DNA of 64,000 nt. Origin: Bacillota bacterium (GTDB lineage: Bacteria > Bacillota > UBA4882 > UBA10575). The notes under the pieces are model-generated. The model had not been told where the DNA came from, made no database searches, and saw only the letters and a program-made list of their open reading frames with translations. The stretch covers positions 1-64,000 of the forward strand of contig DUQR01000033.1 of the NCBI GenBank assembly GCA_012837715.1, read 5' to 3'. Positions within the stretch are counted from its first letter, which is position 1. Every line of letters starts with the position of its first letter. A program made the position numbers and the translations under genes. Positions 1 to 64,000 of the stretch are shown piece by piece.

Positions 1-469
1 CACGACCAGCGCCAGACCATCCTTGGAAACGGCCACAAATAAATAGACCCAGACCCTTTTACGATGAATCGGACAGAGAGATTCTAGAAGCTCTCTTCGA
101 TTCTACAAGGGCCTGGGCATAGGTTACTACCACTAACATCATACCCTTGTCGACCCGTTTTATCAATACTAACTTTGCGGGGCACACGTCCCCATAGAAA
201 TATCAAGGTGACATTTTCACGGAATAAAACTTATGCTTTTTACTGACATTTTCATAGACTATTGACAGTTAAAATATGAAGATCAAAGCTTTTCGCCTTG
301 GAACTAATATAAGAACTTTTAGTACAATATATGGTGTTTGGTGTTGATTAGACCACCAACAAATTGTATTGGAATGATTAAGGCAAAGGGCAACGCAAAA
401 AGCTCCATCAGGTAAATATTGCTTTTCAAGCAAGAAATGTGTACTATATTTAAAACTGAGGTGATACTG
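1..469. other. Left-edge stretch without a supported gene
   Basis: No convincing coding region is visible here. A TTGACA hexamer lies at 262-267 and an AT-rich stretch follows, so a promoter for the methionine synthase pair probably lies in this leader, but no -10 box at good spacing stands out. The 3' part (about 385-415) carries a purine-rich run faintly like the end of a GEMM-I riboswitch, without the helices. A short minus-strand open stretch runs off the left edge (1-113) and is not recognisable. Confidence 0.4.
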
Positions 470-1171
470 GTGGAGATTGCACAGAAGGAAATACTAAGAT
501 ATTTAGGTTACCGGAGGCAGCAGCCAGACCCCATGACCGCCCAACTCCTCGCGGAATGCCTGACCGAACTTAAGACGGTGATGCGGGAAGGTGTGGTCTT
601 TCAGCGCTACCCCCTGGAAAAGCAAGGGGACCGGATCCGGCTGCAGGGCGCCAACTTAACCATTCACAGTAAAGACCTCAGCCAACATCTGCGGCAGGCG
701 GACCAATGCTTTCTGCTGGCCGCCACCTTAGGGCTAGCGCCCGATCAAAGGATCGCCGCTTACACCAAACTCGACCTGACCAGAGCCCTCATCATGGATG
801 CTTGCGCCACTGCGGCAATCGAAGCCTTCTGTGATGAGGTGCAAGCTCAACTTAAGGCCAAGGTGGCAAAGGAAGGGTACGGCCTCACCAGTCGGTTTAG
901 CCCCGGGTATGGCGATCTCTCCATTACGCTCCAGAGGGCTATCCTTGAGGTGCTCCGGGCTTACCCCCGCATCGGTCTGACCGTTAATGAAGACCACATC
1001 CTGCTCCCTCGCAAATCGGTAACGGCTTTCATTGGCCTGAAGAAAGAGAATGAATGCGGACCGGGTCAGGAAAGGCCATCGCCGAAAGCAGGGGGCGAAG
1101 AAGATAACCACTGCCGCCGTTGTCCGGATCAAACTTGTCGGTACAGAAAAGGTGGGGATAGTAATGGATAA
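470..1171 (+). CDS. Methionine synthase reactivation-domain protein (MetH activation domain, stand-alone)
   Basis: A stand-alone version of the C-terminal AdoMet-binding reactivation domain of cobalamin-dependent methionine synthase. In the family this domain reductively methylates oxidised cob(II)alamin so the enzyme returns to the cycle. Family features are visible: the FSPGYGDLS motif near the middle, then ILLPRKSVTAFIGL, then a Cys-rich tail with CRRCPDQTCRYRK. The frame is open further upstream from a TTG, but GTG at 470 has a GAGGTGAT ribosome site at 458-465 and fits the usual family start (VEIAQKEILRYLG). The product is 233 residues. Its end overlaps the start of the MetH core gene by 8 bases, so the two are probably translationally coupled and act together. 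Confidence 0.85.
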   Translation: MEIAQKEILRYLGYRRQQPDPMTAQLLAECLTELKTVMREGVVFQRYPLEKQGDRIRLQGANLTIHSKDLSQHLRQADQCFLLAATLGLAPDQRIAAYTKLDLTRALIMDACATAAIEAFCDEVQAQLKAKVAKEGYGLTSRFSPGYGDLSITLQRAILEVLRAYPRIGLTVNEDHILLPRKSVTAFIGLKKENECGPGQERPSPKAGGEEDNHCRRCPDQTCRYRKGGDSNG

Positions 1172-3548
1172 AAAGCTGAATTTTGATCAATTTCTCCTTT
1201 TTGACGGCGCCATGGGCACGCTGTTGCAAGCCTACGGAATGAAGGGCGGGGAGCTTGCCGAAAGCTACAATCTGGAAAAACCCGAAGTCATCGCCAAGAT
1301 TCACCGCGCTTACCTTGCGGCGGGCGCGGCAGTGATCACCACCAACACTTTGAGCGCCAACCGTTTTAAACTGGCTAATACAGGGTTGAGTTTAGACGCT
1401 GTGATCCGCGCCGCGGTGACGATTGCCAGAAAAGCTGCCGGGGAGCAACTGGTGGCCTTAGATATCGGGCCTTTGGGTCAATTGATGGAACCCTATGGTA
1501 GCTTAAGTTTTGACACCGCTTACGATGCTTTTGCCGAGCAGATTCGCTACGGACAAGAAGCCGGTGCCGATTTGATCTTAATTGAAACCATGTCCGATCT
1601 CTACGAAGCAAAAGCCGCCGTCCTGGCCGCGAAGGAGAATTCCAAGTTGCCTATCTTTTGCACGATGACCTTTCAAGAGGATGGCCGGACCCTAACCGGG
1701 GCTGACCCTTTAACCATGGTCAACGTCCTGCAAAATTTGGGGGTAACCGCTTTGGGGATCAATTGTTCCCTCGGCCCGAAAGAGATGATCCCTTTGGTCG
1801 GCCAAGTTCTCAAAGTGGCGCAAATACCGGTCATCGTGCAACCCAATGCTGGCTTGCCCCAGCTGATTGCGGATGAAACCGTTTATCGGATCACACCGGC
1901 CGACTTTGCCGCCGATGGCCGGAAGATGGCCACCATGGGCGTTCGGATTCTGGGCGGTTGCTGTGGCACCACCCCCGAACATCTTAAGGCCCTCAAGGAA
2001 GCATTGGACGGTTTAAAACCGGTAACGACCAAAGTCCCACGGATTACTGCCGCCAGTTCCGCCACGACCACCGTGACTTTAGGAGATGGGATCAAGATCA
2101 TCGGCGAACGGATCAATCCCAGCGGCAAAAGAAGATTGCAGGAAGCCTTGCGCCAAGGGGCTCTGGACTACCTCCTACGGGAAGCGGTCAGTCAAAAGGA
2201 ACACGGCGCTGATATCCTTGATGTTAACGTAGGCCTTCCGGAGATCGATGAAACATCGGTCATGATCCAAGCCGTTAAAGAAATCCAGGGGATCGTAAAC
2301 CTTCCCCTCCAGATCGACAGTGTCCACCCGGAGGTGATTGAAGCGGCGGTCCGGATCTGTAACGGCCGGCCGATTATCAATTCGGTAAACGGTGAAGAAA
2401 AAACCATGGCCGCGATCCTGCCCATCGCCAAAAAATACGGTTGTCTGGTCGTGGCGCTGACCTTAGACGAAAAGGGCATCCCGCAAACAGCCGCGGAAAG
2501 AGTAAGCATTGCGGAACGCATCATCAACAAGGCTGCCACTTACGGTATTCCCAAGGAAGATATCATCGTCGACTGCTTGGTCCTAACCGCTTCCGCGCAA
2601 CAACGGGAAGTTCAGGAAACGGTAAAAGCGGTCCGCCTTGTCAAAGAGAAGCTGGGCGTGAAGACTACGTTGGGGGTGAGCAATGTCTCCTTTGGGTTGC
2701 CGGCCCGTCACCTTATAAACCGCACCTTTTTAGCGGCGGCCTTGGCCGCCGGTTTGGATGCGCCGATCTTGAACCCGTTGGATGCGGAGATGCGTGATAC
2801 GGTGCAGGCTTTCAATGTCCTTTGGAATTATGACCCCAACAGCAAGACCTATATTAACACCTACTCAGTGCGGGAAAAGCAACCGCCGTCCTCTCCCCTC
2901 ACCCAGCGCCAGGATCTGAAAAAGATCATCCTTGCCGGCCTGAAGGAAGATGCCGCCACGGCAGTGCGGGCACTGCTGAAAGAGGTCAGTGGCATGGAGA
3001 TCGTTGATCATTATCTCATCCCTGCCCTTGATCTGGTTGGTGAACGCTACGAAAAAGGGGAGTTGTTCCTGCCCCAGCTGATCCAGGCGGCGGAGACGGT
3101 AAAAAGAGCCTTTGCGGTGATCAAGGAAGAGCTATGTAAAGATAACGTCCAGGCCGAAGCGATCCACAAAGGAAAGGTGGTTATTGCTACGGTCAAAGGG
3201 GATGTCCATGATATCGGGAAGAATATTGTCAAAATTCTCTTGGAAAATTACGGGTTCCATGTTTTCGATTTGGGGAAAGACGTGGCCAGTGCGGTAATTA
3301 TTGAAAAGGTCCGGCAAGAACAGGCGCCTTTGGTCGGTCTAAGCGCCTTGATGACGACAACCGTTAAAAATATGGCCGCTACGATCCAGGATTTACGCCG
3401 TTTTTGTCCCCAGGTGAAAATTATGGTCGGCGGCGCCGTGCTCAATGCCGACTACGCCCAAAAGATCGGCGCCGATTACTACGGGAAAGATGCCCGGGAA
3501 GCGGTGAAGATCGCGGAAATGGTCTTCTCCAGTTTTAACGGGAGATAA
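1164..3548 (+). CDS. metH: Cobalamin-dependent methionine synthase core (homocysteine, pterin and B12 domains)
   Basis: Transfers a methyl group from methyltetrahydrofolate through cobalamin to homocysteine, in the cytoplasm. The 794-residue product has the homocysteine S-methyltransferase barrel first (DGAMGTLL; zinc ligands Cys201 and Cys266-Cys267 in GGCCGTTPEH), then the pterin-binding domain (IIGERINPSGKR, ILDVNVGLP, IDSVHP), then the B12 cap and Rossmann domain with DVHDIGKN, whose His682 is the cobalt ligand. The C-terminal reactivation domain of the roughly 1200-residue enterobacterial enzyme is absent and is encoded separately just upstream. ATG at 1164 is chosen because GGTGGGGAT lies just before it; the longer open frame to 1050 lies inside the preceding gene. 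A strong terminator follows directly. Confidence 0.93.
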   Translation: MDKKLNFDQFLLFDGAMGTLLQAYGMKGGELAESYNLEKPEVIAKIHRAYLAAGAAVITTNTLSANRFKLANTGLSLDAVIRAAVTIARKAAGEQLVALDIGPLGQLMEPYGSLSFDTAYDAFAEQIRYGQEAGADLILIETMSDLYEAKAAVLAAKENSKLPIFCTMTFQEDGRTLTGADPLTMVNVLQNLGVTALGINCSLGPKEMIPLVGQVLKVAQIPVIVQPNAGLPQLIADETVYRITPADFAADGRKMATMGVRILGGCCGTTPEHLKALKEALDGLKPVTTKVPRITAASSATTTVTLGDGIKIIGERINPSGKRRLQEALRQGALDYLLREAVSQKEHGADILDVNVGLPEIDETSVMIQAVKEIQGIVNLPLQIDSVHPEVIEAAVRICNGRPIINSVNGEEKTMAAILPIAKKYGCLVVALTLDEKGIPQTAAERVSIAERIINKAATYGIPKEDIIVDCLVLTASAQQREVQETVKAVRLVKEKLGVKTTLGVSNVSFGLPARHLINRTFLAAALAAGLDAPILNPLDAEMRDTVQAFNVLWNYDPNSKTYINTYSVREKQPPSSPLTQRQDLKKIILAGLKEDAATAVRALLKEVSGMEIVDHYLIPALDLVGERYEKGELFLPQLIQAAETVKRAFAVIKEELCKDNVQAEAIHKGKVVIATVKGDVHDIGKNIVKILLENYGFHVFDLGKDVASAVIIEKVRQEQAPLVGLSALMTTTVKNMAATIQDLRRFCPQVKIMVGGAVLNADYAQKIGADYYGKDAREAVKIAEMVFSSFNGR

Positions 3549-3551
3549 AGG

Positions 3552-3579
3552 AAAACCGGGTGGTGTACCACCCGGTTTT
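3552..3579. terminator. Bidirectional hairpin terminator between convergent genes
   Basis: A perfect 13-bp stem (AAAACCGGGTGGT with ACCACCCGGTTTT, two-base loop) sits between the ends of metH and the opposing aldo/keto reductase. A-tracts and T-tracts flank both sides, so it can end transcripts from either direction. Confidence 0.85.
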
Positions 3580-4533
3580 CTACTGCGCCAATACTTCCTC
3601 AATCTTCTGGAGAAGCTCCGGCGCCAGTTTTAAACCGGCAGCTTTAACATTCTCCTCCACCTGTTCCGGACGGCTGGCGCCAATAATTGCCGCGCTAATC
3701 CCCGGCAGCCGCAGCACCCAGGCCAAAGCCAGGCGGGCGAGGGGAATTCCGGCTGCATCGGCAATCTGTTTAAGTTGCTCCACCTTTTGGAGGGTTTCTG
3801 TTGTCAGTAACCGCTGGATAAACTTTTTCCCTTCGTTGGTGGTGGCTCTGCTCCCTTCTGGCACCGGCTGGTTCAGACGGTACTTGCCGGTTAATACCCC
3901 TTGGGCTAATGGCGAGAAAACAACCTGTCCGATGCCTTCCCGCGCACAGACGGGAAGGATTTCTGCTTCGATCTCCCGCTCCAACATGTTATAGTGGGGC
4001 TGATTGGAGATTATCGGGTGCAAACCCAACCGCTCTCCGGTGCGCACAGCGTCGGTAATCTGCGCTGCCGACCACTGGCTGACCCCCGCGTAGAGAATTT
4101 TCCCCTGGGTAACCAGATCATCCAAGGCCCGCAAGGTCTCCTCCAACGGAACCGACGGATCGTAACGGTGGCACTGGTAAAGATCGATGTAGTCGGTCCG
4201 CAGCCGACGGAGGCTGGCATGGCATTGCTCCATAATATGTTTCCGGCTGAGCCCACGGTCGTTCGGGCCGTCCCCCATCGGAAAGAAGACCTTGGTGGCC
4301 AGTACATAGCTTTCCCGGGGATAGGATTGCAAAGCTTCCCCCACTACTTTTTCGGCCGCGCCCCGACCATAGGCGTTGGCTGTATCAAAGAAATTGACGC
4401 CCAGATCATAGGCTTTTTTGATACAGGCCAGGGAAAGCTCCTTTTCGACGGCCACACCATAGGTCAACCAGCTTCCCAGGGCGATAACGCTTACTTTCAG
4501 TCCGCTGTTGCCTATATTCCGGTATTCCATCAT
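3580..4533 (-). CDS. Aldo/keto reductase, Kv-beta/YghZ-like
   Basis: A 317-residue NAD(P)H-dependent oxidoreductase of the aldo/keto reductase superfamily, subgroup like voltage-gated potassium channel beta subunits. The start MEYRNIGNSGLKVSVIALGSW is typical. The catalytic set is visible in order: Asp and Tyr in FFDTANAYGRG, Lys in VLATKVFFP, His in the YQCHRYD strand. The C-terminal cofactor segment AAIIGASRPEQVEENVKA is present. The physiological substrate cannot be inferred. The gene stands alone, convergent with metH, with a GGAGCG ribosome site before tandem ATG codons; either Met could be the start. Confidence 0.88.
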   Translation of the reverse strand: MMEYRNIGNSGLKVSVIALGSWLTYGVAVEKELSLACIKKAYDLGVNFFDTANAYGRGAAEKVVGEALQSYPRESYVLATKVFFPMGDGPNDRGLSRKHIMEQCHASLRRLRTDYIDLYQCHRYDPSVPLEETLRALDDLVTQGKILYAGVSQWSAAQITDAVRTGERLGLHPIISNQPHYNMLEREIEAEILPVCAREGIGQVVFSPLAQGVLTGKYRLNQPVPEGSRATTNEGKKFIQRLLTTETLQKVEQLKQIADAAGIPLARLALAWVLRLPGISAAIIGASRPEQVEENVKAAGLKLAPELLQKIEEVLAQ

Positions 4534-4619
4534 CTTTCGCTCCTTTCACTAAAAAAATAACTAATGACGATTCTTTTGCGTCTCAACATTTCGCATTCAA
4601 ACGCAGTCAATTCTATACC

Positions 4620-4656
4620 AAGAAAAAAGGCTTAAGCAGGCTTTCGCTTTTTTCTT
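4620..4656. terminator. AT-rich hairpin, probable terminator
   Basis: AAGAAAAAAGGC at 4620-4631 pairs with GCTTTTTTCTT at 4646-4656, with one bulge and a loop that itself holds AAGC/GCTT. It lies between the aldo/keto reductase start and the end of the ABC importer operon. It could end the importer transcript on the minus strand. The remaining spacer to 4810 shows nothing else. Confidence 0.45.
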
Positions 4657-4810
4657 AGTGGCTTTGGTCTGCGCAAGGTGAGATTACTCCCAGCTTTAAT
4701 TCCTGCGATGAATCCAGAAAGAAGGAAGTGCCATTCGGCTCCGGCGGAGCTAGAAAGTATTAAACGCACAAACCATGTTCAAAATTCGACCCAAAATCAT
4801 AAATACCTGC

Positions 4811-5815
4811 CTAATCCAGTTCTTTATACCGCCAACAGGCCACCGCGTGCCCCGGTCCCGCCAGGATCAGTTTGGCTGCCGTCAAGTGCCGGCAATCGTC
4901 AACCGCAAAAGGACAGCGGGGGTGGAAACGGCAACCAGACGGAATCTGAGCCGCCGACGGGATCTCCCCCTTGATCGGGATCTCTTTGATCAGATTGACT
5001 CTTCCGGGCACCGGTTCCGGAACCGCCGCGATCAACGCTTTGGTGTAAGGATGGAGCGGATGGTCGATAAGCTCGTCGGCCGTTCCCATCTCCACAATCC
5101 GGCCAAGGTACATTACAGCAATCCGGTCGGCAAAATAACGGGCGGTGGATAGATCATGGGTAATGTAAAGATAGGTTAACCCCAGTTCCTCCTGGATATC
5201 TTTCATCATTTGCAAAAGTTCCGCCCTGGTGGAAAGGTCGACCATGGAAACGGGTTCGTCGGCCACAATAAAACTGGGCGAAAGAATCAGGGTCCGTGCG
5301 GTGGCCGCCCTTTGACGCTGTCCGCCACTGAGCATATGGGAAAAACGGTCCAGAAAATCCGAAGCTGGCGTCAGCTTTACTTTAGTGAGGGCTTCGGCGG
5401 CCAAGGCCCTCTTCTCCTGTTCGTTAGCGCCGATCCGGTGGATGGTGAGCGGTTCCGCCAGCACCTGGTGGAGGCGAAAACGTGGATTCATGGAGGCGTA
5501 GGGATCTTGGAAGATCATCTGTACCTCCCTTTTATAGGCCTTGAGGGCTTCCGGAGAAAGGTGGGTCACATCCTCCCCGCGAAAGAAGATCTGTCCCCCA
5601 GTGGGTTCGATCAGCTTCATAATCAGTTTTCCGGTGGTGGTTTTGCCACATCCCGACTCCCCGATCAGACCGAAAATTTCCCCCTTTTTGATTTGGAAAG
5701 AGACGCCGTCCACTGCGCGCATCCAGGTTCTTTGCCCCCGTAACCACTGACCAAGGGAACGTTTTAGCGGAAACCATTTTTTTAGATCTTTGACTTCCAA
5801 AATAACCTCACTCAT
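4811..5815 (-). CDS. Dipeptide/oligopeptide-type ABC transporter ATPase (OppF/DppF-like)
   Basis: One of the two ATP-hydrolysing subunits of a family-5 type importer, acting on the inner face of the cytoplasmic membrane. The 334-residue protein shows the Walker A motif GESGCGKTT, the signature LSGGQRQR, Walker B FIVADEP and the switch histidine in YITHDL. The C-terminal oligopeptide-type extension with a Cys pattern (CRFHPRCPF) is typical of this subfamily and may bind an Fe-S cluster. ATG at 5815 has a GGAGGTGG site and overlaps the preceding ATPase stop by four bases (ATGA), which favours it over the upstream in-frame ATG at 5824 that lies within the ribosome site. It is the last gene of the importer operon. 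Confidence 0.9.
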
Positions 5816-6777
5816 TGCTTCCACCTCCAGCAGGCCACAGTATGCGCCGGTTCAATCTCGATAAGCGGCGGTTCTTCCTGTCGGCATCGGGCCATCACCT
5901 GCGGGCAGCGGAGATGAAAACGGCAACCGGCGGGAGGCGCCAACAGATCCGGCGGGGTCCCCGGAATAAAGGCCAGCTGATCAACTTTCTGCCGTAAGCG
6001 GGGTGTCGCCGCCATTAACAGCTGGGTATAAGGATGGGCCGCCCCTCGGGGACCGTAGATCTGCTCATTGGTCCCGATTTCAGCCACTTTCCCCGCATAC
6101 ATAACCAGGATGCGGTCGGCGACTTCCGCTTCGGTGGCCAGATCATGGGTGATAAAGATGAAAGAGAGCTTCAACTGCTGTTTCAACTTTTTAAGCAGAT
6201 TGATAATCTGGGCTTGCACCACCACGTCTAAAGCAGTAGTCGGTTCATCGCAGATGACAATCTGTGGTTCGAGGAAAAGGGCGGTGGCGATGACGATCCG
6301 CTGTTTCATCCCGCCGGACAGCTCATGGGGGTACCGGCGGAGGACATCGGCGGATAGACCCACTAGATTTAAGTATTTTATGATGCGCGCCTCTGCTTCC
6401 TCCTTCGCCATCTTCCGGTGGGAAAGGATGGTTTCCATCATCTGTTTCCGGATGGTATAAACGGGAGTCAGGCAATTCATCGCGCCTTGGAAGACCATGG
6501 CCATCTTCTCCCACCGGATCTGTTTACGCAACTCGTTCTCATTGAGCTTTAGAATATCCACCCCATCAAGGCGAATCTCTCCTGCCACGATCCGCCCGGG
6601 TGGGGTCGGCATGTTTAAGAGAGCCGTCCCCAAAGTCGTTTTCCCGCAACCCGACTCCCCGACCACACCCAGGGTCTCTCCGGCGCGCAATTCAAAGGAG
6701 ACCCCATCTAGGGCGTGGATCACTCCTTTACTCGTAAAATAATACAACTTGATCTTTTTGACCTCTAACTTTTCCAT
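5812..6777 (-). CDS. Dipeptide/oligopeptide-type ABC transporter ATPase (OppD/DppD-like)
   Basis: Partner ATPase of the same importer, 321 residues. Visible motifs are Walker [10 protein letters not shown], signature LSGGMKQR, Walker B IVICDEP, and the histidine switch in FITHDL. The C-terminal [14 protein letters not shown] segment is the usual Opp/Dpp ATPase tail. The start ATG at 6777 follows the permease stop by seven bases with an AGGTAGGTG stretch as ribosome site. Operon position (B, C, D, F order) matches standard dipeptide-type importers. Confidence 0.9.
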
Positions 6778-6784
6778 GGAGCAC

Positions 6785-8188
6785 CTACCTTGTTCTCAAT
6801 TTTGGATTTAAGATTGTATCCATGGCAAAGCCGATAAAGGCAAAGGTCATGCCCATCAGCGCAATAAAGAGACCCGGCGGAATAATCCACCACCAGATCC
6901 CCTGGAGAACCGCCCCTCCTTGCATCGCATCATGGAGAATCTGCCCCCAGGTGACAATGGTGGCATCGCCCAACCCAAGAAGACTGACCGAAGCTTCATA
7001 GACAATGGAGACCGGAACCTGCAACGCCATTGAAGCAAAGGCGTAGGGGATAACCTGGGGCAGCATATGTTTGAAGATGATCCGTCCTTGCGACGCGCCC
7101 AGGGCGTGGGCCGCTTCCACGTAAGTCTCCTCTTTAATCTGCAGGCCCATACTGCGGACGGTCCGGACGGAACCAACCCAGAAAAAGGCGCACATCATCA
7201 GGATCATCATCCAGATACTAGGCTTGAAGACGGCGCTGACCACGATCATCACCGGGAGGAGGGGTATACTTTGGAAAACTTCGTAGATCCGCATCAGCAC
7301 CAGATCAACTGCCCCGCCAAAATAGGCGCTGGTTACGCCGTAAAAAACACCGATAATCACCGCCACCGCCGAGGTGAGTAAACCGATGAGCAGGGCCCAT
7401 TTCGTGCCGACAATCACCCCGCTCCAGATATCCCGCTTGGAACCATCGGTGCCCATCAAGCCAAAAACCCGCCCGGCGACTGTAAGGGCTGGTTCTTTCA
7501 GAAAAGCGCCGCTCCCCACCGCCACACAGGTTAGCTTGATCCGGTATTCACCCTTCAGTGGTGCCGGGTTCCGCAGGATCCCCGGCGCCGCCCGGGCAAA
7601 GAAGACCTCCACCGGTTTGACTGTAAACAGGGAAACGCCACGGAGAACATCCGGGTCCTCGTAAGTTTTGAGGAAATCACCGACCGCGCCGACGGCTTCC
7701 TTATCCAAGGAAAGGCGGACCGGGGCTTCGCCGCTTAGGCGGAACGACTTTTTGGTCAATTCAATGCTGAGTCCATCGGGTCTTTCCAAGTGAACAGCCA
7801 GGTTAAGCAGGCCTTTCCCCGTCGCCCGCAACAGTAAATCGATGGGGGGCAGATCATACTTGTAATCATAGGTGAAAACCGCCTCCGCCACCTGAGTGTT
7901 GGCTGCTTTTCTCTCATTGAAATCGGGTTTATCCAAAACCGCTTGGGGCGTGTAATCTTTCCGCTTAAACCAATTAACCCAGACCGGCGCGGCGTTTTTC
8001 GGGTTATCTTCCCAGTAGGTAATATCCCGCCACCGCTGTCCGGTCTCGGGGAAAGGAATGAGCACCGGTTCGAAGATCACTACCAAAAGAAAGAGGAAGA
8101 ACATGACCAGGCCAACCATTCCGTACTTGACTTTACGGAACTCGCCCCAGAAATCGCGCAGCGTCTCCCTGAGTTCTTGCAACTTCAT
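6785..8188 (-). CDS. ABC importer permease (OppC/DppC-like) with large extracytoplasmic insert
   Basis: Inner-membrane permease subunit of the family-5 importer. At 467 residues it is much longer than the usual 280-300. One membrane segment (about residues 25-45) is followed by roughly 190 hydrophilic residues (about 50-240) before the canonical core, which begins at the DppC-like GTDGSKRDIWSGVIVG and holds about five further membrane segments and the EAA loop (EAAHALGASQGRIIFKHMLP). The insert has strand-rich character and probably lies outside the membrane, where it could contact the large binding protein. The start overlaps the upstream permease stop by four bases. Confidence 0.87.
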   Translation of the reverse strand: MKLQELRETLRDFWGEFRKVKYGMVGLVMFFLFLLVVIFEPVLIPFPETGQRWRDITYWEDNPKNAAPVWVNWFKRKDYTPQAVLDKPDFNERKAANTQVAEAVFTYDYKYDLPPIDLLLRATGKGLLNLAVHLERPDGLSIELTKKSFRLSGEAPVRLSLDKEAVGAVGDFLKTYEDPDVLRGVSLFTVKPVEVFFARAAPGILRNPAPLKGEYRIKLTCVAVGSGAFLKEPALTVAGRVFGLMGTDGSKRDIWSGVIVGTKWALLIGLLTSAVAVIIGVFYGVTSAYFGGAVDLVLMRIYEVFQSIPLLPVMIVVSAVFKPSIWMMILMMCAFFWVGSVRTVRSMGLQIKEETYVEAAHALGASQGRIIFKHMLPQVIPYAFASMALQVPVSIVYEASVSLLGLGDATIVTWGQILHDAMQGGAVLQGIWWWIIPPGLFIALMGMTFAFIGFAMDTILNPKLRTR

Positions 8189-9240
8189 CCTTTGCCACCT
8201 ACCTTAATCCTGGGATCAAGCACACCGTAGATCAGATCCAGGAGGACGAGTCCGGAAAGGTAAAAAAGGGTAGTCACCGCCAGATTGCCCATGAGGACCG
8301 GAATATCATTCTGTTGGATCGCCACCCAGTAAAGATTGCCCATCCCCGGCCAACTAAAGATCCCCTCAAAGATCAGGCCGCCGCCCACCGAAAACAGCAG
8401 GGATAAAAGGGACATGGTAGCGATGGGGGGAGCGGCCGAACGCAAGGTATGGCCATAAAGGACTTGGCGCTCGGAAAGGCCCCTCGCCCGCGCCGCCATA
8501 ATATAATCTTCCTGCAAAGTACTGAGCACAATATTCCTGGTGAGATAGGCCCGGCCCCAGAAACCGATGAGCACCAAGGTTAAAAGGGGAAGCGCCAGAT
8601 GATAGAGGAGATCAAGGAGATAAGCGAAGCCCTGGGGTGGGGGCACGGAATGAAGGCCCCCCGAAGGGAAGAGGGCAATCTTATAGACAAAAAGCATGAT
8701 CATGATCATCGCCACCCACCAGGTGGGCATCCCATAAACAACCATCGTCATAATTGAGGTGGACTGGTCCAGGAATTTACCCGGCCTTTGGGCCTTTTTC
8801 ATCCCCAAGAGCACGCCGATGATAATGTCAATGGCCGTGGCCAGTGTAAAGAGGAGGATGGTCCGGGGGATCTTCTCACCAACGATGGTTAAAACCTTCC
8901 GCTCACCGGCGGCCGAGCGAATGATGGTCGAATTACCAAAGTCAAATTTTAAAGTACTGACCGCCCGCCAGAAGATTCGCGCAAGGAACGGCTCATCCAA
9001 ATGGTATCTTTTATAGTGAAAAGCCAGTCGTTCTTCTTGATACCGTTTTAAATCCGCCACACTCATGACATGGGTTTGCACTAACATCTCCTGTTTGACC
9101 TGCTCATCGATTTGGGCCCGGATCGTCTTCTCCATCACCGTATTAAATAAGGCGGAGTAAATAAAGATAATAACGATGTACGTAAAGACGACGGAGACGA
9201 TACGACGGATTACATATTTCCAGTACATTCGGTCGATCAC
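8185..9240 (-). CDS. ABC importer permease (OppB/DppB-like)
   Basis: Second membrane subunit of the importer, 351 residues. An N-terminal membrane segment is followed by a charged extracytoplasmic stretch of about 100 residues (about 30-125) and then the usual five-segment core. The EAA loop reads MAARARGLSERQVLYGHTLR, and the C-terminal LLDLIYGVLDPRIK ending is characteristic of DppB. It is separated from the binding-protein gene by about 215 bases that contain a strong terminator, so it is probably expressed at a lower level than the binding protein or from a separate promoter. Confidence 0.88.
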   Translation of the reverse strand: MIDRMYWKYVIRRIVSVVFTYIVIIFIYSALFNTVMEKTIRAQIDEQVKQEMLVQTHVMSVADLKRYQEERLAFHYKRYHLDEPFLARIFWRAVSTLKFDFGNSTIIRSAAGERKVLTIVGEKIPRTILLFTLATAIDIIIGVLLGMKKAQRPGKFLDQSTSIMTMVVYGMPTWWVAMIMIMLFVYKIALFPSGGLHSVPPPQGFAYLLDLLYHLALPLLTLVLIGFWGRAYLTRNIVLSTLQEDYIMAARARGLSERQVLYGHTLRSAAPPIATMSLLSLLFSVGGGLIFEGIFSWPGMGNLYWVAIQQNDIPVLMGNLAVTTLFYLSGLVLLDLIYGVLDPRIKVGGKG

Positions 9241-9406
9241 CTCATCCGTAACAACATTGCTTTCCGTTGTTTTCCCGCTTCAAGCGTTCTCCAAAAGATC
9301 GGGTATTTACTCTCTTCAACCAGATCTGTCCTCCGGAGGGAAACCACAACGGGCCATGGTCAGCTTGCTTTTTGAGTAGTTCTTGAGGAAAACCAAGCAG
9401 TCCATT

Positions 9407-9436
9407 AAGAAAGGGCGCTCCCCTCCGGGAGCGCCC
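9407..9436 (-). terminator. Hairpin terminator after the binding-protein gene
   Basis: GGGCGCTCCC (9413-9422) pairs with GGGAGCGCCC (9427-9436) around a four-base loop; on the minus strand the stem is followed by TTTCTT. It sits between the binding protein and its permease genes and probably sets their expression ratio by partial termination. Confidence 0.8.
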
Positions 9437-9457
9437 CGGTTTCTTTAGCGGCAAGGG

Positions 9458-11971
9458 CTAAAAGATGACCAGGCTTTCGGGTTTCACGGAAGGAACCGCC
9501 CCTTCGCCGGTGGCATTCCCCAGGATCGTATAAGAACCGGCTTCCAGGTTCTTGGTCGCGCTGCCGGGAATCACCACTTCGTAAACGCCGGCTTTTACCT
9601 GTTTGGCGTCGAACCTGAGCTCGCCGTCGTCGGTAATGAGGGTCAGGTAAACCTCACCTTTCTCCACCGGTATCCGGTCGTCCTCCGGGTAAACGGTCTC
9701 GCTCACCGTCAAAGTGATTTTGATCTCCTTACCCTTTTCATTGAAGACCGGAATATCCATCTGGTCAACGGAGAGGACCGGTGTCTTAAATTTGTTCACC
9801 CAGTATTCGGCAGTGAAGGGATAGGACGGATCGCGGAACGCCCGCAACTCCGCATAGTTGGCGGACGTATCGAATTTGGCCAGGAAGAAGGGGCCATTGC
9901 TAATATAGGCGTGTTGGTAGGTATCAATGAACTTAATGGCCGCTTGGTAGCGCTTCACCGCATTGGCCGGGGTGATGTAACCTTTGATCGAAACCGGCAC
10001 ATGCTGTTCGGCGATCATCTTCTGGAGTTCCGCCTTGATATCGGCCACACAGGACGGCCTTAAGACATCAACCTGGGTCGTCCCTTCCTTGATCTGGGAG
10101 AAACTGTAAACCGTCCCGGAGACGCTGGCCTTACTGGCGACCATCCGTGCTAAAGCCTCCACGATCTCCCAGCAGACGCCGACGGGGTGACCGGAAGCGG
10201 TAACCGAGAAGGTCGGAGCAAAAGTGCCAACCATCCGTTCCTCGGAAGCCGGGAAGTAATAATCAAAGAAGGAGACGATCTCGTTGGTCTTGGGGTCATA
10301 GATCCAGCCCCGGAAAATTTTGGCATCCGGCCCCATTTTACTGGCGTATTCCTCGTCATAGTACGGATCATTCTCCCCGTCCTGGCTGACCCACTCTTGG
10401 AGGAAAGCTTGGGCATACATGTAATCGGCCATCTCCATGGGCATCCCGTGGTGGTAGTTGGAGAAGACCATTTTGTAGCGGACGGTGACCAGTGACGTCT
10501 CGCCCGCGCCCACCTTAACCCAAGCTTTTTGCGCCGGGTCGTAACGGAGCGCTTCCGGGGCAATGGGCACTTTCCCCACCGGGTTACCTTCGGCATCCAG
10601 TGCCGCGTCATAGCGGAGAGTATCCATCTGCGCCACCGCCCGGTTCGGGGTCTGAATGGCCGTCACCGGACTCTCAAAGGATCCCCGGTCGTAAAGGGGT
10701 TCGGCAATATAGTTACTGTAAGTATCTGAAAAGCCGTCAGCGCCCACCGGATCCCAGGCCGACATGAAAAGGGCGCCCTGGGCGGAATATTGCGTCGCCC
10801 GCAGCTCTTTATTTTTCGTATTCGCGGTAATCAAAGACCAATTGCACAGACCGTCACCCAAGCCGTAGGCCATTCTGTTGTTAAAGGCTGCTCGATTGGC
10901 CACAAAGTATTGGTTCTGGTAGCAGACATAGAGCCGGACCGCATCCTCCAGACCCAGCCTTAAGGCTTCCAGAGCGGTCTCCCAATATTCTTCTTCGGTT
11001 AAGCAGCTACCGCTGTACGCCTTTTCGGTCAACCGGTCGATCTCGGCGTTGGTATAGTTCCAGTTGGCAGGGTTGGCGCCCCCGGGCATATAGCCGTACC
11101 AGGGCGCATACATCTGGGCGACAATATGCTCCCACCAGGCCCGCGTGGCGCCGGCGCCCCAGCCTTCGGTATAAATATGCCATTCGTAGTTGGCCGGGTT
11201 TCCCCCGTAAACTTCGTTGTTGCTTTTCGCCCGGTCCCACATTAACCGTTCCACTTTAATCTTGGCCTTTTCGATCTGTTGGGCCACATATTCGCCTTCT
11301 TTCGCCCGGCCCTGGGGGTCATCGACCCGGATGGCAAATTTAACGGTGACCGGTTCCCCGTTAAAAGTCCACCAGTCTTTCCCCTCTTTGAGTTTTCCTT
11401 TGAGGGCGGGGAGGTTCGCCGCCGCCGTCAAGGCTGCTTTAATCTCCTGGAGAGCTTGTTCTTCGTCGCCCTCGGCGGTTAACCCCAGCTTGGAAGCGAC
11501 CAAGTTATAACGGTATGTACCAGGTTGGCCGGGAGTGGCCATCGTCATCATCGGCCCGCCGGCGCCGCCGAGAATCTCATCCACAATATACTGGCGATTA
11601 ATCAAATGGTTAAGGGCAAACCGGACTTCCCCGATGGCAAAGGGGTTAAAATACTCTTTCCCATCAACCGTCACCGTATAAGGGGCTTCGTTGGGAATGG
11701 GGTTCAGGAGCAAGCTCCAACTCCCCGAAGGAATGGCGTAGATCTCCAATTTATCCAGAGTCGCCCGGTCCAGCCCCTGAATGTAAGGACCGTCCACCCC
11801 GTGATAGAAGACGTCGCTTTTCCCGGCGGCCACATCCTGGATGCCAATATCCTCTTGCATCCGGACATCAAAATAGACCCGGTCCACAAAAGGACCCTTT
11901 TCCGCGGCCAAGGCCGCTGTGGAAAGGACGAAGAGAAACAGAACAATAAGTAAACCGCGCTTGAAATTCAT
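9458..11971 (-). CDS. Family-5 extracellular solute-binding protein, unusually large
   Basis: Binding protein for the importer encoded downstream; captures peptides or oligosaccharides outside the cytoplasmic membrane. The mature protein follows a clear type I signal peptide (MNFKRGLLIVLFLFV..., cut after ALAA). The family-5 fold is supported by segments such as GEVRFALNHLINRQYIVDEIL and NYTNAEIDRLTEKAYSG. At 837 residues it is far longer than the usual 520-600; the last hundred residues (from about IPVFNEKGKEIKITLTV) look like an added Ig-like domain. ATG at 11971 has an AAGGAGGT site, although the frame stays open for 255 bases upstream. The xylanase and other sugar genes nearby suggest oligosaccharides rather than peptides, but this is inference. 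Confidence 0.85.
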   Translation of the reverse strand: MNFKRGLLIVLFLFVLSTAALAAEKGPFVDRVYFDVRMQEDIGIQDVAAGKSDVFYHGVDGPYIQGLDRATLDKLEIYAIPSGSWSLLLNPIPNEAPYTVTVDGKEYFNPFAIGEVRFALNHLINRQYIVDEILGGAGGPMMTMATPGQPGTYRYNLVASKLGLTAEGDEEQALQEIKAALTAAANLPALKGKLKEGKDWWTFNGEPVTVKFAIRVDDPQGRAKEGEYVAQQIEKAKIKVERLMWDRAKSNNEVYGGNPANYEWHIYTEGWGAGATRAWWEHIVAQMYAPWYGYMPGGANPANWNYTNAEIDRLTEKAYSGSCLTEEEYWETALEALRLGLEDAVRLYVCYQNQYFVANRAAFNNRMAYGLGDGLCNWSLITANTKNKELRATQYSAQGALFMSAWDPVGADGFSDTYSNYIAEPLYDRGSFESPVTAIQTPNRAVAQMDTLRYDAALDAEGNPVGKVPIAPEALRYDPAQKAWVKVGAGETSLVTVRYKMVFSNYHHGMPMEMADYMYAQAFLQEWVSQDGENDPYYDEEYASKMGPDAKIFRGWIYDPKTNEIVSFFDYYFPASEERMVGTFAPTFSVTASGHPVGVCWEIVEALARMVASKASVSGTVYSFSQIKEGTTQVDVLRPSCVADIKAELQKMIAEQHVPVSIKGYITPANAVKRYQAAIKFIDTYQHAYISNGPFFLAKFDTSANYAELRAFRDPSYPFTAEYWVNKFKTPVLSVDQMDIPVFNEKGKEIKITLTVSETVYPEDDRIPVEKGEVYLTLITDDGELRFDAKQVKAGVYEVVIPGSATKNLEAGSYTILGNATGEGAVPSVKPESLVIF

Positions 11972-12224
11972 CGCATTAACCTCCTTTTTATCTTTTCTTT
12001 TTAACAAACCGCCAATTATTGCCTCCAAACTCACCTCCCATCGCTTATTTGCCGAATTGTTCCAGAACCATTCCGAGGCTAAATCTTCGTCGCTCGTCCT
12101 CGGATGGAAAATCACCTTGACCATTATTTCCCCGCCTTGGTCAGAAGGCTCTCCGCTGACTTGAATCTTTTGGTCTAGTATTTTCCACGGATTAGTAAAT
12201 GTTCTAAAATTAGGCAAATTCCGC

Positions 12225-12258
12225 AAAAAAAAATAGCATCTCTCTTGAAATGCTATTT
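12225..12258 (-). terminator. Hairpin terminator of the ABC-2 exporter operon
   Basis: AAATAGCAT (12231-12239) pairs with ATGCTATTT (12250-12258). On the minus strand the stem is followed by a T-run. It lies beyond the intergenic repeat downstream of the ABC-2 ATPase gene, so that repeat is transcribed as part of the operon's 3' end. Confidence 0.75.
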
Positions 12259-12287
12259 TGTGCTCTTTCTTTAATTGGGCTTTTTCT

Positions 12288-12438
12288 ACTAGCTGAAGTT
12301 GTTCACCCGACTTTGATTACATTACTGATGTATACTTCGGTATGAACACCACTTCAAGTGCTACTAGGACTTGCCGACGCGCCTGGCTTTGAATTTTATT
12401 CCTTCGCCAAAGCGGGCGGTAGCCAGCGTGAGCCACTC
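12288..12438 (+). repeat. Dispersed intergenic repeat, copy A (long)
   Basis: One of four long copies in the window (see also 27033, 31098 and 62200). It begins around TAGCTGAAGTTGTTCACCCG and ends around GGCGGTAGCCAGCGTGAGCC, directly against the stop codon of the ABC-2 ATPase gene. The internal inverted repeat GTTGTTCA...TGAACA is present, with CCCGA facing TCGG. Middle landmarks are ACCACTTCAAG, CGCCTGGCTTTGAATTTT and AAGCGGGCGG. Confidence 0.85.
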
Positions 12439-12439
12439 C

Positions 12440-13414
12440 TTAGCGCAGCTGATATAATACTTTAATCACATCCTCAATCTGCGGTTCCCGGACGGACAAA
12501 TCCCGGATCGTGCTGGTCTTGTTCACTAACGCAATGAATTTATTCAGTTCAAACACAGTAAGATCCAGCTCCAGTTCGGCTTGGAAAGGGGAGATCCGGT
12601 TGGTGATGTTAATCCCCGGCAAGGCTAAGTCCGGAAGGGGGTGGACGGTAGAAACGGCGATGATTTTTTTCTCCCCTAAATGCCGCCGTAAGGTGGTAAT
12701 GGAATTATCAAAAACGATCTCCCCGTGGTTGACGACAATAACCCTTTGGGCCAGATGTTCGATGTCGCTCAAGTCATGGGTGGTTAAGATAAAGGTCACC
12801 CCGGTTTTATTCATCTCCAGAATAAACTCGCGAATTCGATCTTTGGCAATTACATCAAGGCCGATGGTGGGTTCATCCAAAAAGACAATCTCCGGTTTAT
12901 GGAGCATCGCCATGATAAACTCACATTTCATCCGTTCCCCGAGCGAAAGTTGGCGGGTGGGTTTCCGGATCAGATCCCCCAGTCCCAGCAGTTCCACCAT
13001 TTGATCCATGGTCCGTTTAAACTCCCGTTCCGGAATGGCATAGATGGCCTTATTTAGATAAAAAGCGTCAATCGGCGGAATATCCCAGAGCAACTGGGAT
13101 TTCTGGCCAAAGACCGCGCCGATTTTAGCGACGTAACTTTTCCGGTCCCGCCAGGGGGTGTAACCCATAATGTCAACCTTTCCGGAGGATGGATAAAGAA
13201 TACCGGTTAAAATCTTCAGCGTGGTGGATTTACCGGCGCCGTTCGGTCCCAGAAAGCCCACCAATTCCCCTTCCGCAATCTTGAAGGAGATTCCCTTCAG
13301 CGCTTGGATATAAAGGGGTTTCCGGACAAAGAGACTCTTCACCGCTTCTCCGAAGCTATTCCCCCGTTGGTATGACTTATACTCTTTCGCTAGATTTTCG
13401 ACGGTAATTAACAT
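12440..13414 (-). CDS. ABC-2 type transporter ATPase (COG4586-like)
   Basis: ATP-binding subunit of a probable exporter, 324 residues. Walker A is GPNGAGKST, signature LSLGERMK, Walker B IVFLDEP, and the switch histidine is in LTTHDL. The LSLGERMK signature, the long N-terminal extension (YKSYQRGNSFGEAVKSLF) and the neighbouring pair of DUF990-like permeases place it with the COG4586/4587/3694 systems, whose substrates are generally unknown. The start at ATG 13414, one base after the permease stop and with GGTGGAT upstream, is preferred to an in-frame GTG at 13429. Confidence 0.87.
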   Translation of the reverse strand: MLITVENLAKEYKSYQRGNSFGEAVKSLFVRKPLYIQALKGISFKIAEGELVGFLGPNGAGKSTTLKILTGILYPSSGKVDIMGYTPWRDRKSYVAKIGAVFGQKSQLLWDIPPIDAFYLNKAIYAIPEREFKRTMDQMVELLGLGDLIRKPTRQLSLGERMKCEFIMAMLHKPEIVFLDEPTIGLDVIAKDRIREFILEMNKTGVTFILTTHDLSDIEHLAQRVIVVNHGEIVFDNSITTLRRHLGEKKIIAVSTVHPLPDLALPGINITNRISPFQAELELDLTVFELNKFIALVNKTSTIRDLSVREPQIEDVIKVLYQLR

Positions 13415-13415
13415 C

Positions 13416-14198
13416 TCATCCACCCACACTGGTATATTTTTTCAGCATCCACTGCCAAAAAACCAAACTAAACAGAAGAAAAAGCAGTCCAACCCCAACG
13501 GCGCCCAGGGTTCCGGCGGAAGGCCGGCCCAGTAGAACCGTGGCCGGTACGGAACCGAGGATCGCGATGGGAATAATAAGGGTAATAATCGTTTGCAACG
13601 GTTTGGAGAAGATCGCAGTCGGGTATAGACCAAAGTTGGTAATGGAACTAAAGATATCGTAAACCCGGAAATTACCGATCCAAACGATCCCTAACCCCGC
13701 CATGATTAAGCCGTAACCAAACAATACCATGAGCGTAACGGCGAAGAGGAGGAAGAATTGGAGCCATTCCCCCCACCCCGGGGCCGGGAGGCGCTTTAAT
13801 GATAAGGTAAAGAGCGTCACCCCGCCAATCAGTTTCCCCAAATCCTCGGAATCAAAAGCAGTGACAATTGCCATGAAGAGCACGGATTTGGGCTTAATCA
13901 ATAATAAATCAAAGGTGCCCTCGCGGACCCGCTCAATCGTGTTCCAAACGATCCCAAAAAAGAAAGGATAGGCAATCCCCTTGCCTAAAAGGAAGACGCC
14001 CTGAATCAGCAAGGCTTCATACATGTTCCAGCCGGGGAAGGTCGCCCCGTTTTCATAGATTAAGAAGGTAATCAGTGGCGCTGCCATCTCCACCAAGAGC
14101 ATGATTAGCATACTCATCAAGAAGTCGCCCCGGTAAGCCATACGACTAGCCAACGCTGTCTTAACGCCCGCCAGGTAAATCCGGAGGTTGGTCTTCAC
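13416..14198 (-). CDS. ABC-2 type transporter permease (COG3694-like)
   Basis: A 260-residue integral membrane protein with about six hydrophobic segments, second permease of the three-gene exporter. The N-terminal SRMAYRGDFLMSMLIMLLVE and the segment VREGTFDLLLIKPKS match the COG3694 type of ABC-2 permease. It starts at a GTG that overlaps the upstream permease stop (GTGA) and ends one base before the ATPase start, so the three genes form a tight operon. The substrate cannot be inferred. Confidence 0.82.
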   Translation of the reverse strand: MKTNLRIYLAGVKTALASRMAYRGDFLMSMLIMLLVEMAAPLITFLIYENGATFPGWNMYEALLIQGVFLLGKGIAYPFFFGIVWNTIERVREGTFDLLLIKPKSVLFMAIVTAFDSEDLGKLIGGVTLFTLSLKRLPAPGWGEWLQFFLLFAVTLMVLFGYGLIMAGLGIVWIGNFRVYDIFSSITNFGLYPTAIFSKPLQTIITLIIPIAILGSVPATVLLGRPSAGTLGAVGVGLLFLLFSLVFWQWMLKKYTSVGG

Positions 14199-15034
14199 GC
14201 GCCCACCCCCGTAAACCGCTTAATCCCCAAATGCCATAGGAGTCGGTAGAGGGCAAACATTACTAAGATGGCGACCAACTGGAGCCCAACCACCTGAGGG
14301 ATGGAAAGGGTGATGCCCGCCAGTTCATAATGGCCGATGAAGACTCTGGTCGGCACGTAGCTGATAAACTGAAAGGGAAGATAGAAGAGGACCTTCTGCA
14401 TCCCGGTGGGAAAAAAGGTCAAAGGGATCAGCATACCAGCGCAGAGATCCAGCAGAACCAGAAGCGCCCGGCGGATGCCCTCCGTTTTGGTCAGCCAAAA
14501 GGCACTGAGTCCAATACAGTAGTTGGTCAGAAAAACCAGCACGAAACTGAAAGTCAGGGAGAGCAAAGCCCAACCGGGCTCAGCCGGGACTAACGGGATC
14601 TTGAACACAAAAAAGAAGATCAGGTAAATCGGGAGCAATTCCACCCATAGGGCAAGCAGCCGGTGGCCGATTTTTTGGGCAAAAGCATAATAACAATGGG
14701 AGACCGGCCGGAGCATAAAGGTTAAAAAACTCCCGGTTCGAATTAACCACTGTAGATCCCAGTCGGCGGAGTCATAGGTAAGATAACCAATCACCGATAT
14801 AATCCCGTAGTAGGTTAACATCTGTTCCAAGGTTAACCCGTTTAAGGTGGTCCGCGTGGCGTATACGGCGCGCCAAATAAACATTTGCGTCAAAAAAAAG
14901 ACCGGGCCGACAAAGATGGTCACAGCCATTTGGCTGCGGTAAGCGGCCCATTCTTTGTAGGTTGAAAAGGCGGTTGCTTTTAAGACGCTAAAAAGGTAAG
15001 GCACTTGCTTCTTGATTCCCGATTGCGTAGACAA
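14195..15034 (-). CDS. ABC-2 type transporter permease (DUF990/COG4587-like)
   Basis: First gene of the exporter operon, 279 residues with about six membrane segments. The stretch YRSQMAVTIFVGPVFFLTQM, the LIRTGSFLTFMLRPVSHCYY motif and the FFPTGMQKVLFYLPFQF segment are typical of DUF990 family permeases. The start is a TTG with AGGAGAT upstream. The 233-base spacer to the divergent xylanase gene is AT-rich and probably holds promoters for both directions; no operator is obvious. Confidence 0.82.
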   Translation of the reverse strand: MSTQSGIKKQVPYLFSVLKATAFSTYKEWAAYRSQMAVTIFVGPVFFLTQMFIWRAVYATRTTLNGLTLEQMLTYYGIISVIGYLTYDSADWDLQWLIRTGSFLTFMLRPVSHCYYAFAQKIGHRLLALWVELLPIYLIFFFVFKIPLVPAEPGWALLSLTFSFVLVFLTNYCIGLSAFWLTKTEGIRRALLVLLDLCAGMLIPLTFFPTGMQKVLFYLPFQFISYVPTRVFIGHYELAGITLSIPQVVGLQLVAILVMFALYRLLWHLGIKRFTGVGA

Positions 15035-15267
15035 GAAGTTTCATCTCCTGGAATATAATAACTTTGTGTCATAATATATTAGCAGATCGATCCGGCATAA
15101 GCAAGAAAATTTTTTCCTCTCCTTAATCAAGGGAATTCCATCATTACCTGAAGTATTGATCTGCCCAATAGAATTGGATAAATCACTAAATAAATAGGAT
15201 TTTCCGAAACGGTGTGGAAACAATCAATATATTATTATTTTCTTAATAGAAAGGGAGGAATCAGCCT

Positions 15268-16509
15268 ATGGAAAATCTGGAGACCCGGATTAAATCACAA
15301 CGGACGGCTGAAGCTACGCTGCTGGTAACCACGGAGGATGGCCGTCCCCTGGTCGAGCAGGAGATCACAATCGCCCAGAAGAACCACAGGTTTCTCTTCG
15401 GTAGTAATGGTTTTTTTCTTTTACCCCTGGTCAACAACGAACTGAGCGGTGCGGAACAAGACCGGACTGAGCGCATTGCCGAAAATTTCCTCGATCTGAT
15501 GAATTATGTAACCCTCCCTTTTTACTGGGGACGGTTTGAACCAAAAAAGGGAGATCCCGATACGGAAAGGTTAATAAAAACAGCCAAATGGTGTGTGGAA
15601 CATAAGCTACCGGTAAAAGGCCATCCCCTCTGCTGGCATACGCAAACAGCCGATTGGCTTCTGGAGATGACAAATGAGGAGATCCTGCAAGCCCAGATCA
15701 GCCGGATCGAGCGGGACGTTACAGCCTTCGCCGGTCTCATCGAGATCTGGGATGTGGTGAACGAAGCAGTCATTATGCCGATCTTCAATAAATACGATAA
15801 CGGGATTACCCGGATCTGTAAAGAATTAGGACGGATTAAGACGATTAAGATCATGTTTGAAGCGGCTCGGCGGGCGAACCCTAAAGCTGTTTTGCTCTTA
15901 AATGACTTCGATGTTTCACCGGCCTATGATATTCTAGTTGAAGGTTGTTTAGAAGCAGGTATCAAGATTGACACCATCGGGATTCAATCCCATATGCATC
16001 AAGGTTATTGGGGCGTGGAAAAAACCGAACGGATTTTGGAACGTTTTGCCCGGTTCAACTTGCCGATCCATTTTACCGAAACAACATTGATCTCCGGTCA
16101 GCTGATGCCGCCGGAAATTGTGGATCTCAATGACTACCAAGTGGAAGACTGGCCCAGTACCCCGGAAGGTGAGGAACGCCAGGCCCGGGAAACATTGCTC
16201 CACTATAAAACGCTCTTGGCCCATCCGTTGGTCACCGGGATCACCTGGTGGGATATGATCGACGGCCAATGGCTCAACGCCCCCTGCGGCCTTCTGCGGC
16301 GGGACGGCACACCCAAACCGGCTTACGAGGAACTCCATAAATTAGTGAAGGGTGAATGGTGGCTCGCGCCAACCGGATTCCGGACCGATCAGGAAGGAAA
16401 GGTTAAATTCCGGGGCTTCTTAGGGGATTATGAGTTACGCTACGCCGGCCGGCGGATCCCCTTCCAACTGGAGGAGAAGGGCGAGGTTACGCTCAAACTC
16501 AAGCTTTAA
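15268..16509 (+). CDS. Cytoplasmic endo-1,4-beta-xylanase, GH10
   Basis: Retaining beta-xylanase (family GH10) that would hydrolyse xylo-oligosaccharides. The 413-residue protein has an N-terminal strand-rich segment (about 1-50), then the GH10 barrel: HPLCWHTQTADWL (about 119-131), acid/base Glu166 in WDVVNEA, IGIQSHMHQG, nucleophile Glu271 in IHFTET, and TGITWWDMIDG. A short strand-rich tail follows. There is no signal peptide, so it acts inside the cell on imported oligomers, which fits the ABC importers on both sides. AAAGGGAGGAAT is the ribosome site. It is followed by its own terminator. Confidence 0.92.
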   Translation: MENLETRIKSQRTAEATLLVTTEDGRPLVEQEITIAQKNHRFLFGSNGFFLLPLVNNELSGAEQDRTERIAENFLDLMNYVTLPFYWGRFEPKKGDPDTERLIKTAKWCVEHKLPVKGHPLCWHTQTADWLLEMTNEEILQAQISRIERDVTAFAGLIEIWDVVNEAVIMPIFNKYDNGITRICKELGRIKTIKIMFEAARRANPKAVLLLNDFDVSPAYDILVEGCLEAGIKIDTIGIQSHMHQGYWGVEKTERILERFARFNLPIHFTETTLISGQLMPPEIVDLNDYQVEDWPSTPEGEERQARETLLHYKTLLAHPLVTGITWWDMIDGQWLNAPCGLLRRDGTPKPAYEELHKLVKGEWWLAPTGFRTDQEGKVKFRGFLGDYELRYAGRRIPFQLEEKGEVTLKLKL

Positions 16510-16532
16510 GCAAAGGAGAAGGCAGCGCAAAA

Positions 16533-16560
16533 GAGAAACCCGCTTTGGCAGCGGGTTTCT
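16533..16560. terminator. Hairpin terminator between xylanase and macro-domain gene
   Basis: AGAAACCCGC pairs with GCGGGTTTCT, followed on the plus strand by TATTATTG. The symmetric ends make it usable in both directions between these convergent genes. Confidence 0.8.
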
Positions 16561-16585
16561 TATTATTGGGTAAAAGCTTACAAGG

Positions 16586-17134
16586 TTATTCCTTGGAGAG
16601 CTCTGCACTTTTCTGCAGGTACAACTCATAATTTTCCCGGTCGAAGCAGACAAAAATAACCTTTTTGATCCGGTGATCCTTGACTAAAAAATCCGTCACG
16701 GTCTGGAGGGCGATCTCCGCCGCTAGCGCTTTCGGGAAATGATAGACTCCGGTACTAATGTTGGGAAAGGCAATGGTCTCTACCCCGTGGGCAACGGCCA
16801 GGGCCAGGCTGTTCCGGTAACAATTGGCGAGCATCCGGGGTTCATCCTGCGCTCCGCCCCGCCAGACCGGACCCACGGTATGGATGACGTATTTGGCCGG
16901 TAACTTGCCGGCGGTCGTGATCACCGCTTCCCCGGTCGGACAGCCCCCCTGCCGGCTCCGGATCCTTTGACACGCCGCCAAGATCTCCGGTCCACCGGCC
17001 CGGTGGATCGCGCCGTCGACTCCGCCGCCCCCCAAGAGGCTGCTGTTGGCGGCATTGACGATGGCGTCCGCCCGGATTTTGGTTATATCGCCCTGGATAA
17101 TCTCGATCCTGTCTTTTCCTTTTATCTCTGACAC
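16586..17134 (-). CDS. Macro-domain protein, O-acetyl-ADP-ribose deacetylase-like
   Basis: A single macro domain of 182 residues, the ymdB/MacroD-like type that removes ADP-ribose-linked acyl or ADP-ribosyl groups. The ADP-ribose binding motifs are visible: [29 protein letters not shown] and the phosphate loop in [12 protein letters not shown]. Catalytic-type Asn and Asp (NAAN, GVDGAI) are present. GTG at 17134 is taken as start because GGGAGGGAG lies seven bases before it; the frame extends further but into the phosphoglucomutase gene. It lies 53 bases downstream of that gene on the same strand. A role in sugar metabolism is not implied. Confidence 0.88.
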
Positions 17135-17187
17135 CGGCTGCTCCCTCCCCGTGCCCCTATGCTCAAACTCTGCAGGAATAATGATCT

Positions 17188-18834
17188 CTACTCCAACCCC
17201 AAATAGGCGCTGATCTCCTGCGAGGCTTTGCGCGCTGTATCGAGGGATTCCCCCTGTTCCTCCCGGTAATCCTTGATGATGTTTTCGGTTCCGGAAGCCC
17301 GTTTCAGGACCCAAACGCCGCCGGACAAAACCACCTTGATCCCGTCGCCGATCACCAGCCGTTCAATCGTCCGCCCGGCAATCTTCTTCCCGGCCAGTAA
17401 GGACCGGACCTGCCCCGGATCGGCTGCCAACTGGGCGAGGCGGGCTTTTTGCTCCGGACGGGCCGGACGGTCCTCCCGTTCATACTGGTAGGGACCGTAC
17501 TCCTCCTCCAATTCCCGATAGAGCGTGCCCAGATCCTTACCGGTAGCGGCCATAATCTCCATCATCAAGAGCACGGCGGCGATCCCGTCCTTTTCTGTCA
17601 CCCATAAACTACCGTCCCGCCGCGGAAAAGAAACCCCGGCACTCTCTTCTCCGGCCAAGACATATTGCCCCTTGATCAAGCCAGCTACGTAATGCTTGAA
17701 GCCGACATTCACCTCGTAGGCGGGACGGCCGTAGCGGGCAGCGATCCGGTCCAGCAGGTGGGTAGTGCCGATGGTGCGCCCTACGCCCATCGCCGCCGGG
17801 AAAGCGCGGTGGGCAGCCAGATAATTAAAGAGCACACACAAAACATGGTTGGGGTTTAAAATCCCGGTGGCGTCTTCCCCCCCAAAACGATCGGCATCAT
17901 TATCATTTGCCCCAATAAAGGGCACCTGCAAGCGGTCACGCATTCCCGCCACCGCCATCATCACGTAACGGGAAGAGGGATCCCCCCGGAGCTTACCATC
18001 CCAGTCGTAGGTTCGGTGGGAGGAAGTGGGATCCGGTTGGGGAAGGACCACTTCGATCCGGGTCCCATACATTTCGTTTACCGCCTCATAATAGCCATGG
18101 GCTGAACCGCCTAAGGGGGTAACGGCAAAGCGTTCCCGTTTGACCAGTTCCATATCGACCACGGCGCCTAATTCCCGGACATAAGGGGTGAGGAGGTCGA
18201 TCTCGGCAACCATCCCCTTTTCCACGGCGGTCTGATAGGGCAGTCGTTTAATCGCCGCCGGATGCATCAGGTAATAGTTACTTTTTTCATCAATCGGTTT
18301 GGTGTTGGTATTCGGTCCCCCATCTAAACCGTTACTCTTATATCCGGCATCTTCCGGCGGATTATGGGAAGCAGTGATGATCACCCCTTCCACCCTTTCG
18401 CCCCGGGCGACCCGGTTCAGAATAGCGTGGGAGATGACCGGAGTCGGTGTGCTCCGCCCACCCTGATGGATTAAGACCTGGATTCCGTTACCAGCAAAGA
18501 CTTCTGCCGCCGTTTCTTGGGCCAAATCGGAAGCAAAACGGACATCTTTCCCCATTACCACCGGACCAAGGGGTTTTGCGCGTAAAGGGGCGGGGAGAAC
18601 CGGCCCGAAAGTACCATGTTCTTTCCGTAATTCCGCCAAAGCTTGAGTCATCGCGGCCACATGCTTTTCGGAAAAACCGGCGCCAATGGGGCCCCGGTGA
18701 CCGGAGGTTCCGTTTTTAACCGGCTTCAATTCTTCCCGGGGGTTGTTGTACCATTCGCTAATCTGTGCTTTGGAATAGAGATCCTCGGGCCGGGCTTGCT
18801 GGCCGGCCAAGGGATGGAGCATACGCTGTGCCAT
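17188..18834 (-). CDS. pgm: Phosphoglucomutase (alpha-D-glucose phosphate-specific)
   Basis: Interconverts glucose 1-phosphate and glucose 6-phosphate. The 548-residue protein matches the enterobacterial-type Pgm in length and layout: HPLAGQ near the N terminus, NGTSGHRG, the phosphoserine loop [17 protein letters not shown], the metal-binding DNDADRFGG, the sugar-specificity loop GEESAGVSF, and the phosphate-binding RASGTEN in the last domain. An AAGGAGGCG ribosome site precedes ATG 18834. It would process glucose 1-phosphate from glycogen or oligosaccharide breakdown. Confidence 0.93.
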
Positions 18835-18860
18835 TTATACGCCTCCTTGAGCATCGGTGC

Positions 18861-18896
18861 CTAAAAAACAGCTCTAGTTGTTCACCCGACTTTAAT
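18861..18896 (+). repeat. Dispersed intergenic repeat, copy B (5' part only)
   Basis: Only the opening block is present: a CTAAAAAACAG stretch followed by CTAGTTGTTCACCCGACTTT, matching the start of the long copies. The match stops at about 18896; the second half of the internal inverted repeat is missing. It lies 25 bases upstream of the phosphoglucomutase start. Confidence 0.7.
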
Positions 18897-19310
18897 TTTT
18901 AAGCTTTTCTGTTTAGTATTTCCATTTCCATAATGAATTGAGAATTATTTCTTAGCCCAACAATTGTTTTGTTTTCTGCTTTTAAGCTGCCTCTCCTTCC
19001 CATCGCCACGCAAACAGGCTTAACAGTTCGTAAATATTGCTGTTTTCCCAGTTAAATGAGGGTTTATTTTTAAAATCATCACTAGGGCAGGGTTTTACAC
19101 TAGAGTGAAAGGTGCAGGGGTAACCACCGCCGTCGGCCAGTTTTCTTCTTAAACCATTCCGTAAAGATTTACGGTCCCTTTGCAAAGCAGCCGCTTTTAA
19201 CTGTTGAATAACCGAACTAACGCATTATTTCCTTTTTCATTTGAATTAGGCAGGAAAAAAGTATTTCATGTTTAATTATAATTTTAGAAACATAGTTGTC
19301 ATATGTTCTT
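18897..19310. other. Intergenic spacer, no supported gene
   Basis: About 400 bases between a minus-strand and a plus-strand gene. A 67-codon minus-strand open frame (18982-19185) has no recognisable domain and no ribosome site. The right end is AT-rich and leads into the promoter region of the sugar importer. Confidence 0.5.
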
Positions 19311-19332
19311 TTTGGCAAACGTTTGGGATAAT
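19311..19332 (+). promoter_or_regulatory. LacI-type operator candidate over a promoter
   Basis: CAAACGTTTG at 19316-19325 is a perfect ten-base palindrome with a central CG, as in LacI-family and CcpA-type sites (wider context GGCAAACGTTTGGG). A GATAAT box at 19327-19332 lies just beside it, so a bound repressor would block RNA polymerase. It sits about 190 bases before the ChvE-like gene. No LacI-family gene is in the window. Confidence 0.4.
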
Positions 19333-19516
19333 ATCTCTTAATCCGCAGTAATTTTCCTGATCTTAGTCCTTCGCACTAATCGCCACCTTGATAAGCTTGC
19401 CAAATCCAAGTTTAGTAGAAGAGAAATGGGGTGGTAGCGGGAAAAGAATAGTTCATAATTTATTTCAATCTTAGATGTTTCCCAAAAAAAATTGAAAAGG
19501 AAGGGGTAACAGATCA

Positions 19517-20593
19517 ATGAAAAAATGCCTTATCTTATTAATGGTAGTTCTTCTAGCCCTTAGCTTAACCGGGTGCTTTGGTTGGTTCCAGAAAAAGGAT
19601 GAGAACCTGATCGGTGTGGCCATGCCCACCCAATCACTGCAACGGTGGAATCAAGACGGAGCCAACATGAAGGCTAAACTGGAAGAAAAGGGTTACAAAG
19701 TTGACCTCCAGTACGCGAATAATGACGTTAACACCCAGATTCAACAGTTGGAAAATATGATTACGAAAAAGTGTAAAGTACTGGTTATCGCCTCCATCGA
19801 CGGCTCGGCGTTGACCGAAGTCTTAAGAAAAGCGGCAGAGAACAACATTAAAGTTATCGCTTACGACCGTTTGATTATGAACTCCGAACATGTGGACTAC
19901 TATGCCACCTTTGACAATTTCCAAGTTGGTGTGATCCAAGGTAAATACATCGAAGAAAAATTGGGCTTGAAAACGAATGCCGGTCCTTTCAATATTGAAT
20001 TATTTGCCGGCTCCCCCGACGACAATAATGCTTACTTCTTCAATGGTGGCGCCATGAGTATTCTCCAACCGTATATCGACGAAGGTAAACTCATCGTCCC
20101 CAGTAAACAAACGGAGTTTACCACCATCGCCATTCACGGCTGGGATTCGGCTGACGCCCAAGCCCGGATGGATAACTTGATCACTGCCCATTATGCTGGT
20201 GGCCGTAAGCTTGATGCGGTCCTTTCTCCCAACGATAGCTTAGCCATTGGGATCGTCACTTCCCTCAAAAATGCGGGTTATGGTACCGCTGATAAACCGT
20301 TCCCGGTTATTACCGGTCAGGACTGCGACAAAGCCAACGTCATCGCCATGATCAACGGCGAACAGTCCATGTCCATCTTCAAAGATACCAGAACCTTGGC
20401 GGCTCAAGTGGTGGATATGGTGGAAGCCATCATGAAAGGGGAAGAAGCACCGGTCAATGATACCAAAACCTATAATAACGGTGTCAAGTACGTTCCGTCC
20501 TTCCTCTGCGAGCCGGTTTATGCTGATGTAAATAACTATAAGGAACTCTTGATCGACAGCGGATACTACACGGAAGCGGATCTACAGCAATAA
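19517..20593 (+). CDS. chvE: Multiple-sugar-binding lipoprotein (ChvE/XylF-like)
   Basis: Periplasmic-type sugar receptor of a CUT2 importer, 358 residues. A lipoprotein signal with the lipobox LTGC (Cys20) anchors it. The fold is that of ribose/xylose/galactose binding proteins: GVAMPTQSLQRWNQDG at the first strand, LVIASIDGSALTEVL, KVIAYDRLI, ELFAGSPDDNNAYFFNGG and DAVLSPNDSLAIGIVTSLK. These segments are characteristic of ChvE. AAGGAAGGGG is the ribosome site. It is followed by a strong stem-loop and then the ATPase and permease genes. Confidence 0.9.
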   Translation: MKKCLILLMVVLLALSLTGCFGWFQKKDENLIGVAMPTQSLQRWNQDGANMKAKLEEKGYKVDLQYANNDVNTQIQQLENMITKKCKVLVIASIDGSALTEVLRKAAENNIKVIAYDRLIMNSEHVDYYATFDNFQVGVIQGKYIEEKLGLKTNAGPFNIELFAGSPDDNNAYFFNGGAMSILQPYIDEGKLIVPSKQTEFTTIAIHGWDSADAQARMDNLITAHYAGGRKLDAVLSPNDSLAIGIVTSLKNAGYGTADKPFPVITGQDCDKANVIAMINGEQSMSIFKDTRTLAAQVVDMVEAIMKGEEAPVNDTKTYNNGVKYVPSFLCEPVYADVNNYKELLIDSGYYTEADLQQ

Positions 20594-20701
20594 TCCAGAA
20601 CAATCAGTCTCAAACTTTCGCAAGGAAACTGTTTTAATCATGAGGGGATTGGGAACCGGACGCCCGGTTAAACAATTCCTGAACATTGAAAAGACCACGG
20701 A

Positions 20702-20736
20702 TTCTGGGCAGATTCAACACAGGAATCTGCCCAGAA
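20702..20736 (+). other. Stem-loop between binding-protein and ATPase genes
   Basis: TTCTGGGCAGATTC (20702-20715) pairs perfectly with GAATCTGCCCAGAA (20723-20736) around a seven-base loop. No T-run follows, so it is more likely to protect the upstream mRNA than to terminate, giving more binding protein than ATPase and permease. Confidence 0.75.
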
Positions 20737-20775
20737 CCTCTAAACCATGGGAACATGAGCAAAGGGCGGGATTAA

Positions 20776-22311
20776 ATGCAAACAATTCTTGAGATGAAAA
20801 ACATCACCAAGAGTTTTGGTGGTGTTAAAGCACTCAGCAATGTCAATTTCCAAGTTACTGCTGGCGAGATCCATGCTCTGGTCGGAGAAAACGGCGCTGG
20901 GAAATCTACGCTCATGAATGTCTTAAGCGGCGTGCTTCCCTACGGGACTTATAGCGGAGACATTTTCTATAAGGGTAATCATTGTATCTTCAGAAGTATC
21001 AGAGACAGTGAGAAAAATGGCATTGTCATCATCCACCAGGAACTGGCGCTCATTCCTTACCTTTCCATCGGTGAAAACATTTTTCTCGGTAACGAACGGG
21101 CTAAATCCGGAGTGATCGATTGGGAAAGAACCTATTTAGAAGCGACCCAGATCCTAGAAAAGGTCGGGCTGCGTGATAACCCCCACATGCTCGTTAAAGA
21201 CCTGGGGGTTGGGAAACAGCAACTGGTGGAGATCGCTAAGGCCTTGGCCAAAGACGTGCAACTTTTGATCTTGGACGAGCCTACAGCCGCGCTGAATGAA
21301 GAAGATGCCGATAACTTGTTAAAGCTTTTATTGGAATTGAAAAAATCTGGAATTACTTCCATCCTCATCTCTCATAAACTGCACGAAGTGATTAAAGTCG
21401 CTGATTCCATCACCATTCTCCGGGATGGGGCCACCATCGAAACACTCAAAGTCAACCACGATACCATCTGCGAAGACCGGATCATTAAAGGAATGGTCGG
21501 TCGGGAGCTACTGGACCGGTTCCCCAAACGGGCCCCAAGAATCGGTGATGTCTATTTTGAGGTTAAAAACTGGAATGTGGATGATCCCCTCATTGAAGGG
21601 CGTAGAGTAATCAAAGATGTCAACATCAAGGTGCATAAAGGAGAGATTGTAGGAATCTCGGGTCTCATGGGTTCGGGAAGAACCGAATTTGCCATGAGTG
21701 TCTTCGGGAAAGCTTATGGTAAAAATATTAGCGGACAAATTTTCAAGGACGGACAAGAAATCCAACTCAACAACGTCCAGCAAGCAATTAACAATGGTTT
21801 AGCCTATGTGACCGAAGACCGGAAAACCGCCGGTTTAATTGCCATTGAAGACATCAAACACAATATTTCCTTGTCTAGCCTGAATAAAATCAGTAAAAGA
21901 TTGGTCATCGATGACAATCTGGAAAATAAAGCCGCCATGTCCTACCGCGAAAAACTTGATATCAAATCATCAAGTATTTATCAAAAAGTACAAAACCTCT
22001 CCGGAGGGAATCAACAAAAAGTGGTGCTGGCAAAATGGATTTTTGCCGCTCCGGATATTTTAATCCTCGACGAACCTACACGGGGAATCGACGTCGGCGC
22101 AAAATATGAAATCTATACGATCATCAATCAACTGGCCGAGGAGGGCAAAGCAATCATCTTTATCTCCTCGGAACTTCCCGAAATACTGGGAATTTGTGAT
22201 CGGATTTATGTAATGAACGAAGGAAGAATCGTCGGCGAGCTCATGAAAGAAGAGGCGTCGCAGGAAAATATAATGAAATGCATTATGCAGAGTAATAGGG
22301 GGCGTTACTAA
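20776..22311 (+). CDS. gguA: Sugar ABC transporter double ATPase (GguA/MmsA-like)
   Basis: ATP-binding subunit of the CUT2 sugar importer, 511 residues with two nucleotide-binding domains. The first half has Walker [10 protein letters not shown] and Walker [11 protein letters not shown], with a divergent signature ([10 protein letters not shown]). The second half has the degenerate P-loop GLMGSGRTE, the signature LSGGNQQKV and [15 protein letters not shown], as in RbsA, XylG and MglA. The start ATG is preceded by AAAGGGCGGG. The stop shares one base with the permease start (TAATG), indicating translational coupling. Confidence 0.92.
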
Positions 22312-23510
22312 TGGAAATTGGAAAAATGAAACCGGCTCAAGTTACCACGATTGGCTACACATTAAGGGCCAATATGCGCCAATATGCGATGCTTTTTGCC
22401 TTGATTGTCATTATGATCTTTTTCCAAATTGCGACAAACGGTGTTCTGCTTTGGCCAATGAATGTGACTAATCTTATTCTGCAAAACAGTTACGTATTAA
22501 TCTTGGCCATTGGAATGACCCTCTGTATTTTAACCGGTGGTAATATCGATCTTTCTGTCGGTTCGGTGGCTGCTTTCACCGCTGCCATCATCGGGACACT
22601 AATTATCAACCATAAAGTCGATGTCACTCTGGCCATCTGCATCGGATTACTCATTGGTGTCGCGATCGGAGCCTGGCAAGGTTTCTGGATTGCTTATGTG
22701 CGGATTCCCCCCTTCATCGCTACCCTGGCGGGGATGCTTTTGTTCCGCGGGCTGACCAATACCATTTTAAAGGGGCTGACCTTATCGCCTTTCCCCAGAT
22801 CGTTTCAGATGATTAGTTCCGGATATATCCCGGATTTTTTCCCTAATGTTTCCAACTTAAACCTGACGCCCATCGTTGTTGCGGTCTTGCTCTCGCTGCT
22901 TCTCCTTTATGTCCAAATCAGAAACCGTAAGAAAAAGTTTGAAAATGGTATGGAGATCATGCCCCGTTCGCTCTTCGTCACGCAGCTGGTCATTATGATC
23001 CTGGCCATCAACCTGTTTGCTCTGGCGTTAGCTGCCCATAAAGGGCTCCCGATCATTCTGGTGATTCTTGGCGTCTTAATCTTTATCTACCATTTCTTTA
23101 CCACCAAGACCGTACCCGGCCGCTATATCTATGCGTTGGGTGGTAATGAGAAAGCCGCCGTCCTTTCCGGGATTGACACCAAAAAAGTACTTTTCTTTGT
23201 GTACTTGAACATGTCGGTGCTATCCGCCATCGCCGGAATTGCCTTTGCCGCCCGTACCAATTCGGCTTTTCCTTTGATGGGTAATGGTTTTGAAATGGAT
23301 GCCATCGCGGCCTGTTTTATTGGTGGAGCCTCCGCCACCGGCGGGATCGGAACTGTAATCGGGACCATCATCGGCGCCTTGGTGATGGGGGTTCTTAATA
23401 ACGGCATGTCCATTATGGGGATTGGGATCGATTGGCAGATGACAATTAAAGGCTTTGTTCTTTTAATGGCGGTCGCCTTTGATGTCTACTCCAAAAATAA
23501 ATCAAAATAG
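22311..23510 (+). CDS. gguB: Sugar ABC transporter permease (GguB/XylH-like)
   Basis: Membrane subunit of the same importer, 399 residues with about ten hydrophobic segments. The motifs TGGNIDLSVGSVAAF, PPFIATLAGMLLFRGL and ALGGNEKAAVLSGID (the cytoplasmic coupling loop) are diagnostic of the RbsC/XylH/GguB family, and the hydrophilic loop around residues 200-225 (RNRKKKFE) is typical of the GguB/XylH branch. It ends the three-gene operon and is followed by a strong terminator. Confidence 0.91.
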   Translation: MEIGKMKPAQVTTIGYTLRANMRQYAMLFALIVIMIFFQIATNGVLLWPMNVTNLILQNSYVLILAIGMTLCILTGGNIDLSVGSVAAFTAAIIGTLIINHKVDVTLAICIGLLIGVAIGAWQGFWIAYVRIPPFIATLAGMLLFRGLTNTILKGLTLSPFPRSFQMISSGYIPDFFPNVSNLNLTPIVVAVLLSLLLLYVQIRNRKKKFENGMEIMPRSLFVTQLVIMILAINLFALALAAHKGLPIILVILGVLIFIYHFFTTKTVPGRYIYALGGNEKAAVLSGIDTKKVLFFVYLNMSVLSAIAGIAFAARTNSAFPLMGNGFEMDAIAACFIGGASATGGIGTVIGTIIGALVMGVLNNGMSIMGIGIDWQMTIKGFVLLMAVAFDVYSKNKSK

Positions 23511-23563
23511 ATTTCGCCACCCCGCACAGATTTCTTTCTGTAAGCCGGTCCTTAAAGACAAAG

Positions 23564-23592
23564 AAAAAACCTGCTTTAAAGCAGGTTTTTTT
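23564..23592. terminator. Palindromic bidirectional terminator
   Basis: AACCTGCTTT pairs directly with AAAGCAGGTT, flanked by A-runs and T-runs on both sides. It ends the sugar importer operon and probably also the opposing amino acid transporter operon. The following 110 bases hold no gene; a weak resemblance to the end of the intergenic repeat occurs near 23690. Confidence 0.85.
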
Positions 23593-23701
23593 GCGCCCTT
23601 ATTTACCTGGCGAATCCATCTGGTCACCTGTCGCCCGTGCGAAAAATTGCCTTTGTCCGCAGTTGCCCAGCGGACTTACGAAAGCCAGTGTGCGCTGCTA
23701 C

Positions 23702-25081
23702 CTAAAAGAAATTAGCAGCAATCAGGTTGATAATAATGATCGCTGGAACCACGTACTTGATTAACGGTTCCCACCAGTCTTGGACCTTAAGCTTCTCCGC
23801 ACCGATGTTAACCTGTTCTTTGAATTTCTTGAAACCAATTCCCCAAACAGTGAAGAGACACATAATCAGGCCGGAGAGGATCAAAAAGATATTGGCGGAA
23901 ACAACATCAAAGAAGCTGAACATATCCATCCCGAACCATTTGATGTGGGCCAGCGGGCCGCAAGCCAGCACGGAGAAGAGGCTCAGTCCGAAAGTAACAG
24001 CGATGCTAAGCCATGTAGCTTTCCCCCGGTCTTTACTCCGGTCCATTTTAAACAAGTCCATAATGGAACTGGAAAGAAACTCAGTAAAGGCGATGGCAGA
24101 AGTAATTGCGGCAATCAGGACTCCTACAAAGAATAGAATACCAATAATTACGCCGCCGGGCATCGTCGCAAAAACGCTGGGCATGGTTTTGAAGAGCAGG
24201 CCAAAACCGGCATCCGGCTGGACACCAACGGCAAAAGCGGCGGGGAAAATCACCAAGCCGGCCAGGAAAGCAAAACCGGTGTCCATGAAGACAACTTTAG
24301 TGATATCGGTGGGAATATCGGCGTCCTTCTTCAAATAACTTCCATAGACCCAACTGGCGCCTTGTCCAACGCCGATGGATAAAAAGACCTGTCCGATGGC
24401 AGCAACAATCGCGCTGAAACTAAGCTTGGAAAAATCCGGTTTCAGGTAAAATTTTAGGCCTTCTCCCGCCCCGGGTAAGGTCATTGAATAGATGGCCAGA
24501 CCGGCAAATAAAAGAACCATCAGGGGCATGGCTACTTTCGCCACTGCTTCCACCCCTTTGACCAAACCCCGGACCACGATGACGCCAAGCACAATGAGAA
24601 TAATAATTTCATAAATTAGGGTGACGCCGGTGTTGGCATAAAGGGAGTCAAACCAGATTGAAATTGCTTGCAGGTCCATGCCTTTGAATGTACCGGTCAG
24701 GAAAGCGACGGTATACTTTAAGACCCACCCGATAATCATCACGTAGTAGGAGAAGATCATAAGACCGCCGATGAAACCAAAGATCCCACCTAACTGCCAA
24801 AATTTATTCTTGGTTAGCTTGATATTCCCGGTAATCGGCGAACTTTGCGACTCCCGGCCTAAGTTATATTCCACAATCATGAGGGGGATCCCCATTACCA
24901 CGGCCACCGCCAGGTAGACTAAAAGAAAAGCCGCTCCGCCGTATTGACCGGTAATATAAGGAAACCTCCATATATTACCTAAGCCAATACTCCAACTGGC
25001 CGCGGCAAAGATAAATCCAATCTTCGAAGCCCAGGATTCCCTCTTAACCGTCGTGGGAACTTCTGTCGTTTTGTTGATCAT
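23702..25081 (-). CDS. Sodium-dependent amino acid transporter (NSS/SNF family)
   Basis: A 459-residue symporter of the neurotransmitter:sodium symporter family, with about eleven to twelve membrane segments. The first segment carries the family signature SWSIGLGNIWRFPYITGQYG, whose Gly-rich unwound helix binds sodium and the amino acid. ATG at 25081 with AAAGGAGGAT just before it is the start; the frame continues to a TTG inside that ribosome site. It is the third gene of an operon with RidA and a cysteine-desulfidase-like enzyme, so its substrate is probably a small amino acid degraded by those enzymes, such as cysteine or serine (inference). Confidence 0.9.
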   Translation of the reverse strand: MINKTTEVPTTVKRESWASKIGFIFAAASWSIGLGNIWRFPYITGQYGGAAFLLVYLAVAVVMGIPLMIVEYNLGRESQSSPITGNIKLTKNKFWQLGGIFGFIGGLMIFSYYVMIIGWVLKYTVAFLTGTFKGMDLQAISIWFDSLYANTGVTLIYEIIILIVLGVIVVRGLVKGVEAVAKVAMPLMVLLFAGLAIYSMTLPGAGEGLKFYLKPDFSKLSFSAIVAAIGQVFLSIGVGQGASWVYGSYLKKDADIPTDITKVVFMDTGFAFLAGLVIFPAAFAVGVQPDAGFGLLFKTMPSVFATMPGGVIIGILFFVGVLIAAITSAIAFTEFLSSSIMDLFKMDRSKDRGKATWLSIAVTFGLSLFSVLACGPLAHIKWFGMDMFSFFDVVSANIFLILSGLIMCLFTVWGIGFKKFKEQVNIGAEKLKVQDWWEPLIKYVVPAIIIINLIAANFF

Positions 25082-25104
25082 CCTTATATCCTCCTTTGGC
25101 AAAT

Positions 25105-25482
25105 TTAGATTCCCGCGATAACCTCGATCTCAACGCGCAAACCACCAAAGATCTGAACGCCGGAAACACATAGCCGGGCCGGATAGTCGGTCCCGAAAAA
25201 TTCCCGATAAACTTGGTTCATTTCATCAAAGTCTTTGCTGTCCGCTAGATAAACATTACATTTAAGAACGTGCTCCAGGTCGCTACCGGCTGCTTCCAAC
25301 ACCGCTTTAATATTGAGCAGCACCCTCCTGGTCTGCTCCGCAACTGTTCCTTGTTCTAACAATCCATTTATCGGGTTAATGGCAACTTGTCCAGAGAGAA
25401 AGAGAAAATTGCCAAAACGAACAGCTTGCGAATAAGGCCCTACTGCTTCCGGCGCCTGATCGGTGGTGATGACTTCCCGCAC
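25105..25482 (-). CDS. ridA: RidA family enamine/imine deaminase
   Basis: A 125-residue YjgF/YER057c/UK114 protein. RidA speeds hydrolysis of reactive enamines such as 2-aminoacrylate to pyruvate and ammonia. Family hallmarks are visible: APEAVGPYSQAV at the start, FLFLSGQVAINP, NIKAVLEAAGSDLEHVLKCNVYL and the catalytic arginine in DYPARLCV. GTG 25482 follows AAAGGGGGGAT. It lies between a cysteine-desulfidase-like enzyme, whose chemistry releases 2-aminoacrylate, and an amino acid importer, which gives it an unusually clear pathway context. Confidence 0.93.
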   Translation of the reverse strand: MREVITTDQAPEAVGPYSQAVRFGNFLFLSGQVAINPINGLLEQGTVAEQTRRVLLNIKAVLEAAGSDLEHVLKCNVYLADSKDFDEMNQVYREFFGTDYPARLCVSGVQIFGGLRVEIEVIAGI

Positions 25483-25526
25483 CTACATCCCCCCTTTCTT
25501 TCTATTCTTTATCACTTAGCCCATCG

Positions 25527-26816
25527 TTATTTTTGAGCTTGAATTTCTTCGATTATTTCCAAGAGACACTTGTCGGTTTCCACCATCCCCGGGTTGTTTA
25601 ACTGCCCCAGCTTTGCAAAGGTGTGTTCAATGTTATGGGAGACAATTCCGTTCGCCGGAGGGATAAAGACTTTTTTCTTTGTCGCAAGGTACGCATATTC
25701 AATCGCCGTCGCCGTCGCCGTGCTTAGCTTGTAAGCGCAGGATTCCTTTGCTCCGTCGCAGACGATACCGGCCAGGGCGCCCAAGACCGAATGCATTGCG
25801 TTGACCATATCCGTATAGCTTCCATCCAACAGATACACAGTTGCCGCCGCCACACCGGTCGCCGCTGCCACCGAGCAGCCGCAAAAAGCGGTCATTCTTT
25901 TGATGTGACCCTTAATATAAACAGTAATCGCTGAACTGATCGCCAGCGCCCTGGCCAATTTAGTATCGTCGACCTTTAAAGTTTCCGCCGCCGCCAAAAC
26001 CCCTAAGAAATTGGTTATCCCATGGTTGCCACTGCCCGCGATGGCCATAATTGGGACTTTTAAACCGATCATCCGGGCTTCCGCCGCGGCCGCCGTATAC
26101 AACTTACCTAGCATCATGCCCGCATAGGGGAATTCTATCTCTTTGACCATCCCGGAAAGGGCGGCGCCCATGACGGCGTTTTCATTACGGATCCCTTCTT
26201 CAGCCGCTGCTTTGTTTATTTTGGCGTCTTCAAGCAAAAAGCGGAGTTCTTCAAGGTCGATTCCTTTGATCGTTTCAATCAGATCGCCAATTTTGTAATG
26301 AATAAGTTCATCGACACTCCCTTCCGTTGTGGCAATCGGTTTTTGGAAGAGAATTTGGTTGTTCCTACCCGTTTCGGTTATTTTGGAGTAATCCCCCTGG
26401 ATTACTGTCCACGCCCGGCTTTGGACGTTGGAGACCTCCGCCTTAATATACAAGGGATCGGGAGCATTTTTTAAGTATGAGACTTCGACCCGGTTGTTTT
26501 TTAACAGCTCCTGAGCGGCCTGCACAATTTGGTCATCGACATAGTCAAGTAAACCGAGACCCTCGCCGGTCCACTCGGCTAAGTAAATACCTAAAGCCGC
26601 CGCCTGCAGTAATCCCCGCTGGTTGGTTCCTGGCACCCCCACACTGATTCCGTTCTTATAAACATTGGGACTAACCGCTACTTTAATCTGGTCTGGCTTT
26701 TCTCCTAATATGGAAGTAGCTTTCGCGACGGCTAGTGTGACTGCCCCCGGGTCAGTGCAACCGGTCGACTTTTCGATCTCCTTCTTCAGGACTTGAATCA
26801 GCAGCGCTTTGTCCAT
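25527..26816 (-). CDS. L-cysteine desulfidase-like Fe-S lyase (CdsB/UPF0597 family)
   Basis: A 429-residue cytoplasmic enzyme of the family holding archaeal L-cysteine desulfidase and enterobacterial YhaM/YhaO-linked proteins. It performs alpha,beta-elimination on cysteine (or a related amino acid) with a [4Fe-4S] cluster. Candidate cluster cysteines are seen in STGCTDPGAV (Cys20), FCGCSVAAATG and VCDGAKESC. The SPNVYKNGISVGVPGT segment is also typical. ATG 26816 has GGAGATGGAGG upstream; the longer frame is not needed. Products would be sulfide, and 2-aminoacrylate for the adjacent RidA. Serine as substrate is the main alternative, since the family is related to L-serine dehydratase. Confidence 0.85.
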   Translation of the reverse strand: MDKALLIQVLKKEIEKSTGCTDPGAVTLAVAKATSILGEKPDQIKVAVSPNVYKNGISVGVPGTNQRGLLQAAALGIYLAEWTGEGLGLLDYVDDQIVQAAQELLKNNRVEVSYLKNAPDPLYIKAEVSNVQSRAWTVIQGDYSKITETGRNNQILFQKPIATTEGSVDELIHYKIGDLIETIKGIDLEELRFLLEDAKINKAAAEEGIRNENAVMGAALSGMVKEIEFPYAGMMLGKLYTAAAAEARMIGLKVPIMAIAGSGNHGITNFLGVLAAAETLKVDDTKLARALAISSAITVYIKGHIKRMTAFCGCSVAAATGVAAATVYLLDGSYTDMVNAMHSVLGALAGIVCDGAKESCAYKLSTATATAIEYAYLATKKKVFIPPANGIVSHNIEHTFAKLGQLNNPGMVETDKCLLEIIEEIQAQK

Positions 26817-26888
26817 TCCTCCATCTCCTTTATCAATGAAGCAGTACAACCCAACTTCCCTGTTTGCTTCAATTATTTAATAAATAGA

Positions 26889-26903
26889 TTAACGATCGGT
26901 TAA
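26889..26903. promoter_or_regulatory. Palindromic operator candidate before the cysteine-desulfidase operon
   Basis: TTAACGATCGGTTAA is an interrupted palindrome (TTAAC...GTTAA) in the AT-rich leader about 75 bases upstream of the start codon on the minus strand. The regulator is unknown. The rest of the leader from 26817 to 27032 has no gene. Confidence 0.3.
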
Positions 26904-27032
26904 GGCTTTCCTCTGGAGTTCGATTCACATTGCCCGGAAGAATAATACTTTTGCTGTTATGTAGACATAAATAATCTTGGTTTTTTTAACTAAATTCTTA
27001 CCTTTTATTACCTAACCCAATCCCCTCTCCAA

Positions 27033-27203
27033 GCAGTCACCCACGCTGGCTACCGCCCGCTTGAGCCAAATGCTGAAAATTCAACACTCGGTGAATCCAC
27101 ATGCCCAAGCCACGCTTGAATTGGTGGTTCATACCGACTATCGCCATATAAAAATAAGTAATTTAAACAAAGTCGGGTGAACAACTTAGGCTATTTTCTA
27201 AGT
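27033..27203 (-). repeat. Dispersed intergenic repeat, copy C (long, inverted)
   Basis: A full-length copy on the minus strand. Read on that strand it opens with ACTTAGAAAATAGCCTAAG, GTTGTTCACCCGAC, then GTCGGTATGAACCACCAATT, and closes with CTCAAGCGGGCGGTAGCCAG and CGTGGGTGACTGCTTGG. Its internal part (ATTTTTATATGGCGATA) differs from other copies, while the two arms of the inverted repeat and the end block are kept. Confidence 0.85.
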
Positions 27204-27212
27204 AAACAGCAA

Positions 27213-27237
27213 TAAAAAAAACCCTGAAAGCTCAGGG
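27213..27237 (-). terminator. Hairpin terminator of the two-component operon
   Basis: CCCTGA (27222-27227) pairs with TCAGGG (27232-27237) with a four-base loop; on the minus strand it is followed by a run of T residues. It lies downstream of the AraC-type response regulator gene. Confidence 0.85.
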
Positions 27238-27240
27238 TAA

Positions 27241-27281
27241 TCGCGCACGCTGACTGCCGCCAGCACAACAAGGGATAAAAT
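27241..27281 (-). repeat. Dispersed intergenic repeat, degenerate 3' fragment
   Basis: Read on the minus strand, TTTTATCCCTTGTTGTGC followed by GGCGGCAGTCAGCGTGCGCG closely follows the end block of the copy at 62200-62376 (TTTTTATCCCTTCATGTGC, then GGCGGTAGCCAGCGTGGGCG). Only this 3' end is present. It lies about 40 bases from long copy C in the same orientation, separated by the terminator. Confidence 0.6.
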
Positions 27282-27320
27282 CGATCTCATTTCCACTCTC
27301 CGCCGGGGTTAAGTGGTTTA

Positions 27321-28763
27321 TTAGTCTAATTCTTTATATTCGCTTGGACTTATCCCTTCATACTTACGAAACGCTTGACTAAAATAGTTCGGATCCGTAT
27401 ACCCCACCGCCGCGGCAACCTGGGAAACAGTAAGCCCGCTTTGGCCCAATAATTGCTTGGCTTTATCCATCCGGATGGCAATCAAATAGTTTTTAAAGGG
27501 AATCCCCACTTCTTCTTTGAAGAGACGACTAAAATAGCCGGGACTGATGTTAAGTTCCCGTGCTACCGTAACGAGAGAGATATCTTCGGCATAGTGTTCT
27601 AGTAAATAATTAACTGCTTTAGCCACCAATGGTTGACGGCTGGGAATTCCGATGTTGATTTGAGCATGAATCTTACTGACCAGGCGTTGTAAGTCCCGCT
27701 CCAGGTGAGTAACGGAAAACCAAAAGGAAGCGGGCTTGAGGACAGAAACCCCATTTAGCCACTGGCCTTCACTAATTCCCACCCGCTTCAGGGCGTTAAC
27801 TAAAGTCTCCACCCATGTCCTCAGCACCGGATAACTATGATCACTCCAAGTAACCAGTAAGGACGCTAATTTATGCAACAACTCATCAATTTGGTCAGTT
27901 TCACCCCTGCGCACTAAATTGATGAGCTGTCGCTCCATGGTTCCGGGGTAATCATACTGATTCGTTCTTCTTTCTCTGACCGTCTGAGCATATTCGAGGA
28001 TCCGCGCCTCCGGGTAAAAAATTTTATGGTTACATGCCATCATCGCCTGTTGGTACAGTTCGGATAAAGCCAATCCTGAACCGGCAAGCCCAAGGACCAG
28101 CTCCTGGTCAAAACGGCGGATGAAGCCCTCGGCCAGGCTAGTTAATTCCTTCTTCACCTCCGCTAAGTCATCTTTTAAGTAAGCAATGATCCGCTCTTCC
28201 ATTACTTCCAATTTACTCCCCGGTGGCAACCCCGCAGCCAAAAAAGTCACATATTCCTCTAACTTGTCACCAGTCTCGGCAAAACCGGCGACCATGATCG
28301 TCGATGCACTAAAGCCTAGGTAGTCTTGGGCTTTACGCGCCCGGTCCGTCTCCAACAACGGCCAAACCGGGTGGGCGCCAGCCCCAACCCCAGTGTTATA
28401 TTTATGCAAGGCTTCCCGCATCGTAGCTAAGAGCTGCTGCGGTCGGACCGGTTTGGAGAGGTAATGGTTGATTCCGAAAGACATTGCTTCCCGGGCGTAT
28501 TCAAATTCGTTATAAGCGGTGACAATAATAATCTCCGTCCGCAACCGTTTTTTCCGGACATACCTAGCTACTTCAAGCCCAGATTTGCCCTTTAATCTAA
28601 TATCCAACAGAATCAGGTCAGGCTTCCAAAAACTAATAACATCAAGCGCCTCTTCCACGGTTTCGGCCACTTTAACCCTTTCTCTGCCGTAGACTGCGGA
28701 AACTTCCTCCTTCAATCCGATTCTTTCATAAGGTTCATCTTCAATAATCAAAATTTTAGCCAT
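27321..28763 (-). CDS. Response regulator with AraC-type DNA-binding domain (YesN-like)
   Basis: A 480-residue transcription regulator. The receiver domain (about 1-120) has the acidic pair in IIEDE, the phospho-acceptor Asp54 in LILLDIRL, and the conserved Lys in LSKPVRP. A central region of about 230 residues has no clear family. The C-terminal AraC/XylS domain (about 380-480) has both helix-turn-helix units, with ISPGYFSRLFKEEVGIPFKN and VGYTDPNYFSQAFRKYEG. ATG 28763 with GAGGTGGGC upstream overlaps the histidine kinase stop by eight bases. Targets are not shown; the neighbouring cysteine-desulfidase operon is the nearest downstream candidate. Confidence 0.9.
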   Translation of the reverse strand: MAKILIIEDEPYERIGLKEEVSAVYGRERVKVAETVEEALDVISFWKPDLILLDIRLKGKSGLEVARYVRKKRLRTEIIIVTAYNEFEYAREAMSFGINHYLSKPVRPQQLLATMREALHKYNTGVGAGAHPVWPLLETDRARKAQDYLGFSASTIMVAGFAETGDKLEEYVTFLAAGLPPGSKLEVMEERIIAYLKDDLAEVKKELTSLAEGFIRRFDQELVLGLAGSGLALSELYQQAMMACNHKIFYPEARILEYAQTVRERRTNQYDYPGTMERQLINLVRRGETDQIDELLHKLASLLVTWSDHSYPVLRTWVETLVNALKRVGISEGQWLNGVSVLKPASFWFSVTHLERDLQRLVSKIHAQINIGIPSRQPLVAKAVNYLLEHYAEDISLVTVARELNISPGYFSRLFKEEVGIPFKNYLIAIRMDKAKQLLGQSGLTVSQVAAAVGYTDPNYFSQAFRKYEGISPSEYKELD

Positions 28764-29970
28764 TCTGCCCACCTCGGCCTAAATTTATGGGTAAACACAG
28801 GGTCACTTCCGTACCCTGCTGGGGTCGACTTTTGATCCCGAAACGATAGCGGTTCCCGAAAAATAGATCCAACCGTGCTTTGACGTTTTTAATCCCCATC
28901 CCGCTGGTTTGGACCCGGGAAGGTTCTACTTGCCCGTTTAAAATCTGATCCACCTTCGCCTGATTCATGCCAGCACCATTATCGATTATTTTTACTACTA
29001 CTTCGTCACCGTCCCGCACCGCCGAGACGTTGATGTAACCTTTTCTGGGCAGCGGCTCTAGTCCATGGATTACCGCATTTTCGACCAAGGGTTGTAAGGA
29101 AAAGACGGGGATCACCGTATCTTCCACCGCTTTTTCCAGCCAGATTTCGGTTTCCAACTGCCCGATATACCGCATCCTTTGAATCTTCAAGTAACTTTCC
29201 AGGTGATGAAACTCTTCCCCAAGGGTACAACTGGAATTAGAGGTAGTATAGCTTCGCCGTAAAAGATCGGATAAATTATAAATAAGGTCGGCGGTCTGTT
29301 CTGCCTTTTCCTTTAAGGCTACCCGCGCCACCAAGTTAAGAGTATTAAAAAGGAAATGGGGACTAATTTGCGCTTGCAAAAACCGGAACTGAGTTTCCCG
29401 TAAATTCTTCTCCAGCTTAATCTTGTCCGTCAATTGCTTGGCCTGCAGCTCACCCATTTCCAGCTGGGTTTCGGTGATCGAGATATATTCAGCCAGCAAG
29501 GACAGGAACATCATCGTGGTCGCAACATCCTGTTCGTTTACTACTTTAACCTTTTTCCCGTAGGCAATGAGTTTTTCCGCATCTAACTCCAGTTCTTTTG
29601 CTTTTAACGGTAAAGCCGCTAAAAACTTGTTTTTTTCGTCCGCCATTAACATCTGCCCGCAGGTGACACTATAATTACATTTGCCATTGACCACGATCGG
29701 GATCGTAACCATCGTTAAGCCCAAATAACATTGGGATATTCTTGGCATTAACTCTTCCTCCGCAACTCCGGCCAAATTATTACATTCCATACACTTGGGG
29801 CCGCCTTTTTCACTATTAATCACATACTTGCAAAATTCCGAAAAAATGCTCAAGTTAAACGGAAGCACCGATCGCCCTTCACTATCCATAAACGAGATGG
29901 AATGTCCAGTGACGGAGACAAAGGTCTGATTCACTTTTTCCATCATTTTGACGATATTCAGCTGCGACAA
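28756..29970 (-). CDS. Histidine kinase with N-terminal PocR sensory domain (LytS/YesM type)
   Basis: A 404-residue soluble kinase partner of the regulator downstream. The N-terminal about 170 residues match PocR ligand-binding domains, with cysteines at 47, 60, 63, 81, 98 and 104; the spacing CMECN suggests redox or metal sensing. No membrane segment is visible, so it senses a cytoplasmic signal. The kinase core has His205 in QAQISPHFLFNTLN, then the N box PLVENAVIHGLEP and the G boxes KIIDNGAGM and GMGIKNVKARL. A TTG start follows AGGGGGGGA. PocR domains are known from propanediol/cobalamin regulation, but the ligand here is unknown. Confidence 0.87.
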   Translation of the reverse strand: MSQLNIVKMMEKVNQTFVSVTGHSISFMDSEGRSVLPFNLSIFSEFCKYVINSEKGGPKCMECNNLAGVAEEELMPRISQCYLGLTMVTIPIVVNGKCNYSVTCGQMLMADEKNKFLAALPLKAKELELDAEKLIAYGKKVKVVNEQDVATTMMFLSLLAEYISITETQLEMGELQAKQLTDKIKLEKNLRETQFRFLQAQISPHFLFNTLNLVARVALKEKAEQTADLIYNLSDLLRRSYTTSNSSCTLGEEFHHLESYLKIQRMRYIGQLETEIWLEKAVEDTVIPVFSLQPLVENAVIHGLEPLPRKGYINVSAVRDGDEVVVKIIDNGAGMNQAKVDQILNGQVEPSRVQTSGMGIKNVKARLDLFFGNRYRFGIKSRPQQGTEVTLCLPINLGRGGQNG

Positions 29971-30149
29971 AATAAAATCCCCCCCTTACACCAGTGTTCC
30001 GGGATCCATTACTAAAACCTTCTGCGGCCCGTCAAAAATCCCTTTTTTCGGTTTTCCCTGTGATCGACGGATGATCAATCGAAGATCATCTTGGCGGCTC
30101 TTTTCGTGATTTGCGTTCGGGAAGAAAGCGGCCCATGGCGGGCACAGAC

Positions 30150-30183
30150 AAAAAAACAGCAACCGGAATCGAGCCGGTTGCTG
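30150..30183 (-). terminator. Hairpin terminator after the SIMPL gene
   Basis: CAGCAACCGG (30157-30166) pairs with CCGGTTGCTG (30174-30183), and on the minus strand a T-run follows. It separates the SIMPL gene from the kinase operon. The rest of the roughly 390-base spacer (29971-30363) shows no supported gene; a long plus-strand open frame crossing it is the antisense shadow of the SIMPL gene. Confidence 0.85.
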
Positions 30184-30363
30184 TATATATTAGGCTGTAG
30201 GCTGGCAAGAATAGCATCCCAAATAGGGCTTTTGGGGTTAGCCTTTTATACTTTATTTAACTCAAAACAATATATTGATCAGCTAATCCAAGTTAAACAC
30301 GAATCTTGTTTGGAATCCTTTGTCATGGTTATAACGGAAAAAGCCTTAATCAGCTTGAATAAC

Positions 30364-31077
30364 CTATTTCAAAGTAAAGGTCACATGCGCCGTGACCCGG
30401 ATCTGTTCATTTCGGGTAGATGTGTCATGGATCCCAGCGGCTTCAACCCGGGTGGAATAGGGTTCGGTAATCTGGAACACCCCCGAGCGGACCGAGACGA
30501 TCTTACCAATCTTCACATCGGTCTGTTCCACCATTTTTTCCGCCCGTTCCCGGGCATTTTTGGTCGCTTCCCCCACCAGTTCCTTTTTGAGTTCATCGAT
30601 GCCGGAATAAAAATATTCCAGATTGGAGTTGATTGTTCCCCCGTCCAGCAGTTCGACCGGATCAAGCGCCATCTTTTCCACCGTATCCACCTGATCGGTT
30701 ATGACATAAATCGTTTGTTGGAAATGATATCCTCGAAAAATCCGCGCTTCCGCTGTATAATCGTACTCTTTATAAACTTGGGCTGGTTTCAGGGTAATAC
30801 AATCGCGACCGATCCCTTTTGTTTCAAGTAAAGCGAAAAGATTTTCCCGGATCGCCTTCAACTTTTCATAACCTTCGGATAAGTTATTCCCCAAAACATC
30901 CTCTTCAATGTTGAGTGTCCATTTTACCTTGTCCGCTGCAAAGTTTTTGGAGGCCGCCCCGACCACACTAATCGTCTGTCCCGGGCTTTGCGCCCGGTAA
31001 AAAAAGGAACCAAAGATGACCGCCGAAATGATTAATGAAACCCCAATGATCAAGCCTACTTTAGTGCCAGAATTCAT
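30364..31077 (-). CDS. SIMPL-domain (DUF541) protein, membrane-anchored
   Basis: A 237-residue protein with an N-terminal signal-anchor (VGLIIGVSLIISAVIFGSFF) and a SIMPL domain outside the membrane. The typical pattern is visible: ISVVGAASKNFAADKVKW at the start, then repeated beta segments and the NARERAEKMVEQTDVKIGKI region, and a C-terminal IRVTAHVTFTLK strand. Family members (YggE, BP26) have been linked to oxidative stress or surface channels, but their biochemical role is not settled. The start ATG has CGAGGGAGG upstream. It is a single-gene unit. Confidence 0.85.
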   Translation of the reverse strand: MNSGTKVGLIIGVSLIISAVIFGSFFYRAQSPGQTISVVGAASKNFAADKVKWTLNIEEDVLGNNLSEGYEKLKAIRENLFALLETKGIGRDCITLKPAQVYKEYDYTAEARIFRGYHFQQTIYVITDQVDTVEKMALDPVELLDGGTINSNLEYFYSGIDELKKELVGEATKNARERAEKMVEQTDVKIGKIVSVRSGVFQITEPYSTRVEAAGIHDTSTRNEQIRVTAHVTFTLK

Positions 31078-31097
31078 TTCTCTTCCTCCCTCGATAA

Positions 31098-31275
31098 TCT
31101 CCTTAGAAAAGAGCTTAAGTTGTTCACCCGACTTTGCTTAAATTACTGCTGGATACGGTCGGTAGTCGGTATGAACAACCACTTCAAGCGCCTTCGGGGC
31201 CTGCGGACTCTCCTGGCTTTCAAATTCATCATCCGGCTCAAGCGGGCGGTAGCCAGCGTAAGCCACTACCTTGTC
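31098..31275 (+). repeat. Dispersed intergenic repeat, copy D (long)
   Basis: The best preserved long copy. It opens with CTCCTTAGAAAAGAGCTTAA, then GTTGTTCACCCGAC and, 32 bases on, GTCGGTATGAACAAC, which are inverted with one extra base. The second half has CACTTCAAGCGCC, CTCCTGGCTTTCAAATTC, CTCAAGCGGGCGGTAGCCAG and CGTAAGCCACTACCTTG. It lies about 20 bases upstream of the SIMPL gene. Confidence 0.88.
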
Positions 31276-31392
31276 TTTGAAAAAAGCAGCGGAAATAAGC
31301 GTACGATCCCCTTTTCATGAAATACTTGATCAGGCTACTTTTTCCTCTATGCATTTCCTGGGAAACCCTTCGCCAGTCCTCCTAATTATCCT

Positions 31393-31785
31393 CTATGCTT
31401 CGAACGCTTCCTGTTGGATTTTGGTGTCATTCTTTGGATCAATAATCCCAAAACAATATTGGGTTAAACCCCTTTTCCTAGGCGCAACGAAAAAGTTTTT
31501 TGGAGGATAAACTATTTTATTCGCATCATGATTGATCCGACCGGCAAAAATTAAAGAATGGTAAAGCAGGGGATGATGAGTTAAGAAGGACACCAGCGGC
31601 TCACACCGAGCGCACCGCTGGCCCCGGCTCGGTAAATACTGGTCGAGGAAGGTCGGCGAAAAAATAAACCGATTCTTAATACGAATCGGGCTGATAAAAG
31701 AGGAAAGTTGGGAGAAATAATGAAAACAATGGTGAACCGGAATAAACCTTCTTGGTTCATTAGAAGTGGTGGTCGCAGAGACCAA
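31393..31785 (-). CDS. Hypothetical open frame, doubtful
   Basis: A 130-codon minus-strand frame filling an otherwise gene-free stretch. It has no recognised domain. Residues such as CARCEP and FLTHHPLLYHSLIF read like real protein, and the end LTQYCFGIIDPKND is plausible, but the only start is a TTG without a ribosome site and it lies inside the candidate riboswitch of the divergent gene. It could be the remnant of a decayed gene. Nothing else is visible between 31276 and 31765. Confidence 0.25.
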   Translation of the reverse strand: MVSATTTSNEPRRFIPVHHCFHYFSQLSSFISPIRIKNRFIFSPTFLDQYLPSRGQRCARCEPLVSFLTHHPLLYHSLIFAGRINHDANKIVYPPKNFFVAPRKRGLTQYCFGIIDPKNDTKIQQEAFEA

Positions 31786-31806
31786 CCCGATTAAAAAACA
31801 AAGGAG
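31766..31806 (+). ncRNA. Candidate preQ1-I riboswitch
   Basis: A short hairpin GGTGG/CCAACC with loop TCGCAGAGA is followed by an A-rich tail ATTAAAAAACAAAGGAG that includes the ribosome site. This follows the class I preQ1 aptamer layout (stem, short loop, A-rich tail whose last bases pair back into the loop) and the TCGCAG loop resembles the Thermoanaerobacter aptamer. It lies directly before a queuosine precursor transporter. A competing pairing, GACCAAC (31780-31786) with GTTGGTC (31809-31815), would span the ribosome site. Confidence 0.55.
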
Positions 31807-31815
31807 CTGTTGGTC

Positions 31816-32439
31816 TTGGGGAAAAAAGACTATCTTCAGGCCGTGATCATCCTCTCGGTTATGTACGTTGCCACGCAGATGTTATCGGACATTACTAGTT
31901 TAAAGATCATCTCATTGTTTGGCTGGAGCATGGATGCAGGAACCTTAATTTATCCAATTACCTTTACCTTGCGCGATCTCGTCCATAAAGTGGCTGGCCT
32001 AAGAGTAGCGCGTCTGCTGATTTTTCTTGCCGCCGGGATCAACCTCTTCATGGCCGGGTTGTTTTGGCTGGTCTCCATTTTGCCCCCGGATCTGTCCGTT
32101 GGTTGGCAAACCGAATTTGGGCTGGTTTTATCCCCGGTTTTCCGTATTACGCTTGCTTCCATTATTGCGGAAGTGATTGCGGAATTAATTGATGGACAAG
32201 TCTACGAAATCTGGGTAAAAAAGTTTAAAGACCGCTGGCAATGGGGGCGAGTCTTAGCTTCAAATCTGATCAGCGTGCCAGTGGATTCCTTCTTATTTGT
32301 GCTGGTTGCCTTTTTTGGTGTGCTTCCCTCTCAAGTCATGCTCTCTATTTTTGCCACGAATGTTTTTCTCAAATTATTGGTGGCGTGTTTGTCGATGCCC
32401 GCCATTTATCTTGTCCGTGGCGCCAAACCGACTTCTTAA
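31816..32439 (+). CDS. yhhQ: Queuosine precursor transporter (YhhQ/QueT-like, VUT family)
   Basis: A 207-residue membrane protein with about six hydrophobic segments, importing preQ0/preQ1 or queuine for tRNA queuosine synthesis. Typical sequence: NITSLKII-like opening (DITSLKIISLFGW), DAGTLIYPITFTLRDLVHKVAG, and the C-terminal YEIWVKKFKDRWQWGRVLASN with VPVDSFLFVLVAFFG. TTG at 31816 is taken as start, nine bases after GGAG; an in-frame TTG at 31810 is the alternative. The preceding leader looks like a preQ1 riboswitch, which supports the function. Confidence 0.88.
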   Translation: MGKKDYLQAVIILSVMYVATQMLSDITSLKIISLFGWSMDAGTLIYPITFTLRDLVHKVAGLRVARLLIFLAAGINLFMAGLFWLVSILPPDLSVGWQTEFGLVLSPVFRITLASIIAEVIAELIDGQVYEIWVKKFKDRWQWGRVLASNLISVPVDSFLFVLVAFFGVLPSQVMLSIFATNVFLKLLVACLSMPAIYLVRGAKPTS

Positions 32440-32445
32440 CCACGT

Positions 32446-32865
32446 TCATTCGCCGATAATCTTTATCAGGACCCTTTTCCGCCGCCGCCCGTCAAATTCC
32501 CCGTAAAAGATCTGTTCCCAAGGGCCGAAATCTAATTTGCCCCCGGTGACAGCGACCACTACTTCCCTCCCCATGATCTGCCTTTTCAGGTGGGCATCCC
32601 CGTTATCTTCTCCGGTAAGGTTGTGGTAATACTGGGAAGTGGGTTCATGGGGAGCCAACTTTTCCAACCAGTTCCGGTAATCCTGCCATAAACCCCTTTC
32701 ATGGTCATTGATAAAGACACTAGCCGTGATATGCATCGCATTGACCAGGCATAAACCTTCCTTGATCCCACTTTCCGCCAAGGCTGTTTCCACCTGGTCG
32801 GTGATGTTAATTAGCTCGACCCGCTCTTTTGTGTTGATGACCAGTTCTTTTCGGTACGACTTCAT
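32446..32865 (-). CDS. YjbQ/UPF0047 family protein (secondary thiamine-phosphate synthase)
   Basis: A 139-residue protein of the UPF0047 family, members of which show weak thiamine-phosphate synthase activity. Conserved segments are [37 protein letters not shown] and [18 protein letters not shown], with His residues likely to bind a metal. It converges on the queuosine transporter with only six bases between stops. The start ATG has a short AGGTGA upstream. The biological role is uncertain. Confidence 0.9.
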
Positions 32866-32950
32866 GCGATCACCTCATTTATAATTCTTATCAACAGTAT
32901 GGTAATTCTGCTTTCTTCTCTCTTTCCCTCGTTAGCTTTTCATCCCGCCA

Positions 32951-32974
32951 ATAAAAAATCCGCCCTGAGGGCGG
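32951..32974 (-). terminator. Hairpin terminator after nagA
   Basis: CCGCCC (32960-32965) pairs with GGGCGG (32969-32974) around TGA; on the minus strand a T-run follows. It is about 140 bases beyond the nagA stop. Confidence 0.75.
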
Positions 32975-33114
32975 TTGACCTGTTTTTCGCTCCGATCGGA
33001 TCTCCCTAATATTGGTGAAGCTTTCAAAGCTTTACCTTCATCACCGTCGAATGGGGAGTTACTTTCCCCGGGTAAAGATGGAGTATTTACTACTTGTAGA
33101 TTTTTCCGCTCCGC

Positions 33115-34254
33115 TCACCGCAGGGAAAAGACTTGTTCCCCGGCCACATAGGTCATTAATACATGAAAATCTTCATCCCACAAGACCAGATCCGCATCCA
33201 TGCCCGGGGCGATGTTCCCTTTCCGGTTTTCCAGCCGGAGGATGCGGGCCGGATTGACGGTAGCCAACTTGATAACTTCCTCAAAAGGGAGTCCTGTATT
33301 CCGCCGGAAATTGGCGAGCGCCCGGTTCAGCACTAACGTACTCCCGGCTAAGGTACCATCCGGCAGACGGGCTTGACCGGCTTTAACCTGCACCGCCAGA
33401 CCGCCCAGCTCATATGTGCCGTCCGCCAAAAGACAAGCCCGCATCGCATCAGTAATCAAAACCAGTCTCTGCTGGCCTTTCATTTTTAGAACCAGTTCTT
33501 GGACGGCCGGCGCCACATGAATATCATCGGCGATCAATTCACAATCTACCGGTTGTAAAAGAGCCGCCCCGACGGCGCCCGGGCGACGATGGTGGAGAGG
33601 GGGCATTGCGTTAAACAGGTGGGTGACATGGGTAGCACCGGCATTCATCCCTTGGACCATCTCTTCGTAAGTGGCATTGGTATGACCAAGCGAGACCACA
33701 ACCCCGGAGGCAACCATTTTTTTGATGAACGCTAAAGCCCCTTCGATCTCCGGGGCGACCGTAATCAGCCGGATCACCTCCAGATAGGGCTGGAGCCAAG
33801 CCCACTCCGGCGGGATAATATAACGTTCATCATGGGCCCCTTTATACTTTGCATTGATAAAAGGACCTTCCAGATTACACCCTAAGATTTGCGCGCCGGG
33901 GCCGCAGCCCCCGGCCATGGCCGCCTTAATCCGGCGCAAGGCCTGTTCGATCCTGGTTCTTTCCATCGTGATCGTAGTGGGCAGAAAAGCCGTGACCCCG
34001 GTCGCTACCAAATGACGGGCCATTTCTCGCAAAGCCCGCTTGTCCTCATCCATCACATCATAACCGGCGCAACCATGGATGTGAAGGTCAATAAATCCGG
34101 CGGACAGATAGGCGCCGCCCCCGTCCACCACTTCCAAGCCGGGGCCAAGCCGGTTTTCACCGCTAATTTCCCTGATTCTTTGGTCAAATACTATTCCTTG
34201 GTGTTCTTTAATCCCATCTGCGGTGACTAATTTAATGTTCTTAATTGCCTTCAT
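33115..34254 (-). CDS. nagA: N-acetylglucosamine-6-phosphate deacetylase
   Basis: Removes the acetyl group from N-acetylglucosamine 6-phosphate in amino-sugar catabolism and cell-wall recycling. The 379-residue amidohydrolase shows the metal site motif DLHIHGCAGYDVMD, NLEGPFINAKYKGAH, SLGHTNATYEEM, VTHLFNAMPPLHHR, and the catalytic Asp in LVLITDAMRA. Most NagA proteins of this branch use one metal and have this HIHG form. AGGGAG lies nine bases before ATG 34254. No NagB or PTS gene is adjacent, but an MBL-fold gene lies 60 bases upstream on the same strand. Confidence 0.92.
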   Translation of the reverse strand: MKAIKNIKLVTADGIKEHQGIVFDQRIREISGENRLGPGLEVVDGGGAYLSAGFIDLHIHGCAGYDVMDEDKRALREMARHLVATGVTAFLPTTITMERTRIEQALRRIKAAMAGGCGPGAQILGCNLEGPFINAKYKGAHDERYIIPPEWAWLQPYLEVIRLITVAPEIEGALAFIKKMVASGVVVSLGHTNATYEEMVQGMNAGATHVTHLFNAMPPLHHRRPGAVGAALLQPVDCELIADDIHVAPAVQELVLKMKGQQRLVLITDAMRACLLADGTYELGGLAVQVKAGQARLPDGTLAGSTLVLNRALANFRRNTGLPFEEVIKLATVNPARILRLENRKGNIAPGMDADLVLWDEDFHVLMTYVAGEQVFSLR

Positions 34255-34315
34255 CACACTAAACTCCCTAAATCCACCATATTGATTAATGATTTACGGG
34301 CGGCGCTCCCATTAC

Positions 34316-35038
34316 CTAGCCGCATTCTCCTTTAAGCACCTTTTGGTTCGCCGCATGGATCAGGCGTTCCTCTTCGGTGACGAAGACAACTTCCGTTCCT
34401 GCCTTTAAGTGGCGGAGATAATCAATGGTCCCCTCCACCTCTTCAAGAGTTAAGTTTTTAGCATGACCGGCCATCAGCTGCTGTGGCCGGTATTTTTTAT
34501 ACTCCTCCAAAGTCCGGAGGTAAGCGTCAAGCTCCGGATCTTCCACATAAACCAGGGGCCGTTCCAGATTATCACCCACATAGAGGAGACGGTCCTCATG
34601 GTCAAAAAGGGAAATACTGTCGGCGGTATGACCGGGGCTGTAAAAGAGTTCGATCCCATCCTCCGGAAAGAAAAGCCGCTGCTCAAAGGTGATGGTTGGT
34701 AGTCGCCGCTCTACCCTCCCCCGGCGGTAATTTCCGTATCTCGCCAACTCCTGCTCCCACCTTGCCGCCAACAACTCCCGGCAGCGCCGGTGGCTAACCA
34801 CTTCCCCTGTAAAAGCACAGTTTCCCCAGACATGATCCCAGTGGAAATGGGTATTAACCACCATCACCTCCCGCCCTTCCGGCATATCCTGTAGAACCGG
34901 TTCCATGCTCAGGCTACCGCAGAAAGTATCGATCACCCAGACCCGCCGGGCAGTTTCGATCACGTACACGAAAGTCGCCATCGGCAGATCGGAAAAATGG
35001 TAAGCAGTCGCCCGGGTGGTTATCTTTTCTTTAGCCAA
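34316..35038 (-). CDS. MBL-fold metallo-hydrolase
   Basis: A 240-residue metallo-beta-lactamase-fold hydrolase. Metal ligands are visible in THFHWDHVWGN (HxHxDH), SPGHTADS, LLYVGDNLE and the late MAGHAKN. The substrate is not known; family members include glyoxalase II-like and lactonase-like enzymes. A TTG start follows GAAGGAGGGC. It probably shares a transcript with nagA. There is no signal peptide, so it is cytoplasmic. Confidence 0.85.
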   Translation of the reverse strand: MAKEKITTRATAYHFSDLPMATFVYVIETARRVWVIDTFCGSLSMEPVLQDMPEGREVMVVNTHFHWDHVWGNCAFTGEVVSHRRCRELLAARWEQELARYGNYRRGRVERRLPTITFEQRLFFPEDGIELFYSPGHTADSISLFDHEDRLLYVGDNLERPLVYVEDPELDAYLRTLEEYKKYRPQQLMAGHAKNLTLEEVEGTIDYLRHLKAGTEVVFVTEEERLIHAANQKVLKGECG

Positions 35039-35236
35039 TCCAATGCCCTCCTTCTTCTTCCTTCCGGAATGATCAGCGCGCCCCTGTTGTTTTCCCCTGT
35101 TTTATTTTTTTGAAATAATTATTTTCCCGCAAGCAATTACCTCCTGCATTTTTTGGGAATAAACTCCATATAATAAGTAGGCTAATCGCTTTGAAACTGG
35201 GCTTTACCACATTTTTTAGCTAATTCTGACAAAAAA

Positions 35237-35265
35237 TTGACCAAAAACAAACCAGTGCGGAAAAT
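35237..35265 (+). promoter_or_regulatory. Candidate sigma-A promoter of the chaperone-usher operon
   Basis: TTGACC (35237-35242) and GAAAAT (35260-35265) are 17 bases apart, in the 334-base spacer before the operon. No other feature competes except the leader stem-loop downstream. Confidence 0.35.
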
Positions 35266-35317
35266 TCAATCTTCTTTTGCATCTTTTTTCTCCCGGACGC
35301 ATATTATTTAGTAACTT

Positions 35318-35339
35318 GCCGGTAGTCGCTGACTCCGGC
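35318..35339 (+). other. Leader stem-loop of the chaperone-usher operon
   Basis: GCCGG-T-AGTC pairs with GACT-CCGGC across a three-base loop, with one bulged T. It lies 33 bases before the first start codon of the operon and has no T-run, so it may control translation or mRNA stability. Confidence 0.45.
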
Positions 35340-35372
35340 TTCCGCCAGAAAAACAGTTAACGGGGGATTTCC

Positions 35373-36254
35373 ATGAAAAACCGTGTTCATCTATGGGTCT
35401 GCCTGATCTTCACAGTAACGTCTTGTTTGATCGCGCCGGCGGCGGCACAGGAACCGCAAATCTTAACCTTTCCGGCCGTAGCGGCGGTCACCGAAACCGG
35501 TCGCACCTTAACCTTTACTCTACCGGGAGCCACCGCATCAGCCGTTAGTTTTCATTGTGCCGGCCTAGTGGAACCGGTAACCGGCAACCGGATTAACGGG
35601 GACCGTCTTACTTTCTCTTACGGCCAGAAAAAGGTTGGCCCCAACCAAGTGCTCACCCTGAATACGAAGCCAACGGGAAAACCAGAACCAGACAGCGCCC
35701 GGGAATTTGGGCTGCAGATTACTTTTCTCCCTTCCGATCCCCCAGGTGAATACGGGGGTATCATCGAGGCGGTTCTTCATGATTCAACAGAACAGGCGGA
35801 ACGGATCCCCCTTTGGGTGAAAGCCCGGGTTTTACCCTGGATTAAGGTGGAAACAGCTTCGGTCCAACCTTTCGCAAGGCCCGATCCGGTTCTTTCCCTT
35901 ACCGAGCATAGTTTAGAGATTAATGAACCGGTCAAAGTTTTCCTTGCTTCCAACGCGCCCTGGCGCCTGTACCTGAGAGCCGGGATGGCCATCCCCGATC
36001 AGGACCGCAGTCTCCTTCTCCATATTAAGATTGGGCACACCGGTCAAGGAGGGGAAGAACAAAAAACGCTCCTTGTTAATGGCCCCTCCCAACTGGTCGC
36101 TACAGGCCCGCCCACGGTAGTTGGTGATGGTTTGGCGCCGGCCAATTATTGGACAGAGCTTTATCTTTCCGCTTTCCTTGCCGATTGGCGCCAATACCCC
36201 ACCGGAAATTATCCGTTAACTTTCATTTTTTCCGGTGAAACCATTAACCCCTAA
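35373..36254 (+). CDS. Secreted beta-rich protein, putative fimbrial subunit or adhesin
   Basis: A 293-residue protein with a signal peptide (cut after PAAAQ) and no named family that I recognise. The remainder is strand-rich: one module at about 27-155 and a second at about 160-293. The C-terminal segment DWRQYPTGNYPLTFIFSG resembles the last strands of chaperone-usher subunits (…Y.aGtY..t..v). It is the first gene of an operon with a second secreted protein, a PapD-like chaperone and an usher-like barrel, so a subunit or tip role is inferred. The start ATG has a GGGGGA ribosome site. Confidence 0.65.
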   Translation: MKNRVHLWVCLIFTVTSCLIAPAAAQEPQILTFPAVAAVTETGRTLTFTLPGATASAVSFHCAGLVEPVTGNRINGDRLTFSYGQKKVGPNQVLTLNTKPTGKPEPDSAREFGLQITFLPSDPPGEYGGIIEAVLHDSTEQAERIPLWVKARVLPWIKVETASVQPFARPDPVLSLTEHSLEINEPVKVFLASNAPWRLYLRAGMAIPDQDRSLLLHIKIGHTGQGGEEQKTLLVNGPSQLVATGPPTVVGDGLAPANYWTELYLSAFLADWRQYPTGNYPLTFIFSGETINP

Positions 36255-36337
36255 GGGATAAACCAAATTGGTTACACTCCGGTAGGTGGCGCGCATTAAC
36301 CGGTTTGTAATAAATAAATGAATGCGAGGTCGATACG

Positions 36338-37159
36338 ATGAGGAAATCAATTGCTCTTTTACTGACCCTGGCTCTCCTGATGCTCTCCACCGCTGCATTC
36401 GCCCAATTCGGCGGCAATCCGCCTCCTCCATGGTGGGATCCCCAATGGAAGGATTATGATAATCACCGGTGGGATGATGGAGAAGTCAGTTGGACAAAGG
36501 TGGATGAAAAATACGTCAATATTCCCTGGATTGACCGGGATAACGCCCTCCTTGATGAGAACAATCCGGCCCGGGCTCAATCCGTGGAGATGGCTCTTCA
36601 AACCCGGGCTTATATCCCCTGCTATCTCGAGATGAAAGTCACCGGGAATGAAGGTCAGACCATATTACAAAGCTTTGGGCCTTTGGCGACTCCCGTAGAG
36701 AATCCCAACGGTTATCTCTTAGCCTTTGATAATGAAATCGGCGGTTTTGTCGATGAGTTCTGGAATTCGCTGGGGCATGGACGTAATGCCGAAGTCAACT
36801 TTACGGAAGGCTGGAGCAATGTGTATATTCAAGGTTGCGACGTCTTCAAGGTTGAAGTTTACGCCAATGACGATTATAAGTACGAAGTTCAAGCCGGCCC
36901 CCTCACCCCCTATGATGCCAATACCGAAGCGTGGGAAGCCGTTGACCAACTTAATCTCCAGATGAGATATAAGTTTGGTGAGTACGGATTATATGGCCAA
37001 ACCCGCACCTTTGATCAGCCGGGCGAAATTAAGGAGATTGCTGTCATGGACGCCTGTGAAGAATTAACCGTTTACCATCAATTCCGCGTCCCCTATTCCC
37101 GCAATATTGCCCACGGCCGCTATGACGGGGAAGTAATCTTCCGCGCCTATACGCTCTAA
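36338..37159 (+). CDS. Secreted protein, putative major fimbrial subunit
   Basis: A 273-residue protein with a clear signal peptide (MRKSIALLLTLALLMLSTAAFA). The mature N terminus is Trp- and Pro-rich (GGNPPPPWWDPQWKDYDNH), then a strand-rich body with cysteines in YIPCYLEM, IQGCDVF and MDACEEL. The C terminus RNIAHGRYDGEVIFRAYTL ends in alternating hydrophobic residues, as chaperone-usher subunits do in the strand that the chaperone completes. No database family is recognised. It lies between another secreted protein and the chaperone, with a stem-loop directly after it. Confidence 0.65.
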   Translation: MRKSIALLLTLALLMLSTAAFAQFGGNPPPPWWDPQWKDYDNHRWDDGEVSWTKVDEKYVNIPWIDRDNALLDENNPARAQSVEMALQTRAYIPCYLEMKVTGNEGQTILQSFGPLATPVENPNGYLLAFDNEIGGFVDEFWNSLGHGRNAEVNFTEGWSNVYIQGCDVFKVEVYANDDYKYEVQAGPLTPYDANTEAWEAVDQLNLQMRYKFGEYGLYGQTRTFDQPGEIKEIAVMDACEELTVYHQFRVPYSRNIAHGRYDGEVIFRAYTL

Positions 37160-37188
37160 ACCACTACCATTTCGATTCTTGTGTAATC

Positions 37189-37215
37189 CGGCTGGTGTTC
37201 GCGCCGCACCAGCCG
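37189..37215 (+). other. Stem-loop after the putative subunit gene
   Basis: CGGCTGGTG (37189-37197) pairs with CACCAGCCG (37207-37215), nine-base loop, no T-run. Its place after an abundant secreted protein and before chaperone and usher genes fits differential mRNA stability. Confidence 0.6.
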
Positions 37216-37246
37216 ATCTTTACTATCTGTGAGGGAGGAACGGACG

Positions 37247-38050
37247 ATGGATAAACGATCCCAACCTAAGTTTTTATGCCGCCTGGTTACAGTGGCCTTG
37301 GCCCTAACGCTTTTGGCGTCAAACGTTCACGGAGTCGCCCGGGTCGAACCCAGCAAATTCCTTTTTACTTTGGAACCGGGCGAACGCATCACCGATGCGA
37401 TTAAAGTGACCAATACCCAAGCGACGGCGGCAGAATATACAGCCGTCATTTATGATTGGACCCTGGATGACGAAGGGCGCCTGGTAACCTCACCCGCCGG
37501 CAAACGGGCAGATACCCTCGCCGGTCTGATTAAATTTAACCCCCGCCGCTTTAAACTGGAACCAGGCCAAAGCCAGTATGTCCGTTTTACCCTAACCGCC
37601 CCCAAAGACGGCGACTGGCTGGAAAGAAGGGGAATCATCTTTTTTGAGGAAAGCCGTCCGCCGGAGGTGAATGCGGTTGGCTCGACCGTCGTCATCCAAG
37701 TCGGGGCTACTGTTTATCTAAGCTTTACGGAGACAGTCAATTCTTTTCGCGCCTATGGCCTGAAAATCCAAACCGGAGCGGAAGGTCCGCCCGCCCTCCT
37801 CCTTGATCTGGCCAATGAAGGGCAAGCCCATATTCGCTATCAGGTTACCTACAGGATCACCGGGGAAAACGGCGGTCTTTTGGAGGAAAATGCCTGCGGG
37901 GAGCAGCTGATCCTACCAGTCAGCCGGCGCCTAGTTAGCTTTCCCTTTACCAACACCCTGCCGACGGGTGATTACCAGATTGAAGTCAAGATTAGTTTTA
38001 GTGGAACAAACCAAATTCTCTCGCGCGTCGTCCCGTTTTCCATACCCTGA
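37247..38050 (+). CDS. PapD-like periplasmic chaperone
   Basis: A 267-residue exported protein (signal ending near ASNVHG) with the two Ig-like domains of fimbrial chaperones. The first begins VEPSKFLFTLEPGERITDAIKVTN and ends with the G strand QSQYVRFTL; the second runs from about residue 150 (AYGLKIQT...) to the end. This N-terminal pattern (structural start, extended E/P-G turn, then a long edge strand) is shared with chaperones of chaperone-usher systems and related archaic types. GAGGGAGGA before ATG 37247 fixes the start; the upstream GTG at 37229 has no site of its own. It would fold subunits before delivery to the usher encoded next. Confidence 0.78.
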   Translation: MDKRSQPKFLCRLVTVALALTLLASNVHGVARVEPSKFLFTLEPGERITDAIKVTNTQATAAEYTAVIYDWTLDDEGRLVTSPAGKRADTLAGLIKFNPRRFKLEPGQSQYVRFTLTAPKDGDWLERRGIIFFEESRPPEVNAVGSTVVIQVGATVYLSFTETVNSFRAYGLKIQTGAEGPPALLLDLANEGQAHIRYQVTYRITGENGGLLEENACGEQLILPVSRRLVSFPFTNTLPTGDYQIEVKISFSGTNQILSRVVPFSIP

Positions 38051-38089
38051 GTTCGTCTTCTTCGCTGACCGGAGATAGGGGGAATCAAA

Positions 38090-41000
38090 TTGTTAAAAAG
38101 AAGCAATTATTCTTATTACCTTAAATTGCTAAGCGCCGTTATGATCTGCTTCTTCCTTTCGTTAAGTACCGGGGCGCAAGCTTTCGGCCAAGAAGCCGTG
38201 GCCTTGGAGACCAGCATTGCCCTATTGGTAATTAAGGCAGGAGATACCATCTACGTCCAGGATCCCTTCTTTGAACTTCTGGATCTGGGCACGCATCTTT
38301 TGGTCCCGGTGAACCGGCTGACGACCAGCCTTAACCTGGATCTGTCTTATTACCGGAACGAAAAAAAGCTGGTGCTTACCAATAAGCTTAACCAAAAGAA
38401 TGCCGAAGTTCTTTGGGAAGAGGAACTTTACCGGATCGACAATCGGCTGTTCTTAAGCAAAGAACCACCGGTTTTCTTCAGAGGTAACGTCTTTGTCAGC
38501 CTTCCCTTTTTGGCCTCCTTCCTTGAGGCCGAATTGGACTGGGATTTTCGTTATCAAGCCCTCACCCTGAACGTAAAAGAGGGTTTACTCAAAACAACCC
38601 CCTCGACCACGAGGCCCGAATTTATGGACGAGAGCGTGAAAAATGAACCGCCGCCCCAAGAAGGGCCGCCCTTTGCCTTAAGCTCAGTCCGGTACAAATT
38701 TGGGCTGGAGCACCGGAAGGAGGAGCCTGCCGCCGAAAGCTTGGACGGACTCTTCAAATTACGGTTGGATGGCTATTCCGGAGAGTGGGCCCTTTCCGCC
38801 GCCGGTGGGGTTAAACACAACTTTTTCAACCAGGTTCTAACGCCCGAACTATCCCTCTTACGGGCAGAATACCACAAAGATAATGAGTTAATCATCATCG
38901 GCAATGCCGAGGCCGAGTTGGAGAAGACCTTCGGCAAAAAGGAGATCTGGGGCGCTTTATATATGACCCCTGTCTTCCAGTTTCGTAGCGAATTATTTGC
39001 CTATACCAACGTGTCCGGTCCAGTGGAAGCTGGCGACCAAGTCCTTCTTTATCTCAATGAGCAGCTCTGGGAGACCCAACAATATAATACCAACGGCACA
39101 TACCTTTTCTATGATGTGCCTTTACAGATTAACCGGGTAAACCGCATCCGGGTCGTGATCCAAAAGGAGAATGGAGAGTCTTTGGCAACTGTCCGCGAGA
39201 TCGCAGCTACCCCCCGGATTTTACCGCAAGACCGAAATGAACTGATGGTCGCTTCCGGTCTTTACCGTAAAACCGCCATTCCCGAATGGGAAGGCGCCAT
39301 GGTCGGCTACCGACAACAGATGGCCCTAACTGAAAACATCACCTTCGGCCAAGAAACAGCCGTCTCCGCTCCTTACGTCAAATTCCCCGAATATAGTTTT
39401 ATCGGCGCCGACACGGGAGTGGCTTTTCGCCTCAACAAAAACCTTGTTTTTACCCTCGACTGGTTGGTCGGGGGGGAAATCACGAAAGATGTCCACACCG
39501 GAATTGAATCCTCCCTTTTGTACTGTTTAGAAAAGGGTTTCTACGAAGGTGTGATCTACTATATACCGGCGCCGGTGACGAAAGGGGTCAAAAGCCGATC
39601 CGGCCAAGGAACTTTGGTCCGTTCCGAGCATGAACTCCAAAATAATCTGCTCCTCAACACCGAGGGGTATTTATCCAAATCCACACCGGAATCCAGTCCC
39701 TGGTCCTTAGATGGCGTTAACCTGACCCTGACCAAAAAATACGGTGCTTATAACCAAAACAGTCTGGCCGGGCGGGTGGGGAAAAAGTGGCTGACCCAAG
39801 AGGTGGCAACCGACCACTACAAAGCGGATCAAACGAGCGGCGCCGTTAAACATATCATTCGGGAACGGTCTGTTGGCGCCAGTACGGAAGGGGAATTGGT
39901 GAAGACCAAGTATTTTTCGAATAACGACGGCCCTTATCATCGGCTTAATCTGAACGTCAACACCGATTTCACTTTGGCCTTGACCAATAACTTCCTCTTT
40001 GGTCTGGCTTTGGATACGATCAATACTTGGCAAGAAGAAACCTACAGAGGCCTATACCTCTTAGGAGAAACCGACGCCAAATGGAGCTTAACTGATGACA
40101 CCCTTTTGTTCGGAAATATTACCCTAGAAAGCAGCAAAGACCCACAAAGGGAGCCTTCCTTCCACCTTAAACAATTCAAAACTGGCCTCGGCCTGCAGCA
40201 TTTTTTCACCCCGGAACTAAATATCTACGCCGAAGCCAACCGTGCACGCGAGTCGTATCGAGTTGGTGGTGATGATTACCGCTATACCACCGTCCGGTTG
40301 GGAGTAAATTGGTATACCACGGACCGGACCGGAATAATCAGGAGCCAAATCGGTTACCGCTCACCGGTGGGGAGCCGGGTCTCCCCCCAATGGTCCTACC
40401 GCTTAACCTGGGAGAAATACCTGCCTTCCGCCTTTTTACTGGAACTCGGCCTGGAGCGCCTCTTTGACGGGATCTGGGACCAAAACCCGGAGCAGATTAT
40501 CCGTATCTCGCTCAGCCGCGCCCTTAGCTTTGCCGACGGCAAGGTCAAACCCTACCGCTATACGGAAGATGATCTGTCCGCGCGGGTTGGCGGGGTAGTA
40601 TACTTGGATATCAACGCCAACGGCCGGTTTGATGAAGGGGATAAAGCCCTCGCCGGAATTAAGATTCTCGCCGACGGACGACTCGCCATCTCCAATGAGA
40701 AGGGGGAATACATGTTCGCGAATTTAACCCCCGGTATTTACCGCGTGGATTTCCATCTTCCCTCGTTACCGGCGAATTACACCCCGGTCACCGGGCCCCA
40801 GTTAATCCGGCTCCGGGCGCAGGAAAACTTCTTTATTGATTTTGCGGTCACGGTTAATGGTTCCATCAGCGGTCTGGTCTTCCTTGATACTAATGCCAAC
40901 GGACAATTCGACGCCGGTGAAAAAACCTTATCCTGGGTTGAAGTGATCCTTGATGAAGGCCAGCAAAAAGTCTTTACCGACACGGACGGCACCTTCTACA

Positions 41001-41158
41001 TCGAAGGGGTCTCCCTGGGCGCCCACACCCTTACTCTAGACCCGGATAGTCTCCCGGCCGGTCTGACCGTTTCCGGTCATGACGTTAAAACCCTGACCCT
41101 AACTGAAGCCGAGTTGGATGTGGCCGCGGTTCTTTTCCCGTTGGTTAAGACCGATTAA
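38090..41158 (+). CDS. Usher-like outer-membrane assembly protein with copper-amine-oxidase-N-like and SdrD-B-like domains
   Basis: A 1022-residue exported protein, probably an outer-membrane beta-barrel. After the signal peptide, residues about 40-165 look like a copper amine oxidase N-terminal (stalk) domain (paired strands, LLVPVNRLTTSLNLDLSYY, VSLPFLASFLEAELDWD). A Pro-rich linker follows. About residues 305-395 carry the usher-type segment VEAGDQVLLYLNEQLWE, YLFYDVPLQINRVNRIRVVI, ending PRILPQDRNELMVASGLYR, as in the usher barrel/plug region. A long strand-rich barrel runs to about 825. Two SdrD-B-like repeats end the protein (YLDINANGRFDEGDKAL; FLDTNANGQFDAGEKTL). The TTG start follows GGGGGAA. 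It lies 39 bases after the chaperone. Confidence 0.75.
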   Translation: MLKRSNYSYYLKLLSAVMICFFLSLSTGAQAFGQEAVALETSIALLVIKAGDTIYVQDPFFELLDLGTHLLVPVNRLTTSLNLDLSYYRNEKKLVLTNKLNQKNAEVLWEEELYRIDNRLFLSKEPPVFFRGNVFVSLPFLASFLEAELDWDFRYQALTLNVKEGLLKTTPSTTRPEFMDESVKNEPPPQEGPPFALSSVRYKFGLEHRKEEPAAESLDGLFKLRLDGYSGEWALSAAGGVKHNFFNQVLTPELSLLRAEYHKDNELIIIGNAEAELEKTFGKKEIWGALYMTPVFQFRSELFAYTNVSGPVEAGDQVLLYLNEQLWETQQYNTNGTYLFYDVPLQINRVNRIRVVIQKENGESLATVREIAATPRILPQDRNELMVASGLYRKTAIPEWEGAMVGYRQQMALTENITFGQETAVSAPYVKFPEYSFIGADTGVAFRLNKNLVFTLDWLVGGEITKDVHTGIESSLLYCLEKGFYEGVIYYIPAPVTKGVKSRSGQGTLVRSEHELQNNLLLNTEGYLSKSTPESSPWSLDGVNLTLTKKYGAYNQNSLAGRVGKKWLTQEVATDHYKADQTSGAVKHIIRERSVGASTEGELVKTKYFSNNDGPYHRLNLNVNTDFTLALTNNFLFGLALDTINTWQEETYRGLYLLGETDAKWSLTDDTLLFGNITLESSKDPQREPSFHLKQFKTGLGLQHFFTPELNIYAEANRARESYRVGGDDYRYTTVRLGVNWYTTDRTGIIRSQIGYRSPVGSRVSPQWSYRLTWEKYLPSAFLLELGLERLFDGIWDQNPEQIIRISLSRALSFADGKVKPYRYTEDDLSARVGGVVYLDINANGRFDEGDKALAGIKILADGRLAISNEKGEYMFANLTPGIYRVDFHLPSLPANYTPVTGPQLIRLRAQENFFIDFAVTVNGSISGLVFLDTNANGQFDAGEKTLSWVEVILDEGQQKVFTDTDGTFYIEGVSLGAHTLTLDPDSLPAGLTVSGHDVKTLTLTEAELDVAAVLFPLVKTD

Positions 41159-41262
41159 TAAAGCCGCTTGACGGTAAACTTTACCGGACCTTCAGGCATA
41201 ACCTTTATTCGCCGTCCAAAGCACCCGTTCCTCATTAACAAGGGGGGTTCATCGATAAAATT

Positions 41263-41296
41263 AAGGCAGTGTTATTTCAGGCACTGCCTTTTATTT
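41263..41296. terminator. Terminator of the chaperone-usher operon
   Basis: AAGGCAGTG (41263-41271) pairs with CACTGCCTT (41282-41290), followed by TTTATTT. It overlaps the stop codon of the opposing small gene and may serve both directions. Confidence 0.8.
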
Positions 41297-41536
41297 CTTC
41301 CCATACCGGTATAAGAGATCATAATCGGTCTCCAAATTCTCCATTTTCTTGCTGAACCAAACTCGCGCGTCATCTAAAGCTTTGTTATAGATTAACGTGC
41401 CGAGGTTATTAAGAAAAAAGTCTAATATGTTTTCCGCGGCGATTACCCCGATGGCTTCTTCCCTTTCCTGATCAAAAAAGGTTTGCACCTCCCGAACCAG
41501 GAGTTTCTTTTCTTCCGGAGCAAGATTGATTGCCAT
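41291..41536 (-). CDS. DUF2164 family small protein
   Basis: An 81-residue, mostly helical protein. The pattern LAPEEKKLLVREVQTFFDQE, then ILDFFLNNLGTLIYNKALDD is that of DUF2164. No function is known for the family. ATG 41536 with GAGGG six bases upstream is the likely start; ATG 41542 is an alternative. It is a single-gene unit convergent with the usher gene. Confidence 0.78.
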   Translation of the reverse strand: MAINLAPEEKKLLVREVQTFFDQEREEAIGVIAAENILDFFLNNLGTLIYNKALDDARVWFSKKMENLETDYDLLYRYGKK

Positions 41537-41609
41537 CCCCATCCCTCTTTCCACAGTGATTGGCGCATCCTAAAACGCCCACCAGTGCTCTAACTTGCCT
41601 TTACAAACA

Positions 41610-42266
41610 TTAGCACCCCAAAAGGTGACAAAATTCTTCCGGGCAAAAAACAGCAAGTGTCGCTGCTCTCCAGGTAACACGGGGGTTATCGGCAGCGGTC
41701 CCTACCCCGACGACCCGCATCCCGGCAGCCAAGGCTGCTTCCACCCCGGCATCGGCATCTTCAACAACCACACAATGGGCGGGGGCAACCCGTAGCCTCT
41801 CCGCTGCCAGCAAAAAAACTTCGGGGTCAGGTTTGCTTTTCGTAAGGTCATTCCCATCAACAACCACATCAAAGTAGTCTTTTAAACCAATCCGTTCCAG
41901 AATTAACGGTGTATTCTTACTGGAAGAACCAACTGCAATCTTGATCCCCTTTTTTCTTAGCTTTGTCAAGATTACCATAACCCCGGGCAAAATGCAATCG
42001 GGTGTCAACTCCTGAATCAGCTGACGATAATAAGCGTTTTTCCGATTGGCCAGCGCTTTGATTTCCTCCGGATAATAGGTCCGTTCCGCCTTTTCCAGGA
42101 TAATCGCCAAAGAATCCATCCGGCCGACGCCCCGTAACCGCCGGTTGATCTCCGCATCGAAATAGATGCCTTCCTCCCCGGTCAATTTTTTCCAGGCCCG
42201 GTAATGGCAATCATCCGTCGCCACAATAACCCCATCCAGATCAAAAATAACCGCTTCCGTCTTCAT
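41610..42266 (-). CDS. pgmB: Beta-phosphoglucomutase (HAD superfamily)
   Basis: Converts beta-glucose 1-phosphate to glucose 6-phosphate. The 218-residue protein has the nucleophile and acid Asp9 and Asp11 in VIFDLDGV, the cap-domain signature around DDCHYRAWKKL, the second motif VGSSSKN, a conserved Lys in TKSKPDPEVFL, and acidic pair in VVEDADAGVEAA. GGAGGAGGATT precedes ATG 42266. It starts two bases after the GH65 phosphorylase stop and takes its beta-glucose 1-phosphate product. Confidence 0.93.
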   Translation of the reverse strand: MKTEAVIFDLDGVIVATDDCHYRAWKKLTGEEGIYFDAEINRRLRGVGRMDSLAIILEKAERTYYPEEIKALANRKNAYYRQLIQELTPDCILPGVMVILTKLRKKGIKIAVGSSSKNTPLILERIGLKDYFDVVVDGNDLTKSKPDPEVFLLAAERLRVAPAHCVVVEDADAGVEAALAAGMRVVGVGTAADNPRVTWRAATLAVFCPEEFCHLLGC

Positions 42267-42268
42267 TG

Positions 42269-44656
42269 TCAATCCTCCTCCGGTCCACCTTGATCTGATG
42301 GCACATGCCAAGGTTCCGCACCGAGCATTTTTTCCTCGGTAAAGTGATAGATAACGAGAGGATCGCCCTGTAGCAACTGGTAAGCGGCCCCGTTCCGGTC
42401 CACAGTTACCCTGATTTTCCTCCCCCGGTAACTTACCTGAAACCTGTATCCTTGCCAATGGGCAGGTAAATAGGGGGCAAAACTTAAGCGGTCACCGCAA
42501 ACCCGCATCCCGGCAAAACCATAGACCACACCCATCCAAGCCCCCCCCATACTCGCCGTGTGAATTCCATCTTTCGTATTGCCATTATAGTCATCCAGAT
42601 CCAAACGAACCGTCGCCCTAAAGTAATCATAAGCCTTCCCATGATAAGCAGGAAGGCGGCTGACAGTGCCGATTTCAGAAGCGACAATACTGAAGATCGC
42701 GGGCGAAAGGGAGGAGTCATGGGTGGTCAGGGGTTCATAATAGTCGTAGTTTCGTTTCTTCTGGTCGGTGGAGAAATAATGGCCAAGCAAAAACAAGGCC
42801 AGTACCACATCGGCTTGTTTGCAGACTTGGGCCCGGTAAAGGAGTAAAGGATGGTAATGAAGGAGTAAAGGAAACTTCTCCGGTGGAGTCGCTTCCAGAT
42901 CCCAAACGGGTTTATCTAAAAAGGTATCATCCTGGGCCAAGATCCCCCGGCTCGGATCATAGGGAAGATACATTTCTTCCCCTGCTTTCATCCAGAGGCC
43001 AACCTCTTCCGCCGTCAGACCGATTTTAGTCGCTAACCTCCGGTAAACGGCGGGAGCATTCTCCTTTAGCCAGATGGCGATACGGGCGGCAAAGGACAGA
43101 TGTTCTCTGACCATCAGATTGGTGTAACAGTTATTATCCACCAAAGCCGTGTATTCATCAGGTCCGGTGACAACGTTGATACAGAACCGTCCATCTTTAC
43201 GGGGATTAAAAAAACCCACCGCCATCCAGAACCGGGCGGTCTCAAAGAGAATCTCCGCGCCATAGTCCGTTAAAAAATCCCAGTCTCCCGTGATCTCCAC
43301 ATATTTTTGGATGGCATAGGCAATATCGGCATTGATATGATACTGGGCGGTTCCCGCCGGAAAGAAGGTGGAACACTCCCCGCCTCCAATCGTGCGCCAT
43401 GGGTAAAGGGCCCCCCGGGAAAGACCAATCTCCCAAGCCCGCCTGCGGGCTTGGGCCAATGTACGGTAGCGGTAAAGTAATAAGGCTTTAGCCACGGCTG
43501 GATTGTAATTAAGAAAGAAAGGCATGATGTAGATCTCCGTGTCCCAGAAATAGTGCCCTTCATAGCCTTCGCCGGTCAACCCTTTGGCGCCGATGCTGGT
43601 GAAGCCGTCGGTTCCAGCCGCCTGCAGCAAGTGAAAGGCGTTAAACCGCAGGCCTTGTTGTACATAATCGTCCCCTTCCACTTCAATGTCGGCCTGCTCC
43701 CAAAAGGCGTCGAGAAAAGCTTTTTGTTCTTGACACAAATGCGCAAAGCCGTCCCTTTCCGCTGCTTTGGCCCAAGTTTCGGCCGCAGCCATCGGATCAG
43801 TTCTGGCCTCCCCCGGGCGGACAGTTAAATAGGCTAAATATTTATAAAGCCGTACCGGTTTCCCCGCTTCCGCGGTAAATTCATAGCTGGCCCCGATCAT
43901 TAACGGCCGGGTAATCGTCTCCACCTTGCCCAAGGGGCCGTCGGTTTGGTTGCGCATCGCACAAGCCAAATAAAGACCGGATTTCTTCGTCCTTTGCCCG
44001 AGGATTCCCCCTGTGGAATCGATCTTGCGCTTTTCCACTTCCAAACTTCTTCCTTTCAAAGCTGAGCCGACCCGGGGATCCTTTTTCATTTCCAGATTCC
44101 GCACATCGCCATCAAGGGCGGAAAAGAGGCGGATCTTTCCACCAAAATTGAGGGGGGTTACTTCATAAGCGATGGCGGCCACTGGTTTTCTGGTTAATGA
44201 GACTAACCGGGTGATCGCCAGCCTCACCTCGCGCCCGGCCGGCGACCGCCAGACCAGAGCACGACGTAAAACCCCATTTCTAAGATCCAGTGTTCTCCGG
44301 TAAGCCAGCAGCTCACCGGTGAAGAGCTGAAACTCCTCCTCTTCCAGATAAAGTTTGATCAATTTCCCGTTGGTAATGTTCAGCATGGTCTGGCTTTTTT
44401 CCGGATAACCGAAGGCGGCCTCCGGATATTTCAGAACTCCCGTCTCATAAAAGCCATTAATATAAGTCCCTTCCACGCTGGTTCCAGCCGGCCCGTTATA
44501 GCCTTCCTCAAAATTACCGCGTAGCCCCAGATAACCATTGCCCAAAGAAAAAATGGTCTCATTCCGTAAATTATGCGCCGGTGAAAATTGCTCTTCGCTA
44601 ACTTCCCACGGGGACACAGGATAAACCGGCGTCACTTCTTCCGGTCGCTTTTTCAA
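42269..44656 (-). CDS. GH65 disaccharide phosphorylase (maltose/trehalose/kojibiose type)
   Basis: An inverting phosphorylase of 795 residues that splits an alpha-linked glucose disaccharide with phosphate to give beta-glucose 1-phosphate. The N-terminal sandwich domain (about 1-290) has GNGYLGLRGNFEEGY. The helical barrel has HYFWDTEIYIMPFF (about 368-381), and the catalytic acid Glu501 in TGPDEYTALVDNN. The phosphate-binding His-Ser segment lies near TTHDSSLSP. The C-terminal small domain follows. Which linkage it prefers cannot be read from the motifs alone. A TTG start with AAAGGAGAAG is used. No signal peptide, so it is cytoplasmic. It shares an operon with the sugar importer. Confidence 0.92.
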   Translation of the reverse strand: MKKRPEEVTPVYPVSPWEVSEEQFSPAHNLRNETIFSLGNGYLGLRGNFEEGYNGPAGTSVEGTYINGFYETGVLKYPEAAFGYPEKSQTMLNITNGKLIKLYLEEEEFQLFTGELLAYRRTLDLRNGVLRRALVWRSPAGREVRLAITRLVSLTRKPVAAIAYEVTPLNFGGKIRLFSALDGDVRNLEMKKDPRVGSALKGRSLEVEKRKIDSTGGILGQRTKKSGLYLACAMRNQTDGPLGKVETITRPLMIGASYEFTAEAGKPVRLYKYLAYLTVRPGEARTDPMAAAETWAKAAERDGFAHLCQEQKAFLDAFWEQADIEVEGDDYVQQGLRFNAFHLLQAAGTDGFTSIGAKGLTGEGYEGHYFWDTEIYIMPFFLNYNPAVAKALLLYRYRTLAQARRRAWEIGLSRGALYPWRTIGGGECSTFFPAGTAQYHINADIAYAIQKYVEITGDWDFLTDYGAEILFETARFWMAVGFFNPRKDGRFCINVVTGPDEYTALVDNNCYTNLMVREHLSFAARIAIWLKENAPAVYRRLATKIGLTAEEVGLWMKAGEEMYLPYDPSRGILAQDDTFLDKPVWDLEATPPEKFPLLLHYHPLLLYRAQVCKQADVVLALFLLGHYFSTDQKKRNYDYYEPLTTHDSSLSPAIFSIVASEIGTVSRLPAYHGKAYDYFRATVRLDLDDYNGNTKDGIHTASMGGAWMGVVYGFAGMRVCGDRLSFAPYLPAHWQGYRFQVSYRGRKIRVTVDRNGAAYQLLQGDPLVIYHFTEEKMLGAEPWHVPSDQGGPEED

Positions 44657-44716
44657 GATGCTTCTCCTTTGCCATGCTGATTGATGGTTACCCGTTCGGG
44701 TTAGGTATCTTGGGGG

Positions 44717-44745
44717 ACGGGTCCGGATTGAACACCCGGACCCGT
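44717..44745 (-). other. Stem-loop between binding-protein and GH65 genes
   Basis: ACGGGTCCGG (44717-44726) pairs with CCGGACCCGT (44736-44745). On the minus strand no T-run follows. Like the stem-loop after the ChvE gene, it probably stabilises the binding-protein part of the mRNA. Confidence 0.65.
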
Positions 44746-44760
44746 TTCTTCCCTTGGGAT

Positions 44761-45963
44761 TTATCGCTTGTTATCTTCGATATATTTCGCCCATTTTTCC
44801 AAAGTCGGTTTGACGGGCTCACCTTCGATCACACATTCCCGGAAAGCTTCGTTCATAGCCTTTTCCACCGCGCCGTAGTAGACCAGATTAGGCCGGGCCT
44901 CGGCGTTGGCCAGGGCTTCATTGATCGCGTCAAAGTAGGGTTGTTGCCAGGCGGCTACTTTTCCGTAGGCATCGCTCCGCACCGCCGGCCAACCATTATG
45001 CGTCGTCAAGATCTCCTGAACTTCTTTGGAGATCAAGTATTTAGCCAGCTCAATCGCGAGCATTTTGTTGGGCGCGCCTTTCGGAATGCCGATTACTTCC
45101 CCGCCAAGGACGTGCGATTCTTTCACCGGACCGCGCCAACCTTGGTAGGCCAAAACTTCTTTCTTGCCGCCATCCTTAACGATGACATTCATCCCAAAAG
45201 GCCAGTTTTGGCCCAGATAAACCGATTCGGTGGCAATATGTTGGTTCATAAAGTTCCAATTGGCTGTCTTCGAGTCGGGGGAGAGATAAGGCCAGAGTTT
45301 TTGGAGGAACATGAAAGCTTCAAAACAGCCTTTATCATTCAACACCACCGGATCCCCGCCGGCGCTGCGACAGAAATCGAAGAGATGGGCTGCGGTGCAA
45401 GACGAAAGGTCGGCTTTGATCGCCACCCGGCCGACACCTTCTTTTTCATAGAAAAACTTCGCCACTTCGAAGAGTTGATCCCAATTGGTCGGAAGCTCCA
45501 AACCATACTGGGCAAACTTGGCCGAATTATAGAAAGCAATCTCCACATTGGGACGGTAAGGCATAAAGTATAATTTCCCGTCAAATTCACCCACTTCCAC
45601 CAGAGAAGGATAAACGGTGGCCGGGATCAGGGAACGATAGGCGCTGAGCTCTTCCACTAAATCTTTCTCCACCAAAGTAGCCAAACGCATATTATCCTGG
45701 GCAATCAGGTCAATATCCATCCGGTTGGCCCGGACCCGGGCTTCCAGGATTTTTTCGGTGTCCTGCGCTTCTGCTTGGTAGGCTTCGATTTTAACGTTAT
45801 GCTCTTTTTCAAAGGCGGGGAAGACCAACTCCCGCATAACCTTCCATTCTTCTTCCGCTAGTCCCATAATCACCTTAATACTTTTGGGCGCCGCTGCGGT
45901 CACAAGGGAAAAGACCAAACTGAGCAGGGCCAAACCGAACAGGAAGCGAAGTGTTCTTTTCAT
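44761..45963 (-). CDS. Family-1 extracellular sugar-binding protein
   Basis: Binding protein of a CUT1 sugar importer, 400 residues. The signal peptide runs to about residue 25 (VTAAAPK). Family-1 features are seen: AFEKEHNVKIEAYQAEAQDTEKILEARV, DIDLIAQDNMRLATLV, and the C-lobe LAIELAKYLISKEVQEIL. ATG 45963 with GGAGGATCC upstream is chosen over the preceding TTG. It follows two permease genes and precedes GH65, so the imported sugar is probably an alpha-glucose disaccharide. Confidence 0.88.
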   Translation of the reverse strand: MKRTLRFLFGLALLSLVFSLVTAAAPKSIKVIMGLAEEEWKVMRELVFPAFEKEHNVKIEAYQAEAQDTEKILEARVRANRMDIDLIAQDNMRLATLVEKDLVEELSAYRSLIPATVYPSLVEVGEFDGKLYFMPYRPNVEIAFYNSAKFAQYGLELPTNWDQLFEVAKFFYEKEGVGRVAIKADLSSCTAAHLFDFCRSAGGDPVVLNDKGCFEAFMFLQKLWPYLSPDSKTANWNFMNQHIATESVYLGQNWPFGMNVIVKDGGKKEVLAYQGWRGPVKESHVLGGEVIGIPKGAPNKMLAIELAKYLISKEVQEILTTHNGWPAVRSDAYGKVAAWQQPYFDAINEALANAEARPNLVYYGAVEKAMNEAFRECVIEGEPVKPTLEKWAKYIEDNKR

Positions 45964-46039
45964 CAATCGGATCCTCCTTCATTATTTTTAGATCTTACTT
46001 ACCCATACCTGTATAAACTTTCTTTCCGTGCTCACCTCC

Positions 46040-46915
46040 TCAATACTTTATCGCGCCAGAAAGATAATCATTTCGCATGTATTTTTGCAGGAGAAAAGTA
46101 ACCACCATGACCGGAATCGTTAAGAAAACTGCATAGGCAGCCGATTCAAACCAGTTCCCCCGGCGCACGTAATAATAGGTTTTGATCGGAAGGGTCGACT
46201 CAGCCAGACAAAGGTAAACCGCATAGGTGAATTCATTCCAAGACTCGAGCCAGCATAAGATACTGGCCGCCGCCATCCCGGTCAGGGAGAGCGGTAAAAC
46301 TACCTTAGCCAAGGCTTGCACCTTATCACACCCGTCCACCAGGGCTGATTGCTCCAGATCCTTGGGAATTGAATCAAAAGTGCCCGTTAAGATCCAGGCC
46401 ATCAAGGGTAAAACCTTGATCAGATGGGCCAGGATCAAGCCTAAATTGGTGTCCACCAATCCCCAGCGGACAAAGATAACCGAGATCGGCAGGGCGATTC
46501 CGACCTCAGGAAACATCCGGGTGGAAAAGATCGCAAGCAATACCCCATATTTTATCTTCCGTGGCAAGCGGGAGATGACATAAGCCCCCGGAGCTGCGAC
46601 AATTATACCGAAAAGAGCGACAAAAGTCGCCACCACTATACTTTTCCAGAGGGGGACCCAGATGTGGCCGGCGGCCAAAACCTTACGCCAATGGCTCCAA
46701 GTAAAATTCTTAATTAAAAAGGGCGGGTGTTGCGTGAGAATATCCTGGGGCGCGCTGACGGAGATCTTGATCAGGAGCAGAATCGGGGCCAGGATAAAGA
46801 AGATGGTCAGCGCGATAAAGAGGACCCGTATGCTTCGGCTAAAGGCCCGGTAGAGCTCTTTTCGATTTCTGGTTCTCTTCACCAAGGCAAGGTCCGTCTG
46901 TCTCACCGTTTTCAT
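46040..46915 (-). CDS. Sugar ABC transporter permease (MalG-like)
   Basis: Second membrane subunit of the CUT1 importer, 291 residues with six membrane segments. The typical SAPQDILTQHPPFL, the LVDGCDKVQALAKVVLPLSL EAA loop, and the terminal YMRNDYLSGAIKY are MalG hallmarks. ATG 46915 has GGGAGGTTG and overlaps the stop of the first permease by four bases (ATGA). Confidence 0.9.
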   Translation of the reverse strand: MKTVRQTDLALVKRTRNRKELYRAFSRSIRVLFIALTIFFILAPILLLIKISVSAPQDILTQHPPFLIKNFTWSHWRKVLAAGHIWVPLWKSIVVATFVALFGIIVAAPGAYVISRLPRKIKYGVLLAIFSTRMFPEVGIALPISVIFVRWGLVDTNLGLILAHLIKVLPLMAWILTGTFDSIPKDLEQSALVDGCDKVQALAKVVLPLSLTGMAAASILCWLESWNEFTYAVYLCLAESTLPIKTYYYVRRGNWFESAAYAVFLTIPVMVVTFLLQKYMRNDYLSGAIKY

Positions 46916-47778
46916 TGGTCAACCTCCCTTGAACCCACTGTTAAAATATAACCGAAGACAAACAGGGCGATCACGATTAACAAAATGGTGGAAGCCGCGC
47001 CGGAGGCATGGATATTATTGTAATCAAAATATTCACTATAGGCATAGGTTCCAAGAAACATCGTGTTCCGCCCGGCAAGCACCATCGGTAATTCAAAGAT
47101 GCGGAAGGCGTCAATCGCCCGTAAGATCAGGGCAATGGTAAAGAAGGGCTTGATCAGAGGCAAAGTTATCCGGAAAAAATTTTGCGCTGGGGAAGCGCCG
47201 TCAATCGCCGAAGCTTCGTAAACATCGGCCGGAATACTTTCCAAGCCGGAAAGGAGCAGAATGATCACCAGCGGCGTAACTTTCCACATATCGGCAACGG
47301 CAATCATTAATAGGGTCCGGAGGCCTCCCTGCGCCCAATCGATAGGTAACTTAATCAAACCTAGCCGGTAGAGAAATTCATTTAAGTATCCGTTCGAACT
47401 AAAAATGTATAACATAATTACCCCGGAGACAATCGTCGGGACCCCCATCGGAATCATGGTGATCGCCCGGAAGAATCCGCGGAACCTGCTTTTGGTGGTT
47501 AGAAGCAAAGCAACAAGCATCCCGGTGCCCATTTCCAACGTCAAACCGATGAACGTGACCAGAATGGTATTCTTCAAAGCATCACCAAACTTACGGTTAC
47601 CCACAATCACCCGGTAGTTTTCCAGGGTTGGAAAGGCACCGCTAACCGGATCCTGAAAACTATAGAAGATACACTGTAAGACCGGATAAAGGGTAAAACC
47701 GAGGATAAAAAGGAGGAGTGGTAAGACCATCACCATCTCCAGTTTATGATGTTTAAAAAGGTTTCTTAAAGTTGACAC
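46912..47778 (-). CDS. Sugar ABC transporter permease (MalF-like)
   Basis: First gene of the importer operon, 288 residues with six membrane segments. It has the expected ENYRVIVGNRKFGDALKNT, the EAA loop EASAIDGASPAQNFFRITLP, and the SEYFD segment near the end. A GTG start follows GGTGGTGA. The operon holds no MalK-type ATPase; the ATPase must come from elsewhere, as with MsmX in Bacillus. Confidence 0.9.
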   Translation of the reverse strand: MSTLRNLFKHHKLEMVMVLPLLLFILGFTLYPVLQCIFYSFQDPVSGAFPTLENYRVIVGNRKFGDALKNTILVTFIGLTLEMGTGMLVALLLTTKSRFRGFFRAITMIPMGVPTIVSGVIMLYIFSSNGYLNEFLYRLGLIKLPIDWAQGGLRTLLMIAVADMWKVTPLVIILLLSGLESIPADVYEASAIDGASPAQNFFRITLPLIKPFFTIALILRAIDAFRIFELPMVLAGRNTMFLGTYAYSEYFDYNNIHASGAASTILLIVIALFVFGYILTVGSREVDQ

Positions 47779-48059
47779 CTATTTCACCACCTTAATTGGT
47801 CTTGCTTCCACCAACCCGATGGGGGCTGGCAAGTAAATGGTATCAAACAAAAAGGTTAAAATGGAGTGAATATCTTTTAACTTCTGTTGCATTCTTGACG
47901 AATTCACCGGGACAAAATAACAAGCCCGGTTCCCGGGTGGCGGAAAGGGTAAATTTCTTTTAATCAGTAGCAAATTTTTGCGATTATCCGGAACCGGTTG
48001 CCGCCCAGGAGTGAATCTTGTAAACTAAAAAGGAAACCACCTCATAAAGGATGGCGCCC

Positions 48060-49688
48060 ATGTATCGAGTAATGTTGATCGATGATGAACCGATTATTTT
48101 GGAAAAATTACAGAATGTAATCGATTGGGAGAAAGAAAATTGCCGGATCGTGGCGGTGGCCGACAACGGCGCCGAAGCCATGAACCTCTGCCGCGATCTG
48201 AAGCCGCAGATTATCTTCTCCGATATTTACATGCCGCTCATGGACGGGCTGGAACTGGCGGAAGAGATTAAAATCCTCCTCCCTGAGAGCTTGGTCATCT
48301 TGATCAGCGGGTATAATGAATTTGCCTATGCCCAAAAAGCGATCGAAGCGGGCGTCTTTCGTTACCTCCTCAAACCAATCCGCGCCGGCGAACTCAGTAA
48401 AATCCTGGCGGAAGCCAAAAGCCGTTTGACTGAACGCCGACAGGCGACGGAAGAAAAAATCCGTCTGCAGAACTTGATCAAAAAAAATCTCCCGGGGTTA
48501 CGGGAGAAATTCTTCGTTAAACTAATCAACGGCCAACTGGGTCCGGAAGACTTAAAGGAACAACTGGCCTTTTTGGAGATTAAACTTCAGGGGGAATGGT
48601 GGGGAACAATCCTCTTTCACCTTGACAACTATCCCCAACTGGCGCAGAAAAAGAAAGAAGCCGAACTCCAATTCTACCAGTTCCATCTCCTGGAGTTAAT
48701 TAAGAAACGGTATACCGCCCCCTCCTTTTTATATTCCTTGATCCATAGACCCGCCGAAATTGTCCTGCTTTATGGTTTGACTGAACCCGGCGAAGAAAAG
48801 AAGTTATATGAAACTACCCTCTTTGTCCAGGACGAGATCCTGAAGGCCGATGGCGTTTCCTTCTCCGCCGGTTTCGGCGGCCTCTATCCTGAGCTAGTTG
48901 CTCTGGAACGTTCTTACCAGGAAGCCCTGCTGGCGTTGGAATTCAAGGTCTGGACCGGCGCCAACGCCCTCATTCCCTACAGAGATATTGAAAATTCCAA
49001 ATCCGGCCGGTTGCTCCACCACCGGGAACAGGAAACCTTCTCCTCTCTCCTCCGGGGAGGCAACCGGGAGAAGATCCTTGGCTTTATACAGCAGATCTTC
49101 ACCACCCTCAAAACCGCAAATTACCTGCACATGCCGAAAAGTTATCTGCTGTTGACCGTTTTGGATCTGGTTAATCAGATCATCCGTTCCCTCCTGGAAT
49201 TCAACGGCTCTTTAGAAGAAATTTACGGTCCGGCTTTTGATCCGGTCCGGGAGATCAACAACTTCGAAACCTTGGACCAACTCCAGACCTGGCTGGAAAA
49301 AATGGCCTGGCAAGCGGTGGCGTTTATCAACGACCATAAACAAAAGGTCGGCCGGAACTTTGTGGAGAAAGCCCGGGAATATATTGAGGAGAACTTCCAT
49401 GATCCCGACCTGAACCTGGAGAAAGTCGCCGATCAGGTTTATGTCAGTTCCTGTTACTTAAGCCGTTTGTTCAAAGAAGTCACCGCCTATTCCTTCACCG
49501 AGTATCTGAACCGGCGGCGAGTGAGCGCTGCAGAAAAACTCCTCCTCACCACGGGGGCGAAAATTTACGAAATCGCCGAAGCGGTAGGGTTCCGTGATAG
49601 TCACTATTTCGGGATTGTCTTCAAAAAAATAACCGGACTGGCCCCCAGCGACTACCGGGACCAAATCCGGTCCAATCCCTTTGCCTAA
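48060..49688 (+). CDS. Response regulator with AraC-type DNA-binding domain (YesN-like)
   Basis: A 542-residue regulator, divergent from the importer operon. The receiver domain has IDDEP, phospho-acceptor Asp55 in IIFSDIYMP, and KPIRAGE. The middle part (about 130-440) is a coiled or helical region common to YesN proteins. The C-terminal AraC domain has CYLSRLFKEVTAYSFTEYLN and VGFRDSHYFGIVFKKITG. ATG 48060 is nine bases after AAAGG and gives a typical start MYRVMLIDDEP; an ATG at 48051 is too close to that site. The roughly 280-base divergent spacer is the likely place for its operators. Its stop overlaps that of the opposing kinase. Confidence 0.9.
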   Translation: MYRVMLIDDEPIILEKLQNVIDWEKENCRIVAVADNGAEAMNLCRDLKPQIIFSDIYMPLMDGLELAEEIKILLPESLVILISGYNEFAYAQKAIEAGVFRYLLKPIRAGELSKILAEAKSRLTERRQATEEKIRLQNLIKKNLPGLREKFFVKLINGQLGPEDLKEQLAFLEIKLQGEWWGTILFHLDNYPQLAQKKKEAELQFYQFHLLELIKKRYTAPSFLYSLIHRPAEIVLLYGLTEPGEEKKLYETTLFVQDEILKADGVSFSAGFGGLYPELVALERSYQEALLALEFKVWTGANALIPYRDIENSKSGRLLHHREQETFSSLLRGGNREKILGFIQQIFTTLKTANYLHMPKSYLLLTVLDLVNQIIRSLLEFNGSLEEIYGPAFDPVREINNFETLDQLQTWLEKMAWQAVAFINDHKQKVGRNFVEKAREYIEENFHDPDLNLEKVADQVYVSSCYLSRLFKEVTAYSFTEYLNRRRVSAAEKLLLTTGAKIYEIAEAVGFRDSHYFGIVFKKITGLAPSDYRDQIRSNPFA

Positions 49689-51580
49689 AGCATTTTCCCC
49701 TCTTCCGGCGCTTTGACGGGCAGCAATATATCAACCCGGGTGCCGGTCCCCTCCTTACTACTGTAAGTCAACCCGTAGGCCGATCCGAAGTATAATTTAA
49801 TCCTGGAATTAATATTGACCACACTATACCCTTTACCTTCCGTCTCCGGATTCAATTGGGGTTCCGCCAACAAAACCTGGAGCGCAGCCAGTTTTTCCGG
49901 ACTCATCCCTACTCCGTCGTCGATCACCGACAGCTTAACCTGGTCAGGACCGGTCCGGCGCCCCAAGATAACAATGGCGCCCCGTCCGTTCAACTTCGGT
50001 TTGATCCCATGGTAAATGGCATTTTCAATCAGGGGCTGCAAGGTAATCTTGACAATCAGGTGCTTTTTGATCTCTTCATCAACATTGATCACATAATCTA
50101 ACTTGTCTTGATAGCGGATTCTCTGCACACGCAGGTAATTTTCGGCATGGTCCAGCTCTTCGCCGATCTGGATTATATCGCGTCCCCCCGAAAGAGTCAC
50201 CCGGAAGATCGTGGATAAGGACTCCAACAGTTCCATCGCGATCTCCCGCCGACCGGTCGTCACCATCCAAGAGATAGAATCCAGGGTGTTATAGAGAAAA
50301 TGCGGATTGATTTGGGCATGAAGCATCTTCAAAGCAATTTTCCGCTTAAAGATCTGTTCCTGGTAAATTTCTTCCAATAAGCGGGCCAGATGCTCAATCA
50401 TCCGGTTTAACTGTTGAGAAAGCTGCTCGATTTCGATACTTCCTGTTTCATGGACCCGTAGACTCAAGTCTCCGGTCTCCACTTTTTGCATAAAAGCACA
50501 GATGTTCTTGATTGGCCGGGTAATCTTCCCGGCAGCCAGCACTGTCATGGCGGTAAAAGCGACCAACACCAAAATGCCTCCGGTCAGAATGCGATTGCGC
50601 ACCTTCCGGGCGGAAGCCTGAAATTCTTGACTGGCAATGACCCCCACTAACTTCCAGCGGTTGGGGGTGATCTCCTGATAATGAATAAAACTGTTCCGCC
50701 CGTTAAACTTTCCTTCCATGCTTCCTTCCGGAGTGGTTTCCAATTGCCGGAGGGAAGCGTCGTCCAGGGGGATCGGGCGGAGAATTAAATTTTTCTCCCC
50801 GGCGGCCAGAACCTGCAGCTTCCGGTCGATAATATACAGCCGCCCGGTCTTCCCGAGGACGATATCTTCGATCAGATCGGAAAGCCGGGCCAGATTAATA
50901 CTGGCCACCAGATATCCGAGGCCCGTTTTGGTCTGAGGATCAATGAGCCATTTCCCTACCACCAATTGGTTGAGTTCTTCCTGGAGGATCTCTTGGGGCA
51001 AATTCACCATTAGGCGGGCGCCTACTTGGTTATAGAAAATATCAGACCAGACTACTTTTCCTTGAGCTGAGCGGATCGAAGCGAGGAGATCGGGGGATAA
51101 GTAATGCTCGATCCCATAAACAGTAAAATGATCCCGCCGCCCAATGATCACGGTGGGCTTTTGCTGATCGGCGCCATAGATGATCAAATCATCAATCAGG
51201 TTCTTCGTCAGCCGCCGGTTACCGGTGCTGACTTGGTAGTTATTAAGGTTGATCGAATCCACCAACAGCTTGGCCAGACTGCGCTGGGAGACTTTTAAAT
51301 CCTGTTTACCCAACATTTGCAGCCTGTAATCGGCGGCGATAAAATTTAACGTCTTTTCCACCAGATTAAACTTGGTTTCGATCTCATCTTTGGTGCGTTT
51401 GAGGAGCGAGGCCGTATAAACCTTAAAGTTGGCCTTTAACTCGGTAATCGCCTGGATGTATGCGATTACTGAAACAAAGACCATCATCAACACCGCCGTG
51501 ATTAAAAAAAAGATCGATAATTGCCGTTGAAATGTTAACCGGTCAAAGACCGATCTTCCTTTCGCCAGGTTAATGATCAC
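49685..51580 (-). CDS. Sensor histidine kinase (YesM-like)
   Basis: A 631-residue membrane kinase, partner of the convergent regulator. It has an N-terminal membrane helix (IFFLITAVLMMVFVSVIAYI), an extracytoplasmic sensing domain of about 270 residues (Cache-like by position and pattern), a second helix followed by HAMP (KITRPIKNICAFM), and the His kinase module with His427 in HAQINPHFLYNTLD, N box QPLIENAIYHGI, and SVIDDGVGM. A GTG start is used. It lies 21 bases after a binding-protein gene on the same strand, and the two could form a sensing complex. Confidence 0.9.
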   Translation of the reverse strand: MIINLAKGRSVFDRLTFQRQLSIFFLITAVLMMVFVSVIAYIQAITELKANFKVYTASLLKRTKDEIETKFNLVEKTLNFIAADYRLQMLGKQDLKVSQRSLAKLLVDSINLNNYQVSTGNRRLTKNLIDDLIIYGADQQKPTVIIGRRDHFTVYGIEHYLSPDLLASIRSAQGKVVWSDIFYNQVGARLMVNLPQEILQEELNQLVVGKWLIDPQTKTGLGYLVASINLARLSDLIEDIVLGKTGRLYIIDRKLQVLAAGEKNLILRPIPLDDASLRQLETTPEGSMEGKFNGRNSFIHYQEITPNRWKLVGVIASQEFQASARKVRNRILTGGILVLVAFTAMTVLAAGKITRPIKNICAFMQKVETGDLSLRVHETGSIEIEQLSQQLNRMIEHLARLLEEIYQEQIFKRKIALKMLHAQINPHFLYNTLDSISWMVTTGRREIAMELLESLSTIFRVTLSGGRDIIQIGEELDHAENYLRVQRIRYQDKLDYVINVDEEIKKHLIVKITLQPLIENAIYHGIKPKLNGRGAIVILGRRTGPDQVKLSVIDDGVGMSPEKLAALQVLLAEPQLNPETEGKGYSVVNINSRIKLYFGSAYGLTYSSKEGTGTRVDILLPVKAPEEGKML

Positions 51581-51601
51581 CCACCCCCTACGGTCCCGGC
51601 T

Positions 51602-52855
51602 TTACTCATCCTCGTAATACTGCTTCATCTCCTGTTCGATATTGGTAATCCCTTCCGCAGCGGTAATTATTCCGGAGAGGGCTTGATGGAAATTAATCTG
51701 CATTACTTCGGAAAGCGCTGGATAATAGGGGGAGACCGGCCGGGGTCTGGCCGCTAAAAAATTCGGTAACAACTCTTGATAATAGGGGTTGACCGCCAGC
51801 ACCTCTTCATCATGGTAGACTGCGATCCGGGTTGGCAGACGACCCCCGACCATCGCATGAAACTTTTGAGCGTCAAAACCGGCTAAAAACTGGATAAACT
51901 GCCAGGCTGCTTCCTTATGTTTTGATTGGCTGTTAATCATCAAGTTCCAACCGCCCAGACACCCGCTGCCCTGCGAGCCTTGCGGACCGCAGGGCAGAGG
52001 AGCCAGTTTAAAATTGTTCCGGATCTTTGAACCTTCCTGATTCATCAGGGACCAGGCGTAAGGCCAGTTTCTAAGGAACAAAGCATTTCCGTCCTGATAG
52101 AAGAGGCGGGCATCCTCTTCCTGGTACCAAAGGACTTCCTCGGGAGCAATCCCCAAGTCAACCAGATCAACTAAAGTCTGAAGGGCGGTAATGGCCTCTG
52201 GGGAATTAATGGCGACCCGGTCTCCCGCCAGGATCTGCCCCCCATTTCCCCAGATCAGTTCCAAAACGTGGCAAACAAGGCCTTCATATTGATTGCCATG
52301 GAAGACATAACCGTATTTAATCGCGCCGCTGGCCATCTTTTCCCGGGCGACGGTGATCAGTTCTTCCCAGGAACGGGGCGGTTTCTCCACTAAATCACTG
52401 CGGTAGAAAAGAACGCCGGAATCGGTAAACCAAGGAACCGCCCAGATCCGGTCCGCGAAAGAGCAACCCTCAATCGGCCCCGGGAGAAAATCCGTCCACT
52501 CAACCTCTGGAAAATAGGAATCAAGGGGTTCAATCCACCCGGCAGAGGCAAACTCGGAAACCCAAATAATGTCCCCGGAAAAAACATCAAAACTATTATC
52601 CCGGGCGGAAAAAGCCGACACGTAAAAATTACGGCAATCATCGGAACCCCAAGAGAGGGTACGGTGTTCCACCCGGATCTCCCGGTTTTCAGCGTTAAAC
52701 TTATTGACCAACTGCCGGATGGCGCCGGAGGAATCTTCCGCCGGCGTGTAAAAAACAATCTCCGTTTTTTCCCCTTTTTGTGACGCCGAACCCGCCATGA
52801 AGACCAGCATGGCAAAGAAGAGCAGAAGAAGCGAGATGAGCTTGCCCCGGGCCAT
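51602..52855 (-). CDS. Family-1 sugar-binding protein in the kinase operon
   Basis: A 417-residue exported binding protein like maltose/trehalose receptors. The N-terminal signal peptide ends near GSASQKG without a lipobox Cys. Motifs: VFYTPAEDSSGAIRQLVNKF, DVFSGDIIWVSEFASAGWI, the extended DRIWAVPWFTDSGVLFYRSD, and the C-lobe KEAAWQFIQFLAG. It is directly followed by the YesM-type kinase gene rather than permeases, so a role as an extracellular sugar sensor for that kinase is likely, although it could also supply the importer nearby. CGGGAGGTGGGG is the ribosome site. Confidence 0.87.
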   Translation of the reverse strand: MARGKLISLLLLFFAMLVFMAGSASQKGEKTEIVFYTPAEDSSGAIRQLVNKFNAENREIRVEHRTLSWGSDDCRNFYVSAFSARDNSFDVFSGDIIWVSEFASAGWIEPLDSYFPEVEWTDFLPGPIEGCSFADRIWAVPWFTDSGVLFYRSDLVEKPPRSWEELITVAREKMASGAIKYGYVFHGNQYEGLVCHVLELIWGNGGQILAGDRVAINSPEAITALQTLVDLVDLGIAPEEVLWYQEEDARLFYQDGNALFLRNWPYAWSLMNQEGSKIRNNFKLAPLPCGPQGSQGSGCLGGWNLMINSQSKHKEAAWQFIQFLAGFDAQKFHAMVGGRLPTRIAVYHDEEVLAVNPYYQELLPNFLAARPRPVSPYYPALSEVMQINFHQALSGIITAAEGITNIEQEMKQYYEDE

Positions 52856-52897
52856 AACCCCACCTCCCGGAAGAAATTCACGGGCATCAATTAATCG

Positions 52898-54040
52898 TCA
52901 AACACCCCGTCCGGTTAACTCGCGATCGGCCGCTTTTAAACTCTCAATCACCGGTATTTTCTGCGGACAGGCGGCTACACAGGCGCCGCATTCTATACAC
53001 CGGGAGGCGTCTTTCCCTTGCGCCGTTAATTCCCGGTACCGGTTTACGGCCCCGTCCCGGTCATCAAAGATAAAAATGTCGTTGTAAAGGGCAAAAATCC
53101 AGGGGATCGCCACTTCCCGCGCGCAAGGCAGGCAGTACTCACAGCCGGTGCAAGGAACCTTCGTCTTACTTAAATAAAGGTCCCTCACTTTTTCCACCAA
53201 CGCCAGTTCGTCCCCAGTCATCCCTCCGGTTTCCATCCGCGTGAAGATCCCGATATTATCCTTCAATTGCGCCATGGAACTGACCCCGCTTAAGATCACG
53301 GTCACCTCCGGGAAATGACAAAGCCAGCGGAAAGCCCATTCCACCGGGGAACGTTTAACCGGGGCCTGCGCCCAAAGGTCCAGCACATCTTGGGGAATGG
53401 TCTGGGCTAGCCTTCCGCCTTTGAGCGGCTCCATGATCACCACCGGGATGCCTTTCGCTCCGGCGTAGTGTAAACCCTCCACCCCGGCTTGATGATGGGC
53501 GTCGACAATATTAAGTTGGATTTGGGCCATCGCCCACGGATAGGCGTCAATAACCTCTTTAAAGACGGAAAGCTCATCATGGAAGGAAAAACCCAGGTGT
53601 TTAATCTTGCCCGCCCGCACCATCGCTTCGAGAAAAGCAAGGATTTCCAGGTCCTGGACCAGCCGCCACCGTTCCGCATTGACGGCATGAAGCAGATAAA
53701 AGTCGATGGACTCCACTTGTAAACGGCGGAGTTGTTCTTCAAGAATCCGCCGGCAATCATCGATGGTCTTGACCCGCCACAGCGGAAGTTTGGTGGCCAG
53801 TTTGGTTTTTTCCCGGTACCCGTCCCGGAGCGCCCGGCCGACAATAACTTCACTCTCCCCTTGGTGATATTCGTAACCGGTATCAAGATAATTGACACCA
53901 TGGTCGATGGCATACCGGATCATTTTGATCGCTTCCCCGGCCTCCACCTGAGGGCCCGTCGCCGTTCTCCGCTGGGGAAAACGCATACAACCCAGGCCAA
54001 ATAAGGAGGTCTTGAACCCATGCTTGCCAAATTCCTTCAT
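52898..54040 (-). CDS. Aldo/keto reductase with 4Fe-4S ferredoxin domain
   Basis: A 380-residue oxidoreductase with an AKR barrel (about 1-280) and a C-terminal ferredoxin-like region. The barrel has LGCMRFPQ, YLDTGYEYHQGESEVIVG (Asp/Tyr), LATKLPLW (Lys) and FYLLHAVN (His). The tail has CTGCEYCLPC and CIECGACVAACP, cluster-type cysteine patterns. The family is common in anaerobes; its substrates are unknown. ATG 54040 follows GGAG by six bases; ATG 54046 is an alternative. It precedes the sugar-binding-protein gene by 42 bases. Confidence 0.9.
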   Translation of the reverse strand: MKEFGKHGFKTSLFGLGCMRFPQRRTATGPQVEAGEAIKMIRYAIDHGVNYLDTGYEYHQGESEVIVGRALRDGYREKTKLATKLPLWRVKTIDDCRRILEEQLRRLQVESIDFYLLHAVNAERWRLVQDLEILAFLEAMVRAGKIKHLGFSFHDELSVFKEVIDAYPWAMAQIQLNIVDAHHQAGVEGLHYAGAKGIPVVIMEPLKGGRLAQTIPQDVLDLWAQAPVKRSPVEWAFRWLCHFPEVTVILSGVSSMAQLKDNIGIFTRMETGGMTGDELALVEKVRDLYLSKTKVPCTGCEYCLPCAREVAIPWIFALYNDIFIFDDRDGAVNRYRELTAQGKDASRCIECGACVAACPQKIPVIESLKAADRELTGRGV

Positions 54041-54079
54041 TCGCATCTCCAGTTGCCTCTCCTTTCTGCTTATATACTT

Positions 54080-55162
54080 TTAAAAATGAATCCCCAACGC
54101 TAAATTCAGAGTGAATTCTTCTTCATTTAAAAAGTAGTTTCCGTAAAGAATCAAATCGGAGAGGCCGATCCCGATCCCGACGGCGGAGAAAACTTGATCC
54201 CAATCTAAACTGAAGGTAAGCTGATCGGTGACTCCCACGTCAAAATAGCCGATCAATTCCGGCACCACCCCGTACGAACGCCACTCGGGATAAATGAGCC
54301 GCAGCTCTATATTGTTAATGGCTTTCCGGTAACCGTCGAAGCGGCCGGCCGCGATCCCCCGCACCGCGCCGCCTAACCCGCGGGCAAAACCGGGGTATTT
54401 ACTGAAACCGCCCACGGTCGTACGGGCACGGACCGGAATATAAGCCCCGGCCAAGTGGTCGTAGATCAAACGGTCGGCCAGGTAGATACTGAGCCCGCGC
54501 CTTTCCGCCAGCGTATAAAAGCCCAGAACCGTCAGGTTAAAACGATGATAGTCGGCGCCGGTCCCTTTATTCCCCAAAGTCAACGGCGCCCACTCCCAGG
54601 AAACCTCGGCGTTCAGACCATGCTTAGTCAAAGCATCCGGGTTAAAATCCACACCGTTATAGCGGAGACCGGTCAGGAGCGCATTTTGGACTCCACCCCC
54701 CCGGTCTGGTAAAGCAGAAGCAAAAAGCAGGGCCTCCGGGGTCTGTTCCACCAGGTAATGATCATAACGCCCATGGTAGCAAAGGATCATCTCCCAAAGA
54801 TTCCGCAGCCGTCTTAAATCGTAAATCAATCCCTGTTCCAGACCGACCCACCAGGTCAGGTTGGCATCCTTGTATAAAGCCCGGTTCAAGCCGGTCGCCG
54901 GAGGAACGTACGGTTGCCCGTTTGGCTCACGGTAAAAGCCAAAGGTTTCAAGCCCACCACCGAAACTACAAAAGTACTCCGTCTCTACCCCACGCGCCAA
55001 CATCGGTCCGGTCCGGTTCCAGGTTAAGTCAATCCCCCAAATCCGTAAATCGTACTCGAATTGCCAGGAGTCATACTTATCCTGAGCCGCGGCCGGGAGC
55101 GCCGACCAGAAAAAGAGCAAAGCAAAAAGGGTTATGACCCAACGGTATTCTTTCTTCCCCAT
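54080..55162 (-). CDS. Omp85-like outer-membrane beta-barrel protein without POTRA domains
   Basis: A 360-residue exported protein (signal ending near LPAAAQ). The whole mature chain shows alternating strands with aromatic girdles. Near the end, the segment GGAVRGIAAGRFDGYRKAIN carries an RG-containing loop like the conserved VRGF/Y element of Omp85, followed by IELRLIYPEW and GYFDVGV. The C terminus ALGIHF ends in Phe, as barrel insertion signals do. No POTRA repeats precede it, so it is not a BamA itself. Its role is unknown. ATG 55162 is nine bases after AGAGGGGG; GTG 55168 is an alternative. Confidence 0.68.
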   Translation of the reverse strand: MGKKEYRWVITLFALLFFWSALPAAAQDKYDSWQFEYDLRIWGIDLTWNRTGPMLARGVETEYFCSFGGGLETFGFYREPNGQPYVPPATGLNRALYKDANLTWWVGLEQGLIYDLRRLRNLWEMILCYHGRYDHYLVEQTPEALLFASALPDRGGGVQNALLTGLRYNGVDFNPDALTKHGLNAEVSWEWAPLTLGNKGTGADYHRFNLTVLGFYTLAERRGLSIYLADRLIYDHLAGAYIPVRARTTVGGFSKYPGFARGLGGAVRGIAAGRFDGYRKAINNIELRLIYPEWRSYGVVPELIGYFDVGVTDQLTFSLDWDQVFSAVGIGIGLSDLILYGNYFLNEEEFTLNLALGIHF

Positions 55163-55310
55163 CCGCACAGACCCCCTCTCACCAATTCCCTCTGTTTCCT
55201 ATTTTTATTGCGATCAATCCTTGCTGACTTCTTTTTATACACTTCCTCCTTGACTAGAAAATCTCCTTCCCGTAAAGACTAGAAATAATCCAAAATAAGG
55301 AGTAATTGCT

Positions 55311-56207
55311 TTGCCGACCACCCTCAGCCAGGAACTGATCATCAACGGACACCCGGTCCCCGTCAAAAACCTGGATAAACCTTTCTGGCCGGAAGATGGT
55401 TACACCAAGGGCGAAGTGATGGCCTATTATATCCAGGTTTGGCCTTATCTTGCCCCCCACCTTAAAGACCGCCCGCTTTCCCTGGTGCGTTACCCGGAGG
55501 GGATCAACGGCCAATTTTTTTACCAGAAAAACTTCCCGGAAGCCCCGTCGTGGGTAGAAAGAATCCCGATCCCTTCGGGGAAACGGGTCATCCATTATGT
55601 GATGGCCAATAACCTGGAGACCTTGGTCTGGGCGGTAAATTTGGGCTGTATAGAAATTCATCCGTGGCTCTCCACCCGTAAAGATCTGGCCCATCCCACC
55701 TATGTTATTTTTGATCTTGATCCGATGCCGCCGGCTACCTTTCAAGATGCAGTCCAAGTGGCCTTAGCCCTCAAAACCCTCACCGACCACCTGAATTTAA
55801 CCCTCTTCCCCAAAATCTCCGGAGCCACCGGTCTCCACCTTTATCTCCCGCTCAAGCCCATCTACACCTACGAAGAAACAGGGACTTTTGTGCAACGTCT
55901 CGGCGATGCGGTGATCCGGGTCCTCCCGGAACTGGCTACCAATGAACGAAAGGTCTTGGCCCGCGGCGGTAAAGTCTACATCGACCATCTCCAAAACCGC
56001 AAAGGGAAGACCATCGCCTCCGTTTACAGTCTCCGCCCCTTCCCCGGCGCTCCGGTCTCGATGCCGGTAACCTGGGATGAGCTCCCCACCGTCCAACCGG
56101 CCAGTTTCACCATAACGACCGCCTTCGACCGCTTAACTTCCGCCGGCGACCTCTTTGCCCCCCTTCTCCAGCTCCGCCAAGAACTTCCCCGGGAATTGAT
56201 CGGATAA
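55311..56207 (+). CDS. Stand-alone LigD-type polymerase/primase domain
   Basis: A 298-residue archaeo-eukaryotic primase-type polymerase, equal to the polymerase module of LigD in bacterial non-homologous end joining. Visible are LDKPFWPEDGYTKGEVM, LKDRPLSLVRYPEGI, catalytic Asp135 and Asp137 in FDLDPMPP, and KISGATGLHLYLPL (168-181). The family also includes primase-like repair proteins. No Ku gene or LigD ligase module is in the window. The TTG start follows AAGGAG. It is divergent from the barrel gene. Confidence 0.9.
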   Translation: MPTTLSQELIINGHPVPVKNLDKPFWPEDGYTKGEVMAYYIQVWPYLAPHLKDRPLSLVRYPEGINGQFFYQKNFPEAPSWVERIPIPSGKRVIHYVMANNLETLVWAVNLGCIEIHPWLSTRKDLAHPTYVIFDLDPMPPATFQDAVQVALALKTLTDHLNLTLFPKISGATGLHLYLPLKPIYTYEETGTFVQRLGDAVIRVLPELATNERKVLARGGKVYIDHLQNRKGKTIASVYSLRPFPGAPVSMPVTWDELPTVQPASFTITTAFDRLTSAGDLFAPLLQLRQELPRELIG

Positions 56208-56327
56208 TCAGTTATCAGAAGATTTAAGTTTGATTTAAAATTAATCCTAACTTTTTCCTGTTCCTTTGACGATATTTATTAAAAGGGATTGCCATTTTTC
56301 TTTTTTTGCTGGCATCCTGCGCCAATG

Positions 56328-56376
56328 CTCCTTAGAAAATAGTTTAAGTGTGTTCGCCCGACCTTGATTAAATACA
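56328..56376 (+). repeat. Dispersed intergenic repeat, copy E (5' part only)
   Basis: CTCCTTAGAAAATAGTTTAAG followed by TGTTCGCCCGACCTTGATTA matches the opening block of the long copies with a few substitutions. It ends at about 56376, and the rest of the repeat is missing. It lies upstream of the lipoprotein gene. Confidence 0.7.
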
Positions 56377-56429
56377 AAAACCTAACTTAATCAGGAAACC
56401 TCTATATAGCATAAAAACAAAGGAGGCGT

Positions 56430-57968
56430 ATGCTGTTGCGAAGGAAACTACCCTTACTGGCTCTATTGACGATCTTGATCACCGTCTTAGGCGGATGTTT
56501 GCCCTCAAGGCCGAAGGAAATTCTTGGGCCAACCTGGGAGAGTCAATACCGGATCCCTATAATCAGAGCGAAAAAGATTAGTTTAGGAGCGGAAGACGGG
56601 GGTGGATTGGATTCGGAAAAGGTCAGTATTAAGTACCGTTCTTCCTCCAAAGAGAGGGCTGAGCCGCTCACCTTTGATCTTTTCGAGGAACGGGTGACGG
56701 TCGATCCAGGCACCATTATTCCCGATTTACCTCTACTTCCTATTGAGGGTGAAAGCCCGGCCGATTCAGTAAGCACAAGCTTTTCTTTTGGCGTGTTAGA
56801 AAACTACGCCGAAGTAACACTTAGTTCCGAAGCTACACGCTACAACTATATTGAGCTAACCCTAAAAGAAGCGCAAGCGTCCTCACCCGGACAAGGATTA
56901 ATGATCCATTTCTACTCCGGAAAACCAGAAGAGGGGGATCCGGAAAGTCGCACCATCCAGAAGGTCACCATCCCTCCCGGCGAATACAGCGCCCGACTTG
57001 ACCTTTCCGGGCTTACGATTTCGCCAGATAATAATATGTTCACGATCACAGTTGCCGGGAGCTATGGGAAAGAAGGAGCTAATCCGGCTATCGAATTTGA
57101 CCTCGGCGAACTGGAGATCGAGAAGTTCACGGTTAAAGAGTTCAATGAGGCAATCTTGGAAGATTTAAACCTCGAGGCGCTGGAGATTGAATCGGTGCAG
57201 CTTCGGGAGGACGACGCCGACCTTTTTGAAATTAAGTTAAAGACGGCGGACTTTAGTTTTACCCCGGTTCTTCCTGAAGGCCTAATCCTTAATACCGCCT
57301 TTGTCATTGAAGCCCTGGATCACGCGGGCAACAAAATCGAGGGCACAACAAGTTGGCCTATAACCTTAAAAAATGGAGAATCCAATGACTTTCCCGGTTT
57401 CAAAGAAGCGCTTAATGGCATTCTTAAAGACGGGAGCCATTCGCTCAATATCCGTCTGGAAGAGATTACGCCCTCCACCGCCAAGGATGCCGTGACCATC
57501 ACCTACCCGGGGGAGATCCGTTTAGAGCATGACCTCACTCTCGAATTGGAATCGTTGACTTATGGCGCGTCCTTTGAAGGACCCGACGGCAGCATTGATC
57601 TGGAGGACGTTCCCTTGGAGATTAACGAGGTCAACCTCAATTTTGACGTGGAAAACAATAGCCCGTTCGGGCTGGACGTTGAATTTTGGTTGTCGCCGAA
57701 CCCCATTAAAGATCAACCAAAAGAAACGGATCCGAAAGTGATCAAAATTGCATTAACCATCAAGCCCTGGGATGAAGAAATGAAGGGAAAAGACCGGTTC
57801 GTCATCTCCTTCGATCCGGACAAATTCACCGACTTAATAGAGGCGCAAACGATTTATCACCGGATTACAATTATCAACAAAACCGAGACGGACGAAGCGA
57901 TTGAAGCCGATGACTACCTGGCCATTACCGCTTGGGCGGATGCAACCTGCATCATTAATAAACGTTAA
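56430..57968 (+). CDS. Secreted lipoprotein, beta-rich, unknown function
   Basis: A 512-residue lipoprotein with a clear lipobox (VLGGC, Cys23). The mature region begins near PTWESQYRIPI and contains several strand-rich segments of roughly 100-120 residues with acidic surface. I recognise no named domain. Its end leads into the next gene after 17 bases, a barrel protein, so they are probably expressed together and may act together at the outer membrane. GGAGG lies three bases before ATG 56430; TTG 56436 is an alternative start. Confidence 0.75.
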   Translation: MLLRRKLPLLALLTILITVLGGCLPSRPKEILGPTWESQYRIPIIRAKKISLGAEDGGGLDSEKVSIKYRSSSKERAEPLTFDLFEERVTVDPGTIIPDLPLLPIEGESPADSVSTSFSFGVLENYAEVTLSSEATRYNYIELTLKEAQASSPGQGLMIHFYSGKPEEGDPESRTIQKVTIPPGEYSARLDLSGLTISPDNNMFTITVAGSYGKEGANPAIEFDLGELEIEKFTVKEFNEAILEDLNLEALEIESVQLREDDADLFEIKLKTADFSFTPVLPEGLILNTAFVIEALDHAGNKIEGTTSWPITLKNGESNDFPGFKEALNGILKDGSHSLNIRLEEITPSTAKDAVTITYPGEIRLEHDLTLELESLTYGASFEGPDGSIDLEDVPLEINEVNLNFDVENNSPFGLDVEFWLSPNPIKDQPKETDPKVIKIALTIKPWDEEMKGKDRFVISFDPDKFTDLIEAQTIYHRITIINKTETDEAIEADDYLAITAWADATCIINKR

Positions 57969-57985
57969 GAAAGGAGGTTAAACGG

Positions 57986-59221
57986 ATGGGCAAAAGGATC
58001 ATTTTTGGCTTTACTCTGTTCTTAACCTTATCGTTGCTCTTAGGTTATTCGGCCGGGCCTGTTTACGGCTTTTACTATGATAATCCGGGCGAGGAGGCTT
58101 TTTCGACGACCAAATTTGAATTGCTCCTTCCCGATGTGGCTTTCGGGGCGAAAAACAACCTGTTTAACCTAGAAAATATCAATATCGATCTTACCCAGCC
58201 AGGGGCCAAAGCCGATTTTCTAGGCCAAATGTCGAAAGGGTACTTCAAAAGCGATTTTTATTCCCAGTTGAAAGCCGGTTTAACCATTGGCCGTTTCTCC
58301 GTTCATCTCCGACCCTGGGCGACCGGTTCCTTCCGGTTGGCGCCAGGCGTTCCGGAGCTAATCTTCTACGGGTATGGCCCCGCTGGTAACGACATCAACG
58401 CCACCAAATCCTACAATCTGACCGGGACCAAACTTAACGGCTTGGCTGCCCTCTCGCTTGACTTTAAATACGGACATCCGATCAGCCTTTCCCCCGCTTC
58501 GGAGTTGGGGGTCGGTGTTAACTTCCGCTATGTTCAGGGTCTCGCCATGTTCCATTCTGAAGTGAGCCAGGGGACCCTGGTCGTGAATGGACTGGGCGAT
58601 TTTACTTTTAACACGAAAAGCCGCTATCTCTACGCCGAACTTCCCGGTTCGGACGATGAAGACTTTTCCCCTGGCCAGTTGTTTAGTAATCCTCCGGGCC
58701 GAGGATTCCTGATGGACTTAGGCGTAGTCTACAACCAGGATCCTTACCGGGCGGGTTTGGTCTTAAAAAACATCGGCGCCCTTAAGTGGCAAACCGTCCA
58801 GCAAGGAACTTATGAGGGAGGCGGAGAAGTAAAAACCGGACCCAATGGTCCCGAATTCGACGGGAAAGATGTGGTCAGTGAAGAGACGACCCTCACCAAC
58901 TATACCATGACCGTGCCGATCGTTCTTCAACTGCAGGGTTCCTACCGTTTTCTGAAAAACCTCTATTGGCACGTGGGTATGGAGACCGGCCTGGCCGACG
59001 GTTGGGGGATTTCCGGTTCACCCTGTCTGCAAACGGGTATTGAGTGGCGCCCCCGCCATCTGATCCGTCTGGCCGGTGATCTAGCCTATCATGACCGGCA
59101 CCTTAATTACCAAGCCTTACTCGAACTGAAGCTGCTCTGTTTCTGGCTTCGCTTCCAGGTGGGCTGGGTTGACCAATTTAACGGCGTCAATGCCGCCGGT
59201 ATGTTCGCACTTCACTTCTAG
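57986..59221 (+). CDS. Outer-membrane beta-barrel protein, unknown function (DUF5723/PorV-like)
   Basis: A 411-residue exported protein with a signal peptide ending near PVYGFYY. Alternating hydrophobic strands run to the end, and the C terminus NAAGMFALHF closes with Phe. The layout (LKAGLTIGRFSVHLRPWATG, SPASELGVGVNFRYVQG, LVLKNIGALKW) resembles the DUF5723/FadL-related barrels found in several diderm phyla. It lies 17 bases after a lipoprotein gene with an AAAGGAGGT site, suggesting a partner pair. The role cannot be inferred. Confidence 0.72.
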   Translation: MGKRIIFGFTLFLTLSLLLGYSAGPVYGFYYDNPGEEAFSTTKFELLLPDVAFGAKNNLFNLENINIDLTQPGAKADFLGQMSKGYFKSDFYSQLKAGLTIGRFSVHLRPWATGSFRLAPGVPELIFYGYGPAGNDINATKSYNLTGTKLNGLAALSLDFKYGHPISLSPASELGVGVNFRYVQGLAMFHSEVSQGTLVVNGLGDFTFNTKSRYLYAELPGSDDEDFSPGQLFSNPPGRGFLMDLGVVYNQDPYRAGLVLKNIGALKWQTVQQGTYEGGGEVKTGPNGPEFDGKDVVSEETTLTNYTMTVPIVLQLQGSYRFLKNLYWHVGMETGLADGWGISGSPCLQTGIEWRPRHLIRLAGDLAYHDRHLNYQALLELKLLCFWLRFQVGWVDQFNGVNAAGMFALHF

Positions 59222-59263
59222 TCTCTGGTTCCGATCAGTTGGGCTGACCGGAGCTTGGCACAG

Positions 59264-59304
59264 AAAAAAGACCCTCCGCTTTCTTGGCAGAGGGTCCTTT
59301 TTTT
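59264..59304. terminator. Bidirectional hairpin terminator
   Basis: GACCCTCcGC pairs with GCaGAGGGTC, flanked by an A-run on the left and a T-run on the right. It ends the lipoprotein/barrel operon and can end the opposing rhomboid operon. Confidence 0.85.
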
Positions 59305-59364
59305 GTTTAAAGTTGCATAGTCGATTTGAACTTTCTTCTCCCTTTATTTCTTTTTCCCTCAGTG

Positions 59365-60078
59365 TTATTTCATAACTTTAAAACGTCTTTTTCGCCACCG
59401 ATCCCGGAGCTTTTCCCGCCAGCCCCCGCCGGATAAATTACGGGACCAGGCCCAATAACGTAAGCCGTGGGCAAAGGGTCCCCGGCCGGAGAAGAGGTAG
59501 ACCACGGCGACACTGCTGACCGCGGCCAAAGCATAGCCCAGGTGATAGCGGAAATAATTGAAAAAAAAGACGATCCCGGCCTGGAGCCAAGATAACCATT
59601 GGGCTTTAATCGGGAATATCCCCCAAAACAGTAATTCCCGGTCGGGATAGAGCTTAGCCCAAGCCCAAGTCAACCCGGTCAACGGCAACCATAAACCGGC
59701 AATTACGATCCGCGAGCGGAAAAACCAGGAAACCAAGGCAAAAGCTAGTCCGGTGAGGACGGTGGCCAGCCCGAGAAAAAAACCATAAGTCTGTCCACCC
59801 CAACTCCGTTCCAAACTCCCGCCCACGTACCATAACCAAAGAAGACCAAAGAGCATGGAAAGCAGATCCGGGTTCACCAAAGGATAGGTCAGGATGGTCC
59901 AAGGGCGGAAAAACCAACGGAAAGTAGAGAATTGAAAGAAAGAAAAAAGATCAAGCCTAATTACAGCCAAAAAATAATGGGCGATAAAAAGGACGACACT
60001 ACCAACGACAATTCCTTTGGTCACCGGAATATATTCACGGTTTAAAAAACGCCGCAAGTTCCCAAAATATCGGTTCAT
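59365..60078 (-). CDS. Rhomboid-fold membrane protein, probably without protease activity
   Basis: A 237-residue membrane protein with about six hydrophobic segments. Order and character fit the rhomboid fold: RPWTILTYPLVNPDLLSMLFG as in the first rhomboid helices, LGGxxxxG-like turns, and a late YHLGYALAA helix that keeps the catalytic-type His. The serine motif GxSG is not found where it is expected (the segment reads IAGLWLPLTGL), so it looks like an inactive rhomboid relative. ATG 60078 overlaps the preceding stop by four bases. It ends an operon with a zinc-ribbon protein. Confidence 0.75.
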   Translation of the reverse strand: MNRYFGNLRRFLNREYIPVTKGIVVGSVVLFIAHYFLAVIRLDLFSFFQFSTFRWFFRPWTILTYPLVNPDLLSMLFGLLWLWYVGGSLERSWGGQTYGFFLGLATVLTGLAFALVSWFFRSRIVIAGLWLPLTGLTWAWAKLYPDRELLFWGIFPIKAQWLSWLQAGIVFFFNYFRYHLGYALAAVSSVAVVYLFSGRGPFAHGLRYWAWSRNLSGGGWREKLRDRWRKRRFKVMK

Positions 60079-60800
60079 TTTTGAAAAAACAACCCCCGTC
60101 CACAATTTTCGCAAACAGTTATTCCTGTGCCCCCTCTTTTAACCTTCTCCAAGACCGCAGGGGGGAGAATCACGTGACAGAAACCACAAAGGCCATTCTC
60201 CACCGGCGCAACCACGATTCCCTTTAATGCTTTGGCGGAACGCCGGTAGTATTCTTTTAATTCACCTGATAAAGCTTGCTCCAAGTCGCTTATTTCTGCT
60301 TTAATCTGTTGAAGACGGCCACGTAAGGACTCTACCCGCTGCGTCTCCGTCGCCAAGGCGCCTTCCAACTGTCTTTGTAGCTTAATCCCTTCTTCTTGCG
60401 CTTGTGCCAAATCCCCTTCTTTGGACTCCAGTTGGTAAAGTTGGTCGATGATCTGCTCCTCCCGGTCCGCCTTGGCCTTCTGATATTCGGCGATCCTTCT
60501 CTGCAGTTGGGCTAATTCTTTCGGAACGGAGATTTTTCCGCTATAGAGTGTGGTCTCGAGTTCACGAATTTGCTCTTCGTAAACCCGGCATTCCTCCTCC
60601 AACTGCCGATTGTTTCTTTTCAACCGAAGACATGCTTGCTCCAGTCCTTTTACCGCCGCCAGCCCCGCCTGAACCCGGTCTTTCAAATCGGTTAGCGCCC
60701 TCTCCCTTTTCGGGTCGGCAATCGCCCCTTCGCAAGCGGCTAAACGCTGTCGGGCATCCTGATATTGATACAATAAGCATAATTCCTGATTTTTACCCAT
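60075..60800 (-). CDS. Coiled-coil protein with C-terminal C4 zinc ribbon
   Basis: A 241-residue cytoplasmic protein. About residues 10-185 are a long coiled coil rich in Glu, Gln and Leu. The C-terminal zinc ribbon has CGFCHVILPP and VCENCGRGLFF (two CxxC pairs). This is the widespread Firmicute family often found next to Nif3 genes; its role is unknown, though nucleic acid binding has been suggested. The MGKNQE start at 60800 is five bases after the stop of the small zinc-finger gene; no strong ribosome site is seen, so it may depend on coupled translation. Confidence 0.88.
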   Translation of the reverse strand: MGKNQELCLLYQYQDARQRLAACEGAIADPKRERALTDLKDRVQAGLAAVKGLEQACLRLKRNNRQLEEECRVYEEQIRELETTLYSGKISVPKELAQLQRRIAEYQKAKADREEQIIDQLYQLESKEGDLAQAQEEGIKLQRQLEGALATETQRVESLRGRLQQIKAEISDLEQALSGELKEYYRRSAKALKGIVVAPVENGLCGFCHVILPPAVLEKVKRGGTGITVCENCGRGLFFQK

Positions 60801-60804
60801 TATT

Positions 60805-60987
60805 TTAACTACGGATCGCGCCCAGGAGATCCTTATAGGTATCGATATCCATCCCAATATCGGATCTACGGGCGACAATATCGGAGCCTTTCTCCTTCGC
60901 GCATTTAACACACCGTTTGGTTTCCGGTAAAGCTTCCAAGCGCTCCGCCGAAATTACTTTCCCACAAAGCTCGCACTTTTTAACCAT
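60805..60987 (-). CDS. Small C4 zinc-finger protein (TraR/DksA-like)
   Basis: A 60-residue protein with CELCG and CVKCA, two zinc-binding pairs spaced as in DksA/TraR zinc fingers (KVISAERLEALPETKRC between them). It lacks the long coiled coil of DksA. The function is unknown; regulation of transcription is possible. AAGGAGGG precedes ATG 60987. It lies between the Nif3 gene and the zinc-ribbon gene. Confidence 0.85.
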   Translation of the reverse strand: MVKKCELCGKVISAERLEALPETKRCVKCAKEKGSDIVARRSDIGMDIDTYKDLLGAIRS

Positions 60988-61061
60988 TTGCGAAACCCTC
61001 CTTCAGTAGTCCTGGGTAGTAGACCAACAGGCCACTAAGTCAGTGTCGTTATGGAATCAAC

Positions 61062-62201
61062 CTAAAACAAAGTGTAGGGTTTAAGCTTGTTTTCACTAAG
61101 AAAGATCCTGGTTTTAAACTCCGGCGTCAACAAGGGACTCTGCTCTAAATAGGTTTTAACCCGTTTGAGGCCTTCCGCCTCAATCCTGTGGTGTCCCACT
61201 TCCACTATGGTTAGGCCGATTTGTTCGGCGTAAAGAAAATCATGGTACCCTAGGTCCGAGGTGATCAATACTTCGGCGCCTTTACGTTTTGCTTGGGCCA
61301 AATATTTGCCCCCGCTCCCGCCGATCACCGCAATTTTTTGGACGTAATCACGGCTATACCCCCCGAAGCGAAGGGTTTCACCGCCAAATACGGTTTTCAG
61401 CTCCGCTAATAATTCGGGAAAGCGCTTTGGCGCGGTCAAAAGACCAACCCGGCCCAACCCGGCCCGACCCGCCTTTTGGACGACTGGATAAAGGTCATAG
61501 GCCACCTCTTCATAGGGGTGGGCAGCCAGCATGGCTTTGATGATGGGTTCTTGCTTCCGGGCTGGAATAATTGTCTCCAATCGCACCTCGGCAACGGAGT
61601 TTACTTCACCGGTGGCGCCAACAAAGGGGTTGGTTCCGGCCTGGGGGAGAAAGGTACCAACTCCCGCCGTTTGAAAAGTACAATGGCTGTAATTGCCGAT
61701 CCAGCCGGCCCCCGCTTTCGTTAAGGCAGTAAAGACGGCATCCACATAATCGTTGGGCACAAAGACCACCAGTTTCAGATAGTCCTCGGCCCCCGCTTCC
61801 ACCGGCTCAATTTGGGTTAGTTGGATTACCTCAGCCAAGTGCTGATTTAAACCATCGGCCGCCCGGTCCAGATTGGTGTGCATCGCGTATAGAATAAAAC
61901 CCCCCGTTATAAGCTCCTCCCAGATTGCTCCCCCCGGGCGATCAAACCGGAGATTACGGAGAGGCTTAAAAATCAAGGGGTGATGGGTCACAATTAAATT
62001 AGCCTGTTTCTGCCGGGCCTCATCCAAAACCGCTTTGGAAAAATCCAAGGCCAGTAAAAGGCCGGAAACATCCCGATCAAAACGGCCAACCTGTAAACCA
62101 ACGTTATCCCAAGTTTCAGCTAACGTCAAGGGGGCTAATTCTTCTAAGAGGGATATGATCTCCTGCACGGTCGGCACCTTTTTAATCACCTTCACTTCCA
62201 C
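61062..62201 (-). CDS. Nif3-like dinuclear metal centre protein (GTP cyclohydrolase I type 2 homologue)
   Basis: A 379-residue member of the Nif3/YbgI family with a dinuclear metal site and the inserted middle domain typical of Firmicute members. Visible are TWDNVGLQVG, VTHHPLIFKPLR, MHTNLDRAADGLN, the middle IGNYSHCTFQTAG-type domain, and AVIGGSGGKYL and HHRIEAEGLKR at the end. It has been annotated as a cyclohydrolase homologue but the biological role is unresolved. The start may be GTG 62201 or GTG 62189 (GGAAG upstream). Confidence 0.9.
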   Translation of the reverse strand: MEVKVIKKVPTVQEIISLLEELAPLTLAETWDNVGLQVGRFDRDVSGLLLALDFSKAVLDEARQKQANLIVTHHPLIFKPLRNLRFDRPGGAIWEELITGGFILYAMHTNLDRAADGLNQHLAEVIQLTQIEPVEAGAEDYLKLVVFVPNDYVDAVFTALTKAGAGWIGNYSHCTFQTAGVGTFLPQAGTNPFVGATGEVNSVAEVRLETIIPARKQEPIIKAMLAAHPYEEVAYDLYPVVQKAGRAGLGRVGLLTAPKRFPELLAELKTVFGGETLRFGGYSRDYVQKIAVIGGSGGKYLAQAKRKGAEVLITSDLGYHDFLYAEQIGLTIVEVGHHRIEAEGLKRVKTYLEQSPLLTPEFKTRIFLSENKLKPYTLF

Positions 62202-62376
62202 TTAGAAAATAGCGCTCGTTGTTCACCCCGACTTCAATTAGATTACTGATCTATACTGTCGGTAGTCGGCATGAACAACCAATCTAAGGCCGCCGGAGCT
62301 TGTCGCCCACCTGGCTTTGAATTTTTATCCCTTCATGTGCGGGGGCGGTAGCCAGCGTGGGCGACTGCCTTGGTCG
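62200..62376 (+). repeat. Dispersed intergenic repeat, copy F (long)
   Basis: A long copy whose opening ACTTAGAAAATAGCGCTCG abuts the Nif3 start codon on the opposite strand. It has GTTGTTCACCCCGAC, then GTCGGTAGTCGGCATGAAC (AAC follows), then CACCTGGCTTTGAATTTTTA, GGGGGCGGTAGCCAGCGTGG and GCGACTGCCTTGG. The block from 62377 to 62599 after it has no gene; it is AT-rich with a few GC-rich stems. Confidence 0.85.
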
Positions 62377-62599
62377 CTTTCTATTTATTTATAATAATAA
62401 TATAAACTTAGGACTGTACATAATAACTAATATTTAATTATTTTCGCGGTTCGCTCCTTATTTCCTGCTTTGCGGGCGATCTTTCCCCGCAATTACCATA
62501 ATTTACCATCAGGGACCGGCCGCCACTGCGACTATTCTTTCCGAAGCTTGCCCCATAAACGGGTCAGAACTTCAAAGGTAAAGAAGGGCACAGATAAAA

Positions 62600-62628
62600 A
62601 AGAAAAAAGTGGCCAGATCCCACTTTTT
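62600..62628 (-). terminator. Hairpin terminator after the tRNA genes
   Basis: AAAAAGTGG (62604-62612) pairs with CCACTTTTT (62620-62628); on the minus strand a T-rich run follows. It would end the sigma factor and tRNA transcript. Confidence 0.8.
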
Positions 62629-62645
62629 GGTTAACACATTATTTA

Positions 62646-62720
62646 TGGTGGGCCCACCTGGATTCGAACCAGGGACCGATCGGTTATGAGCCGACTGCTC
62701 CACCGCTGAGCTATGGGCCC
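62646..62720 (-). tRNA. tRNA with CAU anticodon (Met, or Ile2)
   Basis: The minus strand folds as a complete cloverleaf of 75 bases: acceptor GGGCCCA with TGGGCCC, D arm TAGCTCAGCGGTGGAGC, anticodon loop CTCATAA, T arm with GGTTCGAATCC, discriminator A and an encoded CCA. The CAU anticodon reads AUG as elongator methionine, or AUA if its C is modified to lysidine. The GGCTCATAACC anticodon arm occurs in both kinds, so the choice stays open. It is not an initiator by its acceptor end, which is fully paired. Confidence 0.9.
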
Positions 62721-62728
62721 AAAATATT

Positions 62729-62803
62729 TGGCTCCCCGAGTTGGATTCGAACCAACAACCGCCCGGTTAACAGCCGGGTGCTCTACCGTTGAGCTATCGA
62801 GGA
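62729..62803 (-). tRNA. tRNA-Asn (GUU anticodon)
   Basis: A 75-base cloverleaf on the minus strand: acceptor TCCTCGA with TCGGGGA (one G-U pair), D arm TAGCTCAACGGTAGAGC, anticodon loop with CTGTTAA (GTT), T arm GGTTCGAATCC, discriminator G and encoded CCA. It lies eight bases from the CAU tRNA and 59 bases after the sigma factor stop. Confidence 0.95.
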
Positions 62804-62862
62804 GTTTCTTTCGCAAAGATAATTATACCTCCTTTAGTTGCTTCCGTCAAGTCCCTAGGGGG

Positions 62863-64000
62863 TTACTCCAGGAAATCCTTCAATTTCTTACTCCGGCTGG
62901 GATGGCGAAGCTTACGTAAGGCTTTCGCTTCAATCTGCCGGATTCTTTCCCGCGTCACCCCAAAGACCTGGCCTACTTCTTCCAAAGTCCGGGCGCGTCC
63001 GTCTTCCAGACCAAACCTAAGACGGAGGACTTTTTCTTCCCGGGAGGTTAGCGTATCCAGGACTTCTTCCAGTTGTTCTTTGAGGAGACGGAAAGAAGCG
63101 GCATCGGCCGGCGCCGGCGCATCCTGATCTTCGATAAAATCCCCTAAATGGCTATCTTCCTCTTCACCGATGGGGGTCTCTAAAGAGACCGGTTCTTGGG
63201 CAATCTTAATGATCTCCCGAACCCGCTCCACACTCATCCCCATCTCCGCGGCGATCTCTTCCGCCGACGGTTCCCGGCCAAGGGTCTGTAAGAGCTGCCG
63301 AGAAACCCGGATTAGTTTATTAATCGTCTCAACCATATGCACAGGAATGCGAATAGTCCTTGCTTGATCGGCAATTGCCCGGGTGATGGCTTGACGAATC
63401 CACCAAGTGGCATAGGTACTGAATTTAAATCCTTTATGGTAGTCAAATTTCTCCACGGCTTTGATCAAACCCAGGTTTCCTTCCTGAATCAAATCCAGGA
63501 AAAGCATACCCCGGCCCACGTATCTTTTGGCAATACTCACCACTAAACGCAGATTGGCCTCAGCCAAACGGCGTTTGGCGTTTTCATCACCATTCTTAGC
63601 CCGCTGCGCCAGTTCCAGTTCGTCTTCGGGCGACAAAAGAGGAACCCGACCGATCTCTTTTAGATACATCCGTACCGGGTCATCCAAAGAAATGCCTTCC
63701 GGAAGAGAGAGATCAACTTCATTCTCGGTTTCATTGTCTTGGGTGTCGTTGGCCTGAGGTTCTTCGTCTTCCGCAACAAAATCCACGCCCTTACTGGTCA
63801 ACAGTTCATAGATCCCGTCGATCTCCTCCGGCGCAAGCTCAATCTGCTCAAAGGTGTCCATGATATCCTTGTAGGTAACAACACCTTTCTTTTTGCCTAA
63901 CGCCAGGATCTCTTTGATCGCAGCCGCTTTGAGCGTCTCAAGATTATCCTTTCCATTGACCCGCTCAGCAAAGACTGGAGTGGCCTTTTTAACCTCTTTT
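62863..64000 (-). CDS. rpoD: Primary RNA polymerase sigma factor (RpoD/SigA), partial at right edge
   Basis: Housekeeping sigma-70 factor that directs RNA polymerase to -35/-10 promoters. Sigma regions follow in order: part of region 1.1 ([18 protein letters not shown]), region 1.2 with [17 protein letters not shown], region 2 with [30 protein letters not shown] and [19 protein letters not shown], region 3, and region 4 with [19 protein letters not shown] ending LKDFLE, much like Bacillus SigA. The ATG at 63861 is not the start: region 1.1 stays open in frame upstream to the window edge, so the 5' end lies outside. Two tRNA genes follow closely downstream. Confidence 0.93.

Follow-up and report, generated by a model that had tools for sequence, protein, structure and literature searches.

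The window, a stretch of 64,000 nucleotides at the start of contig DUQR01000033.1 from a Bacillota bacterium, contains four ORFs that all lie on the + strand within 35373-41158, as the first-pass annotation had described, and the signal peptides claimed there are evident by eye at the N-terminus of all four encoded proteins. The features, named in part from the predictions discussed below, are:

35373..36254, + strand: g1, first gene of the operon, secreted protein of 293 aa
36338..37159, + strand: g2, secreted protein of 273 aa
36575..36619, + strand: candidate donor strand, g2 aa 80-94 (AQSVEMALQTRAYIP), proposed from its alternating hydrophobic pattern
37189..37215, + strand: GC-rich hairpin of 10 bp between g2 and g3
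37247..38050, + strand: g3, putative periplasmic two-domain chaperone; the ORF is open from GTG 37229 (273 aa)
37682..37717, + strand: g3 segment matched by hhalign to the EcpB stretch that holds donor residues Ala111-Ile117
38090..41158, + strand: g4, predicted outer-membrane usher of 1022 aa, TTG start
38219..38572, + strand: usher N-terminal periplasmic domain, aa 44-161, with a match to Cu_amine_oxidN1, not PapC_N
38672..40534, + strand: usher barrel, aa 195-815, 30 strand segments by DSSP of the AlphaFold2 (AF2) model
38996..39205, + strand: six-stranded usher plug, aa 303-372, inserted between barrel strands 6 and 7
40583..40843, + strand: usher C-terminal domain 1, aa 832-918, SdrD_B type
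40862..41155, + strand: usher C-terminal domain 2, aa 925-1022, SdrD_B / CarboxypepD_reg type
41263..41290, + strand: terminator-like hairpin at the operon end, 3' of the usher gene

Translation of g3 probably starts at ATG 37247, directly after GAGGGAGGA. Stem-loops had been claimed both before and inside the operon, of which our scan recovered the internal one and none upstream. This hairpin between g2 and g3 occupies the same position, with a stability above all 15 shuffles, in 16 of the 20 loci tested, and we propose that it is probably an attenuator or RNA stabiliser that sets subunit output above the output of chaperone and usher. Promoter-like sites were no more frequent at the operon than expected by chance.

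The 1022-aa protein g4 had been read as an usher-like barrel, and here the AF2 model, the fold matches to FimD/PapC and a profile match by hhalign agree. In the model (mean pLDDT 84.3), six strands of a large barrel precede the plug and 24 follow it. In a Foldseek search against the PDB, matches 1 to 18 were all FimD/PapC (E 7.8e-27 to 3.5e-11) and the next barrel in the list was LptD (E 1e-8), while the TM-scores of the best matches were modest, about 0.4-0.56 of the target, as expected for a wider barrel but also for a partly mis-modelled one. Compared by hhalign with seven E. coli ushers, the g4 profile gave 97.3% (E 2.6e-11) over an alignment that spans the plug, with a score of 106.5 where 60 column shuffles never exceeded 22.1, and the usher-type plug, earlier recognised by eye, is supported by profile and fold comparisons alike. 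The terminal domains recur among the homologues, the Cu_amine_oxidN1 match at the N-terminus in 20 out of 23 and the SdrD_B-type C-terminal domain 1 in all 23 (Pfam E 6.4e-17 for both SdrD_B copies of g4). None of Pfam Usher (PF00577), PapC_N, PapC_C or the NCBIfam usher models matched g4, and PF00577 reached its cut-off in none of the 398 genomes of the phylum; the absent Pfam usher match is no objection, because EcpC, an accepted usher, escapes the same model. PDB sequence searches with the single operon proteins and with profiles returned the SdrD_B domains only.

For g3, the claim of a PapD-like chaperone with the typical N-terminal strands holds with moderate support. Against a set of E. 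coli chaperones, with signal peptides removed, the g3 profile gave 47.8% and a score of 35.0, above the maximum of 19.5 in 60 shuffles; an earlier figure of 91% had been inflated in part by the signal peptides. EcpB alone gave 63% (E 7e-5, 113 columns) and each classical E. coli chaperone less than 3%. Judged by these sequence comparisons, g3 appears to be a two-domain PapD-like periplasmic chaperone of moderate profile homology to the E. coli chaperones, best with EcpB. At the diagnostic positions, the superfamily-invariant Pro105 is Pro in 23/23 sequences, the Arg8-equivalent position is basic in 22/23, R203 (conserved in 22/23) aligns with EcpB Arg148 of the Arg174/148 anchor, and R134 (R/K in 23/23) falls on the Arg89 position or one residue away. 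The position aligned with Lys112 carries A/T/S/V, the classical Lys anchor being absent, and the position of the non-classical Tyr anchor (Tyr196/169) carries L/I/V in the g3 family. No Pfam or NCBIfam chaperone model matched g3, and PapD_N was touched by only 2 of the 23 chaperones, below the cut-off (best E 0.0027).

A far closer relative of g3 in both domains than any E. coli chaperone is WxLIP, the DUF916-DUF3324 protein of monoderm Firmicutes that partners WxL proteins. The comparison with the WxLIP profile gave 97.7% (E 1.6e-12, 211 columns) and extends over two Ig-like domains whose order is shared, although PF06030 remained below its cut-off on g3 despite this two-domain homology.

Both g1 and g2 are confirmed as the secreted, beta-rich proteins described before, and, in keeping with what was stated then about subunit families, neither matches a Pfam family. 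The gene order, the secretion and the conserved C-terminal strand suggest that they are subunits, g2 probably being the main repeating subunit of a fibre and g1, with two presumed beta domains, a putative tip or minor subunit. Orthologues of g1 within the family are 32-70% identical and profile-level relatives occur in Orenia and Halanaerobium, the gene being the first of the operon in all these loci. The AF2 model of g2 has a pLDDT of 69 overall and about 80-93 for the C-terminal beta domain (aa 160-273), which terminates in the alignment motif HQFRVPY..(H/Q)GxYxGxVxFxAYT(L/I), in keeping with the subunit-like C-terminal strand of the first-pass annotation. Its long N-terminal part (aa 22-93) is modelled with low confidence and includes the candidate donor strand; in a shorter g2 homologue (L062) the mature protein begins at the stretch equivalent to aa 80-94. 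Sister clusters encode several small subunits, to which the C-terminal half of g2 is related by hhalign (66%, score 37.6, shuffle maximum 19.8). A fold search of the PDB with the g2 model (pLDDT 69) gave no significant match, and FedF, CfaB and the PapG pilin were too weak (E 0.02-0.05) to be counted as evidence. Apparent likenesses of the small sister subunits to FimA (81%) and to WxL (92%) dropped to 0.7% and 8%, respectively, after signal peptide removal, which left no resemblance to FimA-type subunits in either g2 or the small sister subunits.

The four genes treated as one unit are co-conserved: chaperone and usher genes are adjacent in 22 out of 22 named loci, most of which, including those of Orenia and Halanaerobium, also have g2 and g1 upstream of the pair, and the named relatives that carry the pair range from Hydrogenispora-type MAGs to these two genera. 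Since Omp85 proteins are present in the genome itself and its nearest named relatives are Bacillota/Hydrogenispora MAGs, the host genome is assigned to a diderm Bacillota. Counted over 398 genomes of the phylum, g3 profile matches occur in 56 of the 102 genomes with Omp85 and in 5 of the 296 others (Fisher 7.6e-34).

With the classical systems FimC-FimD and PapD-PapC, the pair g3-g4 has in common the adjoining chaperone and usher genes, the barrel with its plug after strand 6, a periplasmic domain at the N-terminus and a pair of beta domains at the C-terminus. The classical usher barrel has 24 strands, whereas 30 are predicted for g4, whose stalk-like N-terminal domain and SdrD_B C-terminal domains are likewise unlike those of classical ushers; g3-g4 also lack the classical Pfam signature, with PapD_N below its cut-off only, and the Lys anchor. 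The alternative (alpha) ECP system provides the E. coli chaperone nearest to g3, EcpB, whose Arg148 aligns with R203, and the usher EcpC, which has a CarboxypepD_reg-like C-terminus as g4 does, yet the TcfC, CooC_C and EcpB_C domains of alternative systems are missing from g3-g4, the Tyr anchor is replaced, and g4 is nearer to the classical usher set than to EcpC. The conserved basic residue R134 of g3 lies near the Arg89 position of the archaic (sigma) Csu system, but the subunits of that system are of the spore-coat-U type, for which no match was found in g1 or g2. Outside Proteobacteria, archaic systems are known from Cyanobacteria and Deinococcus-Thermus (PMC4654587).

With a probability of about 0.87, we consider the operon to encode a diderm Firmicute's divergent version of the chaperone-usher assembly machinery, best read as a lineage separate from the classical, archaic and alternative ones, in which donor-strand exchange would build a surface fibre or layer. 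The earlier proposal of a divergent surface-fibre system is therewith upheld at the level of genes and models, from which we infer the fibre and the subunit roles; the comparisons made for each of the three refuting conditions named with that proposal did not refute it. Sec would export g1 and g2 into the periplasm, as their signal peptides suggest, where g3 would cap each of them, its G1 strand standing in for the one missing from an Ig-type domain. The plugged outer-membrane barrel predicted for g4 would receive the chaperone-subunit pairs; by analogy with FimD/PapC, the next subunit's N-terminal strand would there displace the chaperone strand, and the growing polymer would be passed outside. 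In this assembly g2 would repeat and g1 would take the tip or a minor place, the g2-g3 hairpin would keep the subunit level above that of chaperone and usher, and the lineage would be marked by Firmicute-type domains at both usher ends.

The same machinery might instead display a non-polymeric product, either g1 and g2 as single proteins or a short complex, as an amorphous coat or tip fibrillum on the surface. The low-confidence model of g2 aa 22-93 with no recognised pilin fold, the mere two secreted proteins encoded and a wider predicted barrel that could admit bulkier cargo would fit such a product, but a repeated subunit would suit both the hairpin conserved downstream of g2 and the C-terminal strand, which is subunit-like, and sister clusters encode several small subunits; we regard this reading as unlikely. 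That g4 is an MSCRAMM-like surface adhesin or a porin with SdrD_B repeats, unrelated to ushers, is very improbable: the strong SdrD_B matches are confined to the last 190 residues, and the NCBIfam models SdrC/SdrD, which do name such adhesins, reach only 26.4 bits (cut-off 1700) and 24 (cut-off 2500), again at the C-terminus only. Barrel and plug match FimD/PapC first, which together with the profile comparison with E. coli ushers largely refutes an adhesin, the chaperone gene always adjoins g4, and EcpC, a true usher, ends in a similar domain. Still less credible is a classical operon recently gained from Proteobacteria, whose gene types and chaperone-usher adjacency the locus does share, given that the g4 sequence lies far outside PF00577, the usher end domains are Firmicute-type, the operon is conserved across two deep Bacillota groups and g3 resembles WxLIP more closely than it does any E. 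coli chaperone.

Chaperone-usher systems have been described from Proteobacteria, Cyanobacteria and Deinococcus-Thermus (PMC4654587), the secretion systems of diderm Firmicutes have been surveyed without them (PMC4793230), and in the literature searched we found no report of one in diderm Firmicutes. Conservation of the system from Hydrogenispora-type bacteria to Halanaerobiales carries the pathway into a deep branch of the Bacillota and suggests an age that may equal that of the Firmicute outer membrane. Its sequence divergence is so large that standard databases miss it. The wider predicted barrel would be a natural variant of the classic translocation pore.

The homology of g3 to WxLIP makes the WxL/WxLIP pair a plausible usherless relative, and we tentatively suggest this kinship for the monoderm Firmicutes (Enterococcus, Listeria, lactobacilli). 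No WxL domain was found in g1 or g2, nor was the WxL domain detectably related to g2 after removal of signal peptides. WxLIP is anchored in the membrane by its C-terminus and is accompanied by no usher, whereas g3 has no terminal transmembrane segment and an adjacent usher. With loss of the outer membrane, the usher would have been lost and the chaperone would have gained a membrane anchor, to be kept as the permanent strand-lending partner of a former subunit, the present diderm operon being the form that still retains the usher. The link offers a concrete hypothesis, in easily handled bacteria, for how WxLIP holds WxL; in a published model a WxLIP strand completes the WxL sandwich (PMC10599100). 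WxL-type genes precede the WxLIP gene, just as the putative subunit genes precede g3.

The four same-strand ORFs claimed by the first-pass annotation are present in the window with short gaps between them, where no further credible gene was found among the window ORFs.

35373-36254, +: g1, proposed subunit, 293 aa, signal peptide (by eye)
36338-37159, +: g2, proposed subunit, 273 aa, signal peptide (by eye)
between g2 and g3: 10-bp hairpin
37247-38050, +: g3, two-domain chaperone, 273 aa from GTG 37229, more likely 267 aa from ATG 37247, ribosome-binding-like stretch
38090-41158, +: g4, usher, 1022 aa, TTG start, ribosome-binding-like stretch
3' of g4: terminator-like hairpin

By those superfamily features that could be tested, the operon works like a chaperone-usher system, with a putative subunit fold and a putative fibre, and it falls outside the classical, archaic and alternative classes. 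Of 20 loci, 16 have a g2-g3 hairpin whose stability exceeded that of every shuffled version, the stem sequence varying between loci.

The middle of g4 is an usher, by profile comparison and structure model. Hhalign comparison of 23 g4 homologues with seven E. coli K-12 ushers gave 97.3% (E 2.6e-11, score 106.5; ≤22.1 in 60 column-shuffled versions, 26.1 for the reversed set) over 275 columns, which begin where the N-domain ends and take in the plug and the strand beyond it. The AlphaFold2 model from 23 homologues (mean pLDDT 84.3) places six barrel strands before a six-strand plug (aa 303-372), followed by 24 strands to residue 815, and its Foldseek ranks 1 to 18 in the PDB were all FimD and PapC chains (E 7.8e-27 to 3.5e-11), the next match being LptD at ~1e-8. 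FimD and PapC barrels have 24 strands, fewer than the 30 strand segments of the g4 model, which may close into one barrel. Hmmscan gave confident matches only at the two termini of g4, Cu_amine_oxidN1-like at the N-terminus and a pair of SdrD_B domains at the C-terminus; through the latter, automatic annotation would label this usher (38090-41158) and its homologues MSCRAMM-like adhesins, and this may explain how the system escaped notice.

The g3 profile matched seven E. coli chaperones, signal peptides removed, with a score of 35.0 (47.8%; 60 shuffles ≤19.5). Among single chaperones, EcpB of the alternative pathway was closest by far (63%, E 7e-5; 113 aligned columns at 26% identity); no classical chaperone reached 3%. 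The superfamily's only invariant residue is said to be a proline (PMC4654587), and its counterpart, P105, is kept in 23/23 homologues; R203, equivalent to the non-classical anchor Arg148/174, is kept in 22/23. The basic residue R134 lies at or beside the non-classical Arg89 position, the non-classical Tyr anchor is replaced at the aligned position, and the classical Lys anchor is absent from its own. By these criteria, g3 fits no known chaperone class.

Across g3 homologues, the closest relevant Pfam family was WxLIP_PGBD (21/23, best E 9.6e-5), although the generic Fn3-like domain fn3_5 matched as many. Against six genuine WxLIP proteins, which are surface partners of WxL proteins in monoderm Firmicutes, the g3 profile reached 97.7% (E 1.6e-12, score 89.7; 60 shuffles ≤27.0), with both domains covered in 211 columns and signal peptides removed. 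Since g3 matches both WxLIP and the E. coli chaperones, and no relation was found between the latter two (0.6%), this diderm Firmicute chaperone bridges the two families. A WxLIP strand is predicted to complete the WxL beta-sandwich in parallel (PMC10599100), an arrangement that reads like donor-strand complementation, and chaperones, ushers and pili are nowhere mentioned in that paper.

In genomes lacking Omp85, chaperone-like proteins adjoin small secreted proteins homologous (97.7%, E 2e-12) to the proposed subunits of sister clusters, related clusters with several such proteins. In the published view (Taib et al. 2020, cited by PMC11456536), Firmicutes descend from a diderm ancestor and lost the outer membrane several times. 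Four loci of Omp85-less genomes encode a chaperone-like protein (L135 5758-7818, L147 5816-7838, L148 426-2209, L149 2234-3757), in each case directly 3' of a small secreted protein with a subunit-like final strand and with no usher nearby; those of L148 and L149 carry a C-terminal membrane anchor.

We infer that g1 and g2 are subunits. No Pfam domain was found in either. The g2 homologues end in HQFRVPY..GxYxGxVxFxAYT in the alignment, and the C-terminal half of g2 matched the sister-cluster small subunits (66%, score 37.6; 40 shuffles ≤19.8). The g2 model, good for about aa 160-273 only, gave no significant match in a fold search. The place of g1 as first gene of the operon is conserved as far as Halanaerobium.

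An usher adjoins the chaperone in 22/22 named loci found by the chaperone profile, some cut at a contig end, and most of these loci, those of Orenia metallireducens, Halanaerobium kushneri and H. saccharolyticum among them, keep g1 and g2 upstream in unchanged order. Within the phylum, the profile matched 61 of 398 genomes, not all usher-linked and some being tandem or membrane-anchored forms, and Omp85 occurred in 56/61 of these vs 46/337 others (Fisher 7.6e-34, a P value inflated by genome relatedness). The canonical usher model exceeded its cut-off in 0/398. The genome carrying the operon comprises 2.4 Mb in 53 contigs and is 98.7% complete. Omp85 matched it six times, twice over the whole model, and the nearest named operon-bearing relatives of this genome are Bacillota MAGs, one labelled Hydrogenispora sp.; the host is therefore a diderm Firmicute, as had been supposed.

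Tandem usher genes occur in a Halobacteroidaceae MAG (L054, 9581-12610 and 12870-15644). Outside the window, the genome that holds the four-gene operon carries a second, divergent usher-type cluster (G000:C27, locus L022, 5003-11918). It encodes small secreted proteins (163, 164, 157 and 172 aa), a chaperone-like protein of 269 aa and, on the opposite strand, an usher-like protein of 892 aa that bears SdrD_B domains. Larger proteins, about 500-640 aa long and built of two tandem chaperone-like units, were seen at L128 (4470-9193 and 9451-12908), L129-L132, L146, L056 (Halanaerobium kushneri, 3672-7738) and L156, with small secreted proteins upstream and a secretin plus a porin-like or other secreted protein alongside. 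These loci possibly represent a chaperone-secretin pathway without an usher; the secretin (PF00263) matched with E 5e-45 at L128 and 5e-36 at L056.
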